From contig NZ_CP159342.1 of the NCBI RefSeq assembly GCF_040499845.1, positions 5,456,001 to 5,520,000 on the forward strand: a stretch of 64,000 nt of DNA. The letters are read 5' to 3'. Numbering within the stretch: the stretch's first letter is position 1; the number at the start of each line of letters is the position of its first letter. The notes under the pieces were generated by a model. That model saw nothing but the letters and a program-made list of their open reading frames with translations. It did no database searches and was not told the DNA's origin. Source of the stretch: Micromonospora sp. CCTCC AA 2012012. GTDB lineage: Bacteria; Actinomycetota; Actinomycetes; Mycobacteriales; Micromonosporaceae. Shown here piece after piece: positions 1 to 64,000 of the stretch. The translations under genes were made by a program, and so were the position numbers.

Positions 1-417
1 CAGGTCGGCGACCGGCCAGTCGCCGTACCCCCGCTTGGGTCGGTCCCGCTCGCGGGCCGCGACCACCTCCGCGCGCGGCGCGAGCACCACCACCGCCAGC
101 GGCCGGTGCCGGATCCGCGCGATCATTGCCGGCAGCTCCGCCCCGAGCACCACATCCTGGAGTACGACGGTGAAGCCGGCCGCCGCGTACCCGTCGGCGG
201 CCTGCGCGGCGAGGTCGTAACGGAGGCGCAGTTGCCGCCACGCCTCCTCGGACGGCTGCGCGGTCAGCTCCGCCCGGCCGTTCACCACCATCCGGCGGAA
301 CAGGTCACCCCGCAGGTGCACGGAGCGGGTCAGCCGTCGGGCCAGCAGCTCGGCCACTGTGGACTTGCCGGCGGCCATGATTCCGGTGATCAGGACCACC
401 GACGGGGTCTCCCACAC
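1..417 (-). CDS. P-loop kinase / phosphotransferase-like protein (3' end beyond window)
   Basis: Only the first 139 codons are in the window; the gene runs off the left edge. Reading from a GTG at 417, the protein opens with a beta strand and a Walker A loop (GIMAAGKST, about residues 11-19), followed by a helix and an Arg-rich lid region (LTRSVHLRGDLFRR). This is the layout of small AAA/adenylylsulfate-kinase or chloramphenicol-phosphotransferase-like P-loop kinases, which phosphorylate small molecules in the cytoplasm. The substrate cannot be read from the sequence. The GTG is chosen because the Walker strand follows it directly and no in-frame ATG lies upstream. It diverges from tRNA-Ser(UGA), with about 95 bases between. 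Confidence 0.7.
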   Translation of the reverse strand, partial: MWETPSVVLITGIMAAGKSTVAELLARRLTRSVHLRGDLFRRMVVNGRAELTAQPSEEAWRQLRLRYDLAAQAADGYAAAGFTVVLQDVVLGAELPAMIARIRHRPLAVVVLAPRAEVVAARERDRPKRGYGDWPVADL

Positions 418-511
418 TCCGCCATCCTCGCAGCGACGGTGGGACACGCGCTCGCCCGACGGACGGCGCGTGGCAGACTAGGCACGTCGCGTACCCCTCG
501 GGGCGCGGCCG

Positions 512-598
512 GGAGGGTTCGCCTAGTGGCCGATGGCGCTGGTCTTGAAAACCGGTAAGGCAGCGATGTCTTCGTGGGTTCGAATCCCACACCCTCCG
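512..598 (+). tRNA. tRNA-Ser(UGA)
   Basis: The acceptor stem GGAGGGT pairs with ACCCTCC, with discriminator G at 598. The anticodon stem CTGGT/ACCGG closes the loop CTTGAAA, giving anticodon TGA. A long variable arm and a TTCGAATCC T-loop confirm the serine class. CCA is not encoded (CAG follows the discriminator). Confidence 0.96.
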
Positions 599-624
599 CA
601 GCTCATCCTCGTCGTGAAGGTGCA

Positions 625-1167
625 TCACGTGGCGGGGAGGTACCTGGCGATCCAGTCGTTGAGCCGCTTCCGCACCAGAGGATGGACGTCGACCATCTCG
701 ATCCGCTCGGCGACCACTGCCGGGTCGATGAGCCGGGCCCGCAGCAGAGCATCGGCGAAGGCGTGGTCCTTCTCCCGGCCGGCAACCAGCTTGGAGACCA
801 CGCAGTCGTGCGGTTCCAGGGTGTAGCCGCGCCCCGGCTGGGTGCTCTCGGACTCCACCAGAATCAAGCGCGTCCGCCATCCGTCGGGCAGCACCGCAGT
901 CGACACGCTCACACCTTGGGCGTAGTAGCCGTTCATCTCGTGGAACGGCGAGAACTCGCCGATGGCTCCGTCGACCTGATCGGCCTTCCGATCCTCCGGG
1001 TCATTGAAGAACGCCACGTCGACCTCCATGGAGGCGGTGGCTTCGAGCGGAAGTCGGTTCTCCGGTATCGCGCCCAGCACCGACTGACTGCCGATGACGA
1101 GGACGTCGGGGTCCCCGGCGATCTGACACGCGGACCTCAGGACATGCTCGAGTTGTTCCCGCCTCAC
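625..1167 (-). CDS. DUF6036-type nucleotidyltransferase-fold protein
   Basis: This 180-residue protein has the minimal nucleotidyltransferase pattern. A G-S pair (VLVIGSQSVLG, residues about 22-32) is followed by an acidic pair in MEVDVAFF (about 47-54). A helical tail containing KLVAGREKD and an Arg-rich end follows. It resembles the actinobacterial DUF6036 family, whose members occur as small two-gene modules. The ATG at 1167 overlaps the stop of the upstream HTH gene by four bases (ATGA), so translation is probably coupled. By analogy with other nucleotidyltransferase modules (MenA/AbiEii type) it could be the effector of a toxin-antitoxin pair, but that role is inferred. It ends 26 bases from the tRNA-Ser(UGA) 3' end. 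Confidence 0.7.
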   Translation of the reverse strand: MRREQLEHVLRSACQIAGDPDVLVIGSQSVLGAIPENRLPLEATASMEVDVAFFNDPEDRKADQVDGAIGEFSPFHEMNGYYAQGVSVSTAVLPDGWRTRLILVESESTQPGRGYTLEPHDCVVSKLVAGREKDHAFADALLRARLIDPAVVAERIEMVDVHPLVRKRLNDWIARYLPAT

Positions 1168-1667
1168 GCCGCTCGGTTCCAGCCACTACGGGTGAAGGAC
1201 TCAAGAATCTTCGTACGCTGGGGCTGTGACAGCACCCCCGCGAAGGGCGAGTTCTGCCGTAGTTCGACAGATTCCGGGTCGTCCGACGTCAGCGCCCTGA
1301 GGACGCTGTTGACCCCCTCATCGATCTTGTCCTGCCAGCGCTTCAGCCAGACCCCGGCCATGGTGTCCGCATGCTGCCGGAGAAGCCGGTCGAGATTCTC
1401 CCTGGCCTTGCCCAACACCTCGTCGGGGTCGGTGACCAGACGGCCCGCCACCGCCTGGTGCAGCCACAGCGACTTCACTTGGTCACGGGTCAGACCGGGC
1501 CCGGGGTGAATCAGCGCCTCGACCTGGCTCCGCTCGATTCTCCGGTGCTTGCCCACCTTCACGAACGGCAGGTCGCCGCGTTCGCACAAGTTGACCACCT
1601 GCTGACGCGACGACCCCAGCAGCTTGGCGGCCTGCCCCGTGGTGAGGAGTTCTCCACCCGTCTCCAT
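1164..1667 (-). CDS. Excisionase/MerR-like helix-turn-helix protein
   Basis: The 167-residue protein carries an N-terminal winged helix-turn-helix of the excisionase/MerR type (LLTTGQAAKLLGSSRQQVVN, residues about 6-25, with the wing KVGKHRRIERSQVEAL). A helical C-terminal region with a conserved-looking tryptophan-rich stretch follows. The reading frame is open back to 1754, but I place the start at the ATG at 1667. The codons before it spell the first residues of an unrelated DUF5615-like toxin (MTGLLLDEVYPPTG), and the AT-rich run just upstream (about 1668-1705) looks like a promoter. It sits directly before, and overlaps, the DUF6036 nucleotidyltransferase gene, and probably autoregulates that pair (inference). 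Confidence 0.68.
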   Translation of the reverse strand: METGGELLTTGQAAKLLGSSRQQVVNLCERGDLPFVKVGKHRRIERSQVEALIHPGPGLTRDQVKSLWLHQAVAGRLVTDPDEVLGKARENLDRLLRQHADTMAGVWLKRWQDKIDEGVNSVLRALTSDDPESVELRQNSPFAGVLSQPQRTKILESFTRSGWNRAA

Positions 1668-1709
1668 GATCGGAGCATGCGCCACAAACGCTAAAAACAC
1701 AACTGATGC

Positions 1710-1754
1710 TATCCCCGTCGGCGGGTACACCTCGTCGAGCAGCAGGCCGGTCAT
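1710..1754 (-). pseudogene. N-terminal relic of a DUF5615 (PIN-like) toxin gene
   Basis: The ATG at 1754 overlaps the stop codon of the fragment upstream in an ATGA junction, as in intact antitoxin-toxin operons. The first residues (MTGLLLDEVYPPTG) match the usual opening of DUF5615 PIN-like toxins of DUF433-DUF5615 modules. After about 14 codons the similarity is lost and the frame runs into the HTH gene. It is judged to be a decayed 5' end left after deletion or insertion. The family call comes from a short motif only. Confidence 0.45.
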
Positions 1755-1905
1755 GCGTCGCGGCGCCGGAGCAGGCCCTGTTCGATCTCCGTCGAGTAGG
1801 TGGCGTAGTAGCGGAGGGCGGTGGCGATCTGCTCCCGGCGGAGCCCGGTGACCTCCATCAGCTCGGCGGCCAGTTCCTCGCCTTCCAGGTCTGGGGACTC
1901 GGCCG
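1751..1905 (-). pseudogene. C-terminal relic of a DUF433-like antitoxin gene
   Basis: An open frame on the minus strand, ending with TGA at 1751-1753, encodes DLEGEELAAELMEVTGLRR and then EQIATALRYYATYSTEIEQG. This is a short helix-turn-helix-like segment (TGL..EQIATALRYY) typical of the C-terminus of small DUF433-like antitoxins. There is no start or N-terminal half; the frame meets the end of the next gene at 1913. Its stop overlaps the DUF5615-like start, preserving the junction of a former antitoxin-toxin operon. Confidence 0.5.
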
Positions 1906-1912
1906 GACGGCG

Positions 1913-2404
1913 TCAGCTACCCAGGCGTACGGTCACCAGCGTGCCCTTCAGGGCCGCCTCGGTGTACGCCCCGCCGTCCCGGCCGACGACCATCAGGCGG
2001 TAGCCGTCCTGTCGCGCGGGCACCTTCGGCACGCTGAACCAGAACCGGCACGTGCCGTCGGTGAGCGCCCTGCCGTCGGCCAGTTGGCCGGTTGCCATGG
2101 GCGGCTCGTCACCGGCGATGACGACCGGTGCGCCGTTCCGGAGGTCCGCGTACTGACCTGCACCGGCGCAGCCGCCGCGTCCGTCCCGCGTGAACGATCC
2201 GTTCCCGGCGATCGACACCGCCCCCGAGACGACGAAGCCCGCATCGGCGGGGGCGCTCTGGGCGGGGTGGGCGGCGTGCCGGACCACGCCGAGGAGCACG
2301 GAGGTGGCGATGGCGCCGGTCATGAGCAGCGCGATCCTGCCCGCCGTCCACCGCCGCCGCGGGGTCGGACGGGTGAGCCAGTCGAGATCATCTGTGGGGT
2401 CGAT
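1913..2404 (-). CDS. Single-pass membrane-anchored protein of unknown function, start codon unclear
   Basis: About 163 residues: a short Arg-rich cytoplasmic stretch (TRPTPRRRW), one membrane segment (IALLMTGAIATSVLLGVV), then an extracytoplasmic domain. That domain has two cysteines (GGCAG and DGTCRFW) and a beta-rich end (KGTLVTVRLGS). No ATG, GTG or TTG sits where the conserved-looking N-terminus begins. The best-placed codon is ATC at 2404 (ATC GAC CCC ACA GAT GAT), which could be a rare start or a mutated ATG. The alternatives are GTG at 2518, which runs through unrelated sequence, or the internal ATG at the membrane segment. The function is not recognised. The gene may be impaired. Confidence 0.45.
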   Translation of the reverse strand: MDPTDDLDWLTRPTPRRRWTAGRIALLMTGAIATSVLLGVVRHAAHPAQSAPADAGFVVSGAVSIAGNGSFTRDGRGGCAGAGQYADLRNGAPVVIAGDEPPMATGQLADGRALTDGTCRFWFSVPKVPARQDGYRLMVVGRDGGAYTEAALKGTLVTVRLGS

Positions 2405-2439
2405 GGCTGGAGATCCTAGCGACCTGATCGACGGCCGTG

Positions 2440-2600
2440 GGGGCGGTCGCTCCAGGCGTACCTGCTGGAGCTGGTGGCCGCGCTGACCGCCGATCCGCAC
2501 TGGGCCGCGCCGGGTCACCTCCTGGTTGAGGTCATGTCGGTGATCGGGGCAGAAGTCCTCCGGCGGAAGCTCGGCGCAGCCCGCGGCTGCTCGCACACTC
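2440..2600 (+). pseudogene. Possible PIN-domain (VapC-like) toxin fragment
   Basis: In the plus frame, codons from about 2450 read AYLLELVAALTADPHWAAPG then HLLVEVMSVIGAEVLRRKLG. The H/P-x-L-x-x-E-V-x-S pattern followed by a short basic helix is the second conserved block of VapC PIN toxins. There is no start, no first aspartate and no C-terminal half. The region 2405-2707 holds nothing else I can support apart from this relic. The assignment rests on one motif. Confidence 0.3.
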
Positions 2601-2707
2601 CTGAGCCGCGAGAGTCGGCGGGGACACGGGGGGTTTTCGGTTCGGACCGAGGTGTGCAGGGGGTATGAAGGGGCGCAGGAAACCGCGTACCGGAAGGACC
2701 CGTCCCG

Positions 2708-3241
2708 ATGACCCTGGAACGACCGATCGCCCCCGACCCGTACGAGCTGCTGCCGACGGTGCCGTCGTTCACCCTGACCAGCGACGACGTGCACAACGGC
2801 GAGCCGATGGACGCGCGGTACGCGCACGACAGCGCCGGCGGCGGAAACGTCTCCCCGCAGCTGGCCTGGTCGGGCTTCCCCGACGAGACGAAGAGCTTCG
2901 TGGTGACCTGCTTCGACCCGGACGCCCCCACCGGCAGCGGCTTCTGGCACTGGGTGCTGGTGGACGTCCCCGCCTCGGTCACCGAGCTGCCGACCGGGGT
3001 GAAGGAGAGCGACCTCGACGGCGCCTTCAGCATCCGCAACGACTACGGCGACACCGGCTACGGGGGCGCCGCCCCGCCGCCCGGTGACCGCCCGCACCGC
3101 TACGTCTTCGCGGTGCACGCGCTGGACGTGGAGCGTCTCGACGTCGGCCGGGAGGCCAGTCCCGCCTTCGTCGGCTTCAACCTGGCGTTCCACACCCTGG
3201 CCCGGGCGGTCATCCGCCCGACGTTCCACGTGAACGAGTAA
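2708..3241 (+). CDS. YbhB/YbcL family (PEBP, Raf-kinase-inhibitor-like) protein
   Basis: The 177-residue length is usual for bacterial phosphatidylethanolamine-binding-protein homologues. The two signature blocks are present: [20 protein letters not shown] with CFDPDAPT (about 47-78), and [17 protein letters not shown] (about 80-97). The downstream [18 protein letters not shown] stretch forms the second half of the ligand pocket. There is no signal peptide, so it is cytoplasmic. The cellular role of bacterial members is poorly defined; small-anion or lipid head-group binding is known for the fold. An AGGA element lies upstream of the ATG. It converges with the methyltransferase gene across a hairpin at 3248-3274. 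Confidence 0.9.
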
Positions 3242-3247
3242 CCGGAG

Positions 3248-3274
3248 GCGGGGAGGGCTGACGGCCCTCCCCGC
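3248..3274. terminator. Hairpin between convergent genes
   Basis: An 11-bp GC stem (GCGGGGAGGGC / GCCCTCCCCGC) with a 5-base loop lies between the PEBP and methyltransferase stop codons. There is no T-tract, as is common in actinobacteria, and it can serve both directions. Confidence 0.6.
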
Positions 3275-3277
3275 ACC

Positions 3278-3988
3278 TCAGGCGGGGACGCGGGCGACGG
3301 CGAAGACCGACTGGCCGAACGGCGGGCGGACGACCTGCTCGGCGGCCTTGGTCGCCGGGAGGACCAGGGTGTCGTAGACCTTGACCATCGGCCCCTCCTT
3401 CGGCATCAGCCGGAAGACCTTGGTCGCCATGAAGTAGCCGATCAGGCCGAGCGCGTTCGCGTAGTGCATCTTCTCGACGGTCAGCCCCGCCTCGGTCATC
3501 GCGGCGGAGAGGCTCTTCTTCGTGTACCGCCGGACGTGGCCGGTGGCGATGTCCGCCGGGCTCATCGCGAACTGGAAGGCCGGCACGATGATGACCACCG
3601 CGCCGCCGGGCCGGACCAGGTCGCGCATGCTGCGCAGCGCGCCCACGTGGTCGTCGATGTGCTCCAACACGTTGTACGACACGGCCGCGCTGTAGTCGCC
3701 GCGCTCCGAGTGCGGCAGCAGCATCTGCCGGACCTCGATGCCGGGGTGCTCGGCGAGCCGCTCCTTGAGCTGGACCAGCCGGTCCGGGTCGGCCTCGGTG
3801 GCCGTGATCCGGGGCAGGTGCGCCGACCACTCCAGCGCGTAGTCGCCGAGCCCGCTGCCGATCTCGATGGGGTTGTCACCGAGGTAGGGCACCGCCAGCT
3901 CGACGAACCACCTGCGGTGGTTGACCGCCGTCGCCAGGCCTTCGAGCACCTCCGACTGGACGCGCTGATCCCCAGTGATTTCTGCCAT
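3278..3988 (-). CDS. Class I SAM-dependent methyltransferase
   Basis: The 236-residue Rossmann-type methyltransferase has motif I IGSGLGDYALEW (about 40-51), an acidic end of strand 2 (TATEADPD) and motif IV SYNVLEHIDDH (about 101-111). The VRPGGAVVIIVPAFQFA block is typical of methyltransferase-11/23 families. The start is the ATG at 3988, preceded by GAGGAA at a good distance; the frame is open further upstream but without features. It diverges from the membrane glycosyltransferase-like gene at 4198 (209-base shared promoter region), so a polysaccharide- or glycolipid-related substrate is possible but unproven. Confidence 0.82.
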   Translation of the reverse strand: MAEITGDQRVQSEVLEGLATAVNHRRWFVELAVPYLGDNPIEIGSGLGDYALEWSAHLPRITATEADPDRLVQLKERLAEHPGIEVRQMLLPHSERGDYSAAVSYNVLEHIDDHVGALRSMRDLVRPGGAVVIIVPAFQFAMSPADIATGHVRRYTKKSLSAAMTEAGLTVEKMHYANALGLIGYFMATKVFRLMPKEGPMVKVYDTLVLPATKAAEQVVRPPFGQSVFAVARVPA

Positions 3989-4197
3989 GCGTCGATTCCT
4001 CACGATATGACTGACCCGCGCCTGGACCGACAGAGTGAACCATCCGAGGGGACGGCGGAAGAATCGGGGCACCGTGGTGGCCGAATTGCGGTCGGGGGTG
4101 GGCACGTGATCGGCGGTCGGCGAACCCGGCACATAGTACGCCAGTACCCAGAAACATGTCACGTCCCTGCCATACCCTGACTACGCTCCGAATTGTT

Positions 4198-5982
4198 ATG
4201 ACTACTCCTGAATCGGACGGCGGTGCGGACTCGGTCCGACGCTCCCGGGACGCCTGGGTGGACGCCGCCGCCGTGCTCAGCTTCGTGCTGGCCGCCTTCT
4301 GGGTGACCGCACGGTTCTGGGTGGACCCGGCCAGTGGCGTCCGGGACAACCGCACCGATCAGGCGCAGTTCGAGTGGATGATGGCGCACGGTGCGCGGGT
4401 GGTGACGGAATTCGCCTATCCGTTCACCTCGGACCGGATGAATGTGCCGGACGGCGTCAATCTGATGGCAAATACGTCCGTACTATCCGTTTCGCTGCCA
4501 ATGACGCCGATCACCGTGCTCCTCGGTCCTCGTACGGCTTTTCTCGTCTTTCTCACCGCCGGGATGATCGCCACCGGCGTGGCCTGGTATTTCGTGCTCT
4601 CCCGGGTGCTGATCGGCAGCCGGGGGCCCGCCTGGCTCGGGGCCGGCTTCTGCGCCTTCGCACCCGCGATGGTGTCGCACGCCAACGCGCACCCGAACAT
4701 CGTGTCGCAGTTTGTCGTACCGCTGCTGGTCTGGCGGACCCTGCGGCTGGCGGAACCGGGCCGCTGGCTGCGCAACGGGATCCTGCTCGGGCTGCTGGTC
4801 GTCTGGCAGGCGTTCCTCAACCTGGAGATCCTGCTGATGACCGCCATCGGGCTGGCCGTGATGGTGGTCGTGCTCGCGCTCGCCCGGCCGGAGCTGCGCC
4901 GGGGCGTACGGCCGTTCGCCGCCGGACTGGGGGTGGCCGCCGGCGTCGCCGGGGTGCTGCTGGCGTACCCGCTCTGGGTGCAGTTCTTCGGGCCGGGCGC
5001 GTACCAGGGGCTGTCGCCGCTGATCCGGGGCTACCGCACCGACCTCGCCTCCTTCGTCGCCTGGTCCCGCGAGTCGCTGGCCGGGGACGCCCGCGGCAGC
5101 GCCTGGCTGGCGAAGAACGCCACCGAGGAGAACGGCTTCTTCGGCTGGCCGCTGGTCGTACTCGTGATCGCGCTGGTCTGGTGGCTGCGGCGCAGCGCGG
5201 TCGTGCTCGGCCTGGCCGCCCTCGGCGTGCTTTTCGGCCTCTTCTCCCTGGGCCGCGAGATCGTCTACGACGGTCGGGAGACCGGGATCCCCGGGCCCTG
5301 GGCGCCGCTGGAGAACCTGCCGATCCTGCACTCGGTGGTGCCCACCCGCTGGTCCCTCGCGCTGACCCCGATCATCGGGGTGCTGCTGGCCCTCGGTGCC
5401 GAGCGGATGCGGCTGCTGGTCCGGCGGCATCCCGAGGCGCGTCGGCAGCTCCGCTTCGGTACCGCCACCGTGCTGACCATGGCGCTGCTGCCGCTCCTGC
5501 CCACGCCGCTGCCCGCGGTACGCCTCGACCCGACCCCCGGTTTCGTCACCTCCGGCGCCTGGCGGCCCTACGTGGCGGGCGGGCACAGCATCGTCACCCT
5601 GCCGCTGCCCGACACCACCTACGCCGACCCGCTGCGCTGGTCCGCCGAGACCCGGCTCGGGATGCCGCTGGCCCGGGGTTACTTCCTCGGCCCGGACACC
5701 CGGCCCGGCGCGCACCGGGTCGCCCTCTTCACCGCTCCGCCCCGCCCCACCAGCACCTTCTTCGGCACCATCCGCAAGACCGACGCGGTGCCCCCGATCA
5801 CCCCGGCGGACCGGGTCGCCGCGGTCGACGACCTGCGGTACTGGCGGGCCGGCGCGGTGATCCTCGACCCGCGGCTGCGGCAGGCCGGTTCGATGCACCG
5901 GGGGATGACCGCGTTGACCGGGATCCAACCGGTGTTCACCGGCGGGGTGTGGCTCTGGGACGTCCGGCCGCTGGTCGACTGA
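4198..5982 (+). CDS. Large integral membrane protein, GT-C glycosyltransferase-like
   Basis: 594 residues with an N-terminal membrane segment after a 20-residue acidic start and about ten further hydrophobic helices up to residue ~430. A roughly 170-residue extracytoplasmic C-terminal domain (HSIVTLPLPDTTYADPLRW and after) follows. The first long external loop contains DNRTDQAQFEWM and a following HG, similar in position to the acidic loop of GT-C enzymes such as PMT/DUF2142-like proteins. I cannot name a substrate. The start is the ATG at 4198; a TACCCT -10-like hexamer at 4173-4178 would give a very short leader. It converges tightly (9 bases) with the FhuF-like gene. Confidence 0.72.
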   Translation: MTTPESDGGADSVRRSRDAWVDAAAVLSFVLAAFWVTARFWVDPASGVRDNRTDQAQFEWMMAHGARVVTEFAYPFTSDRMNVPDGVNLMANTSVLSVSLPMTPITVLLGPRTAFLVFLTAGMIATGVAWYFVLSRVLIGSRGPAWLGAGFCAFAPAMVSHANAHPNIVSQFVVPLLVWRTLRLAEPGRWLRNGILLGLLVVWQAFLNLEILLMTAIGLAVMVVVLALARPELRRGVRPFAAGLGVAAGVAGVLLAYPLWVQFFGPGAYQGLSPLIRGYRTDLASFVAWSRESLAGDARGSAWLAKNATEENGFFGWPLVVLVIALVWWLRRSAVVLGLAALGVLFGLFSLGREIVYDGRETGIPGPWAPLENLPILHSVVPTRWSLALTPIIGVLLALGAERMRLLVRRHPEARRQLRFGTATVLTMALLPLLPTPLPAVRLDPTPGFVTSGAWRPYVAGGHSIVTLPLPDTTYADPLRWSAETRLGMPLARGYFLGPDTRPGAHRVALFTAPPRPTSTFFGTIRKTDAVPPITPADRVAAVDDLRYWRAGAVILDPRLRQAGSMHRGMTALTGIQPVFTGGVWLWDVRPLVD

Positions 5983-5991
5983 GCGGGCGGG

Positions 5992-6774
5992 TCAGGAGGG
6001 GCGGACGCAGCAGCCCTGGCAGATCTTCGGCCGGGGCAGGGTGAAGGCGAGGCAGCAGGTGCGGCGCTGCACGGTCGGCTCGCCGGCCGGGCCGGGCACC
6101 AGCTCCACCAGGTCGGCCAGGTCGAGGGCGTCGAGGAGGGTGGAGATGCTCCGGGTCGACGAGCCGGGCAGCGCGTCGGCGGCCCGCAGGATGCCGTGCG
6201 CGACCCCCGAGGCGACCGAGCCGAGCAGGGTGCGGGTGCCGATCCGGACCTCGGCCTGGATCGCCGAGATCAGCGGGGCGAGGTGGGCGTCGAGCAGGGA
6301 GCCGCGCAGCGCCGCCAGGAGCGCGTCCTCGTCGGCGACGACCCGGATCTCCGGGGCGCCGGTCAGCGCCAGCGGGTCGGTCGGCAGCACCGCGACCGTC
6401 GTCGAGCGGCGCAGGCCGAGGGTGAGCAGCGGCCGGTGGTCCTCGAAGTGGACCAGCACGTCCGCCGGGTCGAGCAGCGGCACCCGCCGGGCCGAGGCCC
6501 AGCCGAGCACCACCGGCAGGGCCGCCCAGTAGCTGTACGACTTCCAGGCCAGCGCGGCGCAGGCGTGCGGCGTACCGCCCCAGCGGAGCGTCGCGGCGCG
6601 CAGGAAGCGGGGCAGGAGGGTGCCGTCGATCAGCCGGGTCGCCGGGCTCCAGTGCGGCTCCTCGGTGGCGACCAGCAGCCCGGGGGCGAGCCCGGGCAGG
6701 TCGTCGGTGCCGAACATGACACGCAGGGTGGCGGTCACCGGGGCGAGCGGCGCGGCGACGTCCCGCCTCGGCAT
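5992..6774 (-). CDS. FhuF-like (2Fe-2S) ferric-siderophore reductase-type protein
   Basis: The 260-residue protein ends with a cysteine cluster, RRTCCLAFTLPRPKICQGCC: a C-C pair, a ten-residue spacer and C-x2-CC. This is the unusual 2Fe-2S site of FhuF-type ferric reductases that release iron from siderophores in the cytoplasm. An IdeR/DmdR-type iron box overlaps its promoter (6841-6859), supporting iron-controlled expression. The start is uncertain: ATG at 6774 is used here; GTG at 6786 and ATG at 6834, which touches the iron box, are alternatives. No siderophore or transporter genes lie beside it, so it probably serves iron uptake encoded elsewhere. Confidence 0.82.
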   Translation of the reverse strand: MPRRDVAAPLAPVTATLRVMFGTDDLPGLAPGLLVATEEPHWSPATRLIDGTLLPRFLRAATLRWGGTPHACAALAWKSYSYWAALPVVLGWASARRVPLLDPADVLVHFEDHRPLLTLGLRRSTTVAVLPTDPLALTGAPEIRVVADEDALLAALRGSLLDAHLAPLISAIQAEVRIGTRTLLGSVASGVAHGILRAADALPGSSTRSISTLLDALDLADLVELVPGPAGEPTVQRRTCCLAFTLPRPKICQGCCVRPS

Positions 6775-6840
6775 CACCGCTGTCACCTGATCCGTCCCCT
6801 GTCTGGTCGCCGGGCGCGAGACCCGAACCGTCATCTGAGC

Positions 6841-6859
6841 TAAGGCTAGCCTAACCATG
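6841..6859 (-). promoter_or_regulatory. Iron box (IdeR/DmdR-type operator)
   Basis: The sequence TAAGGCTAGCCTAACCATG aligns with the 19-bp IdeR/DtxR consensus (two TTAGGTTAG half sites around a central S), matching at 14 positions including the whole core. It lies directly upstream of the FhuF-like gene. Metal-loaded IdeR binds such sites to repress iron acquisition genes. The region 6860-7084 holds the promoters of the divergent genes; I see no gene there. Confidence 0.75.
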
Positions 6860-7084
6860 GCGGTCGGTCCGGGGAAGTGGTCGCGGGCGGTGGATGGAGA
6901 GGCCCCCGTCACTTCGCCTTACCCGGGCTCCCGCTAGGAAAACGCCCGGCCGGCGGAGCCGCGAGGCGGCGAAAGCATTGACGGGTATGGCTGAATTGTC
7001 AAGCCGACTGTCGAATATGAGGCAGTTTCAGTACGCGTTCGGGTACACACCGTGACACTGGAACTCCCGGCCGCGAGGAAGCTG

Positions 7085-8614
7085 ATGACGACCTCACCCA
7101 TCGAGCGGGCCGCCGACTCGTTCGCGGCCGAACTCGCCCGCCAGCGCACCGGCCGGGGGCTGTCCAAGAAACAGCTCGCCACCCTGATGGGCTTCGACCC
7201 GTCGTACGTCAGCCACGTCGAAGGCCGCCGACACCGACCCACCGAGGACTTCGCCCGTCGCGCCGAGGCCGTCCTGGAGGCCAGCGGCGCGATCTGGCAG
7301 CGCTTCCGGGAGTACGACGACCTGCGGCACGCCCGCACCGGCGGCGGCCAACGGGAACTGCCCGTGCCCGGCCAGTGGCTGCCCCCCGGCACCGGCCTGG
7401 TGGTCGAGCGGGAACTGGCCACCCTCACCCACACCGACGACGGCTACCGCTGCGTCATCCGCCGCGAGCTCTACAACGCCGGCACCGAGCCGGTGAGCCG
7501 CTACCTCGTCCGGGTCGCCGTCGACCGCTACCCCAACGACCCGGGCCGCTCCAACCGGCACCACCGGGAACACCCGCTCACCTTCGCCGAGCTGCACCTG
7601 CGGGCGTACCGGGACGACGGCGGGCAGCGGGAGCCGATGCACTGGCGGGCCAAGCACGACCGGGACGCCTTCAAGGAGATCTGGCTGCTCTTCGAGAACG
7701 GCGAGGGCCGCTTCCCGCTCTACCCCGGCGACCGGGTCACCATCGAGTACGCGTACCAGGTCGGTCAGGAGAAGTGGGGGCCCTGGTTCCAGCGGGCGGT
7801 CCGCCTGCCCACCCGGCACCTCGCCGTCCGGCTGGACCTCCCCGCCGGGCTGGACCCACAGGTCTGGGGGGTGGAGACCTCGCTCTCCGCCGAGGAGGGG
7901 CCGCTGCGTACCCAGATCCAGCGGCACGACCGGGGCGACCGGGCGGTCTTCGACTGGTCCACCGACGAACCACCGCTGAACGCCCGCTACCGACTCCAGT
8001 GGCGGTTCCGCAGCCAGCCGCCCGACCTGGAGCCGGACGCGTCGACGGGGGCCGCCCGGGTCCGGGCCAGCGACCGGATGCGCGACATCGGCATCGTCCA
8101 GCGCGGCGACGACCTGCTGCGGCAGCACGCCCGCCAGTTCGACCTGCCCCGGGAGGAACGGACCGCCCGGTCCGTGGTCGACCGGCTCGCCGCGATGCTC
8201 GACCGCCTCGACGAACTGCACCCGTTCAGCAAGGGCGTCGGCATCGCCGCACCCCAGCTCGGCATCGGCTGGGCCGCCGCCGTGATCCGCCCCGCCGACC
8301 GGGCCGCCGAGCCCGTCGTGCTGCTCAACCCCAGGGTGGTGGACACCGCCCACGACGCCGACGAGCAGTACGAGGGCTGCCTCTCCTTCTTCGACCACCG
8401 CGGTCTGGTGCCCCGCCCGCTGCGGATCGACGTCGAGCACGCCCAGTGGGACGGCAGCCGGATCATCACGTCCTTCGAGTACGCGATGGCGCGGCTGGTC
8501 GCGCACGAGATCGACCACCTGGAGGGGCGACTCTACGTCGACCGGATGGCCCCCGGCGTGCCGCTGGTGCCCGTCGAGGAATACCGCGAGACCGGCAACC
8601 CCTGGCGCTACTGA
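7085..8614 (+). CDS. XRE helix-turn-helix protein fused to a peptide deformylase domain
   Basis: 509 residues with three parts. Residues ~17-70 form an XRE/Cro-type HTH (GLSKKQLATLMGFDPSYVSH). Residues ~90-330 form a domain of unknown fold with many Trp/Tyr and the motif FPLYPGDRVTIEYAYQVG. The C-terminus (~345-500) is a complete peptide deformylase: motif 1 GVGIAAPQ (384-391), motif 2 EGCLS (430-434) and motif 3 HEIDH (474-478), so both metal-binding His, the Cys and the catalytic Glu are kept. PDFs remove formyl from nascent N-termini and are normally ~180 residues and free-standing. The ATG at 7085 follows GAGGAAG. The gene stands alone, with tandem hairpins after it. Confidence 0.88.
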   Translation: MTTSPIERAADSFAAELARQRTGRGLSKKQLATLMGFDPSYVSHVEGRRHRPTEDFARRAEAVLEASGAIWQRFREYDDLRHARTGGGQRELPVPGQWLPPGTGLVVERELATLTHTDDGYRCVIRRELYNAGTEPVSRYLVRVAVDRYPNDPGRSNRHHREHPLTFAELHLRAYRDDGGQREPMHWRAKHDRDAFKEIWLLFENGEGRFPLYPGDRVTIEYAYQVGQEKWGPWFQRAVRLPTRHLAVRLDLPAGLDPQVWGVETSLSAEEGPLRTQIQRHDRGDRAVFDWSTDEPPLNARYRLQWRFRSQPPDLEPDASTGAARVRASDRMRDIGIVQRGDDLLRQHARQFDLPREERTARSVVDRLAAMLDRLDELHPFSKGVGIAAPQLGIGWAAAVIRPADRAAEPVVLLNPRVVDTAHDADEQYEGCLSFFDHRGLVPRPLRIDVEHAQWDGSRIITSFEYAMARLVAHEIDHLEGRLYVDRMAPGVPLVPVEEYRETGNPWRY

Positions 8615-8618
8615 GACC

Positions 8619-8709
8619 CCGGTACGCGGGCCGGTTGCCGGCCCGGCCCGCGTACCGGCGATCGGGGGCCGGGTCGCGTGCCCCAGGGGGCGGGGGCACG
8701 CGACCCGGC
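8619..8709. terminator. Two tandem strong hairpins between convergent genes
   Basis: The first stem is 16 bp (CCGGTACGCGGGCCGG with its complement, 8619-8658). The second is 17 bp (GCCGGGTCGCGTGCCCC with its complement, 8668-8709). Together they fill the space between the XRE-PDF stop and the flavohaemoglobin-type stop and probably end transcription in both directions without a T-tract. Confidence 0.7.
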
Positions 8710-8725
8710 TCGGGGGGAGGAATGT

Positions 8726-9844
8726 CTACAGGTTGCCGAAGGTGTCGTACCGGATGGTGTCCGGCGCGACGTCGTCCTCGGCCAGGACGCGCAGGGTCGA
8801 CCGGACCATCCGCGCCGAGCCGGAGACGTAACAGTCGTGCGTGGTCCACGGCCCGTAGCGGCTCACCACGTCGGAGATGTCGCCCAGCTCGCCGTCGAAC
8901 TCCGGGTCCTCGCTGCACGCCGGGGTCACCGACAGCCACGGATGCGCCGACACCAGCTCCTCCAGGCCGGCCAGGCCGTACAGCTCCTCGCGCCGGCGGG
9001 CACCGTAGAAGACGTGCACCCAGCGGGTCCGGTTGAAGCCGGTCAGCTCCTCGACCAGCGCCTTGATCGGGGCGAGCCCGACCCCGCCGGCCACGCAGAG
9101 GATGTCCCGCGTCGAGGACCGGTCCAGCGTCATCGAGCCCATCGGCGCCGCCAGCCGCAGCAGGTCACCCGGCTTCGTCCGACGGACCAGCGCGCCGGAG
9201 AGCCAGCCGGCGCCGGCCGGCGTACGGATGTGGAACTCCAGCACGTTGTCGTCGTTCGGCGCGTTCGCCACCGAGTACGTCCGCCACACCCGGGGCAGGT
9301 GCCGGGGCGCCTCGATGCTGACGTACTGGCCGGCCTTCCAGGCCAGCGGCGCCTGCAACGCGCGGACGGTCAACACGGCGGTGTCCGGGCCGTGCCGCTC
9401 GTGGGTCAGCACCTCCGCGTGCCAGAACGGCGGGTTCTCGTCCGCCGCCGCCCCGGCCAGCATCTTCTCGCAGATCCCCGCGTACGCGTCCCGCCAGGCC
9501 TGGTCGTACTCCAGGTTCCAGCCGTCGCCGGCGGTGCTGCGCAGCGCGTCCAGCAGCGCGACGCCCATCGTCTCGTAGTGCGCCGCGTCGACGTGGTACT
9601 TGCGGTGGTCCCGGCCCAGCGCGCGGAGGTATTCGTCGAAGCTCTCCGGGTCGCCGATGGTCTGGGTCGCGGTGACGATCGCCTCCAGGATCCGGTCGCC
9701 CTGCCCGGTCATCGTCACCGGGAAGAGCTTGCGCAGCTCCGGGTCGAGCAGGAACAGCCGGGCGTAGAAGTGACCGCTCAGCCGCTCCCGGTCCTCCTCG
9801 ACGAGGGTCCAGCTCTCCTTCAACAGCCGCGCGAAGTTCTCCAC
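8726..9844 (-). CDS. Flavohaemoglobin-type globin/FAD/NAD oxidoreductase
   Basis: 372 residues. The N-terminal globin domain (1-135) keeps Tyr B10 (about 27), Phe CD1 (LFP, about 41) and a proximal His in RKYHVDAAHY (about 84). The FAD domain follows with RTYSVANAP (about 186-194). The NAD domain has GGVGLAPIKA (about 251-260) and ends YDTFGNL. This is the layout of bacterial flavohaemoglobins, which oxidise NO to nitrate using NADH and O2. It is slightly shorter than E. coli Hmp, like the actinobacterial branch. The start is the GTG at 9844, behind AGGAGAAGGAG. Upstream (9885-9945) lie repeated AGAATGT words that could be regulator sites, but I recognise no known NsrR box. Confidence 0.85.
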   Translation of the reverse strand: MENFARLLKESWTLVEEDRERLSGHFYARLFLLDPELRKLFPVTMTGQGDRILEAIVTATQTIGDPESFDEYLRALGRDHRKYHVDAAHYETMGVALLDALRSTAGDGWNLEYDQAWRDAYAGICEKMLAGAAADENPPFWHAEVLTHERHGPDTAVLTVRALQAPLAWKAGQYVSIEAPRHLPRVWRTYSVANAPNDDNVLEFHIRTPAGAGWLSGALVRRTKPGDLLRLAAPMGSMTLDRSSTRDILCVAGGVGLAPIKALVEELTGFNRTRWVHVFYGARRREELYGLAGLEELVSAHPWLSVTPACSEDPEFDGELGDISDVVSRYGPWTTHDCYVSGSARMVRSTLRVLAEDDVAPDTIRYDTFGNL

Positions 9845-9990
9845 GGGGGCACGCTCCTTCTCCTGACGGCGGATCGGGCGCCCATAGAATGTCCACGGAG
9901 TGTGCACACCGGTCGCACAGAATGTGCGATCGCCTCACGCCGATCGTGAGGGCGGTGTCACCGGGCCTTCGCATACGGCACAGTGGTCCC

Positions 9991-10812
9991 GTGAGCGCGA
10001 GGAGCGAGCCGGGCCTGCCAGTTCCGCAGTCACGGACAGAAGCCGGTCCCCTGAGGGCCGATCAGCTCACCCGCCGGACCCTGGGTAACGAGACGCTGCT
10101 GGTGCTGGGGCTCTCCCTCGGCCAGTCCGCGGTGTACGCGATCGTCTCGCTGGCCGCCAAGCTGACCGCCGCGGGTCCGCTGTCCAAGCAGACCGCGGCG
10201 CTGAACACCTCCCAGTCGGCCCGGCCCTACCTCGACCTGACGTACCAGCTCGTCGGCATCTTCTTCGCGCTGCTGCCGGTGCTGCTCGCCGTACACCTGC
10301 TGGCCCGGGACCCCGGCGACCCGGCGCGGGCGCTCGGGGTCGACCTGACCCGGCCCGGGTCGGACCTGACCCGGGGCGCCGGCCTGGCGGCGCTGATCGG
10401 CCTGCCCGGCCTGGCGCTGTTCTGGGCGGCGGCGCAGCTCGGCATCAACGCCACCCTGGTCCCGGCGGCGCTGCCGCACCTGTGGTGGGCGGTGCCGGTG
10501 CTGATCCTGGCCGCCGTGCAGAACGCCGTGCTGGAGGAGGTGATCGTGGTCGGCTATCTGGTGACCCGGCTGCGACGGCTGCGCTGGCGGCTCGGCGCGG
10601 TGCTCGCGGCGAGCGCCGTCCTGCGCGGCTCCTACCACCTCTACCAGGGCTTCGGCGCGTTCCTCGGCAACGCCGTGATGGGCGTGATCTTCGCGTTCTT
10701 CTTCCTGCGCACCCGCCGGGTGCTGCCGTTGATCATCGCGCACACCCTGCTCGACGTGGTCGCCTTCGTCGGCTACGCGCTGCTGCCGAAGGGCTGGTTC
10801 GACTGGCTCTGA
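9991..10812 (+). CDS. CPBP-family intramembrane metalloprotease (CAAX-protease-like)
   Basis: 273 residues, mostly hydrophobic, with about seven or eight membrane helices. The C-terminal half carries the family motifs in order: EEVIVVGYLVTRLRR (EE pair), RGSYHLYQG with its His, and AHTLLDVVAF with its His. These form the metal-dependent active site within the membrane. Members process prenylated proteins in eukaryotes; in bacteria they are linked to bacteriocin immunity and protein maturation, with the substrate unknown here. The GTG at 9991 is preferred because the longer frame reads through promoter sequence; a -10-like hexamer lies a few bases upstream, suggesting little or no leader. Confidence 0.82.
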   Translation: MSARSEPGLPVPQSRTEAGPLRADQLTRRTLGNETLLVLGLSLGQSAVYAIVSLAAKLTAAGPLSKQTAALNTSQSARPYLDLTYQLVGIFFALLPVLLAVHLLARDPGDPARALGVDLTRPGSDLTRGAGLAALIGLPGLALFWAAAQLGINATLVPAALPHLWWAVPVLILAAVQNAVLEEVIVVGYLVTRLRRLRWRLGAVLAASAVLRGSYHLYQGFGAFLGNAVMGVIFAFFFLRTRRVLPLIIAHTLLDVVAFVGYALLPKGWFDWL

Positions 10813-10816
10813 CCGG

Positions 10817-12493
10817 TCAGCGCACCCGCGCAGGTCGGTAGTGGCCGACCGCCCGGGCGGCCAGGCGTTCCGCGGCCGCCGCGTTCCCGGCAGCCGCCGC
10901 CAGCACCGCCGCTCCCGGCAGCAGCCGGGACGCCAACCGCAGTCCCAGCCAGCCGCCCGCCTGCGCGGCCAGGGGCACCGCCAACCGCCGGGCCGCCTCC
11001 GCCGCCCGCGGCCACGACGGCTCCCCGGCCCCGTCCGCCGACCGGGCCGCCGCCAGTGCCTCCCGCGCGCTGTCGGCGTCCGGGTGCACCCGGGTCAGCA
11101 CCAGCAGCTCCACCGCCCGGTCCGGGTGCGCCGGGTCGTGCCCGTAGGCCGCCGCCAGGTGCAGCACCAGGCCGGCCTGCGTCCAGAGCACCGACGCCAG
11201 CTCCGCCACCGGCGCGAAGAGCCCGGCCACCGCCGACACCGCCCCACCGGCCCCGGCCAGCCGGACGAACCGCCGGGCCGCCAGCCGGGCCAGCCCGTCG
11301 GCGTCCGCATCCGGGTACGTCTCGCGCAGCCGCTCGGCCCACTCCCGGGCGCGCGGCCCGAGCGCCTCGACCGCCGCCAGGGCCAGCAGCTCCGGCGCCA
11401 ACCCCGGGTGGTCCAGCACCCGCGCCCGCACCGCCCGCAACCCCACCCCCGGCGTACACGGCCCCGCCACTTCCACCTGAGGGGTACGCGCCACCGGCTC
11501 TTCCACCTCCGGCGTACCCGTCACCGGCTGCTCCACCACCGGGTCACGCGGCACCGCCACTTCCTCCCTGGGGGTGCGCGGTACCGGCTGGTCAACCGTC
11601 TCCGGTGGGGTCGGGGTCGTGACACCGGCCTCGGTGACCGGATCCTTCCGGACGGCTGCCGGCTTCCTCGCGGTGCTGCCGGTCCTCGTGGCGGAGGGCC
11701 CGGTCTTCGCGGCAGTGGTGCCGGCCTTCTTGGCGGCGGTGCTCGCCCTCGGGGCGGTGGCGCCGGCCTTCCTGGCGGTGGGGCCGGCCTTCTTCGCGGT
11801 GGTGTCGCGGGTGGCCGACTTCCGGGGCGAGGTCTCCGCTGCCGGAGCGGGAGCCGGGGCCGGCGTCGCCGGCTGCTGGGTGCCCGGATCAGCCGCCTCG
11901 GTCCCGTCGGCACCCGTCGAGGTGCTCGCCACCTGCCGCGCGGTGGTGGAGGTGACCGGTCCCGTCGGTTCCGTGGCGCCCGCCCCGATCCCGGTGTGCG
12001 GCAGCTCACTCGCGGCTTCCGTCGGCTCTCCCGCCGGCCGAGCGGCCCGCTTCCGGGGGGCCGGTGCCGCCTTCTTCGGCGCGGCCCGGCGAGCGGCCTT
12101 CCGCCCCTCCCCGGAACCCGGCTCGCCACCGACCGCTTCCTCCGCCGGTCCGGTCGTACGCTCCGGGAGGCCGCCCGCCGCCGCAGGGTCGGCCGTCGCG
12201 GGGGGCGCGCTGCGCGTACCCCGATCCTCGCCGGTCGGCGCGAGGCCTGCCGGCCTGCGCCGGGGTGCGGCGGTGGCCTGGTCCGCCTCGGGAGGCTGGA
12301 AGAGCACGGGCGGCGCGGGCCTCGCCCGGCGCGGCGGTGTGGCCTTCGGCTCCTCCGCCGCAGGCTGCCGGGCCGGCGGGACGATCGGCTCCGGGCTGGG
12401 TGGCGGGGTGAAGGTCGCCTTCGGGGAGCGGCTCCTTCGGGCCTGGCCGGTGGACTCCTGGCGGGCCGGATCGCCCGGCGGCTGCTCCTGCAT
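10817..12493 (-). CDS. Histone-like Lys/Ala/Pro-rich tail fused to an EcsC-like hydrophobic domain
   Basis: 558 residues. The first ~330 are low-complexity: Pro/Ala/Arg stretches, then KKAAPAPRKRAARPA and repeated AKKAG/ARKAG units. These resemble the C-terminal tails of actinobacterial histone-H1-like or HU proteins and are expected to be disordered and to bind nucleic acid. Residues ~330-365 contain four short Pro-Val-Glu repeats (RTPxEEVAVP-like). The last ~190 residues form a hydrophobic Ala/Leu-rich domain (VRLAGAGGAVSAVAG, LWTQAGLVLHLAAAYGHDP) resembling EcsC-type membrane-associated proteins. No enzyme motif is present. The ATG at 12493 is the only plausible start. Converges with the CPBP gene with 4 bases between stops. 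Confidence 0.65.
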   Translation of the reverse strand: MQEQPPGDPARQESTGQARRSRSPKATFTPPPSPEPIVPPARQPAAEEPKATPPRRARPAPPVLFQPPEADQATAAPRRRPAGLAPTGEDRGTRSAPPATADPAAAGGLPERTTGPAEEAVGGEPGSGEGRKAARRAAPKKAAPAPRKRAARPAGEPTEAASELPHTGIGAGATEPTGPVTSTTARQVASTSTGADGTEAADPGTQQPATPAPAPAPAAETSPRKSATRDTTAKKAGPTARKAGATAPRASTAAKKAGTTAAKTGPSATRTGSTARKPAAVRKDPVTEAGVTTPTPPETVDQPVPRTPREEVAVPRDPVVEQPVTGTPEVEEPVARTPQVEVAGPCTPGVGLRAVRARVLDHPGLAPELLALAAVEALGPRAREWAERLRETYPDADADGLARLAARRFVRLAGAGGAVSAVAGLFAPVAELASVLWTQAGLVLHLAAAYGHDPAHPDRAVELLVLTRVHPDADSAREALAAARSADGAGEPSWPRAAEAARRLAVPLAAQAGGWLGLRLASRLLPGAAVLAAAAGNAAAAERLAARAVGHYRPARVR

Positions 12494-12627
12494 ATCGATG
12501 GAGCGTAGTCCCGACCGTGACCTGGCACACCCGGGAAACGCAGGGCCGGGACGCGGGACCGATAGTCGCTTTGCCCCCGATGGGTGGGGACCTGTATCCT
12601 CGGGCGCGGTGGTCTCCGGATCACCAG

Positions 12628-12718
12628 GGAGACTTCGCCTAGTCTGGTCTATGGCGCCGCACTGCTAATGCGGTTGGGGTCTTAAAGCCCCTCCCGGGTT
12701 CGAATCCCGGAGTCTCCG
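12628..12718 (+). tRNA. tRNA-Ser(GCU)
   Basis: Acceptor arms GGAGACT and AGTCTCC with discriminator G. The anticodon arm CGCACTGCTAATGCG gives anticodon GCT. A long variable arm (GGTTGGGGTCTTAAAGCCCC) marks the serine class. CCA is not encoded. Confidence 0.95.
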
Positions 12719-12754
12719 CGCGAAAGCCGGGTGTGTAGACTGGCCGAGCAGCAA

Positions 12755-12827
12755 GCGCCCGTAGCTCAATGGATAGAGCATCTGACTACGGATCAGAAGG
12801 TTAGGGGTTCGAGTCCCTTCGGGCGCA
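12755..12827 (+). tRNA. tRNA-Arg(ACG)
   Basis: Acceptor arms GCGCCCG and CGGGCGC with discriminator A. The anticodon stem TCTGA/TCAGA closes the loop CTACGGA, giving anticodon ACG. It is the substrate of TadA, which converts A34 to inosine; tadA lies at 54529 in this window. Confidence 0.96.
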
Positions 12828-12836
12828 CAGCAGGTG

Positions 12837-12880
12837 AAGGAGCCGGACTGCCGAGATGGCAGTCCGGCTCCTTTTTTCTT
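12837..12880 (+). terminator. Rho-independent terminator of the tRNA pair
   Basis: A 14-bp stem (GGAGCCGGACTGCC / GGCAGTCCGGCTCC) with a 5-base loop is followed by TTTTTT (12872-12877). It is the only classical T-tract terminator that I see in the window. A run of 12 C follows directly. Confidence 0.92.
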
Positions 12881-12900
12881 CCCCCCCCCCCCGGACGCGG

Positions 12901-13212
12901 TCAGCGTTGCAGGGTCAGCAGGCCGGGCCGGTAACCGTAGTCGCCGCCGGAGTTGGTCGCCCGCCCCTGGTAGAGCAGAGGGGTCGACGGTGAAGGTCTG
13001 GTCGGCGGTGGTGCGGATCAGCTCGCCGTGGCTGATGTCGTTGGTCCAGGTGGCACCGCTGTTGGCCTTGCCGGCGAACGGGTTGCTCTCGGTGGCGGCC
13101 TGCGGGGTCCAGGTGCCGCCCAGGCTGGAGGCGGTGAACGAGCGGAAGTACCGGCCTGCGCGGCGCGAAGTAGAACAGGGTCGGCGCGACCGTGCCGGAG
13201 GACATCCCTGTC
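12901..13212 (-). pseudogene. Broken GH62 alpha-L-arabinofuranosidase
   Basis: Minus-strand reading gives pieces of one glycoside hydrolase 62 protein in different frames. [10 protein letters not shown] at the 5' side jumps straight to [16 protein letters not shown] and [20 protein letters not shown], then [20 protein letters not shown] frame change follows to [15 protein letters not shown] and [14 protein letters not shown]. In intact secreted GH62 enzymes more than a hundred residues separate the first and second pieces, and a few lie between TVDP and LLYQG. The gene has therefore lost its signal peptide, most of the catalytic domain and the frame. GH62 enzymes remove arabinose from arabinoxylan outside the cell. 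Confidence 0.8.
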
Positions 13213-13424
13213 CTGGGCTGCTCCCCCTGTGTGGCGTCACCGGCCGAGCGCGGGAAGACCTCCGCAACCGGTTCGCGCCATTCGCCAGGTGTCAGTCGGC
13301 CGCCGGTCGGGTACGACCAAGGGGTGACCCGTCGGTCGCGGGAGTGCGGCCCCACCATGAGGCGGGCGATTGCCGATGTGTCACCGACCTGCTGGCTGAG
13401 CCGGCGGACAAGGACCGATCTGTC

Positions 13425-14132
13425 ATGCCGCAACACCCCGCGGATCCTGCCGACGCCTTCGCCGAGCTGGGTCGGATCCGACTGGACGAGACGACCATGG
13501 ACGGCATGTTGCGCAGGGTCGCCGAGCTGGCCAACCAGAGCATTCCCGGCAGCAGGGACGTGTCGGTCACCCTGGTCGAGGGGCGGCAGCGGCAGACCGT
13601 GACGGCCACCGGCGACCTCGCCCGTGACCTCGACGAATGGCAGTACAGGCATGAGGGTGGGCCCTGCCTGGACGCCTCCGCGAGCGGCGACGTCATCTCG
13701 GTGCCGGACATGGCGGCCGAGGAGCGCTGGCCGGACTGGGCGACGAAGGCCCGCTCCGTCGGGGTGGGAAGTTCGATGTCGATCGGGTTGCCGATCCAGG
13801 CGTCGGTCGTGGGGGCGCTGAACGTCTACGGGGACGTGCCGCACGCCTTCGACCCGCCGACGATCGAGGTCGCCGAGGGATTCGCGGCGTACGCGGCCGT
13901 CGCGCTGTCCAACGCCCACCACTACGACAGTGCCACCACGTTGGCGGAGCAGATGCGCGAGGCGATGCGCAACCGGGCGGTGATCGAGCAGGCCAAGGGG
14001 ATCATCATGAGCGAGCGTCGTTGCTCGCCGGAGGAGGCGTTCGCCCTGCTGTCGAAGGTCTCCCAGGACAGCAACCGCAAGGTCCGCGACGTCGCCGCGG
14101 CTCTGGTGAACCGGACAGTCGCCGGCACCTGA
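13425..14132 (+). CDS. GAF-ANTAR domain protein (RNA-binding antiterminator)
   Basis: 235 residues. A GAF sensor domain spans ~20-165 (VTLVEGRQRQTVTATGD, HEGGPCLDAS and IGLPIQASVVGALNVYG). It is followed by a C-terminal ANTAR domain (~175-232: AMRNRAVIEQAKGIIMSERR, EEAFALLSKVSQDSNRKVRD) with the conserved Ala and aromatic/Leu positions. ANTAR domains bind paired RNA hairpins and prevent termination; the GAF domain senses an unknown small molecule or redox state. The start is the ATG at 13425 after AAGGAC. The frame is open far upstream, but that part is antisense to the GH62 remnant. The region 13213-13424 shows no other gene. Confidence 0.85.
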   Translation: MPQHPADPADAFAELGRIRLDETTMDGMLRRVAELANQSIPGSRDVSVTLVEGRQRQTVTATGDLARDLDEWQYRHEGGPCLDASASGDVISVPDMAAEERWPDWATKARSVGVGSSMSIGLPIQASVVGALNVYGDVPHAFDPPTIEVAEGFAAYAAVALSNAHHYDSATTLAEQMREAMRNRAVIEQAKGIIMSERRCSPEEAFALLSKVSQDSNRKVRDVAAALVNRTVAGT

Positions 14133-14194
14133 GCAGCGGGTGACGCTCGGCGGTGCCAGCGGGCCGGTGCGGTCTCCGGCCGCCCACGCCGGGG

Positions 14195-14222
14195 CGGGGC
14201 CGGCCGGCCGGCCGGCCGGCCG
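14195..14222. repeat. GGCC simple repeat
   Basis: GGCC units are repeated about six times in tandem (GGCCGGCCGGCC...). The repeat follows the GAF-ANTAR gene and lies next to the stop of the SDR gene. It is self-complementary and may act as a terminator structure or simply be slippage-prone sequence. Confidence 0.6.
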
Positions 14223-14229
14223 GTGGCAC

Positions 14230-15129
14230 TCAGGCGAGCGGCTTGCCGCCGGTGACGCCGAGCACCTCTCCGGTGATGTAGCTGGACTCCTGCGAGGCGA
14301 AGAAGACGTACGCCGGGGCGACCTCGGCCGGCTGCCCGGCGCGCCCGAGGGGGACGTCCTTGCCGAACGACTCGACCTTCTCCTCCGCCATCGTGGCGGG
14401 GATGAGCGGGGTCCAGATCGGCCCCGGGGCGACGGCGTTCACCCGGATGCCCTGCTCCGCCAGGCCCTCGCCGAGGCCCTTGGTGAAGGCGATGATGCCG
14501 GCCTTCGTGGTGGCGTAGTCGAGCAGGTCGGGCGAGGGCTGGTAGCCCTGGATCGACGCGGTGTTGATGATCGTGGAACCGGGTGCCAGGTGCGGCACGG
14601 CGGCCCTGGAGAGCCAGAACATGGCGTACAGGTTGGTCTTGAGCACCCGGTCGAACTGCTCGGTGGTGATGTCGGTGATGCCGCCCGGCTGGGACATCTG
14701 GTGGGCCGCGTTGTTGACCAGGATGTCGAGGCCGCCCAGCTCGTCCACCGCCCGCGAGATGATCTCGGCGCAGTGGGCCTCGTCGCGGATGTCGCCCGGG
14801 ACCGTGACCGCCTTGCGCCCGGCCTTCTCGACCAGCTGCGCGGTCTGCCGGGCGTCGTCCTCCTCCTCGGGCAGGTAGGCGATGAGCACGTCGGCACCCT
14901 CGCGGGCGAAGGCGATGGCGACCGCCCGACCGATGCCGGAGTCGCCGCCGGTGATCACCGCCCGCTTGCCGGTGAGCCGGCCGGTGCCCTGGTACGTCTC
15001 CTCACCGTGGTCCGGCTTGTCGGGCATCTCCCGGGTGGTGCCCGGGGCGGACTGCTGGCCGCCGGTCTGCTCCTCCGGCCCGCGGTACTGCTCCTGGGGG
15101 TCCTGCTGCTGGTACTGGTTGCCGCTCAA
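14230..15129 (-). CDS. SDR-family NAD(P)-dependent oxidoreductase (YhdF/YgfF-like, stress type)
   Basis: 299 residues. A Gln/Pro-rich N-terminal tail (~50 residues, typical of the general-stress YhdF/YdaD group) precedes a Rossmann fold. The fold has TGGDSGIG (60-67), NNAA (139-142), catalytic Ser192 and Y205-x3-K209. The C-terminal VAPGPIWTPLIP and TGEVLGVTGGKPLA complete the family pattern. Members reduce or oxidise small carbonyls/alcohols with NAD(P) in the cytoplasm; the substrate is unknown. Its first 128 bases overlap the 3' end of the upstream STAS gene in another frame, so the two are probably co-transcribed. Confidence 0.9.
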   Translation of the reverse strand: MSGNQYQQQDPQEQYRGPEEQTGGQQSAPGTTREMPDKPDHGEETYQGTGRLTGKRAVITGGDSGIGRAVAIAFAREGADVLIAYLPEEEDDARQTAQLVEKAGRKAVTVPGDIRDEAHCAEIISRAVDELGGLDILVNNAAHQMSQPGGITDITTEQFDRVLKTNLYAMFWLSRAAVPHLAPGSTIINTASIQGYQPSPDLLDYATTKAGIIAFTKGLGEGLAEQGIRVNAVAPGPIWTPLIPATMAEEKVESFGKDVPLGRAGQPAEVAPAYVFFASQESSYITGEVLGVTGGKPLA

Positions 15130-15616
15130 GGTCCTGGTCCTTCCGGGTTCTCGTTCGTGGGCGGTCGGGGATCAGCTGCGGGTCCGCCAGGTGTTGGCGC
15201 CGGGGCTGCCGTGCCAGGGCGAGTACCCCGTTCGGCGCCGCTCCATCGGTGTCCCCGGCGAGTTCGAACCTCGGCAGGGCGCCGGTGACCGCGAGGATGT
15301 GGGTGACCCACGGCGACGGGTGACGCAGGAAGAGCGCCACTCCGGCCCGGGCCGCGGCGTTCTGCGCCGCCAGCAGTGCCTGCACTCCGTGCGCGCTGAA
15401 GAACCGCACCGCGGAGAGGTCCACCGCGATCGCCGGCAACGGCGGACGGGAGGCGAACTCCACCAGCTCGGTCAGCAGGTGGGCGTTGCTCATGTCGATC
15501 TCGCCCGCGACGGTAACCAGCTTGGCCGAGCCGTCGCCGGTGAGGGCCAGCGACATGGTCGGCTCGGTGGGCCCGGCGTCGGGTCGACGGTTGACAGGTC
15601 TGGGCTCTGTCGACAT
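15002..15616 (-). CDS. STAS-domain protein (anti-sigma-factor antagonist type)
   Basis: The first ~125 residues form a STAS domain: VTVAGEIDMSNAHLLTELVE (about 34-53), IAVDLSAVRFFSAHGVQALL (with the Ser phosphorylation site) and PRFELAG. Such proteins bind and release anti-sigma or anti-anti-sigma kinases. The remaining ~75 residues in frame are Arg/Pro-rich and are simply the other frame of the following SDR gene, so the annotated C-terminus is suspicious. In a shifted frame, codons from about 15250 read GYSPWHGSPGANTWRTRS and then stop at 15171, which looks like a more natural end; a frameshift or a stop lost by mutation is possible. The ATG at 15616 was chosen over that at 15646. Confidence 0.7.
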   Translation of the reverse strand: MSTEPRPVNRRPDAGPTEPTMSLALTGDGSAKLVTVAGEIDMSNAHLLTELVEFASRPPLPAIAVDLSAVRFFSAHGVQALLAAQNAAARAGVALFLRHPSPWVTHILAVTGALPRFELAGDTDGAAPNGVLALARQPRRQHLADPQLIPDRPRTRTRKDQDLERQPVPAAGPPGAVPRAGGADRRPAVRPGHHPGDARQAGPR

Positions 15617-15794
15617 GACGCCTCCGCTCTCCGCTGGACGCCCCACCTGTCTGTCGACAGGGAGAGCCCTGGAGGGCGCATGTCTTGACCCGTGACCGCA
15701 GCACTACCCCCATGGGATCGGCTCACACCCGCGGATTCGGAAACGGCGAACCGGCCGGCCCGCGGGTGCGGGCCGGCCGGTGACGGTCCAGGGT

Positions 15795-16232
15795 TCAGCC
15801 GGCGGTGGTGGCGGTGAGGTCGTTGGTGATCTGCACGGTGGTGTCGATCACCTGCCACAGCACGGCCGGGGCGTCGGCCCCGTCCATGGTGGTCACCGTC
15901 TTGGTCGCACCATTCGTGTACGACACGGTCACCGTGTAGACGTACCGGTCGGCACCATTCGAGCTGGGCAGGTACGACGGCGCGAGACTGCGGAATTCGC
16001 GCCCGTTCACCGTATACATCAGATCCGGGGTGGACGTGTGAACGGTGCTGGAAAGAACGGTGAAATCCTGCGTCAGCCCGGCGAATCCGCCGGTGCGGAC
16101 GACGGTCACCGCGGAGGCCGTACGGTAGGCGGCTTGCGCCGGTCCGGCGACCGCCAGCGTTCCGGCTCCAACGCCGATGAGCAGTGCAAACGCCGTCATG
16201 GCCCGACCGATGACGCGCAGCATGGCAGACAT
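15795..16232 (-). CDS. Small secreted protein, emfourin (protealysin-inhibitor)-like
   Basis: 145 residues with a clear Sec signal: MLRVIGRAMTAFALLIGVG...ALAGPAQA-like, cleaved around residue 34. The mature ~110 residues contain TVVRTGGFAGL, TPDLMYTVNG, YTVTVSYTNGATKTVTTMDG and a C-terminal VIDTTVQ. The GGFAGL start and PD-x-x-Y core resemble emfourin, an inhibitor of M4 metallopeptidases, but I judge this from a few motifs only. It is divergent from the M1 lipoprotein peptidase at 16521. The 288 bases between (16233-16520) are unusually AT-rich for this genome, contain no gene that I can find, and must hold both promoters. Confidence 0.55.
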   Translation of the reverse strand: MSAMLRVIGRAMTAFALLIGVGAGTLAVAGPAQAAYRTASAVTVVRTGGFAGLTQDFTVLSSTVHTSTPDLMYTVNGREFRSLAPSYLPSSNGADRYVYTVTVSYTNGATKTVTTMDGADAPAVLWQVIDTTVQITNDLTATTAG

Positions 16233-16520
16233 GACTGAACCCCTTTCCTTGTGGGAACGGCGGAACGCGCAGGCGGTGCGTGACGGCGGTCACCGTTTCT
16301 GCGATAGCCCTGTGATTTGTGTCTCGGGCCTGCCTCGCGTTCCTCTGTCGCCTCTTTTCTAGCATCCGTGAAAACCGGCTTCCATGGGCCGTAAGTCCCT
16401 TCAGGACAGTATTAACGGTACAGTTTGTTTCGATTGTTTCCTTCGTTTCTCGAATAGCGACGCCGGTGGCCGGGAACGTCGTGCCCCCACGGGGCCCGCC
16501 GGCTCCCGTACGGTGCGCTG

Positions 16521-17990
16521 ATGCGCCACCCCGTACTCCTGACCCTGCTCCTGCCGCCGCTGCTGGTGGCCGGCTGCACCTCGGCCCCGAAGACCCCGGC
16601 GACCGGCGACTCCGCCGCGTCGACCAGCCCCAGCCCCTCCGCGCCGGCGATCGACTACACGGCCTGGCAGGCCGGGAAGTCGACCCCGGTGGCCGACCCG
16701 GTCTATCCCGATCGCGGCACGGCCGCGCTGGACGTGCTGCACTACGGCCTGACCCTCGACTGGGCGCCGCCGACGAAGACCCTCACCGGCACCGCCACGC
16801 TCCAGATCCGGCCGACGAAGGACGCGCCGAACCTGGTCCTCGACTTCATGCCCTACCAGGTGGACGCGGTCATGCTCGACGGCACGACGGTCACCGGCGC
16901 GGTGGCGAAGGAGAAGCTGACCGTCGCCGCCCCGGTCACCGCCGACAAGCCGGTCACCCTGGTGGTGAAGTACCACGGCAGCCCGAAGACCACCCCGATG
17001 CCGTCGCACCGCAGCGACGTGGAACCGCTCGGGCTCACGGTCACCAGGGAGGGCGGCCTCTGGACGATGCAGGAGCCGTTCGGGGCGTTCACCTGGTACC
17101 CGGCGAACGACATGCCCTCCGACGAGGCGCTCTACGACATCGAGGTCACCGTCCCGGCGGGCTGGTCCGCGATCGCCGGCGGCACCCCCGGCCCGCAGTC
17201 CGGCAGCACCTTCACCTACCGCAGCACCGACCCGGTGGCGACGTACCTGACCACCCTCGCGGTCGGTAAGTACCAGAAGCTGACCGCGACCGGCCCGCAC
17301 GGCATCCCGCTCACCTACTGGTACCGCAAGGGCACCGACGACAAGCTGCTGCCGTACCTGAAGAAGTCGCCGCAGTACCTCGCGTGGCTGGAGAAGCGGT
17401 TCGGGCCGTACCCGTTCCCGTCCGGCGGGATCGTGCTGGTGGACTCCGAGTCGGGCATGGAGACCCAGCAGATGATCACCATGGGTCGCAAGATCGAGAA
17501 CAGCGCGGCCCGGCGCGAGCGCTGGGGCACCGACCTGCTGCACGAGTACGCCCACCAGTGGTTCGGGAACTCGGTCACGCCGACCACCTGGAACGACCTC
17601 TGGCTCAACGAGGGCTTCGCCACCTACGCCCAGGACCTCTGGACCCAGGAGACCCTGAAGCTCAGCGACGCCGGCCTGGACCGCTACCTGCGCCAGGCCG
17701 ACGCCAAGCTGCGGGCGAAGCTCGGCCCGCCCGGTAAGCCCAACCCGAAGAACTTCGCCGAGGGGAACGTCTATCTCTGCCCCGAGGCGATGCTGCGGGA
17801 GATCCACAACCTGATCGGCGACAAGGCGTTCTTCGCCCTCGCCACCGCCTGGGTGCAGGAGCGCAGGAACACCCAGCAGGACCGGGCCGCGTTCATCGCC
17901 TTCGTCAACAAGCAGACCGGCCGCGACCTCACCAAGCTGATCAACACCGGGCTGGACTCGAAGACCACCCCGAAGTCCATCGCCGCCTGA
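16521..17990 (+). CDS. M1-family zinc metallopeptidase, lipoprotein
   Basis: 489 residues. The lipoprotein signal ends LLVAGC with Cys19 as the lipidation site, followed by a Ser/Pro/Thr linker. Residues ~60-270 form the M1 N-terminal beta domain. The catalytic motif HEYAHQ (341-346) with E364 18 residues later (LWLNEGFATY) is complete. The exopeptidase GAMEN motif is not canonical: the equivalent stretch reads SGMETQQM. It is shorter than full aminopeptidase N because the C-terminal ARM domain is absent. It is expected to trim peptides at the outer face of the membrane. A strong hairpin follows at 18008. Confidence 0.9.
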   Translation: MRHPVLLTLLLPPLLVAGCTSAPKTPATGDSAASTSPSPSAPAIDYTAWQAGKSTPVADPVYPDRGTAALDVLHYGLTLDWAPPTKTLTGTATLQIRPTKDAPNLVLDFMPYQVDAVMLDGTTVTGAVAKEKLTVAAPVTADKPVTLVVKYHGSPKTTPMPSHRSDVEPLGLTVTREGGLWTMQEPFGAFTWYPANDMPSDEALYDIEVTVPAGWSAIAGGTPGPQSGSTFTYRSTDPVATYLTTLAVGKYQKLTATGPHGIPLTYWYRKGTDDKLLPYLKKSPQYLAWLEKRFGPYPFPSGGIVLVDSESGMETQQMITMGRKIENSAARRERWGTDLLHEYAHQWFGNSVTPTTWNDLWLNEGFATYAQDLWTQETLKLSDAGLDRYLRQADAKLRAKLGPPGKPNPKNFAEGNVYLCPEAMLREIHNLIGDKAFFALATAWVQERRNTQQDRAAFIAFVNKQTGRDLTKLINTGLDSKTTPKSIAA

Positions 17991-18007
17991 CGCCGGACCG
18001 ACCGCGC

Positions 18008-18045
18008 GAGGCCCGGACCGCCGTACCCACGACGGTCCGGGCCTC
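18008..18045 (+). terminator. Hairpin after the M1 peptidase gene
   Basis: A 13-bp stem (GAGGCCCGGACCG / CGGTCCGGGCCTC) with a 12-base loop lies 18 bases after the stop. There is no T-tract. Confidence 0.65.
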
Positions 18046-18113
18046 TGTCGTACGTCCGCGCGGCCGAACCGGCACGGGCCGCGCGGGGACGCCGGCGCCG
18101 CTAGGGTCACGGC

Positions 18114-18476
18114 ATGGCGCTGCACGCGCGCGTGGTGGCCGACGACTTCCCGGCGACCCTGCGCTTCTACACCGACCTGCTGGGCACCCCCGAGCGGCTC
18201 GTTCCCGAGTTCGAGTACGCGAGCTTCGACCAGGGCGGCGAGACCGTCCTGGCGATCCTCGGCCGGGCCGCGGCCGACGCCGTGCTGCCGGCCGGGCGGG
18301 GCGGCGGCGTGCTGCTGGTCCTGCCGGTGCCCGACGTGGACGCCACCGTCGCCGGGCTGCCGGCCGGGTCGGCGGTGCTGCCGCCCGCCGACCGGCCCGG
18401 CTGGGGTGTCCGCTCGGCCTACCTGCGCGACCCCGAGGGGAACCTCGTCGAGGTGCAGACCTGGGCGGCCCGCTGA
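18114..18476 (+). CDS. VOC-family (glyoxalase/bleomycin-resistance fold) protein
   Basis: 120 residues, a normal length for a single VOC domain. Two beta-alpha-beta-beta-beta modules are seen: ARVVADDFPATLRFYTDLLG (about 4-23) and the second half ending GWGVRSAYLRDPEGNLVEVQTW. The last segment, with DPEGNLVE, is the typical metal-binding end. The metal ligand set is not complete enough to name a reaction. No signal peptide is present. It converges with argS (7 bases between stops). Confidence 0.82.
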   Translation: MALHARVVADDFPATLRFYTDLLGTPERLVPEFEYASFDQGGETVLAILGRAAADAVLPAGRGGGVLLVLPVPDVDATVAGLPAGSAVLPPADRPGWGVRSAYLRDPEGNLVEVQTWAAR

Positions 18477-18483
18477 CCCCGGC

Positions 18484-20202
18484 TCACAGCCGCTCCGGCG
18501 TCCGGATGCCCAGCAGGTGCAGGCCCTGCCGCAGCACCCGGGCGGTCAGGTCGGCCAGCACCAACCGGCTGTCCCGCACCGCCTCGTCGGCCCGCAGCAC
18601 CGGGCACCGCTCATAGAAGGCGCTGAACGCGGTGGCCAGCCGGTGCAGGTAGCCGGCCAGGTGGTGGAACTCCAGGCTCCGCTCCACCTCGGTCACCACC
18701 GCCCCGAAGCCGACCAGCTCGAACGCGAGGGCCCGCTCCGCCGGCTCCGCCAGACTGACCGCCGCCTCCGGCGGGACCGCCAGGCCGGCCCGCCGGAAGA
18801 TCGACCGGATCCGGGAGTACGCGTACTGGAGGTAGGGCGCGGTGTTCCCGTCCAGCGACAGCATCCGCTCCCAGTCCAGCACGTAGTCGCGGTGCCGGTC
18901 GTTGGAGAGGTCGGCGTACTTGACCGCGCCGATGCCGACCGCCCGGCCCACCTCGGCGGCTTCCGCCTCGGTCAGCTCCGGGTTCCGCTCCCGGGTCAGC
19001 GCGGTCGCCCGGGCCACCGCCTCCTCCAGCAGCCGGACGAGTTTCACCGACTCGCCGGTCCGGCTGCGCAGCATCCGCCCGTCGGGCCCGAGGATCGAGC
19101 CGAACGCCACGTGCTCGGCGCGGGCCGGCGGGACCAGCCAACCGGCCTGCGCGGCGGCGGCGTACACCATCTCGAAGTGCCGCCGCTGGGGCAGGCCGAC
19201 CACATAGAGCAGCCGGGTCGCGCCCAGCTCACCGGTACGGTGCCGGACGGCGGCCAGGTCGGTGGCCGGATAGCCGTACCCACCGTCGGACTTGCGGACG
19301 ATCAGCGGCAGCGGCTCGCCGTCCCGACCGACCGAGCCCTGCGGGAAGACACAGGCCGCGCCCTCGCTCTCCCGGAGCAGCCCGAGCCGGTCGAGGTCCG
19401 CCACGACCGGGCCGAGCAGGTCGTTGTAGCTGCTCTCGCCGCGGAAGTCCCGGTCGGTCAGCGTCACGTCCAGCAGGTCGTACACGGTGAGGAAGTAGCG
19501 TTCCGACTGCTCCACCAGCAGCCGCCACAGCCGCAGGGTCCGCTCGTCGCCGCCCTGCAACGCCACCACCCGCCGCCGGGACCGTTCCCGGAACGCCTCG
19601 TCGGCGTCGAACTTCGCCCGGGCCGCCTTGTAGAACGAGTCCAGGTCGCCCATCGAGAGTTCCTGCGTCGCCTCGGCCTCACCCAGGTCGACCAGGTGCT
19701 CGATGAGCATCCCGAACGGCGTCCCCCAGTCGCCCAGGTGGTTGGCCCGGACCACCCGGTGCCCCCGCCACTCCAGCAGCCGGGCCGCCGCGTCACCGAT
19801 CACCGTCGACCGCAGGTGCCCGACGTGCATCTCCTTCGCCACGTTCGGCGCCGAGTAGTCCACCACGACGGTCTCCGGCTCGGCGGTGACCGGCACGCCG
19901 AGCCGTGGGTCGACGGCCAGCGCCGACACCAGCCCGGCGAGGGTCCCGTCGGCGACGGTCAGGTTGATGAACCCCGGCCCGGAGACCTCCGCCGCGGCGC
20001 ACAGGTCGTCCAGCTCCGCGCGGGCCAGCACCTCCTCGGCGATCGCGCGCGGCGGCCGGCCCAGCCGCCGGGCCAGCGCCAGCGCCGCGTCCGACTGGAA
20101 GTCCGCGCGCTGCGAACGCCGGACGACCGGGTCGACCGGGCCGCCGGCCACCGCCGAGAACGCCGGCGCCAGCCGGTCGGTCAACAACTTCTCCAGATCC
20201 AT
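18484..20202 (-). CDS. argS: Arginyl-tRNA synthetase
   Basis: 572 residues, normal for class I ArgRS. The N-terminal Add-1 domain (1-100) ends GPGFINLTV. The HIGH signature reads HVGH (126-129) within APNVAKEMHVGHLRST. The DALR anticodon-binding domain covers the last ~130 residues and ends LGIRTPERL. As in most ArgRS, no canonical KMSKS Lys is seen. The ATG at 20202 has only a weak ribosome-binding site (GGGCG). Upstream lies a 280-base leader with an arginine-rich peptide and stacked hairpins (20222-20406), which suggests control by charged tRNA-Arg. trpS lies upstream in the same direction. Confidence 0.96.
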   Translation of the reverse strand: MDLEKLLTDRLAPAFSAVAGGPVDPVVRRSQRADFQSDAALALARRLGRPPRAIAEEVLARAELDDLCAAAEVSGPGFINLTVADGTLAGLVSALAVDPRLGVPVTAEPETVVVDYSAPNVAKEMHVGHLRSTVIGDAAARLLEWRGHRVVRANHLGDWGTPFGMLIEHLVDLGEAEATQELSMGDLDSFYKAARAKFDADEAFRERSRRRVVALQGGDERTLRLWRLLVEQSERYFLTVYDLLDVTLTDRDFRGESSYNDLLGPVVADLDRLGLLRESEGAACVFPQGSVGRDGEPLPLIVRKSDGGYGYPATDLAAVRHRTGELGATRLLYVVGLPQRRHFEMVYAAAAQAGWLVPPARAEHVAFGSILGPDGRMLRSRTGESVKLVRLLEEAVARATALTRERNPELTEAEAAEVGRAVGIGAVKYADLSNDRHRDYVLDWERMLSLDGNTAPYLQYAYSRIRSIFRRAGLAVPPEAAVSLAEPAERALAFELVGFGAVVTEVERSLEFHHLAGYLHRLATAFSAFYERCPVLRADEAVRDSRLVLADLTARVLRQGLHLLGIRTPERL

Positions 20203-20221
20203 GGGTACGCCCGTCTCGCTC

Positions 20222-20241
20222 GGATCCGCCGCTGGCGGATC
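20222..20241 (-). promoter_or_regulatory. Hairpin just before argS start
   Basis: The sequence GATCCGCC-AGC-GGCGGATC (minus strand) forms an 8-bp perfect stem ending about 20 bases before the argS ATG. It could act as terminator or mask the weak ribosome-binding site. It is the last of three hairpins in the leader. Confidence 0.55.
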
Positions 20242-20280
20242 TCCGGGAAGTGCGGGGCGGACCGAGGGACGGCCGAGGTC

Positions 20281-20304
20281 GACCGGCGGTTCGATCCGCC
20301 GGTC
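20281..20304 (-). promoter_or_regulatory. Second leader hairpin (possible attenuator)
   Basis: GACCGGCGG-ATCGAA-CCGCCGGTC forms a 9-bp perfect stem 15 bases after the leader peptide stop. Its arms share GACCG/CGGTC words with a third hairpin formed inside the Arg codons (GGCGGTC-CCGC-GACCGCC, about 20324-20345), so the two could compete, as in amino-acid attenuators. There is no T-tract. Confidence 0.55.
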
Positions 20305-20319
20305 GCAAGGAGGGTGAAC

Positions 20320-20406
20320 TCAGCGCAGGCGGTCGCGGGACCGCCGGCGTCGCGCACCGACCGACACGTCGCAGGACGTCGGCACGAGGGTGCGGAAGCT
20401 GGTCAC
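20320..20406 (-). CDS. Arginine-rich leader peptide upstream of argS
   Basis: A 28-codon frame starts at GTG 20406 and stops with TGA 20320-20322. It begins MTSFRTLVPT and ends ARRRRSRDRLR, so seven of the last ten codons encode Arg. A TACGCT hexamer (minus strand, 20418-20413) ends six bases before the GTG, the position expected for a leaderless transcript starting at or next to the first codon. Hairpins overlap and follow the Arg codons. The layout is that of a ribosome-mediated attenuator: stalling at Arg codons when charged tRNA-Arg is scarce would favour read-through into argS. Trp-codon leaders of this kind are known for a Streptomyces trpS; the argS version here is inferred. Confidence 0.62.
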   Translation of the reverse strand: MTSFRTLVPTSCDVSVGARRRRSRDRLR

Positions 20407-20482
20407 GTGGCCAGCGTAACCGGCCGGCCCGGGGGCGGCGCAAGGCCGTTCCCGAGCCGGCCCTTCCGGCGTACGCGAAAAC

Positions 20483-21541
20483 TCAGGCCGGCGTGCCGAC
20501 GGCCTTGCGGTAGCGCTCGGCCCTCCGCCGCACCTGGGTGTACGCGCTGGTCAGGCCCATCGCCCGACGCACCTCGACCAGGGTGCGGTGCACCTGCGCG
20601 CGGGTGCGTTCGGTGCCCGTCACGATCAGCTCGTCGACCAGCCCGCCGGCCGACGCGAACCGCTCCCGCCGCTCCCGGACCGGGTCGAGGAACCGGTTGA
20701 GCGCGCCCACCAACTCCTCCTTCACCTCCACGTCACCGACCCGCCCGGCCCGGTACCGCTGCTTGAGCTCCTCGACCTTCGCCCGGTCCGGGTTGAACAC
20801 GTCGTGGTACGCGAAGACCGGGTTGCCCTCGACGGTGCCGGGCACGTCGGCGCGGACCCGGTTCGGGTCGGTGTACATGCCCAGCACCTTGCGGCGGACC
20901 GTCGCCGGGTCGTCGGAGAGGGCGATGGCGTTCCCTCTGCTCTTGCTCATCTTCGCCGCCCCGTCGGTGCCGACCAGGGTGGGCGTCTCCGACATGATCA
21001 GCTCGGGGACCGGGAAGACCTCGCCGTAGAGGTGGTTGAAGCGCCGGGCGATCTCCCGGGTCACCTCGACGTGCGGCGCGTTGTCCTTCCCGACCGGCAC
21101 CACCTGCCCCTTCACGCAGAGGATGTCGGCGGCCTGGAGGACGGGATAGCCGAGCAGCCCGTACGGCATCTCCTCCTTGCCGGAGTCCCGGGCCATCTCC
21201 TTCAGCGACGGGACGCGCTCCAGCCGGGGCACGGTGACCAGGTTCTGCAGGAGGGTGTTCAGGTCGCCGACCTCGGGGATCGCCGACTGGAGATAGAAGG
21301 TCGCCCGGGCCGGGTCGACGCCGGCGGCGAGGATGTCGGTGACCATCTCGCGGGCGTTGGCGGAGACCTGCGCGATGTCCTCACGGGTGTTCTTCGTGGT
21401 GAGCATGTGCAGGTCGGCGATGATGAAGAAGCTCTCGTAGCGCTGGTGCAGCCGCACCCGGTTGGCGATGCTGCCGACGTAGTGCCCGAGGTGCAGCCGC
21501 CCGGTCGGGCGGTCGCCGGTGAGCATTCGTGCTGCGGACAT
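20483..21541 (-). CDS. trpS: Tryptophanyl-tRNA synthetase
   Basis: 352 residues, usual for bacterial TrpRS. It has the HIGH-type motif HLGH (17-20) in TGRLHLGHYVGS, and KMSKS (197-201) in DGAAKMSKSRGN. GKDNAPHVEVTREIARRFN (151-169) lines the Trp pocket. It charges tRNA-Trp in the cytoplasm. Actinomycetes often have two TrpRS enzymes, one of them induced; which type this is cannot be told without alignment. I found no Trp-codon run upstream, only a 55-codon frame with a single Trp. Same strand as argS, 280 bases before it. Confidence 0.95.
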   Translation of the reverse strand: MSAARMLTGDRPTGRLHLGHYVGSIANRVRLHQRYESFFIIADLHMLTTKNTREDIAQVSANAREMVTDILAAGVDPARATFYLQSAIPEVGDLNTLLQNLVTVPRLERVPSLKEMARDSGKEEMPYGLLGYPVLQAADILCVKGQVVPVGKDNAPHVEVTREIARRFNHLYGEVFPVPELIMSETPTLVGTDGAAKMSKSRGNAIALSDDPATVRRKVLGMYTDPNRVRADVPGTVEGNPVFAYHDVFNPDRAKVEELKQRYRAGRVGDVEVKEELVGALNRFLDPVRERRERFASAGGLVDELIVTGTERTRAQVHRTLVEVRRAMGLTSAYTQVRRRAERYRKAVGTPA

Positions 21542-21630
21542 GGTGGTACGCCTTTCGTGCCGAGGAAACGGTGGAGGGCGCGCGGGCGCGCGGAACGATC
21601 CGGGTGTGCCGGATCAGCGGGGTCGGCTCG

Positions 21631-21798
21631 TCAGAGCGCGAACCGCCATCGCCCGCCGGCGCGGAACCGCAGCCCACCGGCACGGAGCACGTCGAGGATC
21701 TGCTCCCGACCGTCGTCGACGCGGAGCGGGAGAACCGGCGCGGCAGCCACCGGGAGACCGTCGAGGGTCTCCGACGCGAGGCTGACCGGCCGGACCAT
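21631..21798 (-). CDS. Small protein (55 aa) upstream of trpS, unknown function
   Basis: The frame runs from ATG 21798 to TGA 21631. The protein begins MVRPVSLASETLDG and ends GGLRFRAGGRWRFAL. It has one Trp and several Arg codons near the end. A TACCGT hexamer (minus strand, 21812-21807) ends eight bases before the ATG, fitting a near-leaderless start. The stop lies 89 bases before trpS, with a 7-bp hairpin (GATCCGG-CACAC-CCGGATC) between them. It may be a small gene co-transcribed with trpS or a regulatory leader frame. I recognise no family. Confidence 0.4.
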   Translation of the reverse strand: MVRPVSLASETLDGLPVAAAPVLPLRVDDGREQILDVLRAGGLRFRAGGRWRFAL

Positions 21799-21894
21799 GT
21801 CTGACACGGTAGTCGCTGATCGGCCTCCCGGCTGGCCCCTCGCCGACCGGTGGAGGCCCGGCCCGGCACCGGCACGCTGGCATACTGGTCACCC

Positions 21895-22179
21895 ATGGTG
21901 CTGTCGCGTGGCTGGTCGCTGTTCCTGGTCGGGGTCGGGGTCTGGACCTGGGTGATCTGGCCGAGGTTCGCGCTGGCCATCTGGGACGACCCGCGCGCCT
22001 GGTCGACCGGCACGATCGGCGTGGGCAGCCCGACCGCCTTCCTCTGGGTGCACGCGTTGCTGATCGCGGCCTCACTGGCCATCGGCACCACGGTCGGCGT
22101 CCTGGGGATCCGGGGCAGCCTGGCCGCCCGTCGTCGGCGCCGCCGTCCTGCGGAAGATGCCCCCCGCGTACCGCGCTGA
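21895..22179 (+). CDS. SCO4848-family small membrane protein
   Basis: 94 residues starting MVLSRGWSLFLVGVGVWTWV, with a first membrane helix at 6-28, a short loop (WDDPRAWSTGT) and a second helix at 48-72, followed by a basic tail (ARRRRRRPAED). This matches the conserved actinobacterial SCO4848 family of two-helix membrane proteins, function unknown. The ATG at 21895 follows a CATACT hexamer (21881-21886) by eight bases, which implies a leaderless or nearly leaderless mRNA. It precedes the rrn operon on the same strand. Confidence 0.85.
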   Translation: MVLSRGWSLFLVGVGVWTWVIWPRFALAIWDDPRAWSTGTIGVGSPTAFLWVHALLIAASLAIGTTVGVLGIRGSLAARRRRRRPAEDAPRVPR

Positions 22180-22575
22180 CCAGCGAAGATAGCTCTGCGG
22201 AAATGATGTGACCGGGGACGCTACCCCCGGATTTGACGATCAAACCCGCAGACGCGTAACTTTCTCTCTGCCAGCGCGGAACGGGGCAAACGGGATGAAA
22301 GTCCTGGGGCACCGCACCGGACTGGCACCGGGTCAGCCAGGGGTTCGCTCCTGACCGACACGGTCCGGGCGGGGCTCGGCGGATCTGCCGCGAGGCGGAT
22401 TTGGCGGAGCGGAAGCGACCGGGTAAGGTTCTCGACCGGCAGGGAAACGGACGAGCTCGCGAGAGATCGCAGAGCGGCCGTCCTGCCCAATCCGATGACC
22501 ATCCGCAGGGGTTAGCCGCTGCGTGTGTTCAGCGGGCCGAACCGGCACGAAGCGTGACACACCGGGACAGACCGG

Positions 22576-22604
22576 TTGACACGGGGAGAGCGGTGAGGTA
22601 ACGT
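22576..22604 (+). promoter_or_regulatory. Main rrn promoter
   Basis: A consensus -35 TTGACA (22576-22581), a 17-base spacer and -10 TAACGT (22599-22604) lie about 240 bases before the 16S gene. The stretch 22180-22575 contains no gene that I can support; it is probably upstream promoter/regulatory sequence. Confidence 0.82.
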
Positions 22605-22696
22605 AGTAAAAGTGCCCGGCGCGAGAGCGGCGGGCGCGAGACGAACGAAATGCCCCGGACGGGGTTCCACAAATGTGGAGCTTCCGGCGGTGTGTG

Positions 22697-22717
22697 GTTG
22701 TTCTTTGAGAACTCAAC
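22697..22717 (+). promoter_or_regulatory. rrn leader antitermination box (boxA-like)
   Basis: TGTTCTTTGAGAACTCAACAG matches the boxA-type element found in actinobacterial rrn leaders, where Nus factors assemble. A related TTGAGAATTGCACAGTGGACGC element recurs in the 16S-23S spacer at about 24699. Confidence 0.7.
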
Positions 22718-22841
22718 AGGGTGCTTGATAAGCCAGTGCCAATTGTTTTATACCCCGCACTGGTCGGTCTCTTCGGAGGTCTGGCTGGTGGGGATTCCTT
22801 TGGCAACATTTTGTTGCCGGGATGACTGTTTCAACAAGTTT

Positions 22842-27845
<5,004 letters not shown>

Positions 27846-27924
27846 ACGAAGCTGCTACGCGTCCACTGTGCAACTCTGAACAATACGAACACCCCCATGT
27901 GAGTGTGTTTGACATGTTCATAGA

Positions 27925-28041
27925 GTTACGGCGGTCATGGCGGAGGGGAAACGCCCGGTAACATTCCGAACCCGGAAGCTAAGCCCTCCAGCGCCGATGG
28001 TACTGCACTCGGGAGGGTGTGGGAGAGTAGGACACCGCCGG
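27925..28041 (+). rRNA. rrf: 5S ribosomal RNA
   Basis: About 117 bases from GTTACGGCGGTCATGGCGG to CACCGCCGGAC. The terminal arms and the CCGAACCCGGAAGCTAAG core are typical. Confidence 0.95.
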
Positions 28042-28054
28042 ACAATCTTCCAGT

Positions 28055-28081
28055 CGAGGCCACCCTTCGGGGTGGCCTCAG
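28055..28081 (+). terminator. rrn operon terminator hairpin
   Basis: GAGGCCACC-CTTCGG-GGTGGCCTC, a 9-bp stem with a stable UUCG-type loop, lies 14 bases after 5S. The region 28082-28310 has no gene I can support. Confidence 0.75.
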
Positions 28082-28310
28082 CTGCGTTTCCGGGAACTTC
28101 AGAAGCCCGTTCGGTGAATCGCCCCGGACGTCGACCCCTTTCTCGGTACGGTCGGTGCGGGACCCGCCCCTGCGGCGGCGTTCCCCACGATGGTGACCGG
28201 AAACGGGACGTGGCGTACGCCTCGTCCGCTATCGGGGCGGACCGGTCGGGGTACCTGCTGATGGTTCGGCCGGAACTGACCGCCAGACACTGGCGGAGGC
28301 AGGAGTGGGC

Positions 28311-28937
28311 ATGAAGATCGGAATCATCGGGTCGGGGCACATCGGCGGCACCCTCACCCGTCGACTGAGCACGCTCGGGCACGACGTCACCGTGACCAAC
28401 TCGCGTGGCCCGCAGAGCCTGACGGACCTCGCGGCCGAGACCGGCGCCACCGCCGGCACGCTGGAGGAGGCGGTGAACTCGGCGGAGCTGGTCGTCGTGG
28501 CCATCCCGCTCAAGGCCGTACCGGCGCTGCCTGCGGAACTCTTCGACGGCAAGATCGTCGTCGACGCCGACAACTACTACCCCCAGCGGGACGGCGACAT
28601 CGCCGAGCTGCTGGACCGGAGCCTCAGCTCCAGCCGGTGGACCGCGGAGCACCTCAAGGGTGCCCGGGTGGTGAAGGCGTTCAACAACATCCAGGCGGCG
28701 CACCTGATGGAGAGCGGTCGGCCTGCCGGCTCCGCCGACCGGATCGCCCTCCCGGTGGCCGGCGACGACGCCCAGGCGAAGCAGACGGTGATGGAGCTGG
28801 TGGACGCGCTCGGCTTCGACCCGGTCGACGCGGGCACCCTCGACGAGAGCTGGCGGCAGCAGCCGGACACCCCGGTCTACGGCACCGACCGGGACGCGGA
28901 CGGCGTACGCAAGGGGCTGGCCGAGGCGCGGCCCTGA
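28311..28937 (+). CDS. NADPH-dependent F420 reductase-type (F420 oxidoreductase) protein
   Basis: 208 residues. An N-terminal dinucleotide-binding loop (KIGIIGSGHIGGTLTRRL, with GxGxxG at 8-13) is followed by TNSRGPQSL, VVVAIPLKAV and KAFNNIQAAHL. The last is a signature of the YrrC/F420H2:NADP oxidoreductase group (COG2085). These enzymes move hydride between NADP and F420 or related substrates in the cytoplasm. The ATG at 28311 follows AGGAG by five bases; GTG two codons earlier is less likely. It converges with the VanW gene over a strong shared hairpin. Confidence 0.85.
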   Translation: MKIGIIGSGHIGGTLTRRLSTLGHDVTVTNSRGPQSLTDLAAETGATAGTLEEAVNSAELVVVAIPLKAVPALPAELFDGKIVVDADNYYPQRDGDIAELLDRSLSSSRWTAEHLKGARVVKAFNNIQAAHLMESGRPAGSADRIALPVAGDDAQAKQTVMELVDALGFDPVDAGTLDESWRQQPDTPVYGTDRDADGVRKGLAEARP

Positions 28938-28954
28938 GGTCGTACGAGAAGAAG

Positions 28955-28986
28955 AAGCCCCGCCGGCGACGACGCCGGCGGGGCTT
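28955..28986. terminator. Bidirectional terminator
   Basis: AAGCCCCGCCGGCG-ACGA-CGCCGGCGGGGCTT is a 14-bp stem with A- and T-rich flanks on either side, between convergent genes. Confidence 0.85.
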
Positions 28987-29001
28987 TCTGCTGCCCGGAC
29001 C

Positions 29002-30813
29002 TCAGGAGGGCGCGGGCCCGCAGACGTACTTCGGCTCGGCCTGGTAGGTCCAGCTGAACTTCTCCCGCTTGATCACCTTGCCGTCCTTGCGGATCACCCG
29101 GAACGCGTCCTGGGTGAAGCCGTCGATGCCGTTGCTCTCGATGCACTTCGGGCCGGGCTCCAGGTGGATGGTCTGCGGCTTGGTGATGTTGCGCCGGGGG
29201 CCGTACTCCGTCTTGACGCTGTCGTAGATCTTCGTGCTCCACATCGACACGGTGATCGTGTTGGCGGTGTACGACGTGTCGATGAGGACGCCGTGCGGGC
29301 TGGTGTTGCGGAACTTGAAGTCCAGGTCCGGCCAGAAGATGGTCGACTCGATCACCGCCGGGTACCGGTCGAACCAGTACGAGTGCGGCTTGTGCTCGAC
29401 GTCCTCCATGCCGGCGTAGTAACTGGCGTTGAAGAGCGTCGTGGTGAACTGGGAGACGCCGCCACCCACCCCGGGGACCAGCTTGCCGTCGACGATCACG
29501 GGCGCGTCCTGGTAGCCCTGGTCGTAGCCGCGTTCCCCGGTGTGACCGTTGAGCGAGAACGTCTCGCCGGGCTTGACGATGGTGCCGTCCACGTCCTTCG
29601 CGGCCTGGATGATGTTCTGGCTGCGCGGCGAGGAGAGCCCACCGGGAAACTTCGTGGTGAAGGTCGAGACCCGCTCCTTGATGCCCAGCTCCGCCAGCTT
29701 CGCCTCGGTCAGCTCCGGCTGGGCCGCGGTGAGCCGGCCGGTGACCGTGCGCCCGTCGGTCCTCGGCAGCACGGCCAGCAGGTCCCGGGCGAGCGCGGCC
29801 GAGTCGACCTGCTGGCCGGCCCGGCCGGGCACCACCTTCGGCTTGCCGCCGGCGATGGTCAGCCCGGCGTCCTTCGGCTCCACCTCGATCTTGGCGAGGG
29901 TGTCGCCCAGGGCGCTGCGCAGCCGCTTCACGTCCACCCTCGGGGTCAGCTTGCCCGCCTCGTCGGCGGAGAAGCGCAGGCTCCGGGCGATGGCGGTCGG
30001 CGGGATGGTGACCGAGCCCTTGTCGGTGGTCAGGGTGACGGGGGCGGCCACCGCCGGCTTCGCCAACTCCTCGACCAGCGTGTCGACCTCCGCCCGGCTG
30101 GTGGCCGGGGCCTTCTCGACCAGCGGCACGGTCACCGGCCGGCCGCTCAGCCAGCCCTGCTTCACCACCTCGGCGGAGCGCGGCGGGTCCAGGCTGAGGC
30201 TCGGCTTCGGATAGACCGGCTTCGGCGTCGTCCCGGTGAAGATGATCGCCGGCAGGGTCATCTCCCGACCCTGCTTGCCGAGCGCGCCCCGCAGCACCGT
30301 GTCGAGCCGGGCGACGTCCACGGTCACCACCGGGTCGACCGTCCGGGAGCCGACGAGGCGGCTCACCGCGTGCGCGTCGGCCTTCGCGGCGGCGGCCACG
30401 GTCGCGTCGACGTCCACGGCGAGGCCCACGTCCGCCGGCTTCACCTCGGTGGCCTTCTCGCCCACCGTGACCTTCACCGGGGCGTTCAGCGTCGCCGCCC
30501 GGCGTTCCAGCGCCGACCGCAGCTCCCGAGCCGCGTCGGCCCGGCTCCGGCCGCCCAGCTCCGTGCCGAGCACGATGGTGCCGCGCGGGACGTCACCGGC
30601 GTACGCGTAGGCGCCGACGCCCACCCCGGCGGCCAGCAGCGCCGCGGTGAGGCCGCCGGCGAGCAGCAGCCGGCCGCGCCGGGAGCGTCCCCCGGGTCGG
30701 CCGGGGGCCGGTGCGGAAGCGGGATCCGGCTCGTCACCGGGCCAGGTCACCGCGGTGACCTGGACCGTCGGCCGGTCGTCGGCGGCCGGGGGTTTTTCGC
30801 CGTACAGCGTCAC
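29002..30813 (-). CDS. VanW-family membrane-anchored cell-wall protein
   Basis: 603 residues. A short Arg-rich cytoplasmic part and one membrane anchor (LLLAGGLTAALLAAGVGVGAY, about 60-80) are followed by two PG_binding_4-type repeats. The VanW domain itself lies at about 380-500 (ETFSLNGHTGERGYDQGYQ, VPGVGGGVSQFTTTLFNASY). A C-terminal region with two Cys (GPKCIES, YVCGP) follows. VanW proteins act at the outer face of the membrane and are linked to peptidoglycan and glycopeptide response, but the reaction is not established. The GTG at 30813 with GAGG upstream is preferred to upstream candidates. Confidence 0.86.
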   Translation of the reverse strand: MTLYGEKPPAADDRPTVQVTAVTWPGDEPDPASAPAPGRPGGRSRRGRLLLAGGLTAALLAAGVGVGAYAYAGDVPRGTIVLGTELGGRSRADAARELRSALERRAATLNAPVKVTVGEKATEVKPADVGLAVDVDATVAAAAKADAHAVSRLVGSRTVDPVVTVDVARLDTVLRGALGKQGREMTLPAIIFTGTTPKPVYPKPSLSLDPPRSAEVVKQGWLSGRPVTVPLVEKAPATSRAEVDTLVEELAKPAVAAPVTLTTDKGSVTIPPTAIARSLRFSADEAGKLTPRVDVKRLRSALGDTLAKIEVEPKDAGLTIAGGKPKVVPGRAGQQVDSAALARDLLAVLPRTDGRTVTGRLTAAQPELTEAKLAELGIKERVSTFTTKFPGGLSSPRSQNIIQAAKDVDGTIVKPGETFSLNGHTGERGYDQGYQDAPVIVDGKLVPGVGGGVSQFTTTLFNASYYAGMEDVEHKPHSYWFDRYPAVIESTIFWPDLDFKFRNTSPHGVLIDTSYTANTITVSMWSTKIYDSVKTEYGPRRNITKPQTIHLEPGPKCIESNGIDGFTQDAFRVIRKDGKVIKREKFSWTYQAEPKYVCGPAPS

Positions 30814-31015
30814 AGGAACCTCGATCGGAAGTACCACGTGGGGAACCCTCCCCCACCCGGAAGACACCTACGGTAACCAACGCTCGGGCCGGCCGGGAGT
30901 CTCCGGGCGGGCGGGGAGAGGCCAGCGTGTCGAGCGCCGCACCGCAGCGTGCCGCGTCCGTCACCGATGGCCCGGGGAGTCCGGTCCCCGGCCGCTCGGG
31001 AAGCCGTGGCACGGT

Positions 31016-31939
31016 ATGGGGGTGCGGACCGACGAGCGGGGCCTGACGTACGGGGGCGGGTGGCTGGACCGGGCGGGCGACCGGCGGGCCGACCCGGAGT
31101 GGATCGCGGCGCGACTGGCCGAACCGGGCACCGTCGTGCTGCCGCTCTGGCGGGACCGCTGCCTGGTGACCGCCGACCGCCGACCGGTACGGGTGCCCGT
31201 CGACCTGGCCGCCGAGCTGCTGGCCGGCAGCGGGCAGACCGTCTTCCTCGGGCTGGACGACGGCACGGCCGTCTTCGCCGCCGACCTCTCCCCGTCGACC
31301 GAGGCGGCGGCGCTGGCGCTCGCCGGTGCCGTCGAGGCGGTGGACGTGCGGGCCGTGGTAGGTGGGCTGGGGCCGGCCGAGGCGGCCGTCCAGGCGTACG
31401 CCCGGGGGTTGCTGCACTGGCACCGGGGGCACCGGTACTGCGGCGGGTGCGGCGCGGCCACCGAGGCCCGGGACGGCGGACACAGCCGGTTCTGCGCACC
31501 CTGCGACCGGCTGTCCTTCCCGCGGATCGAGCCGGCGGTGATCGTGCTGGTCGAGGCGCCGGACGCGCCGGCCCGGTGCCTGCTGGCCCGGCACGGCGGC
31601 GCGCGACCGGACTCGTGGTCGACGCTGGCCGGCTTCGTCGAGGTCGGCGAGGCCCTGGAGGACGCGGTACGGCGGGAGCTGGTCGAGGAGGCCGGCGTCT
31701 CGGTGACCGACGTGGTCTATCAGGGGTCGCAGGCGTGGCCGTTCCCGGCGGGCCTGATGGTCGGGTTCCGGGCCACCGCCACCTCGGCGGAGACCCGGGT
31801 GGACGGCGTGGAGCTGCTGGAGGCCCGCTGGTTCACCCGTGCCGAGCTGCGCGCACGGGAGGCCGCCGGGCGTCCGCTGGGCCGCGTCGACTCGATCGAC
31901 CACCGGCTGCTGCACACCTGGCTGGCCGAGGGCGACTGA
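31016..31939 (+). CDS. nudC: NAD(+) diphosphatase / NADH pyrophosphatase (NudC-type Nudix)
   Basis: 307 residues. It has an N-terminal NudC domain, a four-Cys zinc ribbon (C142-x2-C145, C160-x2-C163), and a complete Nudix box at 206-228 (G-x5-E-x7-REL-x-EE-x-G). The NudC marker SQAWPFPAG follows. The enzyme splits NAD(H) to NMN(H) and AMP and removes NAD caps from RNA. The marker differs from the consensus SQPWPFPxS at the third residue. The ATG at 31016 is used; the frame is open upstream but antisense to the VanW promoter. Convergent with the flippase-like gene. Confidence 0.9.
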   Translation: MGVRTDERGLTYGGGWLDRAGDRRADPEWIAARLAEPGTVVLPLWRDRCLVTADRRPVRVPVDLAAELLAGSGQTVFLGLDDGTAVFAADLSPSTEAAALALAGAVEAVDVRAVVGGLGPAEAAVQAYARGLLHWHRGHRYCGGCGAATEARDGGHSRFCAPCDRLSFPRIEPAVIVLVEAPDAPARCLLARHGGARPDSWSTLAGFVEVGEALEDAVRRELVEEAGVSVTDVVYQGSQAWPFPAGLMVGFRATATSAETRVDGVELLEARWFTRAELRAREAAGRPLGRVDSIDHRLLHTWLAEGD

Positions 31940-31959
31940 CCGGGCCGCCGGCCGGTCGG

Positions 31960-33186
31960 TCAGGCCGGGGCCGGGAGGCGTCGGCGGCTGGTGACGGCCA
32001 TCGCCGCCAGGACGGCCACGGCGGTGCCGAGTGCGCTCCAGAGCAGACCGGTGAAGGTGTGCGGGGCGACGAACCCGGCCACCAGCACCAGCGCGACGGT
32101 GGCCACCCACAGCGGTGCCGCCGGCCAGCGCGCGCCGGCCGCCACCTGGGCGTTGAGCAGGACGAAGACCACGGCATAGAGCGCGCCGATCGCGGCGAAG
32201 GCGGGGGCGTGCGCGCCGAGGCGTACGTAGTCGGGGCCACCGGCGAGGCGGAACGCCAGCCCGCCGCCGAGCGCCGAGGCGAGCACCAGCAGCGCTCCGC
32301 AGGCCCCGGTGACGGCGAGCGCGACGGTCCGGCTGCGCCGGTCTCCCCGGGCCAGGCGGGGCAGCGCGAGCACCGTGACGACCTGCGGGGCCCAGAGCGC
32401 ACCCTTCGCCAGCACCGTGCCGACCGCGTACGCCCCGGACTCGGCCGGTGGCAGCAGCTGCCGGGCCAGCAGCAGGTCGGCGTAGGAGACGACGAGCATC
32501 GCCAGGGTCGCCCCGCAGCCGGTGACGACCTGGGCGGCGGTGAGCGCCGGGGCGGGCACGGCCGGCCGGGTCGGCGGCGGTCCGGCGGCCAGCCGGGCCA
32601 GCAGCAGCGGGGCGAGGGCGGCCACCAGCGCGCCCACCAGCAGCGAGCCGGTGAGGCCGGCACCGAGCAGCAGGCCGGCGATCACCCCGCCGTAGCGGCC
32701 GGCGGCCAGCAGGGCCATCCCGAGGGCGAGGCGCAGGAACCGCTGTCCGCCCTGGAGTTCGCCGAGCCACCGTGACGAGAGCACGACGGCGACGGTGGTG
32801 ACCGCCAGCAGGGCGGGGACCACGGCGGGCAGGCGCAGCGCCGGGGCGAGCAGCGGGGTGGCGGCGACCAGGACCCCGCCGGAGAGCGCGGCGGTGAGCA
32901 CGGTGGCCCGGCGGGCCGGCGTACGCCCGTGCCGGGCGTGGTGCACGGCCACCGCCAGTTGCAGGCCGAGGCCCGGGACGCTGGCGATGGCGACCAGACC
33001 GAGGGCGGTGGCGAGCACCCCCAGCTCCGCTGCGTCGAGCCGGCGGGCCGCGAGCACCGGCACCAGGTAGGCCAGGGCGTTGCCGGCCGTCCCGGCCACC
33101 ATGACGGCGACGCCGGCGGTGCCGAGCCGCCCCGCGTCGGCGTTCGCCGGTCGGGCTGCGGCGTCCCGCCGCTCCACCCGGCTCAC
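31960..33186 (-). CDS. Polysaccharide flippase-like multi-pass membrane protein
   Basis: 408 residues with about 12 hydrophobic helices. The opening segment GVAVMVAGTAGNALAYLVPVLAARRLDAAELGVLATAL is typical of the Wzx/MATE-like polysaccharide exporter superfamily (helix 1, then RRL-x6-G-x5). It probably flips lipid-linked sugars across the membrane for the neighbouring glycosyltransferases. The GTG start at 33186 overlaps the stop of the AftD-like gene (GTGA), so the two are translationally coupled and likely work together. The open frame upstream is a shadow of that gene. Confidence 0.8.
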   Translation of the reverse strand: MSRVERRDAAARPANADAGRLGTAGVAVMVAGTAGNALAYLVPVLAARRLDAAELGVLATALGLVAIASVPGLGLQLAVAVHHARHGRTPARRATVLTAALSGGVLVAATPLLAPALRLPAVVPALLAVTTVAVVLSSRWLGELQGGQRFLRLALGMALLAAGRYGGVIAGLLLGAGLTGSLLVGALVAALAPLLLARLAAGPPPTRPAVPAPALTAAQVVTGCGATLAMLVVSYADLLLARQLLPPAESGAYAVGTVLAKGALWAPQVVTVLALPRLARGDRRSRTVALAVTGACGALLVLASALGGGLAFRLAGGPDYVRLGAHAPAFAAIGALYAVVFVLLNAQVAAGARWPAAPLWVATVALVLVAGFVAPHTFTGLLWSALGTAVAVLAAMAVTSRRRLPAPA

Positions 33187-36100
33187 GTGATCGAGGAGAG
33201 GTCGGTGCCGCGCCACGGGCCGGGCGCCTCGTCCGCTCCCCGGTCCGCGTCGTCGCCGGTCGCTTCGGCGGTCGCCTCGCCGGTCGCGTCGCCGGTCGCC
33301 TCGCCGGTCGCTTCGGCGGTCGCGTCGTCGGTCGTCTCGGCGGTCGCTTCGGCGGTCGCGGGATCGGCCGGTTCGACCGGCGCCGGGCCGGTCGGGGTCG
33401 CGGGGGCGAGGCGTGCCGGTCGGCGGCGGACGGTCGTGGTCAGCCAGAGGCAGCCCAGCGCGAGCAGCGCGGCGAGCTGCGGGCCGGCGGCCACGTGCCG
33501 TTGCGCGACGGTCAGGTGCAGCCAACCGGCGACGAGCAGCAGGGCGGCCGGCAGCCAGGCGACGGTGAGCCGGGTGACCAGCCGGGCCCGGCGGGGGCTG
33601 CGCGGCCAGGGCAACCGGATCGGGCCCAGCGTGGCCAGCACCAGCCCGGCCGCCACCAGCAGCACCCCCAGCAGTCCACCGGAGAGGATCACCGCGGCGG
33701 CCCCCGTCAGCAGCAGCGGCAGCGAGCCCCGGCTGCGCCGGGCCGGTCGGCCCACGGTCGTGGCGGCGGCGCGGCGGCGCTCCGGGAGCACCGCCAGGAC
33801 GACCACGCCGATCAGCAGCACACCGCCCAGGAAGAGCCCGACCTGGTACGCCCGGTCCGGCACGAAGCGGAGCACCACCTCGCCCGACACGCCGGCCGGC
33901 AGCAACCAGCCCTGCTGCCAGCCGTCCACCACCACCGGGGTGAGCGTCCGGTCGGAGATCGTGGCCCGCCAGCCCGCGTTGGTGTTCTCCCGCACCGCGA
34001 GGATCCGGTCGACGGGGTGGTCGTCGACCCGTACCCGTCGCTCGGTGGCCGACCACTGCGCCACCTCGACGGCCGAGGCGGCCGGGGTGGCACGCGGCTG
34101 TGCCCCGCGCGGTTCCAGCGCGACGCGGGTCGGGCGGGCCAGCCCGCCGGGGAGGGCGACCAGCCGGGACTGGCCGACCGACAGGGCCAGCCGACCGGCA
34201 CCCCGCCCACCGCACGGCTCGGCCGGCACCTCCCGCGCCTCCAGCAGGTCGCGCAGGGTGGCGGTGAGCGCGGTCCGGACCTGGGCACCGGCGATCCGCA
34301 GCGTGGGGCCGGTCCCGCAGGTGAGCTTCACCGGCGCGTCCAGCGGCGGCGTCCGGGCGGGAGCGGCCGGCAGGACGCTCACCTCACCGACCCCGATCGG
34401 CAGTGCCTGCGGCGGGTGCTCGCCGTACGGGTCCTGGCTGTACGCGGACGGCTTGTCGAGGAACTGGATGGTGATCTCGTCGGTCCGCATCGGCGGACTC
34501 AGGGTGAGCAGGCCGTTCTTGCCCAGCAGGCCGCCGCGTACGCCGTCGTCGCCGACGACCCGCACGCTGCCGACCTTGGAGGCGGCCACGCCCGGGGCGA
34601 GCGAGAAACGCAGCCCGCTGATCACCTGCGGCCGGAGCCAGGTCAGGTGCAGGATCGGGTTCCCGTCGCCCAGCGCGGGCGACCAGGCGGTCGCCGGATC
34701 GCCGTCGAGGATCACCCCCGGGCGGGCGGCCGGGTCGGGAACGGCGGTCGACGAGGCGGTCACCGTCGGGGCGAGGCGCAGCGGCTGCGCGGCGGCCACC
34801 TCCCGGTCGAGGACGGCGTCCAGGGCGCCGCCGGGCTCCGGGCGGGCCCACACCCGGGCGGTGTACGCGCCGTCGGCCGGCAGGGTGAACGTCCGGTCGA
34901 TCGACCGGCCGTCCTCGGAGCCACGGGCGGCGTCGGCGGAGCACCGGGGTTCGTCGTCGACGAAGAAGCAGGCCGGTGTGGTCGGGGCGGCCGAGACGAC
35001 GACGCCGGCCGGTTGACCGGTGGCCGGCGGTGCGGGCAGCAGGAGGGTACGACCGGTGTCCAGCCCGGGGATCTCGATCTCGGCGATCCCGACGGTGCCG
35101 GTGCCGGGCCGCTGCCCGAGGGTCGACTCGATGACGATCCGCAGGTCCCGGGTGACGTGCACGCCGGGCAGGTCGAAGGTCATGCTGTCGCCGAACGACT
35201 CCACCGCCACGCTCTCGTACCCGGCGGTGACGACCACCTTGGTCGGCACCGTGTCGGCGCCGAGGTCGAAGCGCACCCGTACCTGCCGGATCCGGGTGGG
35301 GGCGGCGAGGGTCGCCTCCAGCCACTGCGCCGACCCGGCGGTGTCCGGCGCGGACCGCCACGAGGTGGTGGGATCGCCGTCCAGCGCGGCGAACGGTTGG
35401 TGTTCGGGGCGGGTGCCGCCGCGTACCCCCACCTGGGCGAGGGAGCTGGACGCCCGGACGGCGCTGATGCCGTCGTACCGGGCGACGGTGGACCGGGCGG
35501 CGCCCCAGTCGGGCAGGTAGTCGTGCGCCGGAGCGGGCACGTCGAAGGAGTCACCGGCGGTGAGCGTGGCCGACGTGTTGTCCCGTAGCCGGCCGAACGA
35601 GACGTCCCGCCGACGCAGCCCGTCGGTGAGGGTGACCGGGCCGGTTGCGTCCGGCGCGTCCCCGGCGAGCACCGTCGGCGCGGCCGTGAGCTGCCCGGCG
35701 GCGGCCATGTCGAGCAGCGACTCGGGGCCGCCGACGACGGTGGTGACGTCGGTGCGGTCGTACGCGACGACCGGCTCGACCGGGCGGTCGACCCGGAACA
35801 CCTCCAGGGCCCGGGTCGGCACGTCCAGCCCGTGGTCGCGGAACAGCCCCTCGGCGGTCTCGCCCCCGCGGACCGGGCCGAAGCCGGCGACCAGGGTCAG
35901 GCCGGGTGACCGTTGCAGGGCCTGGCGGACCACCGCCGGGCGGGTGGTGTCCGAGCGGCCGTGGTCGAGGTCGGCGCGGAACAGGACGTGGCTGACGCCG
36001 GACCGGGCGAGCAGGTCCGCCAGGCCGGCCGAGCCGTCGCCGGTGGCCAGCGCCGACTCCACCGCGTCCAGCAGCCGGATGGTGGCCGGGGGCGTGAAGG

Positions 36101-37601
36101 GGATGGCGTTGCGGACCGCCCAACGCCCCTTGAGCAGCGGCTGGGCGATCTCGTCGGTGGTGTTGCCCCAGTCGTAGGAGGGGAAACGGGCGCCGGGCAC
36201 CACGAGCACCCGGCCCCGCCCGGTGTGGCCGTCCAGCCAGTCGGTCGCCTCGGTCCAGTAGCCGGGCACCTTGGTGACCCCGCGCGGGGTGGCCAGCCCG
36301 TCGCCGAGGGCGGGGCTGGCCACGCCGACGACGGCGGTGACGGCGACGCCCGCGGCGAGCCAGGCGACCGCGCCGGCCCGGCGGCGGCGCCGCGCCGGCA
36401 CCGCCCGGGCCAGCCGGATGAGCAGACCGAGCAGGTGGGCCATGCCGAGGGCGAGCGGCAGTCGCAGCAGCACGTCGAACTTGTGTACGTTCCGCAGCGG
36501 CGCCCCGGCACCGTCGAGGAAGTCCCGCTCCGGCCCGGCGAGCACGTTGGGCAGCTCGCTGACGTGCCCGAGGCCGACGAGGGCGACGCCGAGCAGCAGG
36601 CCGGTGACCAGGAACCGCCGGTGCGGCATCCCCGGGCGGGACAGCCCGCCGACGCCGAGCAGCGCCACCACCATCGTCGCGACCACCAGCATCCGGTCGG
36701 TGGCGAGCTGCGCCCCGGCGGGCAGGGTCGGACCGAACGGCCCGCTCAGGTACGCCACCCAGTAGGAGGCGCCGCGCAGCACGGTCACCGCGTCGGTGAC
36801 GCTGGTGGTGAACCGGGAACTCTCGATGTAGTCGAGGAACGGTGGGCTGTAGCGGCCCAGCACCAGCAGCGGGACCAGCCACCAGGCGGTGGCCAGGGCG
36901 ACCGCGCCGCACCAGGCCGCGAGCGCGGTGATCCGGCGGCGTACGGGCCGGAGGGTGGCGAGCCAGAGCAGTGCGAGTGGGACGACGGCGAAGACGGCGG
37001 TCGCGTTGACCCCGCCGGCGCAGGCGACCGCGACGGCCGAACCGGCGATCGCCCGCCGGAGCGGACCGCCGCGTACGAGCCCGACCAGGGGGATCAGCAC
37101 CCACGGGGCGATCGCGCTGGGCCAGGACTCGACGGAGGACCAGCCGAGCTGGGTGAGGATGCGCGGGGAGAGCGCGAACGCCACCCCGGCGATCATCCGG
37201 GCGGCCGGGGTGCCGATGCCGAGCCGGCCGGCGAGCCGGACCGCCCCCAGGTAGGCGACGCAGAACAGCAGCGCCCACCAGAGCCGCTGCACCACCCAGG
37301 CCGGGAGGCCGAGTTCCGACCCGATCAGGAAGAACGGTCCCATCGGCCAGAGGTATCCGTACGCCTGGTTCTGAAGCTGTCCGAAGGTGCCGGTCGGGTC
37401 CCACAGGTGCAGCGAACGGAGCAGCCAGCCGGCGGGGTTGACGTTGAGGTCGACCTTGGTGTCCATGACCGTGAGCCCGGGGGCCTGCTGAAACGCGAGC
37501 GCGGTGAGGACGATGCAGACGACGAGATGGCGGAACCGGCGGGCGGTACGTCGGGTGCGACGGCCCACCGGTTCGTTGTCAGTTGTCGCCTCTGCGCGCA
37601 T
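33183..37601 (-). CDS. AftD-type alpha-(1->3)-arabinofuranosyltransferase (DUF3367 family)
   Basis: 1472 residues. The N-terminal GT-C membrane part (1-~430, about 11 helices) has the family sequence MDTKVDLNVNPAGWLLRSLH, LWDPTGTFGQLQNQAYGYLW and SSVESWPSAIAPWVLIPL. A huge periplasmic region follows with discoidin-like carbohydrate-binding domains (FAALDGDPTTSWRSAPD; ILDGDPATAWSPALGD), and two C-terminal helices lead into an acidic low-complexity tail. In mycobacteria AftD adds arabinose to arabinogalactan/LAM using decaprenyl-phosphoryl arabinose. The ATG at 37601 follows GGGGAG. Micromonospora lacks mycolates, so the acceptor must be another arabinan or related polymer (inference). Confidence 0.9.
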   Translation of the reverse strand: MRAEATTDNEPVGRRTRRTARRFRHLVVCIVLTALAFQQAPGLTVMDTKVDLNVNPAGWLLRSLHLWDPTGTFGQLQNQAYGYLWPMGPFFLIGSELGLPAWVVQRLWWALLFCVAYLGAVRLAGRLGIGTPAARMIAGVAFALSPRILTQLGWSSVESWPSAIAPWVLIPLVGLVRGGPLRRAIAGSAVAVACAGGVNATAVFAVVPLALLWLATLRPVRRRITALAAWCGAVALATAWWLVPLLVLGRYSPPFLDYIESSRFTTSVTDAVTVLRGASYWVAYLSGPFGPTLPAGAQLATDRMLVVATMVVALLGVGGLSRPGMPHRRFLVTGLLLGVALVGLGHVSELPNVLAGPERDFLDGAGAPLRNVHKFDVLLRLPLALGMAHLLGLLIRLARAVPARRRRRAGAVAWLAAGVAVTAVVGVASPALGDGLATPRGVTKVPGYWTEATDWLDGHTGRGRVLVVPGARFPSYDWGNTTDEIAQPLLKGRWAVRNAIPFTPPATIRLLDAVESALATGDGSAGLADLLARSGVSHVLFRADLDHGRSDTTRPAVVRQALQRSPGLTLVAGFGPVRGGETAEGLFRDHGLDVPTRALEVFRVDRPVEPVVAYDRTDVTTVVGGPESLLDMAAAGQLTAAPTVLAGDAPDATGPVTLTDGLRRRDVSFGRLRDNTSATLTAGDSFDVPAPAHDYLPDWGAARSTVARYDGISAVRASSSLAQVGVRGGTRPEHQPFAALDGDPTTSWRSAPDTAGSAQWLEATLAAPTRIRQVRVRFDLGADTVPTKVVVTAGYESVAVESFGDSMTFDLPGVHVTRDLRIVIESTLGQRPGTGTVGIAEIEIPGLDTGRTLLLPAPPATGQPAGVVVSAAPTTPACFFVDDEPRCSADAARGSEDGRSIDRTFTLPADGAYTARVWARPEPGGALDAVLDREVAAAQPLRLAPTVTASSTAVPDPAARPGVILDGDPATAWSPALGDGNPILHLTWLRPQVISGLRFSLAPGVAASKVGSVRVVGDDGVRGGLLGKNGLLTLSPPMRTDEITIQFLDKPSAYSQDPYGEHPPQALPIGVGEVSVLPAAPARTPPLDAPVKLTCGTGPTLRIAGAQVRTALTATLRDLLEAREVPAEPCGGRGAGRLALSVGQSRLVALPGGLARPTRVALEPRGAQPRATPAASAVEVAQWSATERRVRVDDHPVDRILAVRENTNAGWRATISDRTLTPVVVDGWQQGWLLPAGVSGEVVLRFVPDRAYQVGLFLGGVLLIGVVVLAVLPERRRAAATTVGRPARRSRGSLPLLLTGAAAVILSGGLLGVLLVAAGLVLATLGPIRLPWPRSPRRARLVTRLTVAWLPAALLLVAGWLHLTVAQRHVAAGPQLAALLALGCLWLTTTVRRRPARLAPATPTGPAPVEPADPATAEATAETTDDATAEATGEATGDATGEATAEATGDDADRGADEAPGPWRGTDLSSIT
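33255..33362 (-). repeat. GTCGCnTCG nonamer repeats coding the Ala-Thr-Glu tail
   Basis: About twelve imperfect copies of a 9-base unit (GGTCGCCTC/GGTCGCGTC/GGTCGCTTC) encode (EAT/DAT)-rich tripeptides near the C-terminus of the AftD-like protein. The repeat number is probably variable through slippage. Confidence 0.75.
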
Positions 37602-37764
37602 GCGGCTCCCCGTCTCCGGCACCCCGACGCACCCGCCGGCTCCGGGCGCCATCGCGCGAGGTTAGCCGGGCCGGGTGATCTGCGGCGATCTGGGGCGCGA
37701 CGCCTTCGGCGATCGGGCGAACGGCGGTGCCCACGGCGTGTAAGCGTGTGGCAGGCTGCCGACC

Positions 37765-39648
37765 ATGTCAATGCCGGAAGTTGAGGCGGTGGCGCGTCCG
37801 GACGAGGCCGGCGCGGGTGCGGACGCGCCGGGCCCGGTGCTGCGCTGGGTGCGTGCCGACAAGGTACGCGCCGTCGCGTTCGCCCTGATCGTGGTCTCGG
37901 TGGCGTGGCGTGCGGGCATCGCCACGCGGGGCTGGTTCTCGCAGGACGAGTTCGTCATCGCCGCGCAGGCCCTCGCCTCGGATCTGACCGTCGACCACCT
38001 GCTGCGCACCTTCAACAACCACCTCACCCCGGGTGGCCTGCTGGTGGCGTGGCTGATGGTCCGGGCCGCCGGCTTCGCCACCTGGCCGTGGGTGCTGCTG
38101 CTGGCGGCGGGTCAGGCGGCGCTGGGGGTGGCCTTCTACCGGCTGCTGCGGGACCTGCTGCGGCCCGGTTGGGGGCTGCTGATCCCGCTGTGCATGCTGC
38201 TGTTCAGCCCGTTGACCCTGGAGGCGACCTCGCTCTGGATGGTCGGGCTGCTGATGCTGCCGGTGCTGCTGGCGATGGTGCTCGCCGTCGCGGCGCAGGT
38301 CCGGTACGTCCGTACCGGCCGGTTGCGGCACCTGGTCGCGGTCGTCGGGTGGGTCGTGTTCGGGCTCTTCTTCGACTCCAAGGCGCTGCTGATCGTGCCG
38401 CTGCTCTTCCTGCTCACCGCCTGCCTCTTCGCCACCGGCGGTCCGGCCCGTACGCTGCTGGCCACCGTCCGGCGGCACTGGCCGGCCTGGCTGGCGCTGG
38501 CGGTCGTGACGGCGGGCTACCTGGTGCTCTACCTGAGCCGCCCGATGGGCGCGCTGCGCGGGCCGCGGTCGTTCGGCGAGGTGCTGGCGTTCCTCGGTGA
38601 CCTGATCGGGGTCACCCTGGTCCCGGGCCTGCTCGGCGGCCCGTGGCGGTGGACGTACGCCGGTGACGGCCCGCCGCTGGCGGACCCGTACGACGTGACC
38701 ATGTGGCTGTCCTGGGCGGTGCTGCTCACCCTGGTGGTGGTGACGGTCCGCTGGCGGCCGTCGGCGCTGCGGGCCTGGACGCTGCTGCTGGCGTACGTCG
38801 CGATGGTCGCCGCGCTCTTCGCCTCGACCCGGCTCGGCAGCGTGCTCAGCCCGCTGGCCGGGTTGGTCCCCCGGTACGTGGCCGACGTGGTGGTGGTCGC
38901 CGCGATCTGCGTCGGGGTGGCCCTGCTGGGGCGCTCCGACGCGGACGAGGACGACGTCGCCTCGTGGCCGGTGCCGACGGTGCTGCGCGAGCCGGGGGCG
39001 TTCGCGGTCGGCCTGATCGCCGTGATCATGGTGCTGGCGACGGTGGGCGTCGGGACGCTCTGGAGCACCGCCCGGTTCGGTGACAACTGGCGGACGAAGA
39101 ACGGGCGGGAGTATCTGGCGACCGCCCAGTCCGAGTTGGCGTACGCGCCGCCCGGCACCGTCTTCCTGGACCACATCGTCCCGGACCAGGTGATCGCCGG
39201 TTACTTCTGGCCGGACAACCTCCAGTCGCACTTCTTCCGCCCGGCGAAGCTGAAGCCGACGTTCGTGGCGGACGCGGAGAACCCGTCGATGTTCGACGAC
39301 GCCGGCCGGATCCGCCCGGCCGGGGTGCAGGGCCGCCGCAACGTGCCCGGCCCGGACGAGACCTGCGGGCACCGGATCGACGGCGGCCGGACGACGCGCA
39401 TCCTGCTGGACGGGCCGGTGCCGGAGTGGCCGTGGGTGGTCTACTTCGGCTATCTCAGCTCCGGCGACACGACGGTCACCTTCCGACTCGGGGACGCCAG
39501 CCACCAGTTCGCCGTGCGGCGCGGGCTCAACCAGGTCTTCTTCCCGCTGGAGGGGGGCGGTCCGGCGGTGGAGGTGACCGCCGCCGACCCGTCGGTGGTG
39601 ATCTGCACCAAGGTGGTCACCGTGGGCGATCTCGTGCCGGCGCGCTGA
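37765..39648 (+). CDS. GT-C-like integral membrane protein, cluster-associated
   Basis: 627 residues. An N-terminal membrane helix follows ~35 soluble residues. The first outer loop holds GWFSQDEFVIAAQALASD with an Asp-Glu pair, where GT-C enzymes keep their catalytic Asp, and NNHLTPGGLLVAWLMVRA after it. About ten helices extend to residue ~430, with a ~190-residue soluble C-terminal domain with two Cys (DETCGHR, VVICTKV). It probably transfers a sugar from a polyprenyl donor outside the cytoplasm; no donor can be named. It diverges from the AftD-like gene (163 bases) and is followed 8 bases later by another membrane protein. Confidence 0.75.
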   Translation: MSMPEVEAVARPDEAGAGADAPGPVLRWVRADKVRAVAFALIVVSVAWRAGIATRGWFSQDEFVIAAQALASDLTVDHLLRTFNNHLTPGGLLVAWLMVRAAGFATWPWVLLLAAGQAALGVAFYRLLRDLLRPGWGLLIPLCMLLFSPLTLEATSLWMVGLLMLPVLLAMVLAVAAQVRYVRTGRLRHLVAVVGWVVFGLFFDSKALLIVPLLFLLTACLFATGGPARTLLATVRRHWPAWLALAVVTAGYLVLYLSRPMGALRGPRSFGEVLAFLGDLIGVTLVPGLLGGPWRWTYAGDGPPLADPYDVTMWLSWAVLLTLVVVTVRWRPSALRAWTLLLAYVAMVAALFASTRLGSVLSPLAGLVPRYVADVVVVAAICVGVALLGRSDADEDDVASWPVPTVLREPGAFAVGLIAVIMVLATVGVGTLWSTARFGDNWRTKNGREYLATAQSELAYAPPGTVFLDHIVPDQVIAGYFWPDNLQSHFFRPAKLKPTFVADAENPSMFDDAGRIRPAGVQGRRNVPGPDETCGHRIDGGRTTRILLDGPVPEWPWVVYFGYLSSGDTTVTFRLGDASHQFAVRRGLNQVFFPLEGGGPAVEVTAADPSVVICTKVVTVGDLVPAR

Positions 39649-39655
39649 GGCGCGG

Positions 39656-41368
39656 ATGCCGTCCGCCACCGACGCCACCGAGCTGACCGGGCCGACCCGG
39701 CGGGAGCGGTGGACGTTGTGGGTCGTCGCGGCCCTGGTGGCCGCGGTGGTGCTCGCCCCGCTCGCGGCCCCGGGCTACGCCCTGCTGTACGACATGGTGT
39801 TCGTGCCGCGGCAGCCGCTGAGCTGGCAACTCGTCGCGCCGGCGGACAGCCTGCCCCGGGCCGTGCCGATGGACGCGGTGGTCTCCCTGGTCACCCAGGT
39901 CGTGCCGGGGTGGCTGGTGCAGCGGCTGGCGTTGGCCGGGGCGGTGGTCCTCGCCGCCGTCGGCGCCGGTCACCTGGTGCCGACCCGGCGGCGGGCCGTC
40001 CGGGTGCTCGCCGCGGTCGGGTACGCGTGGACGCCGTACCTGGCGGAACGGCTGCTGATCGGTCAGTGGGGGCTGCTGCTGGCGTACGCCGCGTTGCCCT
40101 GGATCGTGCGGGCGGCGCTGGGGCTGCGGGCGGGCCGGGCCGGCGCGCTGCCCCGGTTGGTGCTCGCCGCCGCACCCGCCGCGCTCACCCCGACCGGCGG
40201 CCTGCTCGCGTTCGCGACGGTGGCCCTGCTGGTCCCGGTGCGCGGGCGGCCACGGTCGTCGCTCCTCGCGCTGGGCGCGCTGCTGGCGCTGAACGCGCCG
40301 TGGCTGGTGGCGGCCCTGACGACCGGGGCGGGCGGCACCTCCGACCCGGCCGGGGTGGCCGCCTTCGCCGCCCGGGCGGAGAACTGGGCCGGACCGCTCG
40401 CGGCGCTCGCCGGCACCGGGGGGATCTGGAGCGCGCAGGCCACCCCGGGCAGCCGGTCGGCCGCCCTGGTCCCGCTGGCGACGCTGGTCCTGCTGGCGGT
40501 GGCCGCGTTCGGTGCCGGCCCGCTGCGCCGGCGGCTGCCCCCGGGGGTGGCGCTGCGGCTGGGGGTGCTCGCCGGGGGCGGCTTCGTGCTGGCCGCGCTG
40601 GGGACGCTGCCGGTCGCGGCGGACGTGCTGCGCTGGGCGGTGCTGCACGTGCCGGGCGCCGGGCTGCTCCGCGACGGTCAGAAGTTCCTCGCCGGCTACG
40701 TCCTGCCGCTGGTGCTCTGCGCCGCGCTCGGCGTGGAGCGCCTGGTGGCCCGGTGGGACCGGGACCTGGCGGCGCTGGTGCTGGGCGGGGCGGTGCTGCT
40801 GCCGGTGGCCGTGCTGCCGGACCTCGCCTTCGGTGGCGCCGGTCGGCTGCGGCCGGTCAGCTATCCGGCCGACTGGCACCGGGTCGCCGTGCTCACCGCC
40901 GACGAGCCGGGGGTCGTGCTGGCCCTTCCGCTCTCCGCCTACCGGGCGTACCCGTGGAACGCCGGCCGGGTGGTGCTGGACCCACTGCCCCGCTACCTCT
41001 CCGCCGAGGTGCTCACCGACGACACCCTTCCGGTCGGTGGGGTGACCGTGGCCGGGGAGAACCGCCGGGTCGGGGAGCTGCGACGACTGCTCCGGGACGG
41101 CCGGCCGGTGGCCGGTACGGGCGTGCGGTGGGTGGTGGTCCAGCACGGCTCCGGCGGCGCGGTCGACCCCGCCTGGCTGACCGGACTGGAGAAGGTCCAC
41201 GAGGGACCGTCGCTGACGCTCTACCGCGATCCGAGCGGGCCCGTCGGGGCCCCCGCGGAGGGCCCGGGACCAGCGCGATGGGCGGTGGTCGCCGCCCTCG
41301 GCACCGCCCTCCTGGTGGTGGGTTTTGCTGCCCTTTCGGCGCTACGCCGACGGGCTACCAGGTGGTAA
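39656..41368 (+). CDS. Multi-pass membrane protein, glycosyltransferase-like
   Basis: 570 residues. It contains about 11-12 hydrophobic segments, the first at ~20-42, and a long loop DMVFVPRQPLSWQLVAPADSLPR, followed by RLLIGQWGLLLAYAALPW. These resemble the actinobacterial putative GT-C proteins found beside AftD homologues. A C-terminal helix (WAVVAALGTALLVVGFAALSAL) ends in a short basic tail. The ATG lies 8 bases after the previous stop, so the two form an operon. No enzyme assignment is possible from motifs alone. Confidence 0.72.
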   Translation: MPSATDATELTGPTRRERWTLWVVAALVAAVVLAPLAAPGYALLYDMVFVPRQPLSWQLVAPADSLPRAVPMDAVVSLVTQVVPGWLVQRLALAGAVVLAAVGAGHLVPTRRRAVRVLAAVGYAWTPYLAERLLIGQWGLLLAYAALPWIVRAALGLRAGRAGALPRLVLAAAPAALTPTGGLLAFATVALLVPVRGRPRSSLLALGALLALNAPWLVAALTTGAGGTSDPAGVAAFAARAENWAGPLAALAGTGGIWSAQATPGSRSAALVPLATLVLLAVAAFGAGPLRRRLPPGVALRLGVLAGGGFVLAALGTLPVAADVLRWAVLHVPGAGLLRDGQKFLAGYVLPLVLCAALGVERLVARWDRDLAALVLGGAVLLPVAVLPDLAFGGAGRLRPVSYPADWHRVAVLTADEPGVVLALPLSAYRAYPWNAGRVVLDPLPRYLSAEVLTDDTLPVGGVTVAGENRRVGELRRLLRDGRPVAGTGVRWVVVQHGSGGAVDPAWLTGLEKVHEGPSLTLYRDPSGPVGAPAEGPGPARWAVVAALGTALLVVGFAALSALRRRATRW

Positions 41369-41405
41369 CGTCCCGCTCGCATTGTTTCGACAGGGGAGGA
41401 TTGGC

Positions 41406-41600
41406 ATGCGCAAAGCCCTCACGCTGCTGGTGTCGGGCCTGGTAGCTGCACTGCTCGGGGTCCTGGCGCTGGGCGGGCTCGCCGCAGCCGCCACCTCCAG
41501 CGCCGCCGAGGCGAAGGAGAGCGCCAAGAGCGCCCGTGAGGCGGCCCAGCGGGCGGGCAAGCCCGACCCCTACACCCCCATCATCTACGGCACCAGGTAA
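41406..41600 (+). CDS. DUF2613-like small exported protein
   Basis: 64 residues. A hydrophobic N-terminal signal/anchor (MRKALTLLVSGLVAALLGVL) is followed by an Ala-rich stretch and the end KPDPYTPIIYGTR. The size, the Lys/Arg-Leu anchor and the Y-G-T/S-R terminus fit DUF2613 proteins. In mycobacteria the homologous gene (Rv0236A) lies beside aftD, and here it is in the same cluster, which supports the call. GGGGAGGA precedes the ATG by six bases. Its last 16 bases overlap the 3' end of the convergent GT4 gene. Confidence 0.7.
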   Translation: MRKALTLLVSGLVAALLGVLALGGLAAAATSSAAEAKESAKSAREAAQRAGKPDPYTPIIYGTR

Positions 41601-42781
41601 CAGGCCTCCACCGGCCGCTCACCGGCCCTGGCCACGGCACCCGCCGTGACCAGGGCCGCGAAGCGTTCCCCGGCCGCCGGCCAGGTGAACGACGCGGCGT
41701 GCTCGCGGGCCGCCGCCCCCATCCGCTCCCGCGCGGTGTCGTCGCAGAGCAGCTGCCGCACCTTGGCGACGTAGTCGTCGACGTCCTCGGCGAGCAGTCC
41801 GCTGACTCCGTCGACCATCGCCTCGGCGACACCCCCGGCGTCCCGGAACGCCACCGTCGGGGTGCCGGCCGCGCCGGCCTCCACGATGGTCAGTCCCCAG
41901 CCCTCCTTGAGCGAGGGGGTCAGCGCCACCCAGGCCGCGGCCAGCAGGGATGCCTTCTCCTCCTCCGTCACGAAGCCCCGGAACTCGACCCGGTCGGCGA
42001 TGCCCAGCTCGTCGGCGACCTGGCGCAGGTGCGGCTCCCACCAGCCCTGCCCGGCGACCACGAGCCGCAGCCCGGGCAGCTCGTCGGCGAGCTCGGCGAC
42101 CGCCTTCAGGGCCACCTCGACCCGCTTGTGCGGGACCAGCCGGCCGAGCGCCACCAGCAGCGGGTACGACGCCCGGGGCGTGTCGGTGCGGGGCAGCTCC
42201 GGGGTGCCGTTGTGGACCACCGTGACGCGTTCCGTGGTCACCCCGAGCGTCGCCAGCTCGGTGCGGGTGGCCTCGGAGACGGTGACGTAGCGGCAGTTCC
42301 GGTAGACCCGGACGGCGAGCCACGACTCCACCCACCAGCCGAACCGGGCCGCCCACCGGCCGAGCACCACCGGCCACTGCTCCCGGTGCACGTGGTGGAC
42401 CAGGTTGAGCACCGGTCGGCGGGTCCAGAGCGGGGAGAGGAAGGGCAGGCCGTTGCAGACGTCCACCAGCACCTGCGGGCGGCGGCCGGAGCGTCGGGCC
42501 GACAGCGGGCCGAGGCCGACGATCCCGGCGAGGTAGCAGAGCGCGGCCCAGGCGTAGACCGTGTGCCGGCCGCCGCGGCGGACCAGCCGTACGCCGTCGG
42601 CGTTGGTCTCCTCGGCGGGCGCGGCACGGTGCGCGGCGCAGAAGATCGTGACGCGGTGCCCACGGGCGACGAGCTCGGCGGCGACCCGTTCGACGTAGAC
42701 CTCGGAGCCGCCGCCCTCGGGGTTACGTGTGTCCCGCCAGTTCAGGAACAGCACGTTTCGTCCAGCGCAGGCATTGTCCAC
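41585..42781 (-). CDS. Family 4 glycosyltransferase
   Basis: 398 residues with a GT-B fold. The N-terminal acceptor domain has the N-terminal loop WRDTRNPEGGGSEVYVERVA (G-G-S motif, about 15-34). The donor domain has VALGRLVPHKRVEVALKAVAEL and the retaining motif KEGWGLTIVEAGAAGTPTVA with the E-x7-E pair. It is cytoplasmic and uses nucleotide-sugar donors, probably GDP- or UDP-hexose; the acceptor is unknown. It lies among envelope-glycan genes. The ATG at 42781 has GTAAGG upstream; a GGTAAC word lies at 42799. It overlaps the DUF2613 gene tail to tail. Confidence 0.88.
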   Translation of the reverse strand: MDNACAGRNVLFLNWRDTRNPEGGGSEVYVERVAAELVARGHRVTIFCAAHRAAPAEETNADGVRLVRRGGRHTVYAWAALCYLAGIVGLGPLSARRSGRRPQVLVDVCNGLPFLSPLWTRRPVLNLVHHVHREQWPVVLGRWAARFGWWVESWLAVRVYRNCRYVTVSEATRTELATLGVTTERVTVVHNGTPELPRTDTPRASYPLLVALGRLVPHKRVEVALKAVAELADELPGLRLVVAGQGWWEPHLRQVADELGIADRVEFRGFVTEEEKASLLAAAWVALTPSLKEGWGLTIVEAGAAGTPTVAFRDAGGVAEAMVDGVSGLLAEDVDDYVAKVRQLLCDDTARERMGAAAREHAASFTWPAAGERFAALVTAGAVARAGERPVEACYLVP

Positions 42782-42869
42782 GCCGATCCTTACTCTCAGG
42801 TAACAAAGCGACCCGCGTCACACTAGGGGCAACCGTCGGCGGGGGCAATGGCCGTTGAGCCAGCGCTGG

Positions 42870-44081
42870 TCAGCGTGCGGTGCTGATCGCCGGCACCGTC
42901 CGGTCCGCCTCGGGTGCCGCCGCCCGGCGCGGGCGGCGCTGGCTGCCGAGCTGCTGGAGCGGGTGTTCGACGCCGTAGTAGCTGACCGCGGCGTAGAGCA
43001 GGCCGCCGGCCATGGTGAGCGCGAAGGTGCTGACCAGGCCGCCGGTGAAGAGGGGCCGGTCGTCCACCAGATAGATCAGTTCGAGCACCAGCGGGTGCCA
43101 GAGGAAGAGCCCGTACGACACCGTGCCGAGCCAGCGGGCGGGAGGCGCGCCCAGCGCCACCTTGACCCGGCTCGGCGGGCCGAACGCGACCGGCACCAGG
43201 ATCAGCACCGCGACCGCCAGATAGAGGGTGAGCTTCACGGCGAACGCCGCCGGGGAGGGCTCGGTGAGGTCCCGCGGGCCGGCCACCGGGGTGGTGGCGA
43301 TCGCGAGCAGACCGACCGCCGCCGCCCAGCAGGCGATCGGGGCGGCGGCGAGGTCGTCGAGGATCCGGAAGGCGGCCGGGGCGGTGCCGGTACGCAGTGC
43401 CACGTGCGCCGCGGCGAGCGCCATGCCGGCGCCGAACCAGCCGGCGTACGCGGGCAGCCAGGTGGTGTGCAGTCCCATGTCGAGCCAGCCGAGGGCCATC
43501 GCCACCAGCCAGCCGGCCGTGACGAGCAGTCCGCCGCAGGCGGCGAGCACGGTCCGGACGGGTCGCCAGGTCCGGCCGGCCATCGGGACCGCGACCAACG
43601 GCAGGATCAGATAGAACGCGACCTCGGTGGCGAGGCTCCAGGTCTGGCTGAGCCCGTTGCGCAGCAGTCCGGGGGCGTAGATCTGGGTGAAGGTCAGGTG
43701 GTGCAGCCAGTCCGCGAGCGGGGCGGGTCGGTTCTGCGGCAGCACGACCAGGCAGACCAGCACCGTCAGCCAGTACGCCGGCAGGATCCGCAGTCCGCGC
43801 CGCCACAGGTAGCGCCCGGTCCTCGGTCGCGGTCGGCCGGTCGCCACGCTGAGCGCCCAGGGCCGAAAGAGCAGGAAGCCGGAGAGCGAGAAGAAGATGG
43901 CGACCCCGACGTCCATCCGCGCCAGCCAGCCACCCCACTCGGCGTTGCCGGTCGCGCCGGTGTGGAAACCGACGTGGTGCAGCACCACCGCGATCGCGCC
44001 GATCGCGCGGAGCGCGTCGAGAGCGGGCAGCCGGCCACCGCCCGTAGGCTCCGGTGCCGATGACACGGCGGCTGATGACAT
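42870..44081 (-). CDS. OafA/YrhL-type membrane O-acyltransferase
   Basis: 403 residues, ten or so helices. The N-terminal signature RLPALDALRAIGAIAVVLHHVGFH contains the catalytic-type His pair. It is followed by VGVAIFFSLSGFLLFRPWA and RRGLRILPAYWLTVLVCLVV, and later TWSLATEVAFYLILPL and LFLWHPLVL, all typical of acyltransferase family 3. Members acetylate or acylate sugars of surface polymers. Its position between a GT4 gene and DUF3068 fits modification of the cluster's glycan. It diverges from the DUF3068 gene with 111 bases between. Confidence 0.9.
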   Translation of the reverse strand: MSSAAVSSAPEPTGGGRLPALDALRAIGAIAVVLHHVGFHTGATGNAEWGGWLARMDVGVAIFFSLSGFLLFRPWALSVATGRPRPRTGRYLWRRGLRILPAYWLTVLVCLVVLPQNRPAPLADWLHHLTFTQIYAPGLLRNGLSQTWSLATEVAFYLILPLVAVPMAGRTWRPVRTVLAACGGLLVTAGWLVAMALGWLDMGLHTTWLPAYAGWFGAGMALAAAHVALRTGTAPAAFRILDDLAAAPIACWAAAVGLLAIATTPVAGPRDLTEPSPAAFAVKLTLYLAVAVLILVPVAFGPPSRVKVALGAPPARWLGTVSYGLFLWHPLVLELIYLVDDRPLFTGGLVSTFALTMAGGLLYAAVSYYGVEHPLQQLGSQRRPRRAAAPEADRTVPAISTAR

Positions 44082-44192
44082 CTGGACATCCAGGGGGTCG
44101 TAATACAGGTGACCGGGCGGTAACCTCCCGCCATGTTAGGGATCGAACGGCCCGTACGACAGGCGTCGGGGCGGCAGGTTACAGGAGGATGA

Positions 44193-45398
44193 GTGAAGCT
44201 TCGTGTGGGCGCCGCGCTCTTTGGGCTCGGCGTCTTGTTGCTGGTTGTCGCGATCGGGCTGCCGTTGTACATCGGCCCCGCGGTGACCAAGCTTCCTTAT
44301 GATCTCGCCAGGACGACCTCGAAGGCGGAGGCCGTCAACGCCCGCGCCCTCAAGGTCACGGTCTCGGGCGACTCGGTCAGCATCGAGGTGCCGCAGGCGA
44401 CGCTGCTCTCCAGCGTGGAGGTGATTCCGCAGCCCGAGGACACGGCCGACCTGCTGCCCAAGGACCTCGCCGGCAAGGCGGTCGTCTGGGACGTGTTCCA
44501 GACGGTGAAGAACAGCGCGAACGACGAGGTGTTCAGCCAGTACAGCACCGAACTCGCGCTCGACCGGGCCAGCGGTGCCGCCGTCGACTGGAGCGAGCAG
44601 TGGCTGAACGAGACCGGCGAGGACAAGACGCCGGTCGGCAACGTGTCGTACGAGGGGCAGATCTACAAGTTCCCCTTCGACACGAAGAAGAAGGACTACG
44701 ACGTCTTCGACCGTGATCTGAAGCGGTCCACGCCGGCGAAGTTCACCGGTACGGAGAACGTCAAGGGCATCGAGGCGTACCGCTTCGAGCAGAAGATCGA
44801 GAACGAGACGCTGAACACCCCGGAGAGCAGCCTCAAGACGCTGATCAACCGGTTCGCCCCCACCGCCACCAGCGGCAAGGTGGTCTACAGCAACACCCGG
44901 ACGCTCTGGGTGGACCCGGTCACCGGCGCCTACCTCGACCTGCGGGAGCAGCAGCACAAGGAGTTCCAGCCGGACACCGGTGCGGCCACGGTGCTGCTCG
45001 ACGCGGACTTCCGCTACACCCCGGACACCGTCGCCAACAGCGTGAAGACGGCGAAGGACAACCGCTTCAAGATCGGCATGGTCCGCACGTACGTGCCGAT
45101 CGGGGCGGGCGTGCTGGGCCTGCTGGCTCTGGCCGCGGGGCTGCTGCTGGTGCTCCGCAGCAACGCCGACTCGGCCGCCCGGCACCGCCTCGCCGCGGCG
45201 TCCGCCGGCGGTGCCGCTCCGGCGGTCGTCGACGCGACGGACGAGCGGGACACCGCCGAGCAGCCGACGGTGGAGCACGAGGGTGGCCCGTTGAGCGACG
45301 AGATCCCACCGGCGACGACGAACTGGCGTGCCGAGGAGGAGCCGACGGTGCCGACCCAGCGGTCGGGTGCCGACGAGGACGAGACCGAGCGGCGCTGA
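44193..45398 (+). CDS. DUF3068 (PorA-family-like) membrane-anchored protein
   Basis: 401 residues. An N-terminal helix (VGAALFGLGVLLLVVAIGLPLY) precedes a large extracytoplasmic beta-rich domain. This contains the family stretch PAKFTGTENVKGIEAYRFEQ and LWVDPVTGAYLDLREQQHKEF. A second helix (YVPIGAGVLGLLALAAGLLLVL, about 293-314) and an acidic cytoplasmic tail follow. DUF3068 proteins are common in actinobacteria and are annotated as porin PorA family; their function is not proven. The start is the GTG at 44193 after AGGAGG. GGTAACC (44119) and GGTTAC (44177) words lie in its promoter. A hairpin follows. Confidence 0.85.
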   Translation: MKLRVGAALFGLGVLLLVVAIGLPLYIGPAVTKLPYDLARTTSKAEAVNARALKVTVSGDSVSIEVPQATLLSSVEVIPQPEDTADLLPKDLAGKAVVWDVFQTVKNSANDEVFSQYSTELALDRASGAAVDWSEQWLNETGEDKTPVGNVSYEGQIYKFPFDTKKKDYDVFDRDLKRSTPAKFTGTENVKGIEAYRFEQKIENETLNTPESSLKTLINRFAPTATSGKVVYSNTRTLWVDPVTGAYLDLREQQHKEFQPDTGAATVLLDADFRYTPDTVANSVKTAKDNRFKIGMVRTYVPIGAGVLGLLALAAGLLLVLRSNADSAARHRLAAASAGGAAPAVVDATDERDTAEQPTVEHEGGPLSDEIPPATTNWRAEEEPTVPTQRSGADEDETERR

Positions 45399-45416
45399 CG
45401 ACGTAGCGCGTACTCC

Positions 45417-45449
45417 AAGGGCGGGTCGACCGGTGGTCGGCCCGCCCTT
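45417..45449 (+). terminator. Hairpin after the DUF3068 gene
   Basis: AAGGGCGGG at one side and CCCGCCCTT at the other, with inner GTCGACC/GGTCGG pairing, form a long stem 18 bases after the stop. Confidence 0.65.
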
Positions 45450-45477
45450 CGCGTTTCCGCCGTCACGCTCAGCGTCC

Positions 45478-45493
45478 GTTACGGAATCGTAAC
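45478..45493. promoter_or_regulatory. GTTAC-N6-GTAAC inverted repeat, distal site
   Basis: GTTAC-GGAATC-GTAAC lies in the 381-base gap between the DUF3068 gene and the DUF6230 gene. A second copy with exactly the same spacing is at 45684, and a single GGTTACC is at 45616. The spacing and word resemble MtrA-type boxes (GTTAC pairs), although those are usually direct repeats. Confidence 0.55.
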
Positions 45494-45683
45494 GTGTCGA
45501 TGGTTTAGCTGCGCAGCGTGATCCGTGGCGAGGTGGTTCGCCCGCATCAGCACCCTTTTCCCTGGTGGCGGCGGTGCACGCAGGGTGAACTCGGCGGCGG
45601 GTCGGCCGATCGCCGGGTTACCGACCAGTAGGCGGGGGCTTGTGACCCGCGCCTCACCGGGTGCACCATCAGGCCGCACGTTC

Positions 45684-45699
45684 GTTACCCGCCGGTAAC
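45684..45699. promoter_or_regulatory. GTTAC-N6-GTAAC inverted repeat, proximal site
   Basis: GTTAC-CCGCCG-GTAAC ends 80 bases before the DUF6230 start. The symmetric extension is GTTACC-N4-GGTAAC. Position and symmetry suggest an operator or activator site for the DUF6230-DUF6114 operon. The rest of 45450-45779 contains no gene. Confidence 0.6.
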
Positions 45700-45779
45700 A
45701 GGTGCTGCGGCCCGGCCCGGGGCCGCCACCGTCCACCGGCCACCCCGAAGAGCGCCAGCCCCCACCCGAGGAGGAAGCC

Positions 45780-46385
45780 GTGCAGGATCCGATCGACAAC
45801 CCGGGGCGTACCCGGTGGTGGCGGTTCGCCGCGATGATGGTGCCCGCGACCGCAGCCGTCGGCGCCATTCTGTTCGGCATGCAGAGCGGTGCCATCGCCT
45901 CCGACATCACCGTCTCCGGCCAGACCTTCAAGATCGGCGCCGAGCGGCTGGAGGGTGACGGCTTCAAGCAGTACGGCGGCATCGTCAAGGAGAAGAACGG
46001 CAAGGTCCACCCCATCGCCCTCTCCGAGATCAGCAGCGCCGAACTGTACAAGCTCTGCCAGTCGGTCCGGGCGGACCTGCCCGGCCTGCCGGTGGTCCTC
46101 ACCATCAACGCCGGCGACAAGGACCCGGCGACCGCCAAGGACCTGCTGATCGCGATGGACAGCCTGGAGGGGAACGCGACCTTCACCAACATCAAGATCG
46201 GTCGGGACGCCACCGACCTGAACCCGACGGCGCAGGCCGGGTCGTTCGGTCAGAACTCCGAGCACGTCACGGTCCTCGGCCTGCGGCAGGTGTCCCGCTA
46301 CACCACCGCCGCCACCTTCAACCTCACCGGACTGCGGCTGAAGGTCAACGTCGGGGACGCCGCGAAGGACAAGGAGTGCTTCTGA
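45780..46385 (+). CDS. DUF6230-family exported protein
   Basis: 201 residues. A short acidic start with Trp-Trp (GRTRWWRFAAMMVPATAAVG) leads into one membrane/signal helix, then an extracytoplasmic beta domain (ITVSGQTFKIGAERLEGDGF, ATFTNIKIGRDATDL) ending with a lone Cys (DKECF). This is the actinobacterial DUF6230 family, function unknown, almost always followed by DUF6114 as here. The GTG at 45780 follows GAGGAGGAA. The 80-base spacing to the next gene contains a good ribosome-binding site, so they form one operon under the GTTAC-N6-GTAAC sites. Confidence 0.85.
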   Translation: MQDPIDNPGRTRWWRFAAMMVPATAAVGAILFGMQSGAIASDITVSGQTFKIGAERLEGDGFKQYGGIVKEKNGKVHPIALSEISSAELYKLCQSVRADLPGLPVVLTINAGDKDPATAKDLLIAMDSLEGNATFTNIKIGRDATDLNPTAQAGSFGQNSEHVTVLGLRQVSRYTTAATFNLTGLRLKVNVGDAAKDKECF

Positions 46386-46465
46386 GCTGAGCCGCGGCCC
46401 GCGGCGCGCAACCGCCGCGGGCCGCCCGCTGGTCCCTCGTCCCCCAGCTCCGCCAGGAGGAGTAC

Positions 46466-48022
46466 GTGACAACCGCCGATCCGCAACACGTCCGCGCCGG
46501 TGGCGTCGGCCGGGCGTGGCAGGGCTTCCGCCGCTGGCGGCGGAGCCGGCCGTTCTGGGGCGGCCTCTTCGTCGTGCTGGCCGGCGTGGAGATGTTCGCC
46601 TCCACCCGGGTGACGCTCAACGGACTGAGCTTCCACAGCGGAGCGACCGGTCTGTACTCCCTGCTCATCCCGATCATCCTGGTGACCTGCGGGCTGCTGC
46701 TCTGGCTCAGTCCGGCGCAGCGGCTCTTCTACTCGATCGTCGCGACGGTCACCACGATCTATTCGCTGATGGGCCTCAACCTCGGCGGATTCTTCCTCGG
46801 CCTGCTGCTCGGTCTGGTCGGCAGCGCCATGGCCTTCGCCTGGGCCCCGATCAACCGGCCCGCCCCCGCCCGGGCCGTTGCCGGCGACGTCGCCGGAACG
46901 GCCTCGCTGACCGGCTCGGACGAGCCGACCGGGGTCGCCCGCGGCGACCTGATGGACGAACTGCTGCCCGAGCGGGACGTACCCCGGCCGCGCGACGAGG
47001 CGCCGCCGACATGGTCTCCGGTGGCACCGGGCGCGGGTGCCGTCCCACCCGCGTCCGGTGCCCCCGGTCCGGCGACCGGCACCGGGGGACACCCGGATCC
47101 CCGCCACCTCGGGGTGGTGCTGGTGGTGCTCGGCCTCTCCGCCGGCGGCCTGATGATCGCCCGACCGGCGCCGGTGCAGGCCGCCGCGGCGGCACCCGTC
47201 ACCGCGCCGACCGCCTGCCCCACGCCCACCCGGGGCGCCCCGAAGCCGTCCGGCACGCCCACGCCGTCCACCTCGACCGGTCGTGGCACGCCCTCCGCCA
47301 CGCCCACGCCCACGGCCGGCCCGAGCCCGTCGTCCGGCTCGGGCGGCAACATCCTCACCGACATCCTGCACGGCATCGGGGACCTGCTCACCGGCGGTCG
47401 GCGGACCGCGACCCCGACGCCGAGTCCCAGCCCCAGCGCCACCGCGACGCCCCGCGCCTCGGCCTCGGCTCCGGCGCGACCCACACCCACCGCCACCCGC
47501 CCGGGCAGTGCCCCGACCGGCTGCCCGCCGGTGAAGCCGAGCCGGCCCGGGACCGTCCAGCCGGGTCGGATGATGCCGAAGATCGCCCCCGAGCCGGGGC
47601 AGCCGAAGGTGGCGCAGCAGCCGTCCAAACTGACCGGTTCGAAGGTCACCATGACCCGGCTGCGGTTCGACGGGATCGTCGAGCTGCCCACCGCGAACGG
47701 CACCCTGAAGGCGCTGAAGTTCAGCATGGCCAAGGCGGTGACCGACGACTTCGTGCTGGTCGCCGACGGCCCCGCCGGGCGACACCAGAAGTACGCGACC
47801 GACCGGCTGACCGTGCAGGGCGACGTGGCCTTCTATGCCACCCGGTTCGTCGGTCGACTGCTCGGCATCAAGATCACGCTGACGCCGGAGCTGCCGTTCC
47901 CGAACGGCATCCCGATCACCTCGCCGATCCCGATCACCTTCACCGACCCGGTGATCGACCTGGCCTTCGTCGACTCCGACACGCTGACCGCCCGGCCCGC
48001 GCTGGAACTCAGCCTCGTCTGA
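46466..48022 (+). CDS. DUF6114-family membrane protein with long Pro/Thr/Ser linker
   Basis: 518 residues. The N-terminus (~20-130) has four membrane helices of the DUF6114 type (SRPFWGGLFVVLAGVEMFAS and GLYSLLIPIILVTCGLLLWL). A further helix lies at ~210-232. A ~120-residue linker of TPTPS/ATPTP repeats follows. The C-terminal ~170 residues form a beta domain like DUF6230 (KVTMTRLRFDGIVELPTANG, LTVQGDVAFYATRF). The GTG start at 46466 follows AGGAGG. Partner of the DUF6230 gene; the two probably form a surface assembly, which is my inference. The tail is followed by a hairpin. Confidence 0.82.
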   Translation: MTTADPQHVRAGGVGRAWQGFRRWRRSRPFWGGLFVVLAGVEMFASTRVTLNGLSFHSGATGLYSLLIPIILVTCGLLLWLSPAQRLFYSIVATVTTIYSLMGLNLGGFFLGLLLGLVGSAMAFAWAPINRPAPARAVAGDVAGTASLTGSDEPTGVARGDLMDELLPERDVPRPRDEAPPTWSPVAPGAGAVPPASGAPGPATGTGGHPDPRHLGVVLVVLGLSAGGLMIARPAPVQAAAAAPVTAPTACPTPTRGAPKPSGTPTPSTSTGRGTPSATPTPTAGPSPSSGSGGNILTDILHGIGDLLTGGRRTATPTPSPSPSATATPRASASAPARPTPTATRPGSAPTGCPPVKPSRPGTVQPGRMMPKIAPEPGQPKVAQQPSKLTGSKVTMTRLRFDGIVELPTANGTLKALKFSMAKAVTDDFVLVADGPAGRHQKYATDRLTVQGDVAFYATRFVGRLLGIKITLTPELPFPNGIPITSPIPITFTDPVIDLAFVDSDTLTARPALELSLV

Positions 48023-48044
48023 CCTCGTCCCACCACCACCGGGC

Positions 48045-48076
48045 ACCGGGGGCGGGCCGATCCGCCCGCCCCCGGT
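48045..48076. terminator. Bidirectional hairpin
   Basis: ACCGGGGGCGGGC and GCCCGCCCCCGGT form a 13-bp stem with a 6-base loop between convergent DUF6114 and DUF885 genes. Confidence 0.7.
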
Positions 48077-48085
48077 CCCATCACC

Positions 48086-49756
48086 TCAGAGCCGGGCCAG
48101 CGCCCGACGCAGCGGGTCCAGTCCCAGCGAGCCCAGGTCGAGCGCCTGGCGGTGGAACTCCTTCAGGTCGAAGTCGGCACCCTTGCGGGCCTTCGCCTCC
48201 TCCCGGGCCTGCAACCAGATCCGCTCGCCCACCTTGTACGACGGCGCCTGCCCCGGCCAGCCCAGGTAGCGGTTCAGCTCGAAGCGCAGGTTCTCGTCCG
48301 GCACGCGGCAGTGCGCCCGCATGAACTCCCAGCCCAGCTCCGGCGTCCAGCGCTCGCCCGGGTGGAAACCGAACGGGTTGTCCTTCGGGATCTCCAGCTC
48401 CAGGTGCATGCCGATGTCGACGATCACCCGGGCCGCGCGGAACGCCTGCCCGTCCAGCATGCCGAGCTTGTCGCCCGGGTCCTCCAGATAGCCCAGGTCG
48501 TCCATCAGCCGCTCCGAATAGAGCGCCCAGCCCTCACCGTGCCCGGAGACCCAGCAGAGCAGTCGCTGCCAGCGGTTGAGCAGCTCGGCGCGGACCGCCG
48601 TCTGCGCGACCTGGAGGTGGTGACCCGGCACGCCCTCGTGATAGACCGTGGTCACCTCGCGCCAGGTGGAGAAGTCGGTGATGCCCTGCGGCACCGCCCA
48701 CCACATCCGCCCCGGGCGGGAGAAGTCCTCGCTGGGGCCGGTGTAGTAGATGGCCCCGTCGCTCGTCGGGGCGAGGCAGCACTCGATCCGGCGGACCTGC
48801 TCCGGGATGTCGAAGTGGGTGCCGTGCAGCTCGCTGATCGCCTTGTCGGCGAGCGCCTGCATCCAGTCCCGGAACGCCTCCTTGCCCTGGATCGTCCGGG
48901 CCGGGTCGGCGTCCAGCTTCGCGACGGCCTCGTCGACCGTGGCGCCGGGACCCGCGATCCGACCGGCCACCGTCCGCATCTCGGCCTCGAGCCGGGCCAG
49001 CTCCGCGAAACCCCAGGCGTACGTCTCGTCCAGGTCGACCTTCGCGCCGAGGAAGTACTGGGAGGCCAGCTCGTACCGCTCCCGGCCGGCGGCCTGCTTC
49101 TCCCGACCCTGCGGGGCCAGCTCGGTACGGAGGAACTCGCCGAAGCCGGCGGTGGCGGCGGTGGCCGCGGCGGCACCCTTGCGCAGTTCGGCGCCGAGCG
49201 TGCCGTCCGCCCCGAGCCGCTCGACGAGGCCGTGGAAGAAGTTGTCGCCGGCCGGGTCGGTCCAGACGTCGCACTGCTTGGCGACCTCGACCAGCTGCAC
49301 CCGGGAACTCACCCGACCGGCGGCCGCCGCCTCCCGCAGGGTCGTCTTGTAGCCCTCCAGCGCCCCGGCGAACTTGTTGAGCCGGGCTGCGACGTTGGCC
49401 TTCGCGTCGTCGCCCTCGGTCGGCATCAGGTCGAAGACCATGCGGATCTCGTGCAGCCCACTGGCGATCACGTTCACCTCGCTGGTGGTCTCGCCGGCTT
49501 CGTGCCGGGCGAGCTCCAGACCGAGGCGCTCCTGCATGGCCTCCTTGGCGGTCCGCTCCGACTCCGAGTCCGGCTCGGTCACGTCGAGGTCGGCCAGGGT
49601 GCGCCGGACCAGCTCGGCGCGGGCCGCGTAGCCGTCCGGGGAGAGGTCGTCGAGCTGGTCGTCGTAGCCGGCGATGCCGACGTAGGTGGCGCCGGTCGGG
49701 CTCAGCGGCGCCCAGTCGGCCACATAACGGTTGGCGAGGTCATCGATTCGTCCCAC
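48086..49756 (-). CDS. DUF885-family putative metallopeptidase
   Basis: 556 residues, normal for DUF885. The metal-binding signature reads HEGVPGHHLQ, with a downstream glutamate region (GEGWALYSERLMDDLGYLED). The conserved C-terminal GWPGQAPSYKVGERIW and MRAHC segments also fit. No signal peptide, so it is cytoplasmic. Family members hydrolyse small peptides or esters; specificity is unknown. The GTG at 49756 (followed by GRIDDLANRYVADW) is used. Single gene, with relic sequence upstream. Confidence 0.86.
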   Translation of the reverse strand: MGRIDDLANRYVADWAPLSPTGATYVGIAGYDDQLDDLSPDGYAARAELVRRTLADLDVTEPDSESERTAKEAMQERLGLELARHEAGETTSEVNVIASGLHEIRMVFDLMPTEGDDAKANVAARLNKFAGALEGYKTTLREAAAAGRVSSRVQLVEVAKQCDVWTDPAGDNFFHGLVERLGADGTLGAELRKGAAAATAATAGFGEFLRTELAPQGREKQAAGRERYELASQYFLGAKVDLDETYAWGFAELARLEAEMRTVAGRIAGPGATVDEAVAKLDADPARTIQGKEAFRDWMQALADKAISELHGTHFDIPEQVRRIECCLAPTSDGAIYYTGPSEDFSRPGRMWWAVPQGITDFSTWREVTTVYHEGVPGHHLQVAQTAVRAELLNRWQRLLCWVSGHGEGWALYSERLMDDLGYLEDPGDKLGMLDGQAFRAARVIVDIGMHLELEIPKDNPFGFHPGERWTPELGWEFMRAHCRVPDENLRFELNRYLGWPGQAPSYKVGERIWLQAREEAKARKGADFDLKEFHRQALDLGSLGLDPLRRALARL

Positions 49757-49821
49757 GCTGTGACACTACGGGAACCGGGTGCCCCGCTGTCGACCCTGTT
49801 TGCCGTGCCTGTCCGCCGTGT

Positions 49822-50030
49822 TCAGGGCAGCAGCTCCGCCGGATAAAAGTCGATCGGAAACGGCACACCGCTCTCGGCACAGCGGCGCGGCTTGTCGACG
49901 AAGTCCTGCTGTCGGCTCGCGGGAGAGACGAACTCCACCGCCATGGTGCAGTACTGCGCGGGGACCCACACTCGCCGTCCAGGTCGTACGACGGGTCGAA
50001 CCCCTGTGGCACGGCCATCCCGCCCACCTC
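49822..50030 (-). pseudogene. Uma2-family (putative restriction endonuclease fold) remnant
   Basis: Minus-strand frames give VWVPAQYCTMAVEFVSPASR then QQDFVDKPRRCAESGVPFPI and end DFYPAELLP-stop. The VEFVSPASR-x-x-D-x-x-x-K-x-x-x-x-AESGVP block is the core of Uma2/DUF820 proteins. The preceding piece (MAVPQGFDPSYDLDGEC) is in another frame and the N-terminal half is absent, so the gene is broken. The remainder of 49757-50133 has nothing else I can support. Confidence 0.55.
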
Positions 50031-50133
50031 CTGAGCTGGTCAACGCCTCCCAGGTAAGGCGGCTGCTGTGGTGGTCGACACGGCGTCTGATTTTCGCGGG
50101 ACTTCGTCGTACGGGTGGGGCAGAGTGTCAGGG

Positions 50134-51120
50134 GTGACAACGGACTTCACTCCTGACCGGGCGCCGCTGCGCAGCTGGCTGCCCGGGTTCCTGGCGCTCG
50201 GCGTGATCTGGGGTTCCAGCTTCCTCTTCATCAAGGTGGCGGTCGCCGAGCTGCACCCGTTGCACCTCACCCTCTACCGGGTGGCGACCGGCGCGGCGAC
50301 CCTGCTGGTGGTGCTCGCCGTGCTCCGCGACCGACTGCCCCGCGAGCCCCGCGTGTGGGGGCACATGGTGGTCGTCGCCGCGTTCGGCGTGGCGATCCCG
50401 TTCACCCTCTTCGGCTTCGGTGAGCAGCGGGTCGAGTCGATGCTGGCGGGCATCTGGAACGCCACCACCCCGCTGATCGTGCTGCCGCTGGCGGTGCTGG
50501 TGTTCCGCACCGAGCGGTTGACCGTGCGGCGTGGCGTCGGGCTGGGGCTGGGCTTCCTCGGCGTGCTGGTGGTGCTGGGTGTCTGGGAGGGCGTGGGCGG
50601 GTCGCACTTCACCGGCCAGCTCATGTGTCTGGGCGCGGCGGCCTGCTACGGCGTGGCCATCCCGTACCAGAAGAAGTTCGTCGCCGGCAGCGCGTACTCC
50701 GGGCTCTCCCTCTCGGCGGCGCAGCTGCTGGTGGCGACCGCGCAGCTCGCGGTGGTGGCGCCGCTGGTGGCAGGCGCCCCGCCGATGCCGACCGGGCTCT
50801 CCGCCCGGGTGGTCGGCAGCGTGCTGGCGCTCGGCGCGCTCGGCACCGGGCTGGCCTTCGTGATCAACCTGCGGAACATCCGGGTGGCGGGCGCGAGCAC
50901 CGCCTCCACGGTGACCTACCTGATCCCGGTCTTCGCGGTGCTGGTCGGGGCCGTGGTGCTCGGCGAGCGGATGAACTGGCACCAGCCGGTCGGTGCGCTC
51001 GTCGTGCTGCTCGGCGTGGCGGTCGCCCAGGGCGTCGTCGGCCGCCGCCGACGCCCGGCCACCCCGGTCAGCGCCGCCACGCCGGCCGTGCCCGCCGTCG
51101 AACCGGCCGCCCGCCCCTGA
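50134..51120 (+). CDS. EamA/DMT-family transporter
   Basis: 328 residues with ten predicted helices in two EamA repeats. Repeat 1 begins FLALGVIWGSSFLFIKVAVAEL and repeat 2 MCLGAAACYGVAIPYQKKFVAG. The signature ASTVTYLIPVFAVLVGAVVLGERM lies near the end, followed by a basic, Ala/Pro-rich tail. DMT proteins export small metabolites or amino acids; the substrate is not evident. The GTG at 50134 is preferred over GTG/ATG codons 20 residues upstream because the hydrophobic part follows it closely. Confidence 0.86.
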   Translation: MTTDFTPDRAPLRSWLPGFLALGVIWGSSFLFIKVAVAELHPLHLTLYRVATGAATLLVVLAVLRDRLPREPRVWGHMVVVAAFGVAIPFTLFGFGEQRVESMLAGIWNATTPLIVLPLAVLVFRTERLTVRRGVGLGLGFLGVLVVLGVWEGVGGSHFTGQLMCLGAAACYGVAIPYQKKFVAGSAYSGLSLSAAQLLVATAQLAVVAPLVAGAPPMPTGLSARVVGSVLALGALGTGLAFVINLRNIRVAGASTASTVTYLIPVFAVLVGAVVLGERMNWHQPVGALVVLLGVAVAQGVVGRRRRPATPVSAATPAVPAVEPAARP

Positions 51121-51121
51121 C

Positions 51122-51210
51122 CCACCCGCTCCCGGCCGGCCCGCCCTTGGGTTGCCCGCTCCCGGCCGGCCCACCCTCGGCCCGCCCGCTCCCGGGCGGC
51201 CCGGGCGGGT
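51122..51210. repeat. Three tandem CCCGCTCCCGGCCGG-type repeats
   Basis: The ~30-base unit CCCGCTCCCGGCCGGCCC is repeated three times with changes between the EamA and PHP stop codons. It is strongly self-complementary at its 3' end (CCCGGGCGGCCCGGGCGGG), so it may work as a terminator. Confidence 0.65.
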
Positions 51211-51216
51211 CACGGG

Positions 51217-52287
51217 TCAGCGGCGGGTGTGGGTCCACTTCACCAGGCGGTCCGCCTTCCAGGTGTTGATCACGCGGTCGGCCGGTACGCCGCAGAGCGC
51301 GGCCCGTTCGCAGCCGAACCGCTGCCAGTCGAGCTGGCCGGGCGCGTGCGCGTCGGTGTCGATGGCGAACCGGCAGCCCGCCTCCAGGGCCCGGCGGATC
51401 AGCCGCTTCGGCGGATCCTGCCGCTCCGGCCGGGAGTTGATCTCGACGGCGACGCCGTGCTCGGCGCAGGCGGCGAAGACGGCGTCCGCGTCGAAGTCGC
51501 TCTCCGCCCGGGTACGCGGCCGGTGTGCCCGGTCACCCGGACCCTTCACCCCGGCCGGCCGGGACGCCACCATCCGACCCGTGCAGTGGCCGAGGATGTC
51601 CAGGTGCGGGTTCGCCACCGCGGCCAGCATCCGCCGGGTCATCTTCGCCCGCTCGTCGTTCAGGCCGCTGTGCACCGAACCGACCACCACGTCCAGCCGG
51701 GCCAGCAGCTCCTCGTCCTGGTCCAGCGAACCGTCGGCGAGGATGTCCACCTCGATGCCGGTGAGGATGCGGAAGCCCTTCGGCAGCGCGTCGTTCACCG
51801 CCGCCACGTGGTCGAGCTGCTTGCGCAGCCGGTCGGCGGTGAGACCCCGGGCCACCTTCAACCGGGGGGAGTGGTCCGTCAGCACCACGTACTCGTGGCC
51901 CAGCTCGACCGCCGCGAGCGCCATCTCCTCGATCGGCGACCCGCCGTCCGACCAGTCGGAGTGGGTGTGGCAGTCGCCGCGCAGCGCCTCCCGCAGCGCG
52001 GCCGCCGCGGCGTCCAGGTCGGTGCCCTCGGTGGCGACCAGTCGGCGCAGATAGACCGGCTCCTCGCCGGCCAGCGACTCGGCCACGCAGCGGGCCGTGA
52101 CGTCACCGACCCCGGGCAGCTCGGTCAGCTTGCCGGTCCGCGCCCGTTCGGCCACCTCGGTCGCCGGCAGCGCGGCGAGCGCCGTGGCCGCCGAGCGGAA
52201 CGCCCGGACCCGGTAGGTGGCCTCGTTGGCGCGCTCCAGCAGGAAGGCGATCCGGCGCAGGTCGGCGATCGGGTCCCGGGCGCTCAT
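51217..52287 (-). CDS. PHP-domain phosphoesterase with helix-hairpin-helix N-terminus
   Basis: 356 residues. The N-terminal ~90 resemble the DNA polymerase X/HhH part (ANEATYRVRAFRSAA, KLTELPGVGDVTA). The PHP domain follows with metal ligands GDCHTHSDWSDGG (~103-115), VLTDHSPR, GIEVDILADG, VVGSVHSG, LGHCTGR and FAIDTDAHAPGQ; all the usual His/Asp positions appear. Such proteins (PolX C-terminal type/YcdX-like) hydrolyse phosphodiesters or phosphomonoesters. The polymerase palm is missing. The ATG at 52287 is chosen over one three codons upstream. Confidence 0.84.
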   Translation of the reverse strand: MSARDPIADLRRIAFLLERANEATYRVRAFRSAATALAALPATEVAERARTGKLTELPGVGDVTARCVAESLAGEEPVYLRRLVATEGTDLDAAAAALREALRGDCHTHSDWSDGGSPIEEMALAAVELGHEYVVLTDHSPRLKVARGLTADRLRKQLDHVAAVNDALPKGFRILTGIEVDILADGSLDQDEELLARLDVVVGSVHSGLNDERAKMTRRMLAAVANPHLDILGHCTGRMVASRPAGVKGPGDRAHRPRTRAESDFDADAVFAACAEHGVAVEINSRPERQDPPKRLIRRALEAGCRFAIDTDAHAPGQLDWQRFGCERAALCGVPADRVINTWKADRLVKWTHTRR

Positions 52288-52365
52288 GTCCTGCAACCTA
52301 CGCGCCCCGGCCGACGTTCGCGGGATGTCCCACGCCCGGCGTGTGCCGTCCCGAGTGGACGGCGG

Positions 52366-53130
52366 TCAGCCGGCGCCGCTGGTGGTGGTCGGGGCCTTCG
52401 GGCAGCCGTGCTTCCGCTGCCAGGCCACCACCTCGGGGCCGGGTGCCCGGTTGCCCCGCTTCCGCCACGAGTCCAGGTAACGGGCCGGCCAGATCACCCC
52501 GCGCCGGATCCACCAGTCGTCGTGGCCACGGCACGCCGGGGAGAGGCCGAAGTGCAGGTGGCAGACGTTGTTCGCGTTCCCGGTGTGGCCCACCCGGCCG
52601 AGCTGCTGACCGGCGCGCACCCGTACGCCGGCGTCGATCCCGGTGGCGATCGCGCTCAGGTGCGAGCCGTAGTAGCGGACCCCGTCGTCGCCCAGCAGCG
52701 ACACCGAGAGCCCCCCGTTGTACGGCCCCAACGGGCCGCGCTTGTCGAACCGGTCCACCCGGCTGACCTCGAGGATCCTGCCGTCGGTCACCGCGACGAC
52801 CGGCTCGCCGCAGTCGGCGAAGATGTCCGTCCCCGGGTACGCGGAGTGCGTCGGGTGGTAGGCGACGTTGTCGGCCCTGACGGGAAAGACGTGGCGCAGG
52901 TCGGTACGGGTCGGTGCCGGCGACGGGGAAGCCGCGCCCGGGGTCGGCGTCGCCTCGGTGGGGGCGGGCTGCTCCGCCGTCGCCACGGCCGACGGGCCGT
53001 CCCAGACGTTCGACGGCGACGCCGAGGGGCGGGCGCCGGACGCGCAACCGGCGACCAGCGCCGGGGCGAGCAGCAGCAGGACCGGGTACGCCGAACGCGC
53101 GCGGCGGCGTCCGATCGATCGCGAGCGCAT
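52366..53130 (-). CDS. M23-family peptidase-like lipoprotein
   Basis: 254 residues. The lipoprotein signal ends LAPALVAGC (Cys ~29), followed by a Ser/Pro/Thr linker. The M23 (LytM) domain has HPTHSAYPGTDIFADCG (His and Asp ligands), the YYGSHLSAI element and the second motif HLHFGLSP. Ligands for zinc therefore look complete: H-x-x-x-D-type first motif, then H-x-H. It is expected to cut peptidoglycan cross-bridges outside the membrane. Two Cys pairs (ADCG, NVCH, SPACR, HGCPK) could form disulfides. It diverges from a small membrane protein gene (135 bases between). Confidence 0.84.
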   Translation of the reverse strand: MRSRSIGRRRARSAYPVLLLLAPALVAGCASGARPSASPSNVWDGPSAVATAEQPAPTEATPTPGAASPSPAPTRTDLRHVFPVRADNVAYHPTHSAYPGTDIFADCGEPVVAVTDGRILEVSRVDRFDKRGPLGPYNGGLSVSLLGDDGVRYYGSHLSAIATGIDAGVRVRAGQQLGRVGHTGNANNVCHLHFGLSPACRGHDDWWIRRGVIWPARYLDSWRKRGNRAPGPEVVAWQRKHGCPKAPTTTSGAG

Positions 53131-53264
53131 CCGGACATCCTGACAGACCACTACCGTAGGGACGAAAGCCGAATGGCGTGGCACCGCGTCGACACCCGGA
53201 CAGTCGCTCTGCGTCATCGTCCGTCGCCGTGTGTCGGGTACGGTCCGTGAAGGGAGCAGGGGCG

Positions 53265-53654
53265 ATGAACTGGAACGCCGTGCCCGGTGAACCCTCGCCC
53301 GGCGAGGCCCGCCCGATGCCGCGCACCCCGTCGGGGCTCTTCCCGTCCGGGCCGCCGGCCCGACCCACCTGGCGCGAGCCGCACCCGGTCAGCGGCGGCG
53401 GCGTGGCCGCGGGTGGCGGGCTGACCGCCCTCTGGCTGATCGTGTTCGGCCTGCTGGGGCACGACGTGCCGAGCTACGCGTGGTGGACGGTGGTGGCCGG
53501 CGGGTTGGCCTGGCTGGTCGCCCTGACCCTCGTCCGGTACGGCGACCGGGGCGTGGCGACCGGGATCGCCATCGTCACCGCGGGCGGCTGGAGCATCGCC
53601 GCGGCGGTGCTCGCGGTGCGCTGGGCGCAGTCCGGCGACTGGCCACTCTGGTGA
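53265..53654 (+). CDS. Small membrane protein, unknown function
   Basis: 129 residues. A Pro-rich N-terminal 45 residues (EPSPGEARPMPRTPSG) is followed by three hydrophobic helices: GGGLTALWLIVFGLLGH, YAWWTVVAGGLAWLVALTLV and GVATGIAIVTAGGWSIAAAVLAVRW. The end is GDWPLW. The family is not recognised. The ATG at 53265 follows AGGGAGCAGGGG. Diverges from the M23 lipoprotein. Confidence 0.68.
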   Translation: MNWNAVPGEPSPGEARPMPRTPSGLFPSGPPARPTWREPHPVSGGGVAAGGGLTALWLIVFGLLGHDVPSYAWWTVVAGGLAWLVALTLVRYGDRGVATGIAIVTAGGWSIAAAVLAVRWAQSGDWPLW

Positions 53655-53726
53655 CGTGGAGTGTCGGTTCCGCTGCGCAGCGAAGACCGTCTTGACGTAC
53701 CCGCTGTGACGGTCCACGCTCGCAAT

Positions 53727-53933
53727 ATGGCCTGGGACACACCGCAGCTCGACCCCGAGCGATGCCGCCGCCGCCTGCAACTCCTCGCCGAGTTGGCCGG
53801 GGCGCGCACGGTACGTCAGCGCAACCGGCCACAGCGGGTCCGTACCGAGCAGCTGCGGCAGCTCATCGCCACCCGACGACCATCGCGGGTCGAGCCACTT
53901 TCTCCGGGATTGGCCGGCCCTTCGGGGCGTTGA
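53727..53933 (+). CDS. Small basic protein, unknown function
   Basis: 68 residues, Arg-rich and without membrane segments: MAWDTPQLDPERCRRRLQLL, then helices and RQLIATRRPSR near the end. A TTGACG -35 (53692-53697), a 17-base spacer and CACGCT -10 (53715-53720) place the transcription start at about the ATG, supporting a leaderless start. A longer frame from GTG 53661 is less likely. No function can be assigned. Confidence 0.5.
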   Translation: MAWDTPQLDPERCRRRLQLLAELAGARTVRQRNRPQRVRTEQLRQLIATRRPSRVEPLSPGLAGPSGR

Positions 53934-54011
53934 CCGGTCGCCCGCCGACGCGACCGGTTAACGTGCACGCGTAACGAGTCGGCGTGCTGCCGAGGCCATT
54001 TTGGGGGGACC

Positions 54012-54539
54012 GTGTCGTACTTCGCTGCTGCCGTGGCGCGCGACGAGGGCGGCTGGACCGCCGCGGAGGTGAACCTGCGGGGGGTCACCGACATCGACGA
54101 GGTCGCCGACCGGCTGCGCGACGTCGAGCTGGACGCCGACCTGTCGCTGCTCTTCGTCGAGGCCGACGACGCGTACCTGGTGATCCTGCGCCTGGACGAC
54201 GGCGAGGACCTGCGGATCTTCGGTTCGGACTCCGCGTACGCGGAGGAGTCCCGGCTGGGCGCCCTGCTGGTCGGTGACCTGAAGACGTCGGTCACCGGGA
54301 TCGAGGACGGCGACGAGCCGCGCCCGGCCAGCGGCGGCGACGACGAGACCGAGCAGCCGGCGGTGGACCCGGAGGCCGACCCGGTCGGTGACGCCGACAT
54401 CCTCGCCGACCTGGGCATCTCCGCCCAGAAACTGCTGAACCTCTGCGCCCACGAGGGCATGCTGCCGGGCGACGTCACCGCGGAGATCTGCCAACTGCTC
54501 GGCTGCGCCGACGAGGTCGAGGAGCTGCGTGAGGTCTGA
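54012..54539 (+). CDS. tRNA adenosine deaminase-associated protein
   Basis: 175 residues. It begins MSYFAAAVARDEGGWTAAEV, continues with VTDIDEVADRLRDVELDADL and has an acidic linker (GDDETEQPAVDPEADP). A C-terminal helical segment, ISAQKLLNLCAHEGMLPGDV, is typical of the family found only in actinobacteria directly upstream of tadA. Its role is not established; the constant linkage suggests it assists TadA. The GTG at 54012 follows GGGGGGA. The stop overlaps the tadA start by 11 bases. Confidence 0.84.
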   Translation: MSYFAAAVARDEGGWTAAEVNLRGVTDIDEVADRLRDVELDADLSLLFVEADDAYLVILRLDDGEDLRIFGSDSAYAEESRLGALLVGDLKTSVTGIEDGDEPRPASGGDDETEQPAVDPEADPVGDADILADLGISAQKLLNLCAHEGMLPGDVTAEICQLLGCADEVEELREV

Positions 54540-55164
54540 GCCGCCCGCGTTCGGACCCGTCGGTGGGGAACCGGCCGACGTCACCGACCCAGCGCTGGAG
54601 ACCGTACGCCCGGGCCAGCCCACGCCCGGCGCGACCGGCCGGGTCGGTCCGGGCGCCCAGGAAGGGCTGGCCGATCCCGACGGTGCCGGCCGGCGGCAGC
54701 GGCACGAACGCTGGATGCGGCGGGCCCTGGAGGTCGCCGTCACCGGCCCGGACACGGTCGGCACGACCGGTCCGGACGCCGTCGAGGACATCCCGGTCGG
54801 CGCGGTGCTCTACGGCCCCGACGGCGCGGAACTGACCGTCGGGCGCAACGAGCGGGAGCTGACCGGGGACCCGACCGCGCACGCCGAGGTGCTGGCGCTG
54901 CGCCGCGCCGCCGAGCGGCTGGGCCGCTGGCGGCTGGAGGGCTGCACGCTGGTGGTCACCCTGGAGCCGTGCACGATGTGCGCGGGCGCGATCTCGCTGG
55001 CCCGGATCTCGACGGTGGTCTTCGGCGCGTGGGAGCCGAAGACCGGCGCCGTCGGCTCGCTCTGGGACGTGCTGCGCGACCGCCGCCTCACCCACCGCCC
55101 CGAGGTGTACGGCGGCGTGCTGGAGACGGAGAGCGCCGCGCTGCTGCGCGCCTTCTTCAGATGA
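54529..55164 (+). CDS. tadA: tRNA-specific adenosine deaminase
   Basis: 211 residues, longer than the usual ~150-160. A Pro/Gly-rich extension of about 58 residues precedes the deaminase fold, unless translation starts at ATG 54715 (codon 63). Zinc ligands are HAEV (118-121, with the catalytic Glu) and PCTMC (147-151). A short insertion (TGPDTVGTTGPDAVED, about 72-87) lies between helix 1 and strand 1. The enzyme changes A34 to inosine in tRNA-Arg(ACG), whose gene is at 12755. Overlaps the associated-protein gene by 11 bases, so they are coupled. A GGGGCCCC hairpin ends the operon. Confidence 0.9.
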   Translation: MRSEPPAFGPVGGEPADVTDPALETVRPGQPTPGATGRVGPGAQEGLADPDGAGRRQRHERWMRRALEVAVTGPDTVGTTGPDAVEDIPVGAVLYGPDGAELTVGRNERELTGDPTAHAEVLALRRAAERLGRWRLEGCTLVVTLEPCTMCAGAISLARISTVVFGAWEPKTGAVGSLWDVLRDRRLTHRPEVYGGVLETESAALLRAFFR

Positions 55165-55167
55165 GGA

Positions 55168-55196
55168 GGGGCCCCTCCCGTGCCGGAAGGGGCCCC
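55168..55196 (+). terminator. Terminator hairpin after tadA
   Basis: GGGGCCCCTCC-CGTGCC-GGAAGGGGCCCC gives an ~11-bp stem four bases after the stop codon. Confidence 0.7.
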
Positions 55197-55211
55197 GATG
55201 ACACCTGACGG

Positions 55212-55919
55212 TCAGGCGATGACCGTGTCGAGGGCGATCTCGACCATCTGGCCGAAGGTCTGCTCCCGCTCCTGCGAGGTGGTCTTCTCGCCGGTCTTGA
55301 TGTGGTCGCTGACGGTGAGGATGGTCAGCGCCCGGGCCCGGAACCGGGCCGCGATCGTGTAGAGCGCCGCCGACTCCATCTCCACCGCCAGGACGCCGTA
55401 GTCGGCGAGGGTGTCGTAGAGGTCCGGCCGGTCGGTGTAGAAGGCGTCCGCCGCCAGGATCGGTCCGACGTGCATGCTGATGCCGCGCCGCTCGGCCACC
55501 TCGACCGAGGTACGCAGCAGCCCGAAGTCGGCGACCGGGGCGTAGTCGATCAGCCCGTCGAAGCGCATCCGGTTCATGTTCGAGTCGGTGGAGGACCCGA
55601 TCGCGGCGACCACGTCGCGCAGCTGGAGTTCCTCGGTGAGGGCCCCGCAGGAGCCGACCCGGATCAGCGTCTTCACGCCGTACTCGTTGATCAGCTCGTG
55701 GGCGTAGATGGAGGCGGAGGGCATGCCCATGCCGGAACCCTGGACGGAGACCTCGACGCCGTTCCAGCGCCCGGTGAAGCCCAGCATGCCGCGGACCGTC
55801 GAGTAGCAGGTGGCGCCCTCGAGGTAGGTCTCCGCGATCCACTTGGCCCGCAGCGGGTCGCCCGGCATCAGGACCCGCTCGGCGATCTCTCCCGGCTTAG
55901 CGCCGATGTGCGTACTCAT
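55212..55919 (-). CDS. deoD: Purine-nucleoside phosphorylase, DeoD type
   Basis: 235 residues, the usual hexameric (trimer-of-dimers) size. It has [20 protein letters not shown] at the N-terminus, the phosphate loop VGSCGA, and the C-terminal VEMESAALY nucleoside-binding motif with the acidic Glu, followed by [11 protein letters not shown] with the catalytic Asp. It splits purine (deoxy)nucleosides with phosphate. The ATG at 55919 begins the conserved N-terminus. Single gene, convergent with tadA. Confidence 0.94.
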
Positions 55920-55994
55920 GGCAAAGATCCTGCCAGGCCGACGTCGGGGATACCGGTTCGGCGTCCCAACCCGGGGTCCTGTACCCTCGTCGGC

Positions 55995-56081
55995 GGTGGC
56001 GTGTCCGAGTGGCCTAAGGAGCACGCCTCGAAAGCGTGTGAGGGTTTACGCCCTCCGCGGGTTCAAATCCCGCCGCCACCG
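55995..56081 (+). tRNA. tRNA-Ser(CGA)
   Basis: Acceptor arms GGTGGCG and CGCCACC with discriminator G. The anticodon loop CTCGAAA within CACGC/GCGTG gives anticodon CGA. A long variable arm (GTGAGGGTTTACGCCCTCC) marks serine. CCA is not encoded. Confidence 0.95.
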
Positions 56082-56088
56082 CCGACCG

Positions 56089-56114
56089 AAGCGCCCGGGA
56101 ACTCCCGGGCGCTT
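56089..56114 (+). terminator. Terminator after tRNA-Ser(CGA)
   Basis: AAGCGCCCGGGA and TCCCGGGCGCTT form a 12-bp stem, followed by CGTCGTTTTC. Confidence 0.75.
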
Positions 56115-56134
56115 CGTCGTTTTCGGCAGGCCGC

Positions 56135-56653
56135 TCAACACGGACCGTAGCCCTCCTCGAAGAGGCGGCGGGCCCAGTCGGCGTATCCGGCGACGGTGTT
56201 GCGGACCGTCCGGCCGTCGTGCAGGAAGAGGTACGCGCGGTCCCCGGTGCGGGCGAGCAGTCCGTCGAACCGGTACGTCCCGCGCGGCGCCCGCAGCTCG
56301 GTGACCGACGGATAGCTGGCCCAGACCTGTTCGATCGGGGTGCCGACCGTTATCCCTTCCGGCGTGCTGACCTCGTCGTCGACCCAGAGCAGCACCAGCC
56401 GGTCGTCGACGAAGATCGGGCTGACCTCGCCGGGACCGGCGAGTGTCGGGCCGCACGCGTCGACGTCGGTGCGGAGCATGCCCCGGTCGGTCAGCTCGGC
56501 CTCGCTGTCGCCGAACTCGGCGTCGCGCAGCCCCCGCAGGTCCATCACCTCGCCGCCGGTGGGCACCACCGAGCCGGGTGGACGTGGCGCGCTGCCGGCG
56601 ATCGAGGCAGCCACCACCAGCGTGGCAATAAAAGCAAATTGTCGCAATTTCAT
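56135..56653 (-). CDS. Secreted protein of unknown function
   Basis: 172 residues. Signal peptide MKLRQFAFIATLVVAASIAG (cleavage near residue 22). The mature part contains LTDRGMLRTDVDACGPTLAG, PEGITVGTPIEQVWASYPSV and the end FEEGYGPC. The GITVGTP-x-x-x-VWASYP segment, repeated in outline as LRDAEFGDSEAEL, resembles the SmpA/OmlA-like fold of small secreted proteins. The two Cys (mid and C-terminal) may pair. The ATG overlaps the upstream gene's stop (ATGA), so it is the second gene of a pair. Confidence 0.7.
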   Translation of the reverse strand: MKLRQFAFIATLVVAASIAGSAPRPPGSVVPTGGEVMDLRGLRDAEFGDSEAELTDRGMLRTDVDACGPTLAGPGEVSPIFVDDRLVLLWVDDEVSTPEGITVGTPIEQVWASYPSVTELRAPRGTYRFDGLLARTGDRAYLFLHDGRTVRNTVAGYADWARRLFEEGYGPC

Positions 56654-57264
56654 GGAATCCCCCAGTCCCCAACGGGACCGGGGCGATCAGGTTGCTGGTG
56701 TCGGCCGGATTGGTGGAGTTCCCACTCCTCGGCCAGCTCGTCCCAGTAGTCGGCGGACAGGCCGCGCCGGCCGTGCGCCAGCCAGCCGGCCGTGTCCCGT
56801 TCCAGGTGCAGGCCGAGTTCGGCGAACGGGTCGATCCACGGCCCCGGCTCGGCTCCCAGCCGGGCGAGCGCCTCGTTGATCGGCCACTGCTCACGCGGCC
56901 GGTCCAGGGTGTCGTCGAAGCAGGGACCCCAGCTCAGTTCGCCGCCCAGCCACACCGCCGATGCCTGGTGGCCCAGCCCGCCGGCGAACTCCGCCTCCAG
57001 ATAGGCCACCGGTCCCCGCCGCGACCAGCCGGCCAGCAGCTCCGCCAGCAGCGGCGAGAGGACGAGCTGGAACGGCTGCTCGGCCGACGGCTCCCCGGTC
57101 GCGAAGTCCGGCAGCGCGCCGGTCAGCTCCTCGACCAGTTGCGTCGTCACCGGCAGCAGCGCGAAGTCCTGTCGCAACGCGCCGAGCACCGCGTGGTCCA
57201 GCCCGGCGGTCTGCTCACGGAGCAGCTCCACGTCGGCCACCACCGCGCTGAGCTGGTAACTCAT
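56650..57264 (-). CDS. Cytoplasmic protein of unknown function, paired with the secreted protein
   Basis: 204 residues beginning MSYQLSAVVADVELLREQTA. It has no membrane segment; it has a helical N-terminal half (LDHAVLGALRQDFALLPVTT) and an aromatic C-terminal half with YLEAEFAGGLGHQASAVWL and QWPINEALARLGAEPG. This matches uncharacterised actinobacterial hypothetical proteins that I cannot name. It is translationally coupled to the following secreted-protein gene by a 4-base overlap. Confidence 0.65.
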   Translation of the reverse strand: MSYQLSAVVADVELLREQTAGLDHAVLGALRQDFALLPVTTQLVEELTGALPDFATGEPSAEQPFQLVLSPLLAELLAGWSRRGPVAYLEAEFAGGLGHQASAVWLGGELSWGPCFDDTLDRPREQWPINEALARLGAEPGPWIDPFAELGLHLERDTAGWLAHGRRGLSADYWDELAEEWELHQSGRHQQPDRPGPVGDWGIP

Positions 57265-57372
57265 CCGATCCTCTCGCCGTCCACAGGCTGTGGATGGAAC
57301 ATGTGTACGACGGATCCGCCACTGCCGGTCCGGGTGCCCCGGCACAGATCATCGCAACCGGGTCCGTACCCG

Positions 57373-57409
57373 CAAAAGGGCCGGCTCCGCGCGGAGCCGG
57401 CCCCTTTTG
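57373..57409. terminator. Strong bidirectional terminator
   Basis: AAAAGGGGCCGGCTCC-type arms: AAAAGGGCCGGCTCCGC and GCGGAGCCGGCCCCTTTT form a perfect ~17-bp hairpin with A and T runs on its two sides. Confidence 0.88.
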
Positions 57410-57420
57410 AGATCAGGTCG

Positions 57421-59199
57421 TCACCAGGCGGACATGTCCGGCAGTTGGTCGATGGAGATGGTCTTCGGGTTCGCCATCGCGGTCTTCCACAGGCCGGCCA
57501 CGTCCTTGCCGCTGCCGGTCCAGTCCCGGGACGCCCACACCACGAAGTACGGCCACGGCGCGTCGGAGTTCGGGTTCAGCGGGCTGAACGTCTCCGCCAC
57601 CCCGGTGGTCTTGCTGCCGCTGACCGCCTTGGTGGTGTCGAAGTCGCTCCAGCTCTGGAAGTAGTCGGAGGTGACCAGGTCGACGTAGGCGTCGCCCGGG
57701 TACCAGGACGCGAGCGAGCTGCCCTGGCCGCTGGCCATGCCGTTGAAGACCCAGACGATGTTGTGCGCCCCGGCGAGCTGGGCGCGCTGGTAGATCAGCC
57801 GCCAGAGCTGCTGGTAGGCGCTCTGGCCCTTCTTGGTCCACCACATGTAGTTGTTGTTGGCCTCGTGCAGCGGCCGGAACAGCACCGGCACCCCGGCGTC
57901 GCCCATCTTCTTCAGCTCACCGACCACCAGGTCGATGTCCTTGTAGAGCTGCGACGACGGGTTGTTCAGGTCGGGCTGGAAGTCGCAGGGGGCGGAGTAG
58001 TTGCCGCCGTGCGGGCAGTACCAGTGCCACTGGAAGGCGACGATGCCCTTGCGGGACTTCGCCCAGTCGATGACCTGCTGGGTCTGGATGCTGCCCTTGG
58101 TGTACTCCATGAAGTCGAACGCCACGATCGCCGGGTAGCGGCCGGTCAGCTGCTGCACCTTGTCGGCGTCCGGCAGGTCGGTCTGCCCGCTGACGTACTG
58201 GTGGGTCTTCAGGTAGCAGATCAGGTTGCGGACCTTGGAGTTCGCCTGCGGGTCGGCGGGGTCCTGCCCGCAGTTGGGGCCCGGCGGGGTGGGCGGCTTC
58301 ACCGCGTACACCTCGAACTCGTAGAGCGAGTAGCCCCAGGCGGTGCCGCGTGCCGTGCCGGACATCCGGACGTACCGGCCGCTGCCGGTGACCGTGAGGG
58401 CGTCGAGCCCACCGTCGCCGGTGGTGGTGCTGTAGACCGGGGTCCAGGTGGTCCCGTCGGTCGAGGTCTGGAGCTGGTACGCCTTGCCGTACGCCGCCTC
58501 CCAACGCAGGTTGACCTGCGCGATCGGGTACGTGGCACCCAGGTCGACCTGGATCCACTGCGGGTCGGTGTAGAGGCTGGACCAGCGGGTCGCGCCGTTG
58601 CCGTCCACCGCGAGGTTCGACGAGAGGCTGGTGCTCTCGTTGGACGACGCGGTGGTCGGCCGGTTGAGCGCCAGGTTGCCGGCCGGCGCGGTGCCGGTCG
58701 GGCTCGGGGTCGGGCTCGGGCTGGTGGGGTTGGGGCTGGGCGTGCTGGTCGGGGTGCCGCTCGGGCCGGGCGTCGGGTCGCCGCAGGCCGCCCCGTTGAG
58801 GGTGAAGGCGGTCGGGGCCGGGTTGGACCCGCTGTAGGTGACGTTGAAGCCGAAGCTGACGGTGCCGCCGTTCGCCGGGATCCCGGCGCTGTAACTGACG
58901 TTGGTGGCGGTCACGTTGGCGCCGGACTGGGTCTTCGTGGCGTTCCAGATGTCGCCGACGACCTGGTTGCCGGGGAAGGTCCAGGCGAGGGTCCAGCCGT
59001 TGACCGGGGTGGTGCTGGTGTTCGTGATGATCAGGTTGGTGGTGGCGCCGGATCCCCAGTCGTTGGTGACCTGGTACTGCACCTGACAGGTGGCGGCGGC
59101 GGCCTGCGCGCTGGGCATGCTGACCAGGGCGGCGGACAGCACGGTGACGGCTGCCGCCGCGCCGGCCAGCAGGCCCCGGGCGCGTACGCGGTGGGTCAT
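57421..59199 (-). CDS. Secreted GH26 endo-beta-1,4-mannanase with CBM2 and F5/8-type domains
   Basis: 592 residues. Signal peptide 1-~34 (AALVSMPSAQAAAAT). A CBM2 cellulose-binding domain (~36-136) has CQVQYQVTNDWGSGATTNL at its start and a second Cys at its end (LNGAACGD). A Pro/Thr linker (~140-172) and a discoidin/F5-8C module (~175-305) follow, with APAGNLALNRPTTASSNEST and YSLYEFEVYAV. The GH26 catalytic domain occupies ~315-592: VAFDFMEYTKG, WHWYCPHGG, the acid/base FRPLHEANNNYMWW and the nucleophile region TTGVAETFSPLN. It cuts beta-mannan outside the cell. A promoter with a LacI-type operator lies upstream at 59338-59366. Confidence 0.92.
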   Translation of the reverse strand: MTHRVRARGLLAGAAAAVTVLSAALVSMPSAQAAAATCQVQYQVTNDWGSGATTNLIITNTSTTPVNGWTLAWTFPGNQVVGDIWNATKTQSGANVTATNVSYSAGIPANGGTVSFGFNVTYSGSNPAPTAFTLNGAACGDPTPGPSGTPTSTPSPNPTSPSPTPSPTGTAPAGNLALNRPTTASSNESTSLSSNLAVDGNGATRWSSLYTDPQWIQVDLGATYPIAQVNLRWEAAYGKAYQLQTSTDGTTWTPVYSTTTGDGGLDALTVTGSGRYVRMSGTARGTAWGYSLYEFEVYAVKPPTPPGPNCGQDPADPQANSKVRNLICYLKTHQYVSGQTDLPDADKVQQLTGRYPAIVAFDFMEYTKGSIQTQQVIDWAKSRKGIVAFQWHWYCPHGGNYSAPCDFQPDLNNPSSQLYKDIDLVVGELKKMGDAGVPVLFRPLHEANNNYMWWTKKGQSAYQQLWRLIYQRAQLAGAHNIVWVFNGMASGQGSSLASWYPGDAYVDLVTSDYFQSWSDFDTTKAVSGSKTTGVAETFSPLNPNSDAPWPYFVVWASRDWTGSGKDVAGLWKTAMANPKTISIDQLPDMSAW

Positions 59200-59337
59200 G
59201 TGGATCTCCTGGGACGGGTGATGGGTGCGGAGGGTCGCCCGGCCGGGTGGGGGTCGGGTCGCCCGGTGTCACCTGCTCTGCCCGGACAGGCCGACGGTCG
59301 GTTGCCCCCGACCGCCGCCCAGAGGAGACATAGACGA

Positions 59338-59366
59338 TAGTTATGATTAACCGGTTAACTTGTCAA
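59338..59366 (-). promoter_or_regulatory. Promoter with LacI-type operator for the mannanase gene
   Basis: On the minus strand, -35 TTGACA (59366-59361), a 17-base spacer and -10 TAACTA (59343-59338) form a near-consensus promoter. The spacer contains the perfect palindrome TTAACCGGTTAA (59347-59358), a typical LacI-family operator with a central CCGG. A repressor bound there would block polymerase directly; sugar release would induce. The stretch 59367-59475 holds only a hairpin at 59454-59473 that may end the esterase transcript. Confidence 0.78.
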
Positions 59367-59475
59367 CACCCACACCACCCCGATTCCTCGGATCGAGGCA
59401 CGTCCAAGCCTGGGCTCGGCGGCGACAGAGCCTGAACCGGTCAAGCCGGACGGGGCGGATCGGCTGATCCGCCGG

Positions 59476-60378
59476 TCAGCCGGCGGCCTGGTCGAGGTGG
59501 GTGCGGAGGAAGGCCGCGACCGCGTCCAGGGCGGTCGCCGCCGGGCTCAGCACCGCAGCGAAGCTCTGGAAGACGTGGGGCGCGTTCGGAAAGGTCTGGA
59601 GGGTGACCGCCACGTCGGCGTCGGCCGCCTCGGCTGCCAGCCGGAGGGCGTCGTCGAGGAGGATCTCGTGGGTGCCCGCCTGGACCAGCAGCGGAGGCAG
59701 CCCACGCAGGTCGGCGAAGAGCGGACTGGCGAGCGGGGAGCGCGGGTCGGCGCCGGCGAGGTAGTCGCGGGAGCGGACGGCGAGGGCCTCGGGGGTCAGG
59801 GTCGGGTCGACCGCCGCCTTGGTCCTCAGGCTGCGGCCGGACTGGGTGAGATCCGTCCACGGGGAGAGCACGGCGGCGGACGTCGGCAGCGGGAGGCCCG
59901 CGTCCCGGAGCGCGACCAGGAGCGCGACGGCGAGTCCGCCACCGGAGGACTCCCCGCAGAGGGCGATCCGGTCGGCCGGGACGCCGCTGTCGAGCAGTCC
60001 CCGGTAGGCGGCCACGGCGTCGTCGACCGCGGCCGGGAAGGGATGCTCCGGCGCGAGCCGGTAGTCGACCGTGTAGGCGGTGGTGCCGGAGCGGCGGGCG
60101 ACGTCGGCGGCCAGGTTGGCGCTGGTGGCGGCGGAGCCGAAGGCGTAGGCGCCGCCGTGGAGGAAGAGCACCGCCCCGGCCCCGTGGTCCGGGCCCGCCG
60201 TGACCTTCAGGGTGCGCACGCCGCCCAGGTCGACGGCGTCGGTACGCACGTCCTCGGGGAGCGGTATCGCGCCGAGCAGCTCCTCGAAGACGTCGCGCAT
60301 CTTGCCCACGTCGCCGCCGATGTCCAGCGGGGACATGCGCAGGAGCGCGACGACGGAGCGCAGCTGGGTTCCGGTCAT
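59476..60378 (-). CDS. Alpha/beta-hydrolase of the HSL (hormone-sensitive lipase) family
   Basis: 300 residues. The oxyanion-hole motif HGG (74-76) in LFLHGGAYAFGS, the YRLAPEHPFPAA stretch (106-117) and the nucleophile GESSGG (142-147, Ser144) are all diagnostic of HSL/GDXG esterases. The acid is in the HEILLDD region and the His in FPNAPHVFQSF. Cytoplasmic carboxyl esterase; natural substrate unknown. The ATG at 60378 starts the conserved N-terminus. It lies last before the mobile-element boundary and might serve the deacetylation of plant glycans released by the mannanase, though nothing but position supports this. Confidence 0.9.
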   Translation of the reverse strand: MTGTQLRSVVALLRMSPLDIGGDVGKMRDVFEELLGAIPLPEDVRTDAVDLGGVRTLKVTAGPDHGAGAVLFLHGGAYAFGSAATSANLAADVARRSGTTAYTVDYRLAPEHPFPAAVDDAVAAYRGLLDSGVPADRIALCGESSGGGLAVALLVALRDAGLPLPTSAAVLSPWTDLTQSGRSLRTKAAVDPTLTPEALAVRSRDYLAGADPRSPLASPLFADLRGLPPLLVQAGTHEILLDDALRLAAEAADADVAVTLQTFPNAPHVFQSFAAVLSPAATALDAVAAFLRTHLDQAAG

Positions 60379-60416
60379 GGTGGTTCCGCCGCCCGTCCGG
60401 GGTCCTGGAGACGACT

Positions 60417-60446
60417 CAGGGCCGGTCCCCGTGGGGGCCGGCCCTG
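60417..60446 (-). terminator. Hairpin downstream of the tRNA-Ser(GGA) 3' end
   Basis: CAGGGCCGG(C/T)CCCC arms close around a GT loop: AGGGCCGGTCCCC and GGGGGCCGGCCCT. It sits 23 bases beyond the tRNA 3' end on the minus strand and was probably the tRNA terminator before the element integrated. Confidence 0.6.
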
Positions 60447-60469
60447 TCCGTTCTTCCTGCTCACGCGAG

Positions 60470-60523
60470 CGGAGGATACGAGATTCGAACTCGTGAGGGT
60501 GTTAACCCAACACGCTTTCCAAG
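60470..60523 (-). mobile_element. Attachment site: 3' part of tRNA-Ser(GGA)
   Basis: On the minus strand, the sequence from CTTGGAAAGCGTG through the variable arm (TTGGGTTAACACCCTCACG), the T-arm GAGTTCGAATCTC and ATCCTCC + G is a perfect 3' portion of a serine tRNA with anticodon GGA. Upstream of the anticodon loop the match ends abruptly (GCCGGCAGA instead of a CACG stem), so no 5' half or GGAGGAT acceptor arm exists here. Element integration at tRNA genes copies exactly such a 3' piece; the intact tRNA should lie at the far end of the element, beyond 64000. Confidence 0.82.
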
Positions 60524-60665
60524 TCTGCCGGCTTGAGTTCGCTAGGGGATTTGACAGTGCGGGCCAGCGGTGTGACGCCCGCCGGGGCCGTCACCGGCCG
60601 AACTGGTACGCAGATGAACGAGACTATGACTGAGACGATCGACGATTGGCTCGTCAGCCTGCAAT

Positions 60666-62000
60666 CTAGTCTCGATCCCCCCGGTCCCGGCTCCTCCGGC
60701 CGAACAGACTGCTCGCTCTACCCTCGGCGGGCAAATCGGAAGCAAACAAGACGGCAACCGCCGTGCTAATTATTGCGGTCTGAACGGCTCCTGTTCCGGC
60801 TGCCTTCGGATCCACCATAGGCAGTTCATCATAAAACAGGCCGAAGAGCACCAAACCTATTGCTGGCACTAGTCGTCGAGTTAGCCCCGCTGCGCGTGTC
60901 CAAATGGTACGCGCATCCTGGCTGTTTGATTCCGGCCATCCGTCGAGGCATAAGGATTCGAGGTCGCTTGTCATTTGTTGAAGCATGAAATCAACCTGGT
61001 TTGGCCTGATGGAATCGAGGAGTTGAAATTCATGCTCTTTGAGACGACGTGAGATTGACTCTGCCCTTCCCCGATAAAGGTGCCTATCCGAAGCGCTGCC
61101 ACCGTAGCTCTTAACGCAGCGATCGACTTCGGCTACCATTTCCTCCCGCGTAATTCGTATGGTCGAAACCAGTCTTTTCTTTACAGTTCTTCTACGCAGT
61201 TGAGACCTATGCTGGTCAATGCTTGAAATTAGGCGCAGGTACGATTCGACCACGATGTGTGCTGGAGGCGGGTACCCGTTGACCCGCCGGCTTAGGATTT
61301 CGCCAAGCGACCTGAATCCAGTCAGTCGCCACCACAAATCAAGAGCGGCAGTTGAGGCAATGTATAGCGTTAAGGTCACCATAAATGTTCGTACAACATC
61401 TATGGCGTCAGCCGCTTCTTCTGCCGTTAGCGCTGACTGGTCTAAAAGGTTCCTTAGTGTGAGGCTCCCATCTCCGCGGAGCATCCACCATGCGGCAAGC
61501 ACCGCGCTCCCTAATTCCATTACACTGCCCATCAAGGGGATGAGTGAGAGTGGAGGAATGCGAGCTAAAAAACCAAATAAGAGGGTAAGGAGTACGCACA
61601 GCAGGGATGCCACCATTGCCAATACGATCTTTACCCCCACAGGCAGATGCACGTCGAGCAGTGCTGTGGAAATGGTTGGTATGGCGATGACCGCAGCTAA
61701 TGCTACGAATGGTGCAGCGCCAGCGAGCAACGTTCTAAATATCCATTTATTGTGAATGGCTGACCGTGTCGCAACGCTTCGGCTCGCGAGAATCGTAGAC
61801 GCTGCTGGTCCATGAGGGTTAGTGCTGTGGCGGCCTACGATTGCGGTCCAGTTGCCATTTAGGGTTCGAGCGAGTGGAAGTGCCTGAAATGCGGGCCAGT
61901 GTCTAGTAACCAACCAAAGCCCCAATGCGAAGGACCTCAGAGAATCGACTACATATTCCCAAAGTTCGTTGACAAGTACCGCAAGAGGGCTCCGGTGCAT
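60666..62000 (-). CDS. Multi-pass membrane protein of unknown function, low GC, element cargo
   Basis: 444 residues. Hydrophobic segments occur at ~70-110 (WIFRTLLAGAAPFVALAAVIAI), ~118-145 (KIVLAMVASLLCVLLTLLFG), ~155-170 and ~205-230. A ~150-residue charged, helical cytoplasmic stretch (RRRTVKKRLVSTIRITREEM, RRLKEHEFQLLDS) and two C-terminal helices (AIGLVLFGLFYDELP, TAIISTAVAVLFASDLP) follow. I recognise no family. The ATG at 62000 is preferred to a TTG nine codons upstream; a TAACAT hexamer (62013-62008) suggests a leaderless mRNA. Codon use and GC differ from the chromosome, consistent with transfer. Confidence 0.65.
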   Translation of the reverse strand: MHRSPLAVLVNELWEYVVDSLRSFALGLWLVTRHWPAFQALPLARTLNGNWTAIVGRHSTNPHGPAASTILASRSVATRSAIHNKWIFRTLLAGAAPFVALAAVIAIPTISTALLDVHLPVGVKIVLAMVASLLCVLLTLLFGFLARIPPLSLIPLMGSVMELGSAVLAAWWMLRGDGSLTLRNLLDQSALTAEEAADAIDVVRTFMVTLTLYIASTAALDLWWRLTGFRSLGEILSRRVNGYPPPAHIVVESYLRLISSIDQHRSQLRRRTVKKRLVSTIRITREEMVAEVDRCVKSYGGSASDRHLYRGRAESISRRLKEHEFQLLDSIRPNQVDFMLQQMTSDLESLCLDGWPESNSQDARTIWTRAAGLTRRLVPAIGLVLFGLFYDELPMVDPKAAGTGAVQTAIISTAVAVLFASDLPAEGRASSLFGRRSRDRGDRD

Positions 62001-62162
62001 GCTTGGAATGTTAGCGCCTGCCGTCAATGCGACTGATGGTAATGGTAGAACTAATTCCTACTATACTGGTCCAATTTCGATCTTTGTCCGTATTGGACGC
62101 GCCGCAGGGCGGTACTGAGTCCGGCCCTGCTAGTTGCGCAGAATGATGACGCATGACTTGAC

Positions 62163-62858
62163 TCACAACGTTGCACGCTCTACTAGCAAGTTGGCCACTA
62201 TATCCATACCGGTTATTACCTGAGTCGCTCCAGCGGCGCGAAACGCGGCTACCTTAGCTGCCCGATTCGCATACCCAATGACTTGTACTCCGGCCGCTTG
62301 GCCCGCCTCAATGTCCGACAACGAGTCGCCAATTAGGACGCATTGGCCCGGAGCTGCGCTAAGAGCGCGGACGGCATTCAGGACAGGCTCAGGGTTGGGC
62401 TTCATGCGCGTAGGCTCGGCATAAGGACGTCCAACGATCGGTGAGATGTACGCAGCAAGTCGGTGCTTTTTCAGATAGGCGGTGACAGCATCAGCAGAGT
62501 TGTTGCTAACGACTGCCACGGCGACACCCAGTTGCCATGCCGCGACGATTACTTCTCGGCCATATGGCGTAGGCTGCGCTGTCTCGGCGGCTTGGCGTTC
62601 GGCAGCGCAGAGCGCGTCCTCAATAGCCCTTGTGTCGCCTTGGTTCCCAGTCGCCCCGGTGCGGCGCAGCACCTCAAGTGGGTCCTGCTCGCTGGCGAGG
62701 CCGGGCGGCACGTCGACTCCTCGCCGCCGGAGCACGTTGACCAGTTCGCCGGCAACCTGCGGCGCCGGGTGTCCGGCGAAGATACTGCACACCGGGCCGT
62801 CGAAGTCGAGCAGCACCGCTCGGACTCCACCGAGCAGGCGGCCGAGGTCGGCGCTCAT
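62163..62858 (-). CDS. HAD-family hydrolase
   Basis: 231 residues with all four HAD motifs: I LLDFDGPVCS (nucleophile Asp about 18), II VAVVSNNSADA, III a Lys in TRMKPNPEPV, and IV LIGDSLSDIEAG. A small alpha cap lies after motif I (about 30-85). It should be a cytoplasmic phosphatase; the substrate is unknown. The ATG overlaps the GntR stop by four bases, so the two genes are coupled and under the control of the repressor. The GntR-HAD pairing recurs in actinomycete elements as far as I know. Confidence 0.86.
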   Translation of the reverse strand: MSADLGRLLGGVRAVLLDFDGPVCSIFAGHPAPQVAGELVNVLRRRGVDVPPGLASEQDPLEVLRRTGATGNQGDTRAIEDALCAAERQAAETAQPTPYGREVIVAAWQLGVAVAVVSNNSADAVTAYLKKHRLAAYISPIVGRPYAEPTRMKPNPEPVLNAVRALSAAPGQCVLIGDSLSDIEAGQAAGVQVIGYANRAAKVAAFRAAGATQVITGMDIVANLLVERATL

Positions 62859-63721
62859 CCGTCATACCGGTAGGCGATGGTCGACCACACCGAGTCGAAC
62901 CACTGGCGGGACGCCTCCACGAACTGCGTGCCGTGCGAGGTGTCGTCGTCGGTCACCGCGTAGTGGAACAGCGGCACGTCCTTGCCCATCAGGTCGTAGA
63001 TCGCCATGGGCTCGCCCTTGATCGAGACGGTGCGCTCAATGACCGGGTAGAAGCCGTAGAAGACTTCTTCGCCGTTCAGGATGTAGAGCTTGAACAGGGG
63101 CGATGCTCGATGCATCCGCACCTCCACCGTGGTTGAGCGGATCAGACCAAGGTCGCCCAACTCGGCTACCTGGTCGATGATCCCGTCTGCCGCCCGGCGC
63201 GTAATGCGCTCGGCCCGCTCTCGCACCGCTGGATCGTCCGCCTGAGTCTCGGCCCGAGCGGGCAGCGCCATGGGCACTGTCATGTCGGAGATCAGGACCC
63301 GCACCGCGATCGTCTCCGGCGCGAGCCTGCCTACCCGCACCTTGTCGAGCGCTTCAGCGAGAGCGTCTCGCAGCGTCTCGCCTGAGAATCCGGCGAAGTC
63401 GATGGTGACGTGCGGCCTCTCGAATGAGGCTTCGATGTGTGGCCGCAGTTCCACGGCACGCTGGGTCTGCGCGCGGACGAACGCTCCGCTGCCCTGCCGG
63501 GACACGATCAGCCGCTCTGCCCGGAGCAGGTCCAAGGCTCGCTTGACCGTCTCTCGCGCCACGCCGTAGCGGGCGGCTAGGTCTGGTTGCGACGGCAGTT
63601 TGTCGCCGGGGGCGAGCCGGCGCGTGAGGATGGCGGCCCGCAGCTTGTTCGCGATCTGCTGCGAGGCCTGTTTGGGGTCGTCGGGGTCCAGCTTGCCGAG
63701 GAAGTCAAGGTTCTCGCTCAC
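62855..63721 (-). CDS. GntR-family transcriptional repressor, KorSA-like
   Basis: 288 residues. The N-terminal winged HTH (~20-85) has DPKQASQQIANKLRAAIL, PSQPDLAARYGVARETVKRA and RLIVSRQGSGAFVR. A HutC/UTRA-like C-terminal domain follows, with a Tyr/Phe-rich end (FYGFYPVIERTVSI, QWFDSVWSTIAYRY). In AICEs, KorSA-type regulators of this layout repress excision and transfer genes and their own gene. The start is the GTG at 63721: a TACCGT -10 hexamer lies seven bases upstream, fitting a leaderless mRNA. The ATG at 63748 would put operator 1 inside the coding region and is less likely. Confidence 0.85.
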   Translation of the reverse strand: MSENLDFLGKLDPDDPKQASQQIANKLRAAILTRRLAPGDKLPSQPDLAARYGVARETVKRALDLLRAERLIVSRQGSGAFVRAQTQRAVELRPHIEASFERPHVTIDFAGFSGETLRDALAEALDKVRVGRLAPETIAVRVLISDMTVPMALPARAETQADDPAVRERAERITRRAADGIIDQVAELGDLGLIRSTTVEVRMHRASPLFKLYILNGEEVFYGFYPVIERTVSIKGEPMAIYDLMGKDVPLFHYAVTDDDTSHGTQFVEASRQWFDSVWSTIAYRYDG

Positions 63722-63737
63722 CGGATCACGGTAGCGC

Positions 63738-63826
63738 TGACTAGCCAAGTTGGGAAAGTTCGCTGCGCCCTCTTGACCTGACTAGCCAAGCCGGCTTACG
63801 TTCGGCTTGTTGCACCTGACTAGCCA
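63738..63826. promoter_or_regulatory. Three TGACTAGCCA operator repeats
   Basis: Identical TGACTAGCCA words occur at 63738-63747, 63779-63788 and 63817-63826, spaced 41 and 38 bases (about four helical turns). The first overlaps the promoter of the GntR gene, and the third is the centre of a long palindrome. The near-dyad CTGRCTAGYCAG fits a GntR/HutC operator, so autoregulation and divergent repression are likely. Confidence 0.68.
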
Positions 63827-63841
63827 GGTGCAACAAGCCGA
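63802..63841. repeat. Perfect 17-bp inverted repeat with 6-base loop
   Basis: The arms TCGGCTTGTTGCACCTG (63802-63818) and CAGGTGCAACAAGCCGA (63825-63841) are perfectly complementary around ACTAGC. Together they form a 40-bp cruciform-capable element centred on the third operator copy. After it (63842-64000) no gene can be supported in the visible part. Confidence 0.88.
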
Positions 63842-64000
63842 GCGGAAGCCGGGGAAGGTAGCGCCTGCGCTGCGCGCCCACGGGCCGGTCGTGTGGTCGT
63901 TCATTCAGAACTTCACAGCAGAAGCGCCGCGTGGATCCGTCTGCGGCATCCCTGCCTTGAGCCACACGGTGGCCGACCCCGGTAGATCCCGGGCGAGCAG

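Follow-up and report, generated by a model that had tools for sequence, protein, structure and literature searches.

The second arginyl-tRNA synthetase gene of Micromonospora sp. CCTCC AA 2012012, argS2, is preceded by a short arginine-rich reading frame that recurs before argS2 in relatives. We consider it likely that this is a cis-acting Arg-codon leader of the leaderless type, dedicated to the auxiliary argS2 in Micromonosporaceae and sensing charged tRNA-Arg, and that it probably works through masking of the argS start. Judged from sequence, it is a real, conserved, and gene-specific Arg leader with an unusual rare-codon rule: comparison among genomes establishes a conserved leader, a conserved promoter spacing, a rule by which the Arg run opens with CGA, the match of a covariance model at argS2, and a set of conserved alternative pairings.

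The leader frame and its putative promoter

The window, the whole 64,000-nucleotide stretch of DNA that was analysed, contains the gene, the leader frame, and the putative promoter as follows.

18484..20202, minus strand: argS2, second arginyl-tRNA synthetase, 572 aa, with N-terminal, catalytic, and DALR domains
20320..20406, minus strand: leader ORF, 28 codons, from GTG at 20406 to TGA at 20322–20320, product VTSFRTLVPTSCDVSVGARRRRSRDRLR, C-terminal ARRRRSRDRLR (direct reading)
20413..20418, minus strand: -10 box TACGCT (TANNNT), ending 6 nt upstream of the leader GTG (direct reading and relatives)
20438..20443, minus strand: -35-like TTGCGC, with a 19 nt spacer to the -10 box (direct reading)

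Because TACGCT ends only 6 nt from the GTG, transcription would be expected to begin at or near the start codon, giving a leaderless message. A TTG at a roughly -35-like position is also found in several relatives; a scan with the sigma-70 consensus returned no promoter-like site. The initial annotation had placed a 28-codon, leaderless-type, Arg-rich frame ahead of argS. This frame is present as read and conserved in relatives, with its distance to argS revised: the leader stop lies 117 nt, and not 118, from the argS ATG (20202). The gap holds a single TA dinucleotide, within GTACCC, and therefore no further TANNNT box between the leader stop and argS, so that a search by sequence for a promoter downstream of 20320 found no such box. 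Upstream of the leader lies trpS (21541–20483, minus strand), at the end of which is a terminator-like stem (20500–20487); argS2 therefore probably needs its own promoter.

For a strict scan, we required a TANNNT box 6–7 nt before an ATG or GTG and a product of 10–50 aa containing either RRR or at least four Arg in six residues. Over both strands of the whole window, this rule was matched once, by the argS leader, out of six leaderless-type small frames. The 204-nt leader folds with -103.4 kcal/mol, compared with -89.88 ± 4.05 kcal/mol for dinucleotide shuffles (z = -3.34; none of the 200 shuffles folded as well). The uniqueness of the strict match and the better-than-shuffled fold together place the leader beyond chance, and the relatives confirm this; a chance frame in GC-rich DNA was ruled out by the shuffles and by the comparison sets without a leader. 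No Rfam family matched the leader at gathering scores, and none, T-box included, matched within 20000–20700 up to an E-value of 1.

The gene downstream of the leader

argS2 encodes a class I enzyme of full length, which scores 443.8 bits with TIGR00456 (cut-off 261.65) and also matches PF00750, PF05746, and PF03485. Its best solved structural relatives are 6ao8 and 4oby, the latter of which we take to be E. coli arginyl-tRNA synthetase. The genome encodes another argS, of 554 aa and approximately 30% identical to argS2, followed by a 461-aa frame that is presumably lysA, giving an argS–lysA pair. We infer that the 554-aa copy is the housekeeping argS and the window copy an auxiliary one. The initial annotation was right to place a leader before argS; it overlooked the second-copy status of the gene, as well as the CGA-first rule and element C described below. 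Among 150 family genomes, 148 match the window argS, many only at the level of the housekeeping-type copy. The window also contains a gene for tRNA-Arg(ACG) at 12755.

The genome has a further trpS-like gene, 32% identical to the trpS of the window, and both synthetase genes in the window, trpS and argS2, may be auxiliary copies. A 55-codon frame of leaderless type was read by eye before trpS (21798–21631, minus strand), with TACCGT 7 nt before its ATG and the ending LRAGGLRFRAGGRWRFAL. This frame is kept in four of nine relatives scanned (L161, L162, L166, and L195), with a single Trp codon near its end; in the other five the trpS motif was not found.

Distribution of the leader

Upstream of argS relatives, the strict leader occurs in 48 of 90 family places, the other 42 failing the strict scan; looser rules recover a leader in 57 of the 90. 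Dinucleotide shuffling of the same 90 places (40 rounds) gave a mean of 0.125 strict matches and a maximum of 1. These places are a subset of the family: among the matches listed, 13 more at 47–54% identity were left out (G075, G004, G108, G086, G046, G026, G050, G028, G024, G097, G070, G083, and G043). No strict leader was found before any of 68 argS relatives outside the family (L093–L160, part of the class-level matches) or before any of 20 housekeeping argS genes of the family. Conservation in homologous upstream regions, to which the initial annotation had pointed as a check, was seen for both the small frame and the stems.

Within Micromonospora, 13 of 16 drawn genomes have a full-length argS2, and the leader is present in all 13; of the remaining three, one (G065) has an 81%-identical piece of 58 residues and two (G003 and G107) have no such match. 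Named relatives carrying the leader comprise Micromonospora, Catellatospora, and Actinoplanes species. A further set of 80 loci was put through the strict scan, 24 of them being also scanned singly. It yielded 16 matches. Thirteen, spread over 12 loci, are Arg leaders ahead of argS2, two are unrelated frames on the opposite strand (L166 and L167), and one overlaps the argS start of L193, a Nitriliruptoraceae MAG that lies outside the family and does not belong to the 68. Beyond the family, the looser scan returned L146, with a 48-codon RRR frame that reaches the argS start; its box spacing of 5 fails the strict rule.

Genes of the argS2 type in Streptomyces, Frankia, and Nocardia (L171, L173, L174, and L200; 65–67% identity) have no Arg leader, and these genes look laterally moved. 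Ten family loci that lack a leader carry a TANNNT box a few bases upstream of argS itself (L034, L035, L042, L044, L052, L053, L057, L071, L073, and L076). In three genomes of one genus (L014, L015, and L016), no leader start was recognized, yet the covariance model R1, described below, matches before argS2; in L014, an Arg-containing tail and the B:B' hairpin could still be seen by eye. Decay or an altered leader is possible at these three loci.

An arginine run that opens with a rare codon

The Arg codons of the window leader are located as follows.

20341..20352, minus strand: Arg codon run CGA CGC CGG CGG, codons 19–22 of the leader, with the rare CGA first

The leader peptide is well conserved within Micromonospora and varies between genera, with the Arg run kept. 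An example from Micromonospora ends in LRRRRSRDRLR; others are MFCFSVRRRRPSGRR, VHSASSERRRMTSLRLS, and MFAYSAARSHSRAALRPARRRFTAC, and VVVIERRRIVAAR closes a longer frame. Codon usage was read from 66 leaders of 11 to 46 residues, picked by amino acid content and not by codon: 57 from the 90 family loci (looser scans) and nine from named loci. This set includes weaker cases (L033, L050, L054, L055, L058, L060, L077, L085, L086, and L092). Outside it stand L162, L170, and L176, taken as repeats of included loci; L163, a leader seen by eye with a shifted box and missed by the filter; and L168, from Salinispora, with an Arg pair only.

The first codon of the Arg run is CGA in 64 of the 66 leaders, many of which are related by descent and so do not represent 66 independent events; the rule spans leader types with unrelated peptides. 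By comparison, 30 argS2 genes together use CGA for 38 of their 1676 Arg codons (2.3%), and argS, trpS, and the frame 16521–17990 of the window use it for 1 of 122. CGA is normally read by tRNA-Arg(ICG) (PMC10454642).

Hairpins and alternative helices

The sequence from the Arg codons to the argS start contains the following elements.

20339..20345, minus strand: element A, GGCGGTC, 5' arm of the Arg-codon hairpin, pairs with R2
20328..20334, minus strand: element R2, GACCGCC, 3' arm of the Arg-codon hairpin, pairs with A
20296..20304, minus strand: element B, GACCGGCGG, 5' arm of the post-stop hairpin, pairs with B' or C
20281..20289, minus strand: element B', CCGCCGGTC, 3' arm of the post-stop hairpin, pairs with B
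20256..20265, minus strand: element C, TCGGTCCGCC, complementary to GGCGGATCGA (the B arm plus loop) and also to D
20234..20241, minus strand: element E, GATCCGCC, local partner of D in the third hairpin
20223..20230, minus strand: 3' arm of the third hairpin, GGCGGATC, pairs with GATCCGCC
20219..20230, minus strand: element D, GGCGGATCCGAG, ahead of the argS start, with E or C as partner

All three hairpins of the initial annotation (inside the Arg codons, past the stop, and before the ATG) were found at the places it gave. Two alignments were built, A2 with 26 Micromonospora-type and A1 with 16 Actinoplanes-type sequences, together covering 42 of the 66 leaders; elements B, B', C, and D follow the Arg codons in both. 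The helices were picked by eye on these same alignments, so that the pairing counts are not blind, and the shuffle-based counts are inflated by the kinship of the sequences. With those limits, A:R2 on A2 is paired in 74.2% of cells, with six double-change cells (0 of 500 shuffles), and E:D on A2 in 86.4%, with five (1 of 500). B:B' is paired in 97.4% of cells on A2 and 91.9% on A1; informative changes are few, and double changes show no clear excess on either alignment. B:C is paired at 94.9% on A1, where both partners have changed in three pairs (2 of 500 shuffles) and covariation is 0.202 against 0.144 ± 0.012 in shuffles, a value reached by 1 of 500; on A2 it is paired at 95.8%, with no double changes. 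C:D is paired in 82.0% of cells. B:B' and B:C exclude each other through the shared strand B, and C:D excludes both B:C and E:D.

In 40 of 42 sequences the state with B:B' has the higher predicted stability, mostly by several kcal/mol, and the leader stop and B lie 8–16 nt apart by the measure of our script (42 loci). A terminator scan and direct reading found no U-tract after B:B'; the sole terminator-like site in 20150–20600 is the one at the end of trpS.

A covariance model, R1, was built from the 26 A2 sequences and run on 150 family genomes with the stricter filters of Infernal. It matches 26 genomes, once each and always abutting the argS2 start; 20 of these had supplied training sequences and six had not (G021, G079, G090, G093, G120, and G121). 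R1 gave no match in the three Micromonospora genomes without a full argS2. The model is type-specific, G090 being the sole Actinoplanes-type locus that it found in the draw.

Catellatospora-like and other genera have leaders with a different downstream sequence. In the Catellatospora-like loci (L036, L037, L038, L039, L041, L043, L045, L046, L048, L049, and L051), the leaders end CGA CGA CGN ... GC(A)GC.CGC TGA, and a GGCAGC near the leader stop faces a downstream GCTGCC; a pyrimidine stretch beside this GCTGCC could face a purine stretch before argS. The sensor is thus common to the genera and the output part differs between them.

The region before argS is predicted to be less often unpaired in leader loci (mean 0.34, n = 67) than elsewhere. 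The corresponding means are 0.44 for 75 loci from outside the family (p = 3e-6) and 0.42 for 37 family loci lacking a leader (p = 0.004), kinship being ignored in both comparisons. The start-codon bases themselves are less paired in leader loci (0.51 unpaired, against 0.34 outside the family).

A proposed mechanism and its alternatives

From this arrangement we infer ribosome pausing, the sensing of charge, the direction of the response, and control of translation in place of transcription. A ribosome would initiate right at the 5' terminus of the message, read through the leader frame, and reach the Arg run with its opening rare CGA. A shortage of charged tRNA-Arg, above all of the ICG isoacceptor, which decodes CGA and CGC, would cause a pause at the run; R2 would be freed when the ribosome occupies the first CGA. 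The pause would shift the downstream helices, in which B may pair with B' or C, and C either with B or with D, which adjoins the argS start. By default, B:B' together with C:D would most likely keep the argS2 start region covered; a pause would favor B:C and E:D, opening the argS2 start, and the spare enzyme would be made when housekeeping charging fails.

Static folding did not reproduce a simple equilibrium switch through ribosome masking. With a ribosome masked at the first CGA or at the stop, predicted access to the argS start is about equal in 56 of 62 loci; masking at the first CGA raised access by more than 0.1 in three loci (L001, L005, and L043) and lowered it in three (L010, L166, and L167). 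The full folds of at least three short-leader loci (L058, L060, and L077) show the beginning of the leader paired to the sequence ahead of argS; in such a structure, a ribosome that pauses could unmask this sequence directly. A general pairing of the Arg codons with the region before argS, of the LEU type, was rejected as a rule (mean z = -0.53 over 66 leaders); the Arg-codon footprint scored below -1.5 against the argS start region in eight of the 66.

The initial annotation had read the layout as ribosome-mediated attenuation that senses charged tRNA-Arg. A dedicated, conserved Arg leader with alternative helices is indeed present; it does not form a clean trp-type terminator/antiterminator pair, because the U-tract is absent and modelled access is mostly unchanged. 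A classical transcriptional attenuator with an unusual terminator, and likewise Rho, remains a serious rival. Here the same sensor would act on transcription, with A:R2, R2:B, and B:B' as the 1:2, 2:3, and 3:4 helices of an attenuator, and B:B' would terminate unless a ribosome paused at CGA frees R2 for B. The order and complementarity of A, R2, B, and B' fit this scheme, as does the nearly constant distance from the stop to B, and leaders that lack a U-stretch have been published for S. lividans (PMC8079986). We hold it possible but doubtful, since no U-tract follows B:B' and element C is left unexplained; as a strong antiterminator, R2:B was rejected, its duplex scores against shuffles being weak in most loci.

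Control in the opposite direction, with argS2 expression falling when a ribosome stalls at the Arg codons, seems quite unlikely. It has a parallel in S. aureus rbfL, whose Arg-codon leader represses on Arg limitation (PMC13009471), and the masking model made three loci less open with a stall, though three others became more open. The paused ribosome of rbfL, however, blocks an adjacent ribosome-binding site, and the argS2 leader ends 117 nt away. Shutting off a synthetase while its product is short would also make little physiological sense. Binding of the RNA by a protein such as ArgRS2 itself, with the small frame incidental, would suit the strong conserved hairpins, and autoregulated synthetase mRNAs exist; we think it very improbable, as the frame, its start spacing, and the CGA-first run are all kept although the sequence downstream differs greatly. 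Hardly any credence attaches to a functional Arg-rich micropeptide, for although the sequence is well kept within Micromonospora, little beyond the Arg run is kept between genera and lengths range from 11 to 46 residues.

Returning to the translational B/C/D switch, which is unlike the trp type, we can speculatively extend it to the sensing of one isoacceptor. The leader would then report the charging, or the inosine modification, of tRNA-Arg(ICG) and turn on a second, distantly related ArgRS when the housekeeping ArgRS is blocked, implying a natural ArgRS inhibitor where these actinomycetes live. This extension is tentative, and we would not expect it to hold in full. Indolmycin provides the inhibitor parallel for the TrpRS pair of S. 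coelicolor; we know of no natural ArgRS inhibitor.

Relation to known leaders

Vecchione and Sello are said to have reported in 2010 that S. coelicolor trpRS1, which encodes an antibiotic-resistant enzyme, is under ribosome-mediated transcriptional attenuation. Like argS2, trpRS1 is an auxiliary synthetase gene; its leader uses Trp codons. Mycobacterial poly-cysteine leaderless short ORFs reportedly act as attenuators (described by Canestrari in 2020); they resemble the argS2 leader as leaderless codon-run leaders, but involve cysteine and other genes. The argS2 leaders have the -10 box 6–7 nt before the start codon that is typical of actinobacterial leaderless short ORFs and, as in trp-type systems, a short frame with a cognate codon run before the cognate gene.

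The analogy to trpS-type leaders of Streptomyces, drawn in the initial annotation, has published counterparts (PMC8079986, PMC1262725). In S. lividans TK24, leader peptides are described before leuS, trpS, and thrS (leaderless) and also before alaS, several of them lacking a clear U-stretch (PMC8079986). For Streptomyces leuS and trpS, upstream attenuators were predicted by Seliverstov et al. (2005), who also predicted a LEU element before leuA and reported that arginine operons showed no conserved RNA structures (PMC1262725). The argS2 leader shares with these Streptomyces synthetase leaders a short cognate-codon frame before a synthetase gene and hairpins past the stop (PMC8079986, PMC1262725). 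It differs from the Streptomyces synthetase leaders, as far as the available text of these sources describes them, in its argS target, the second-copy status of that target, the CGA-first run, and the conserved alternative helices of B, B', C, and D. The LEU element of Actinobacteria is described as having a Leu-codon leader, a pseudoknot, and an alternative hairpin, with no terminator named in the available text; its codon run pairs with the Shine-Dalgarno box, whereas such pairing is unsupported as a rule for the argS2 leader (PMC1262725).

Arginine is sensed through Arg codons of a leader frame in Salmonella speF orf34, where a structure covers the ribosome-binding site (PMC6386406), and in S. 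aureus rbfL (PMC13009471). Unlike the argS2 leader, these belong to unrelated genes and lineages and do not precede synthetase genes. For M. abscessus, the available part of one paper mentions ArgS only as erythromycin-induced (PMC4974804). A literature search that covered few subscription papers found no argS leader.

Significance

If the leader works as proposed, the CGA-first rule is a simple one that could be tested by single-codon changes, and the loci collected here provide a comparative data set for leaders without U-tract terminators. Should the spare ArgRS serve as a backup against inhibitors, the leader would be a ready reporter for natural products that target ArgRS. If the proposed reading is correct, arginine would join the amino acids whose cognate synthetase genes follow a leader in Actinobacteria, in this case tied to an auxiliary enzyme.
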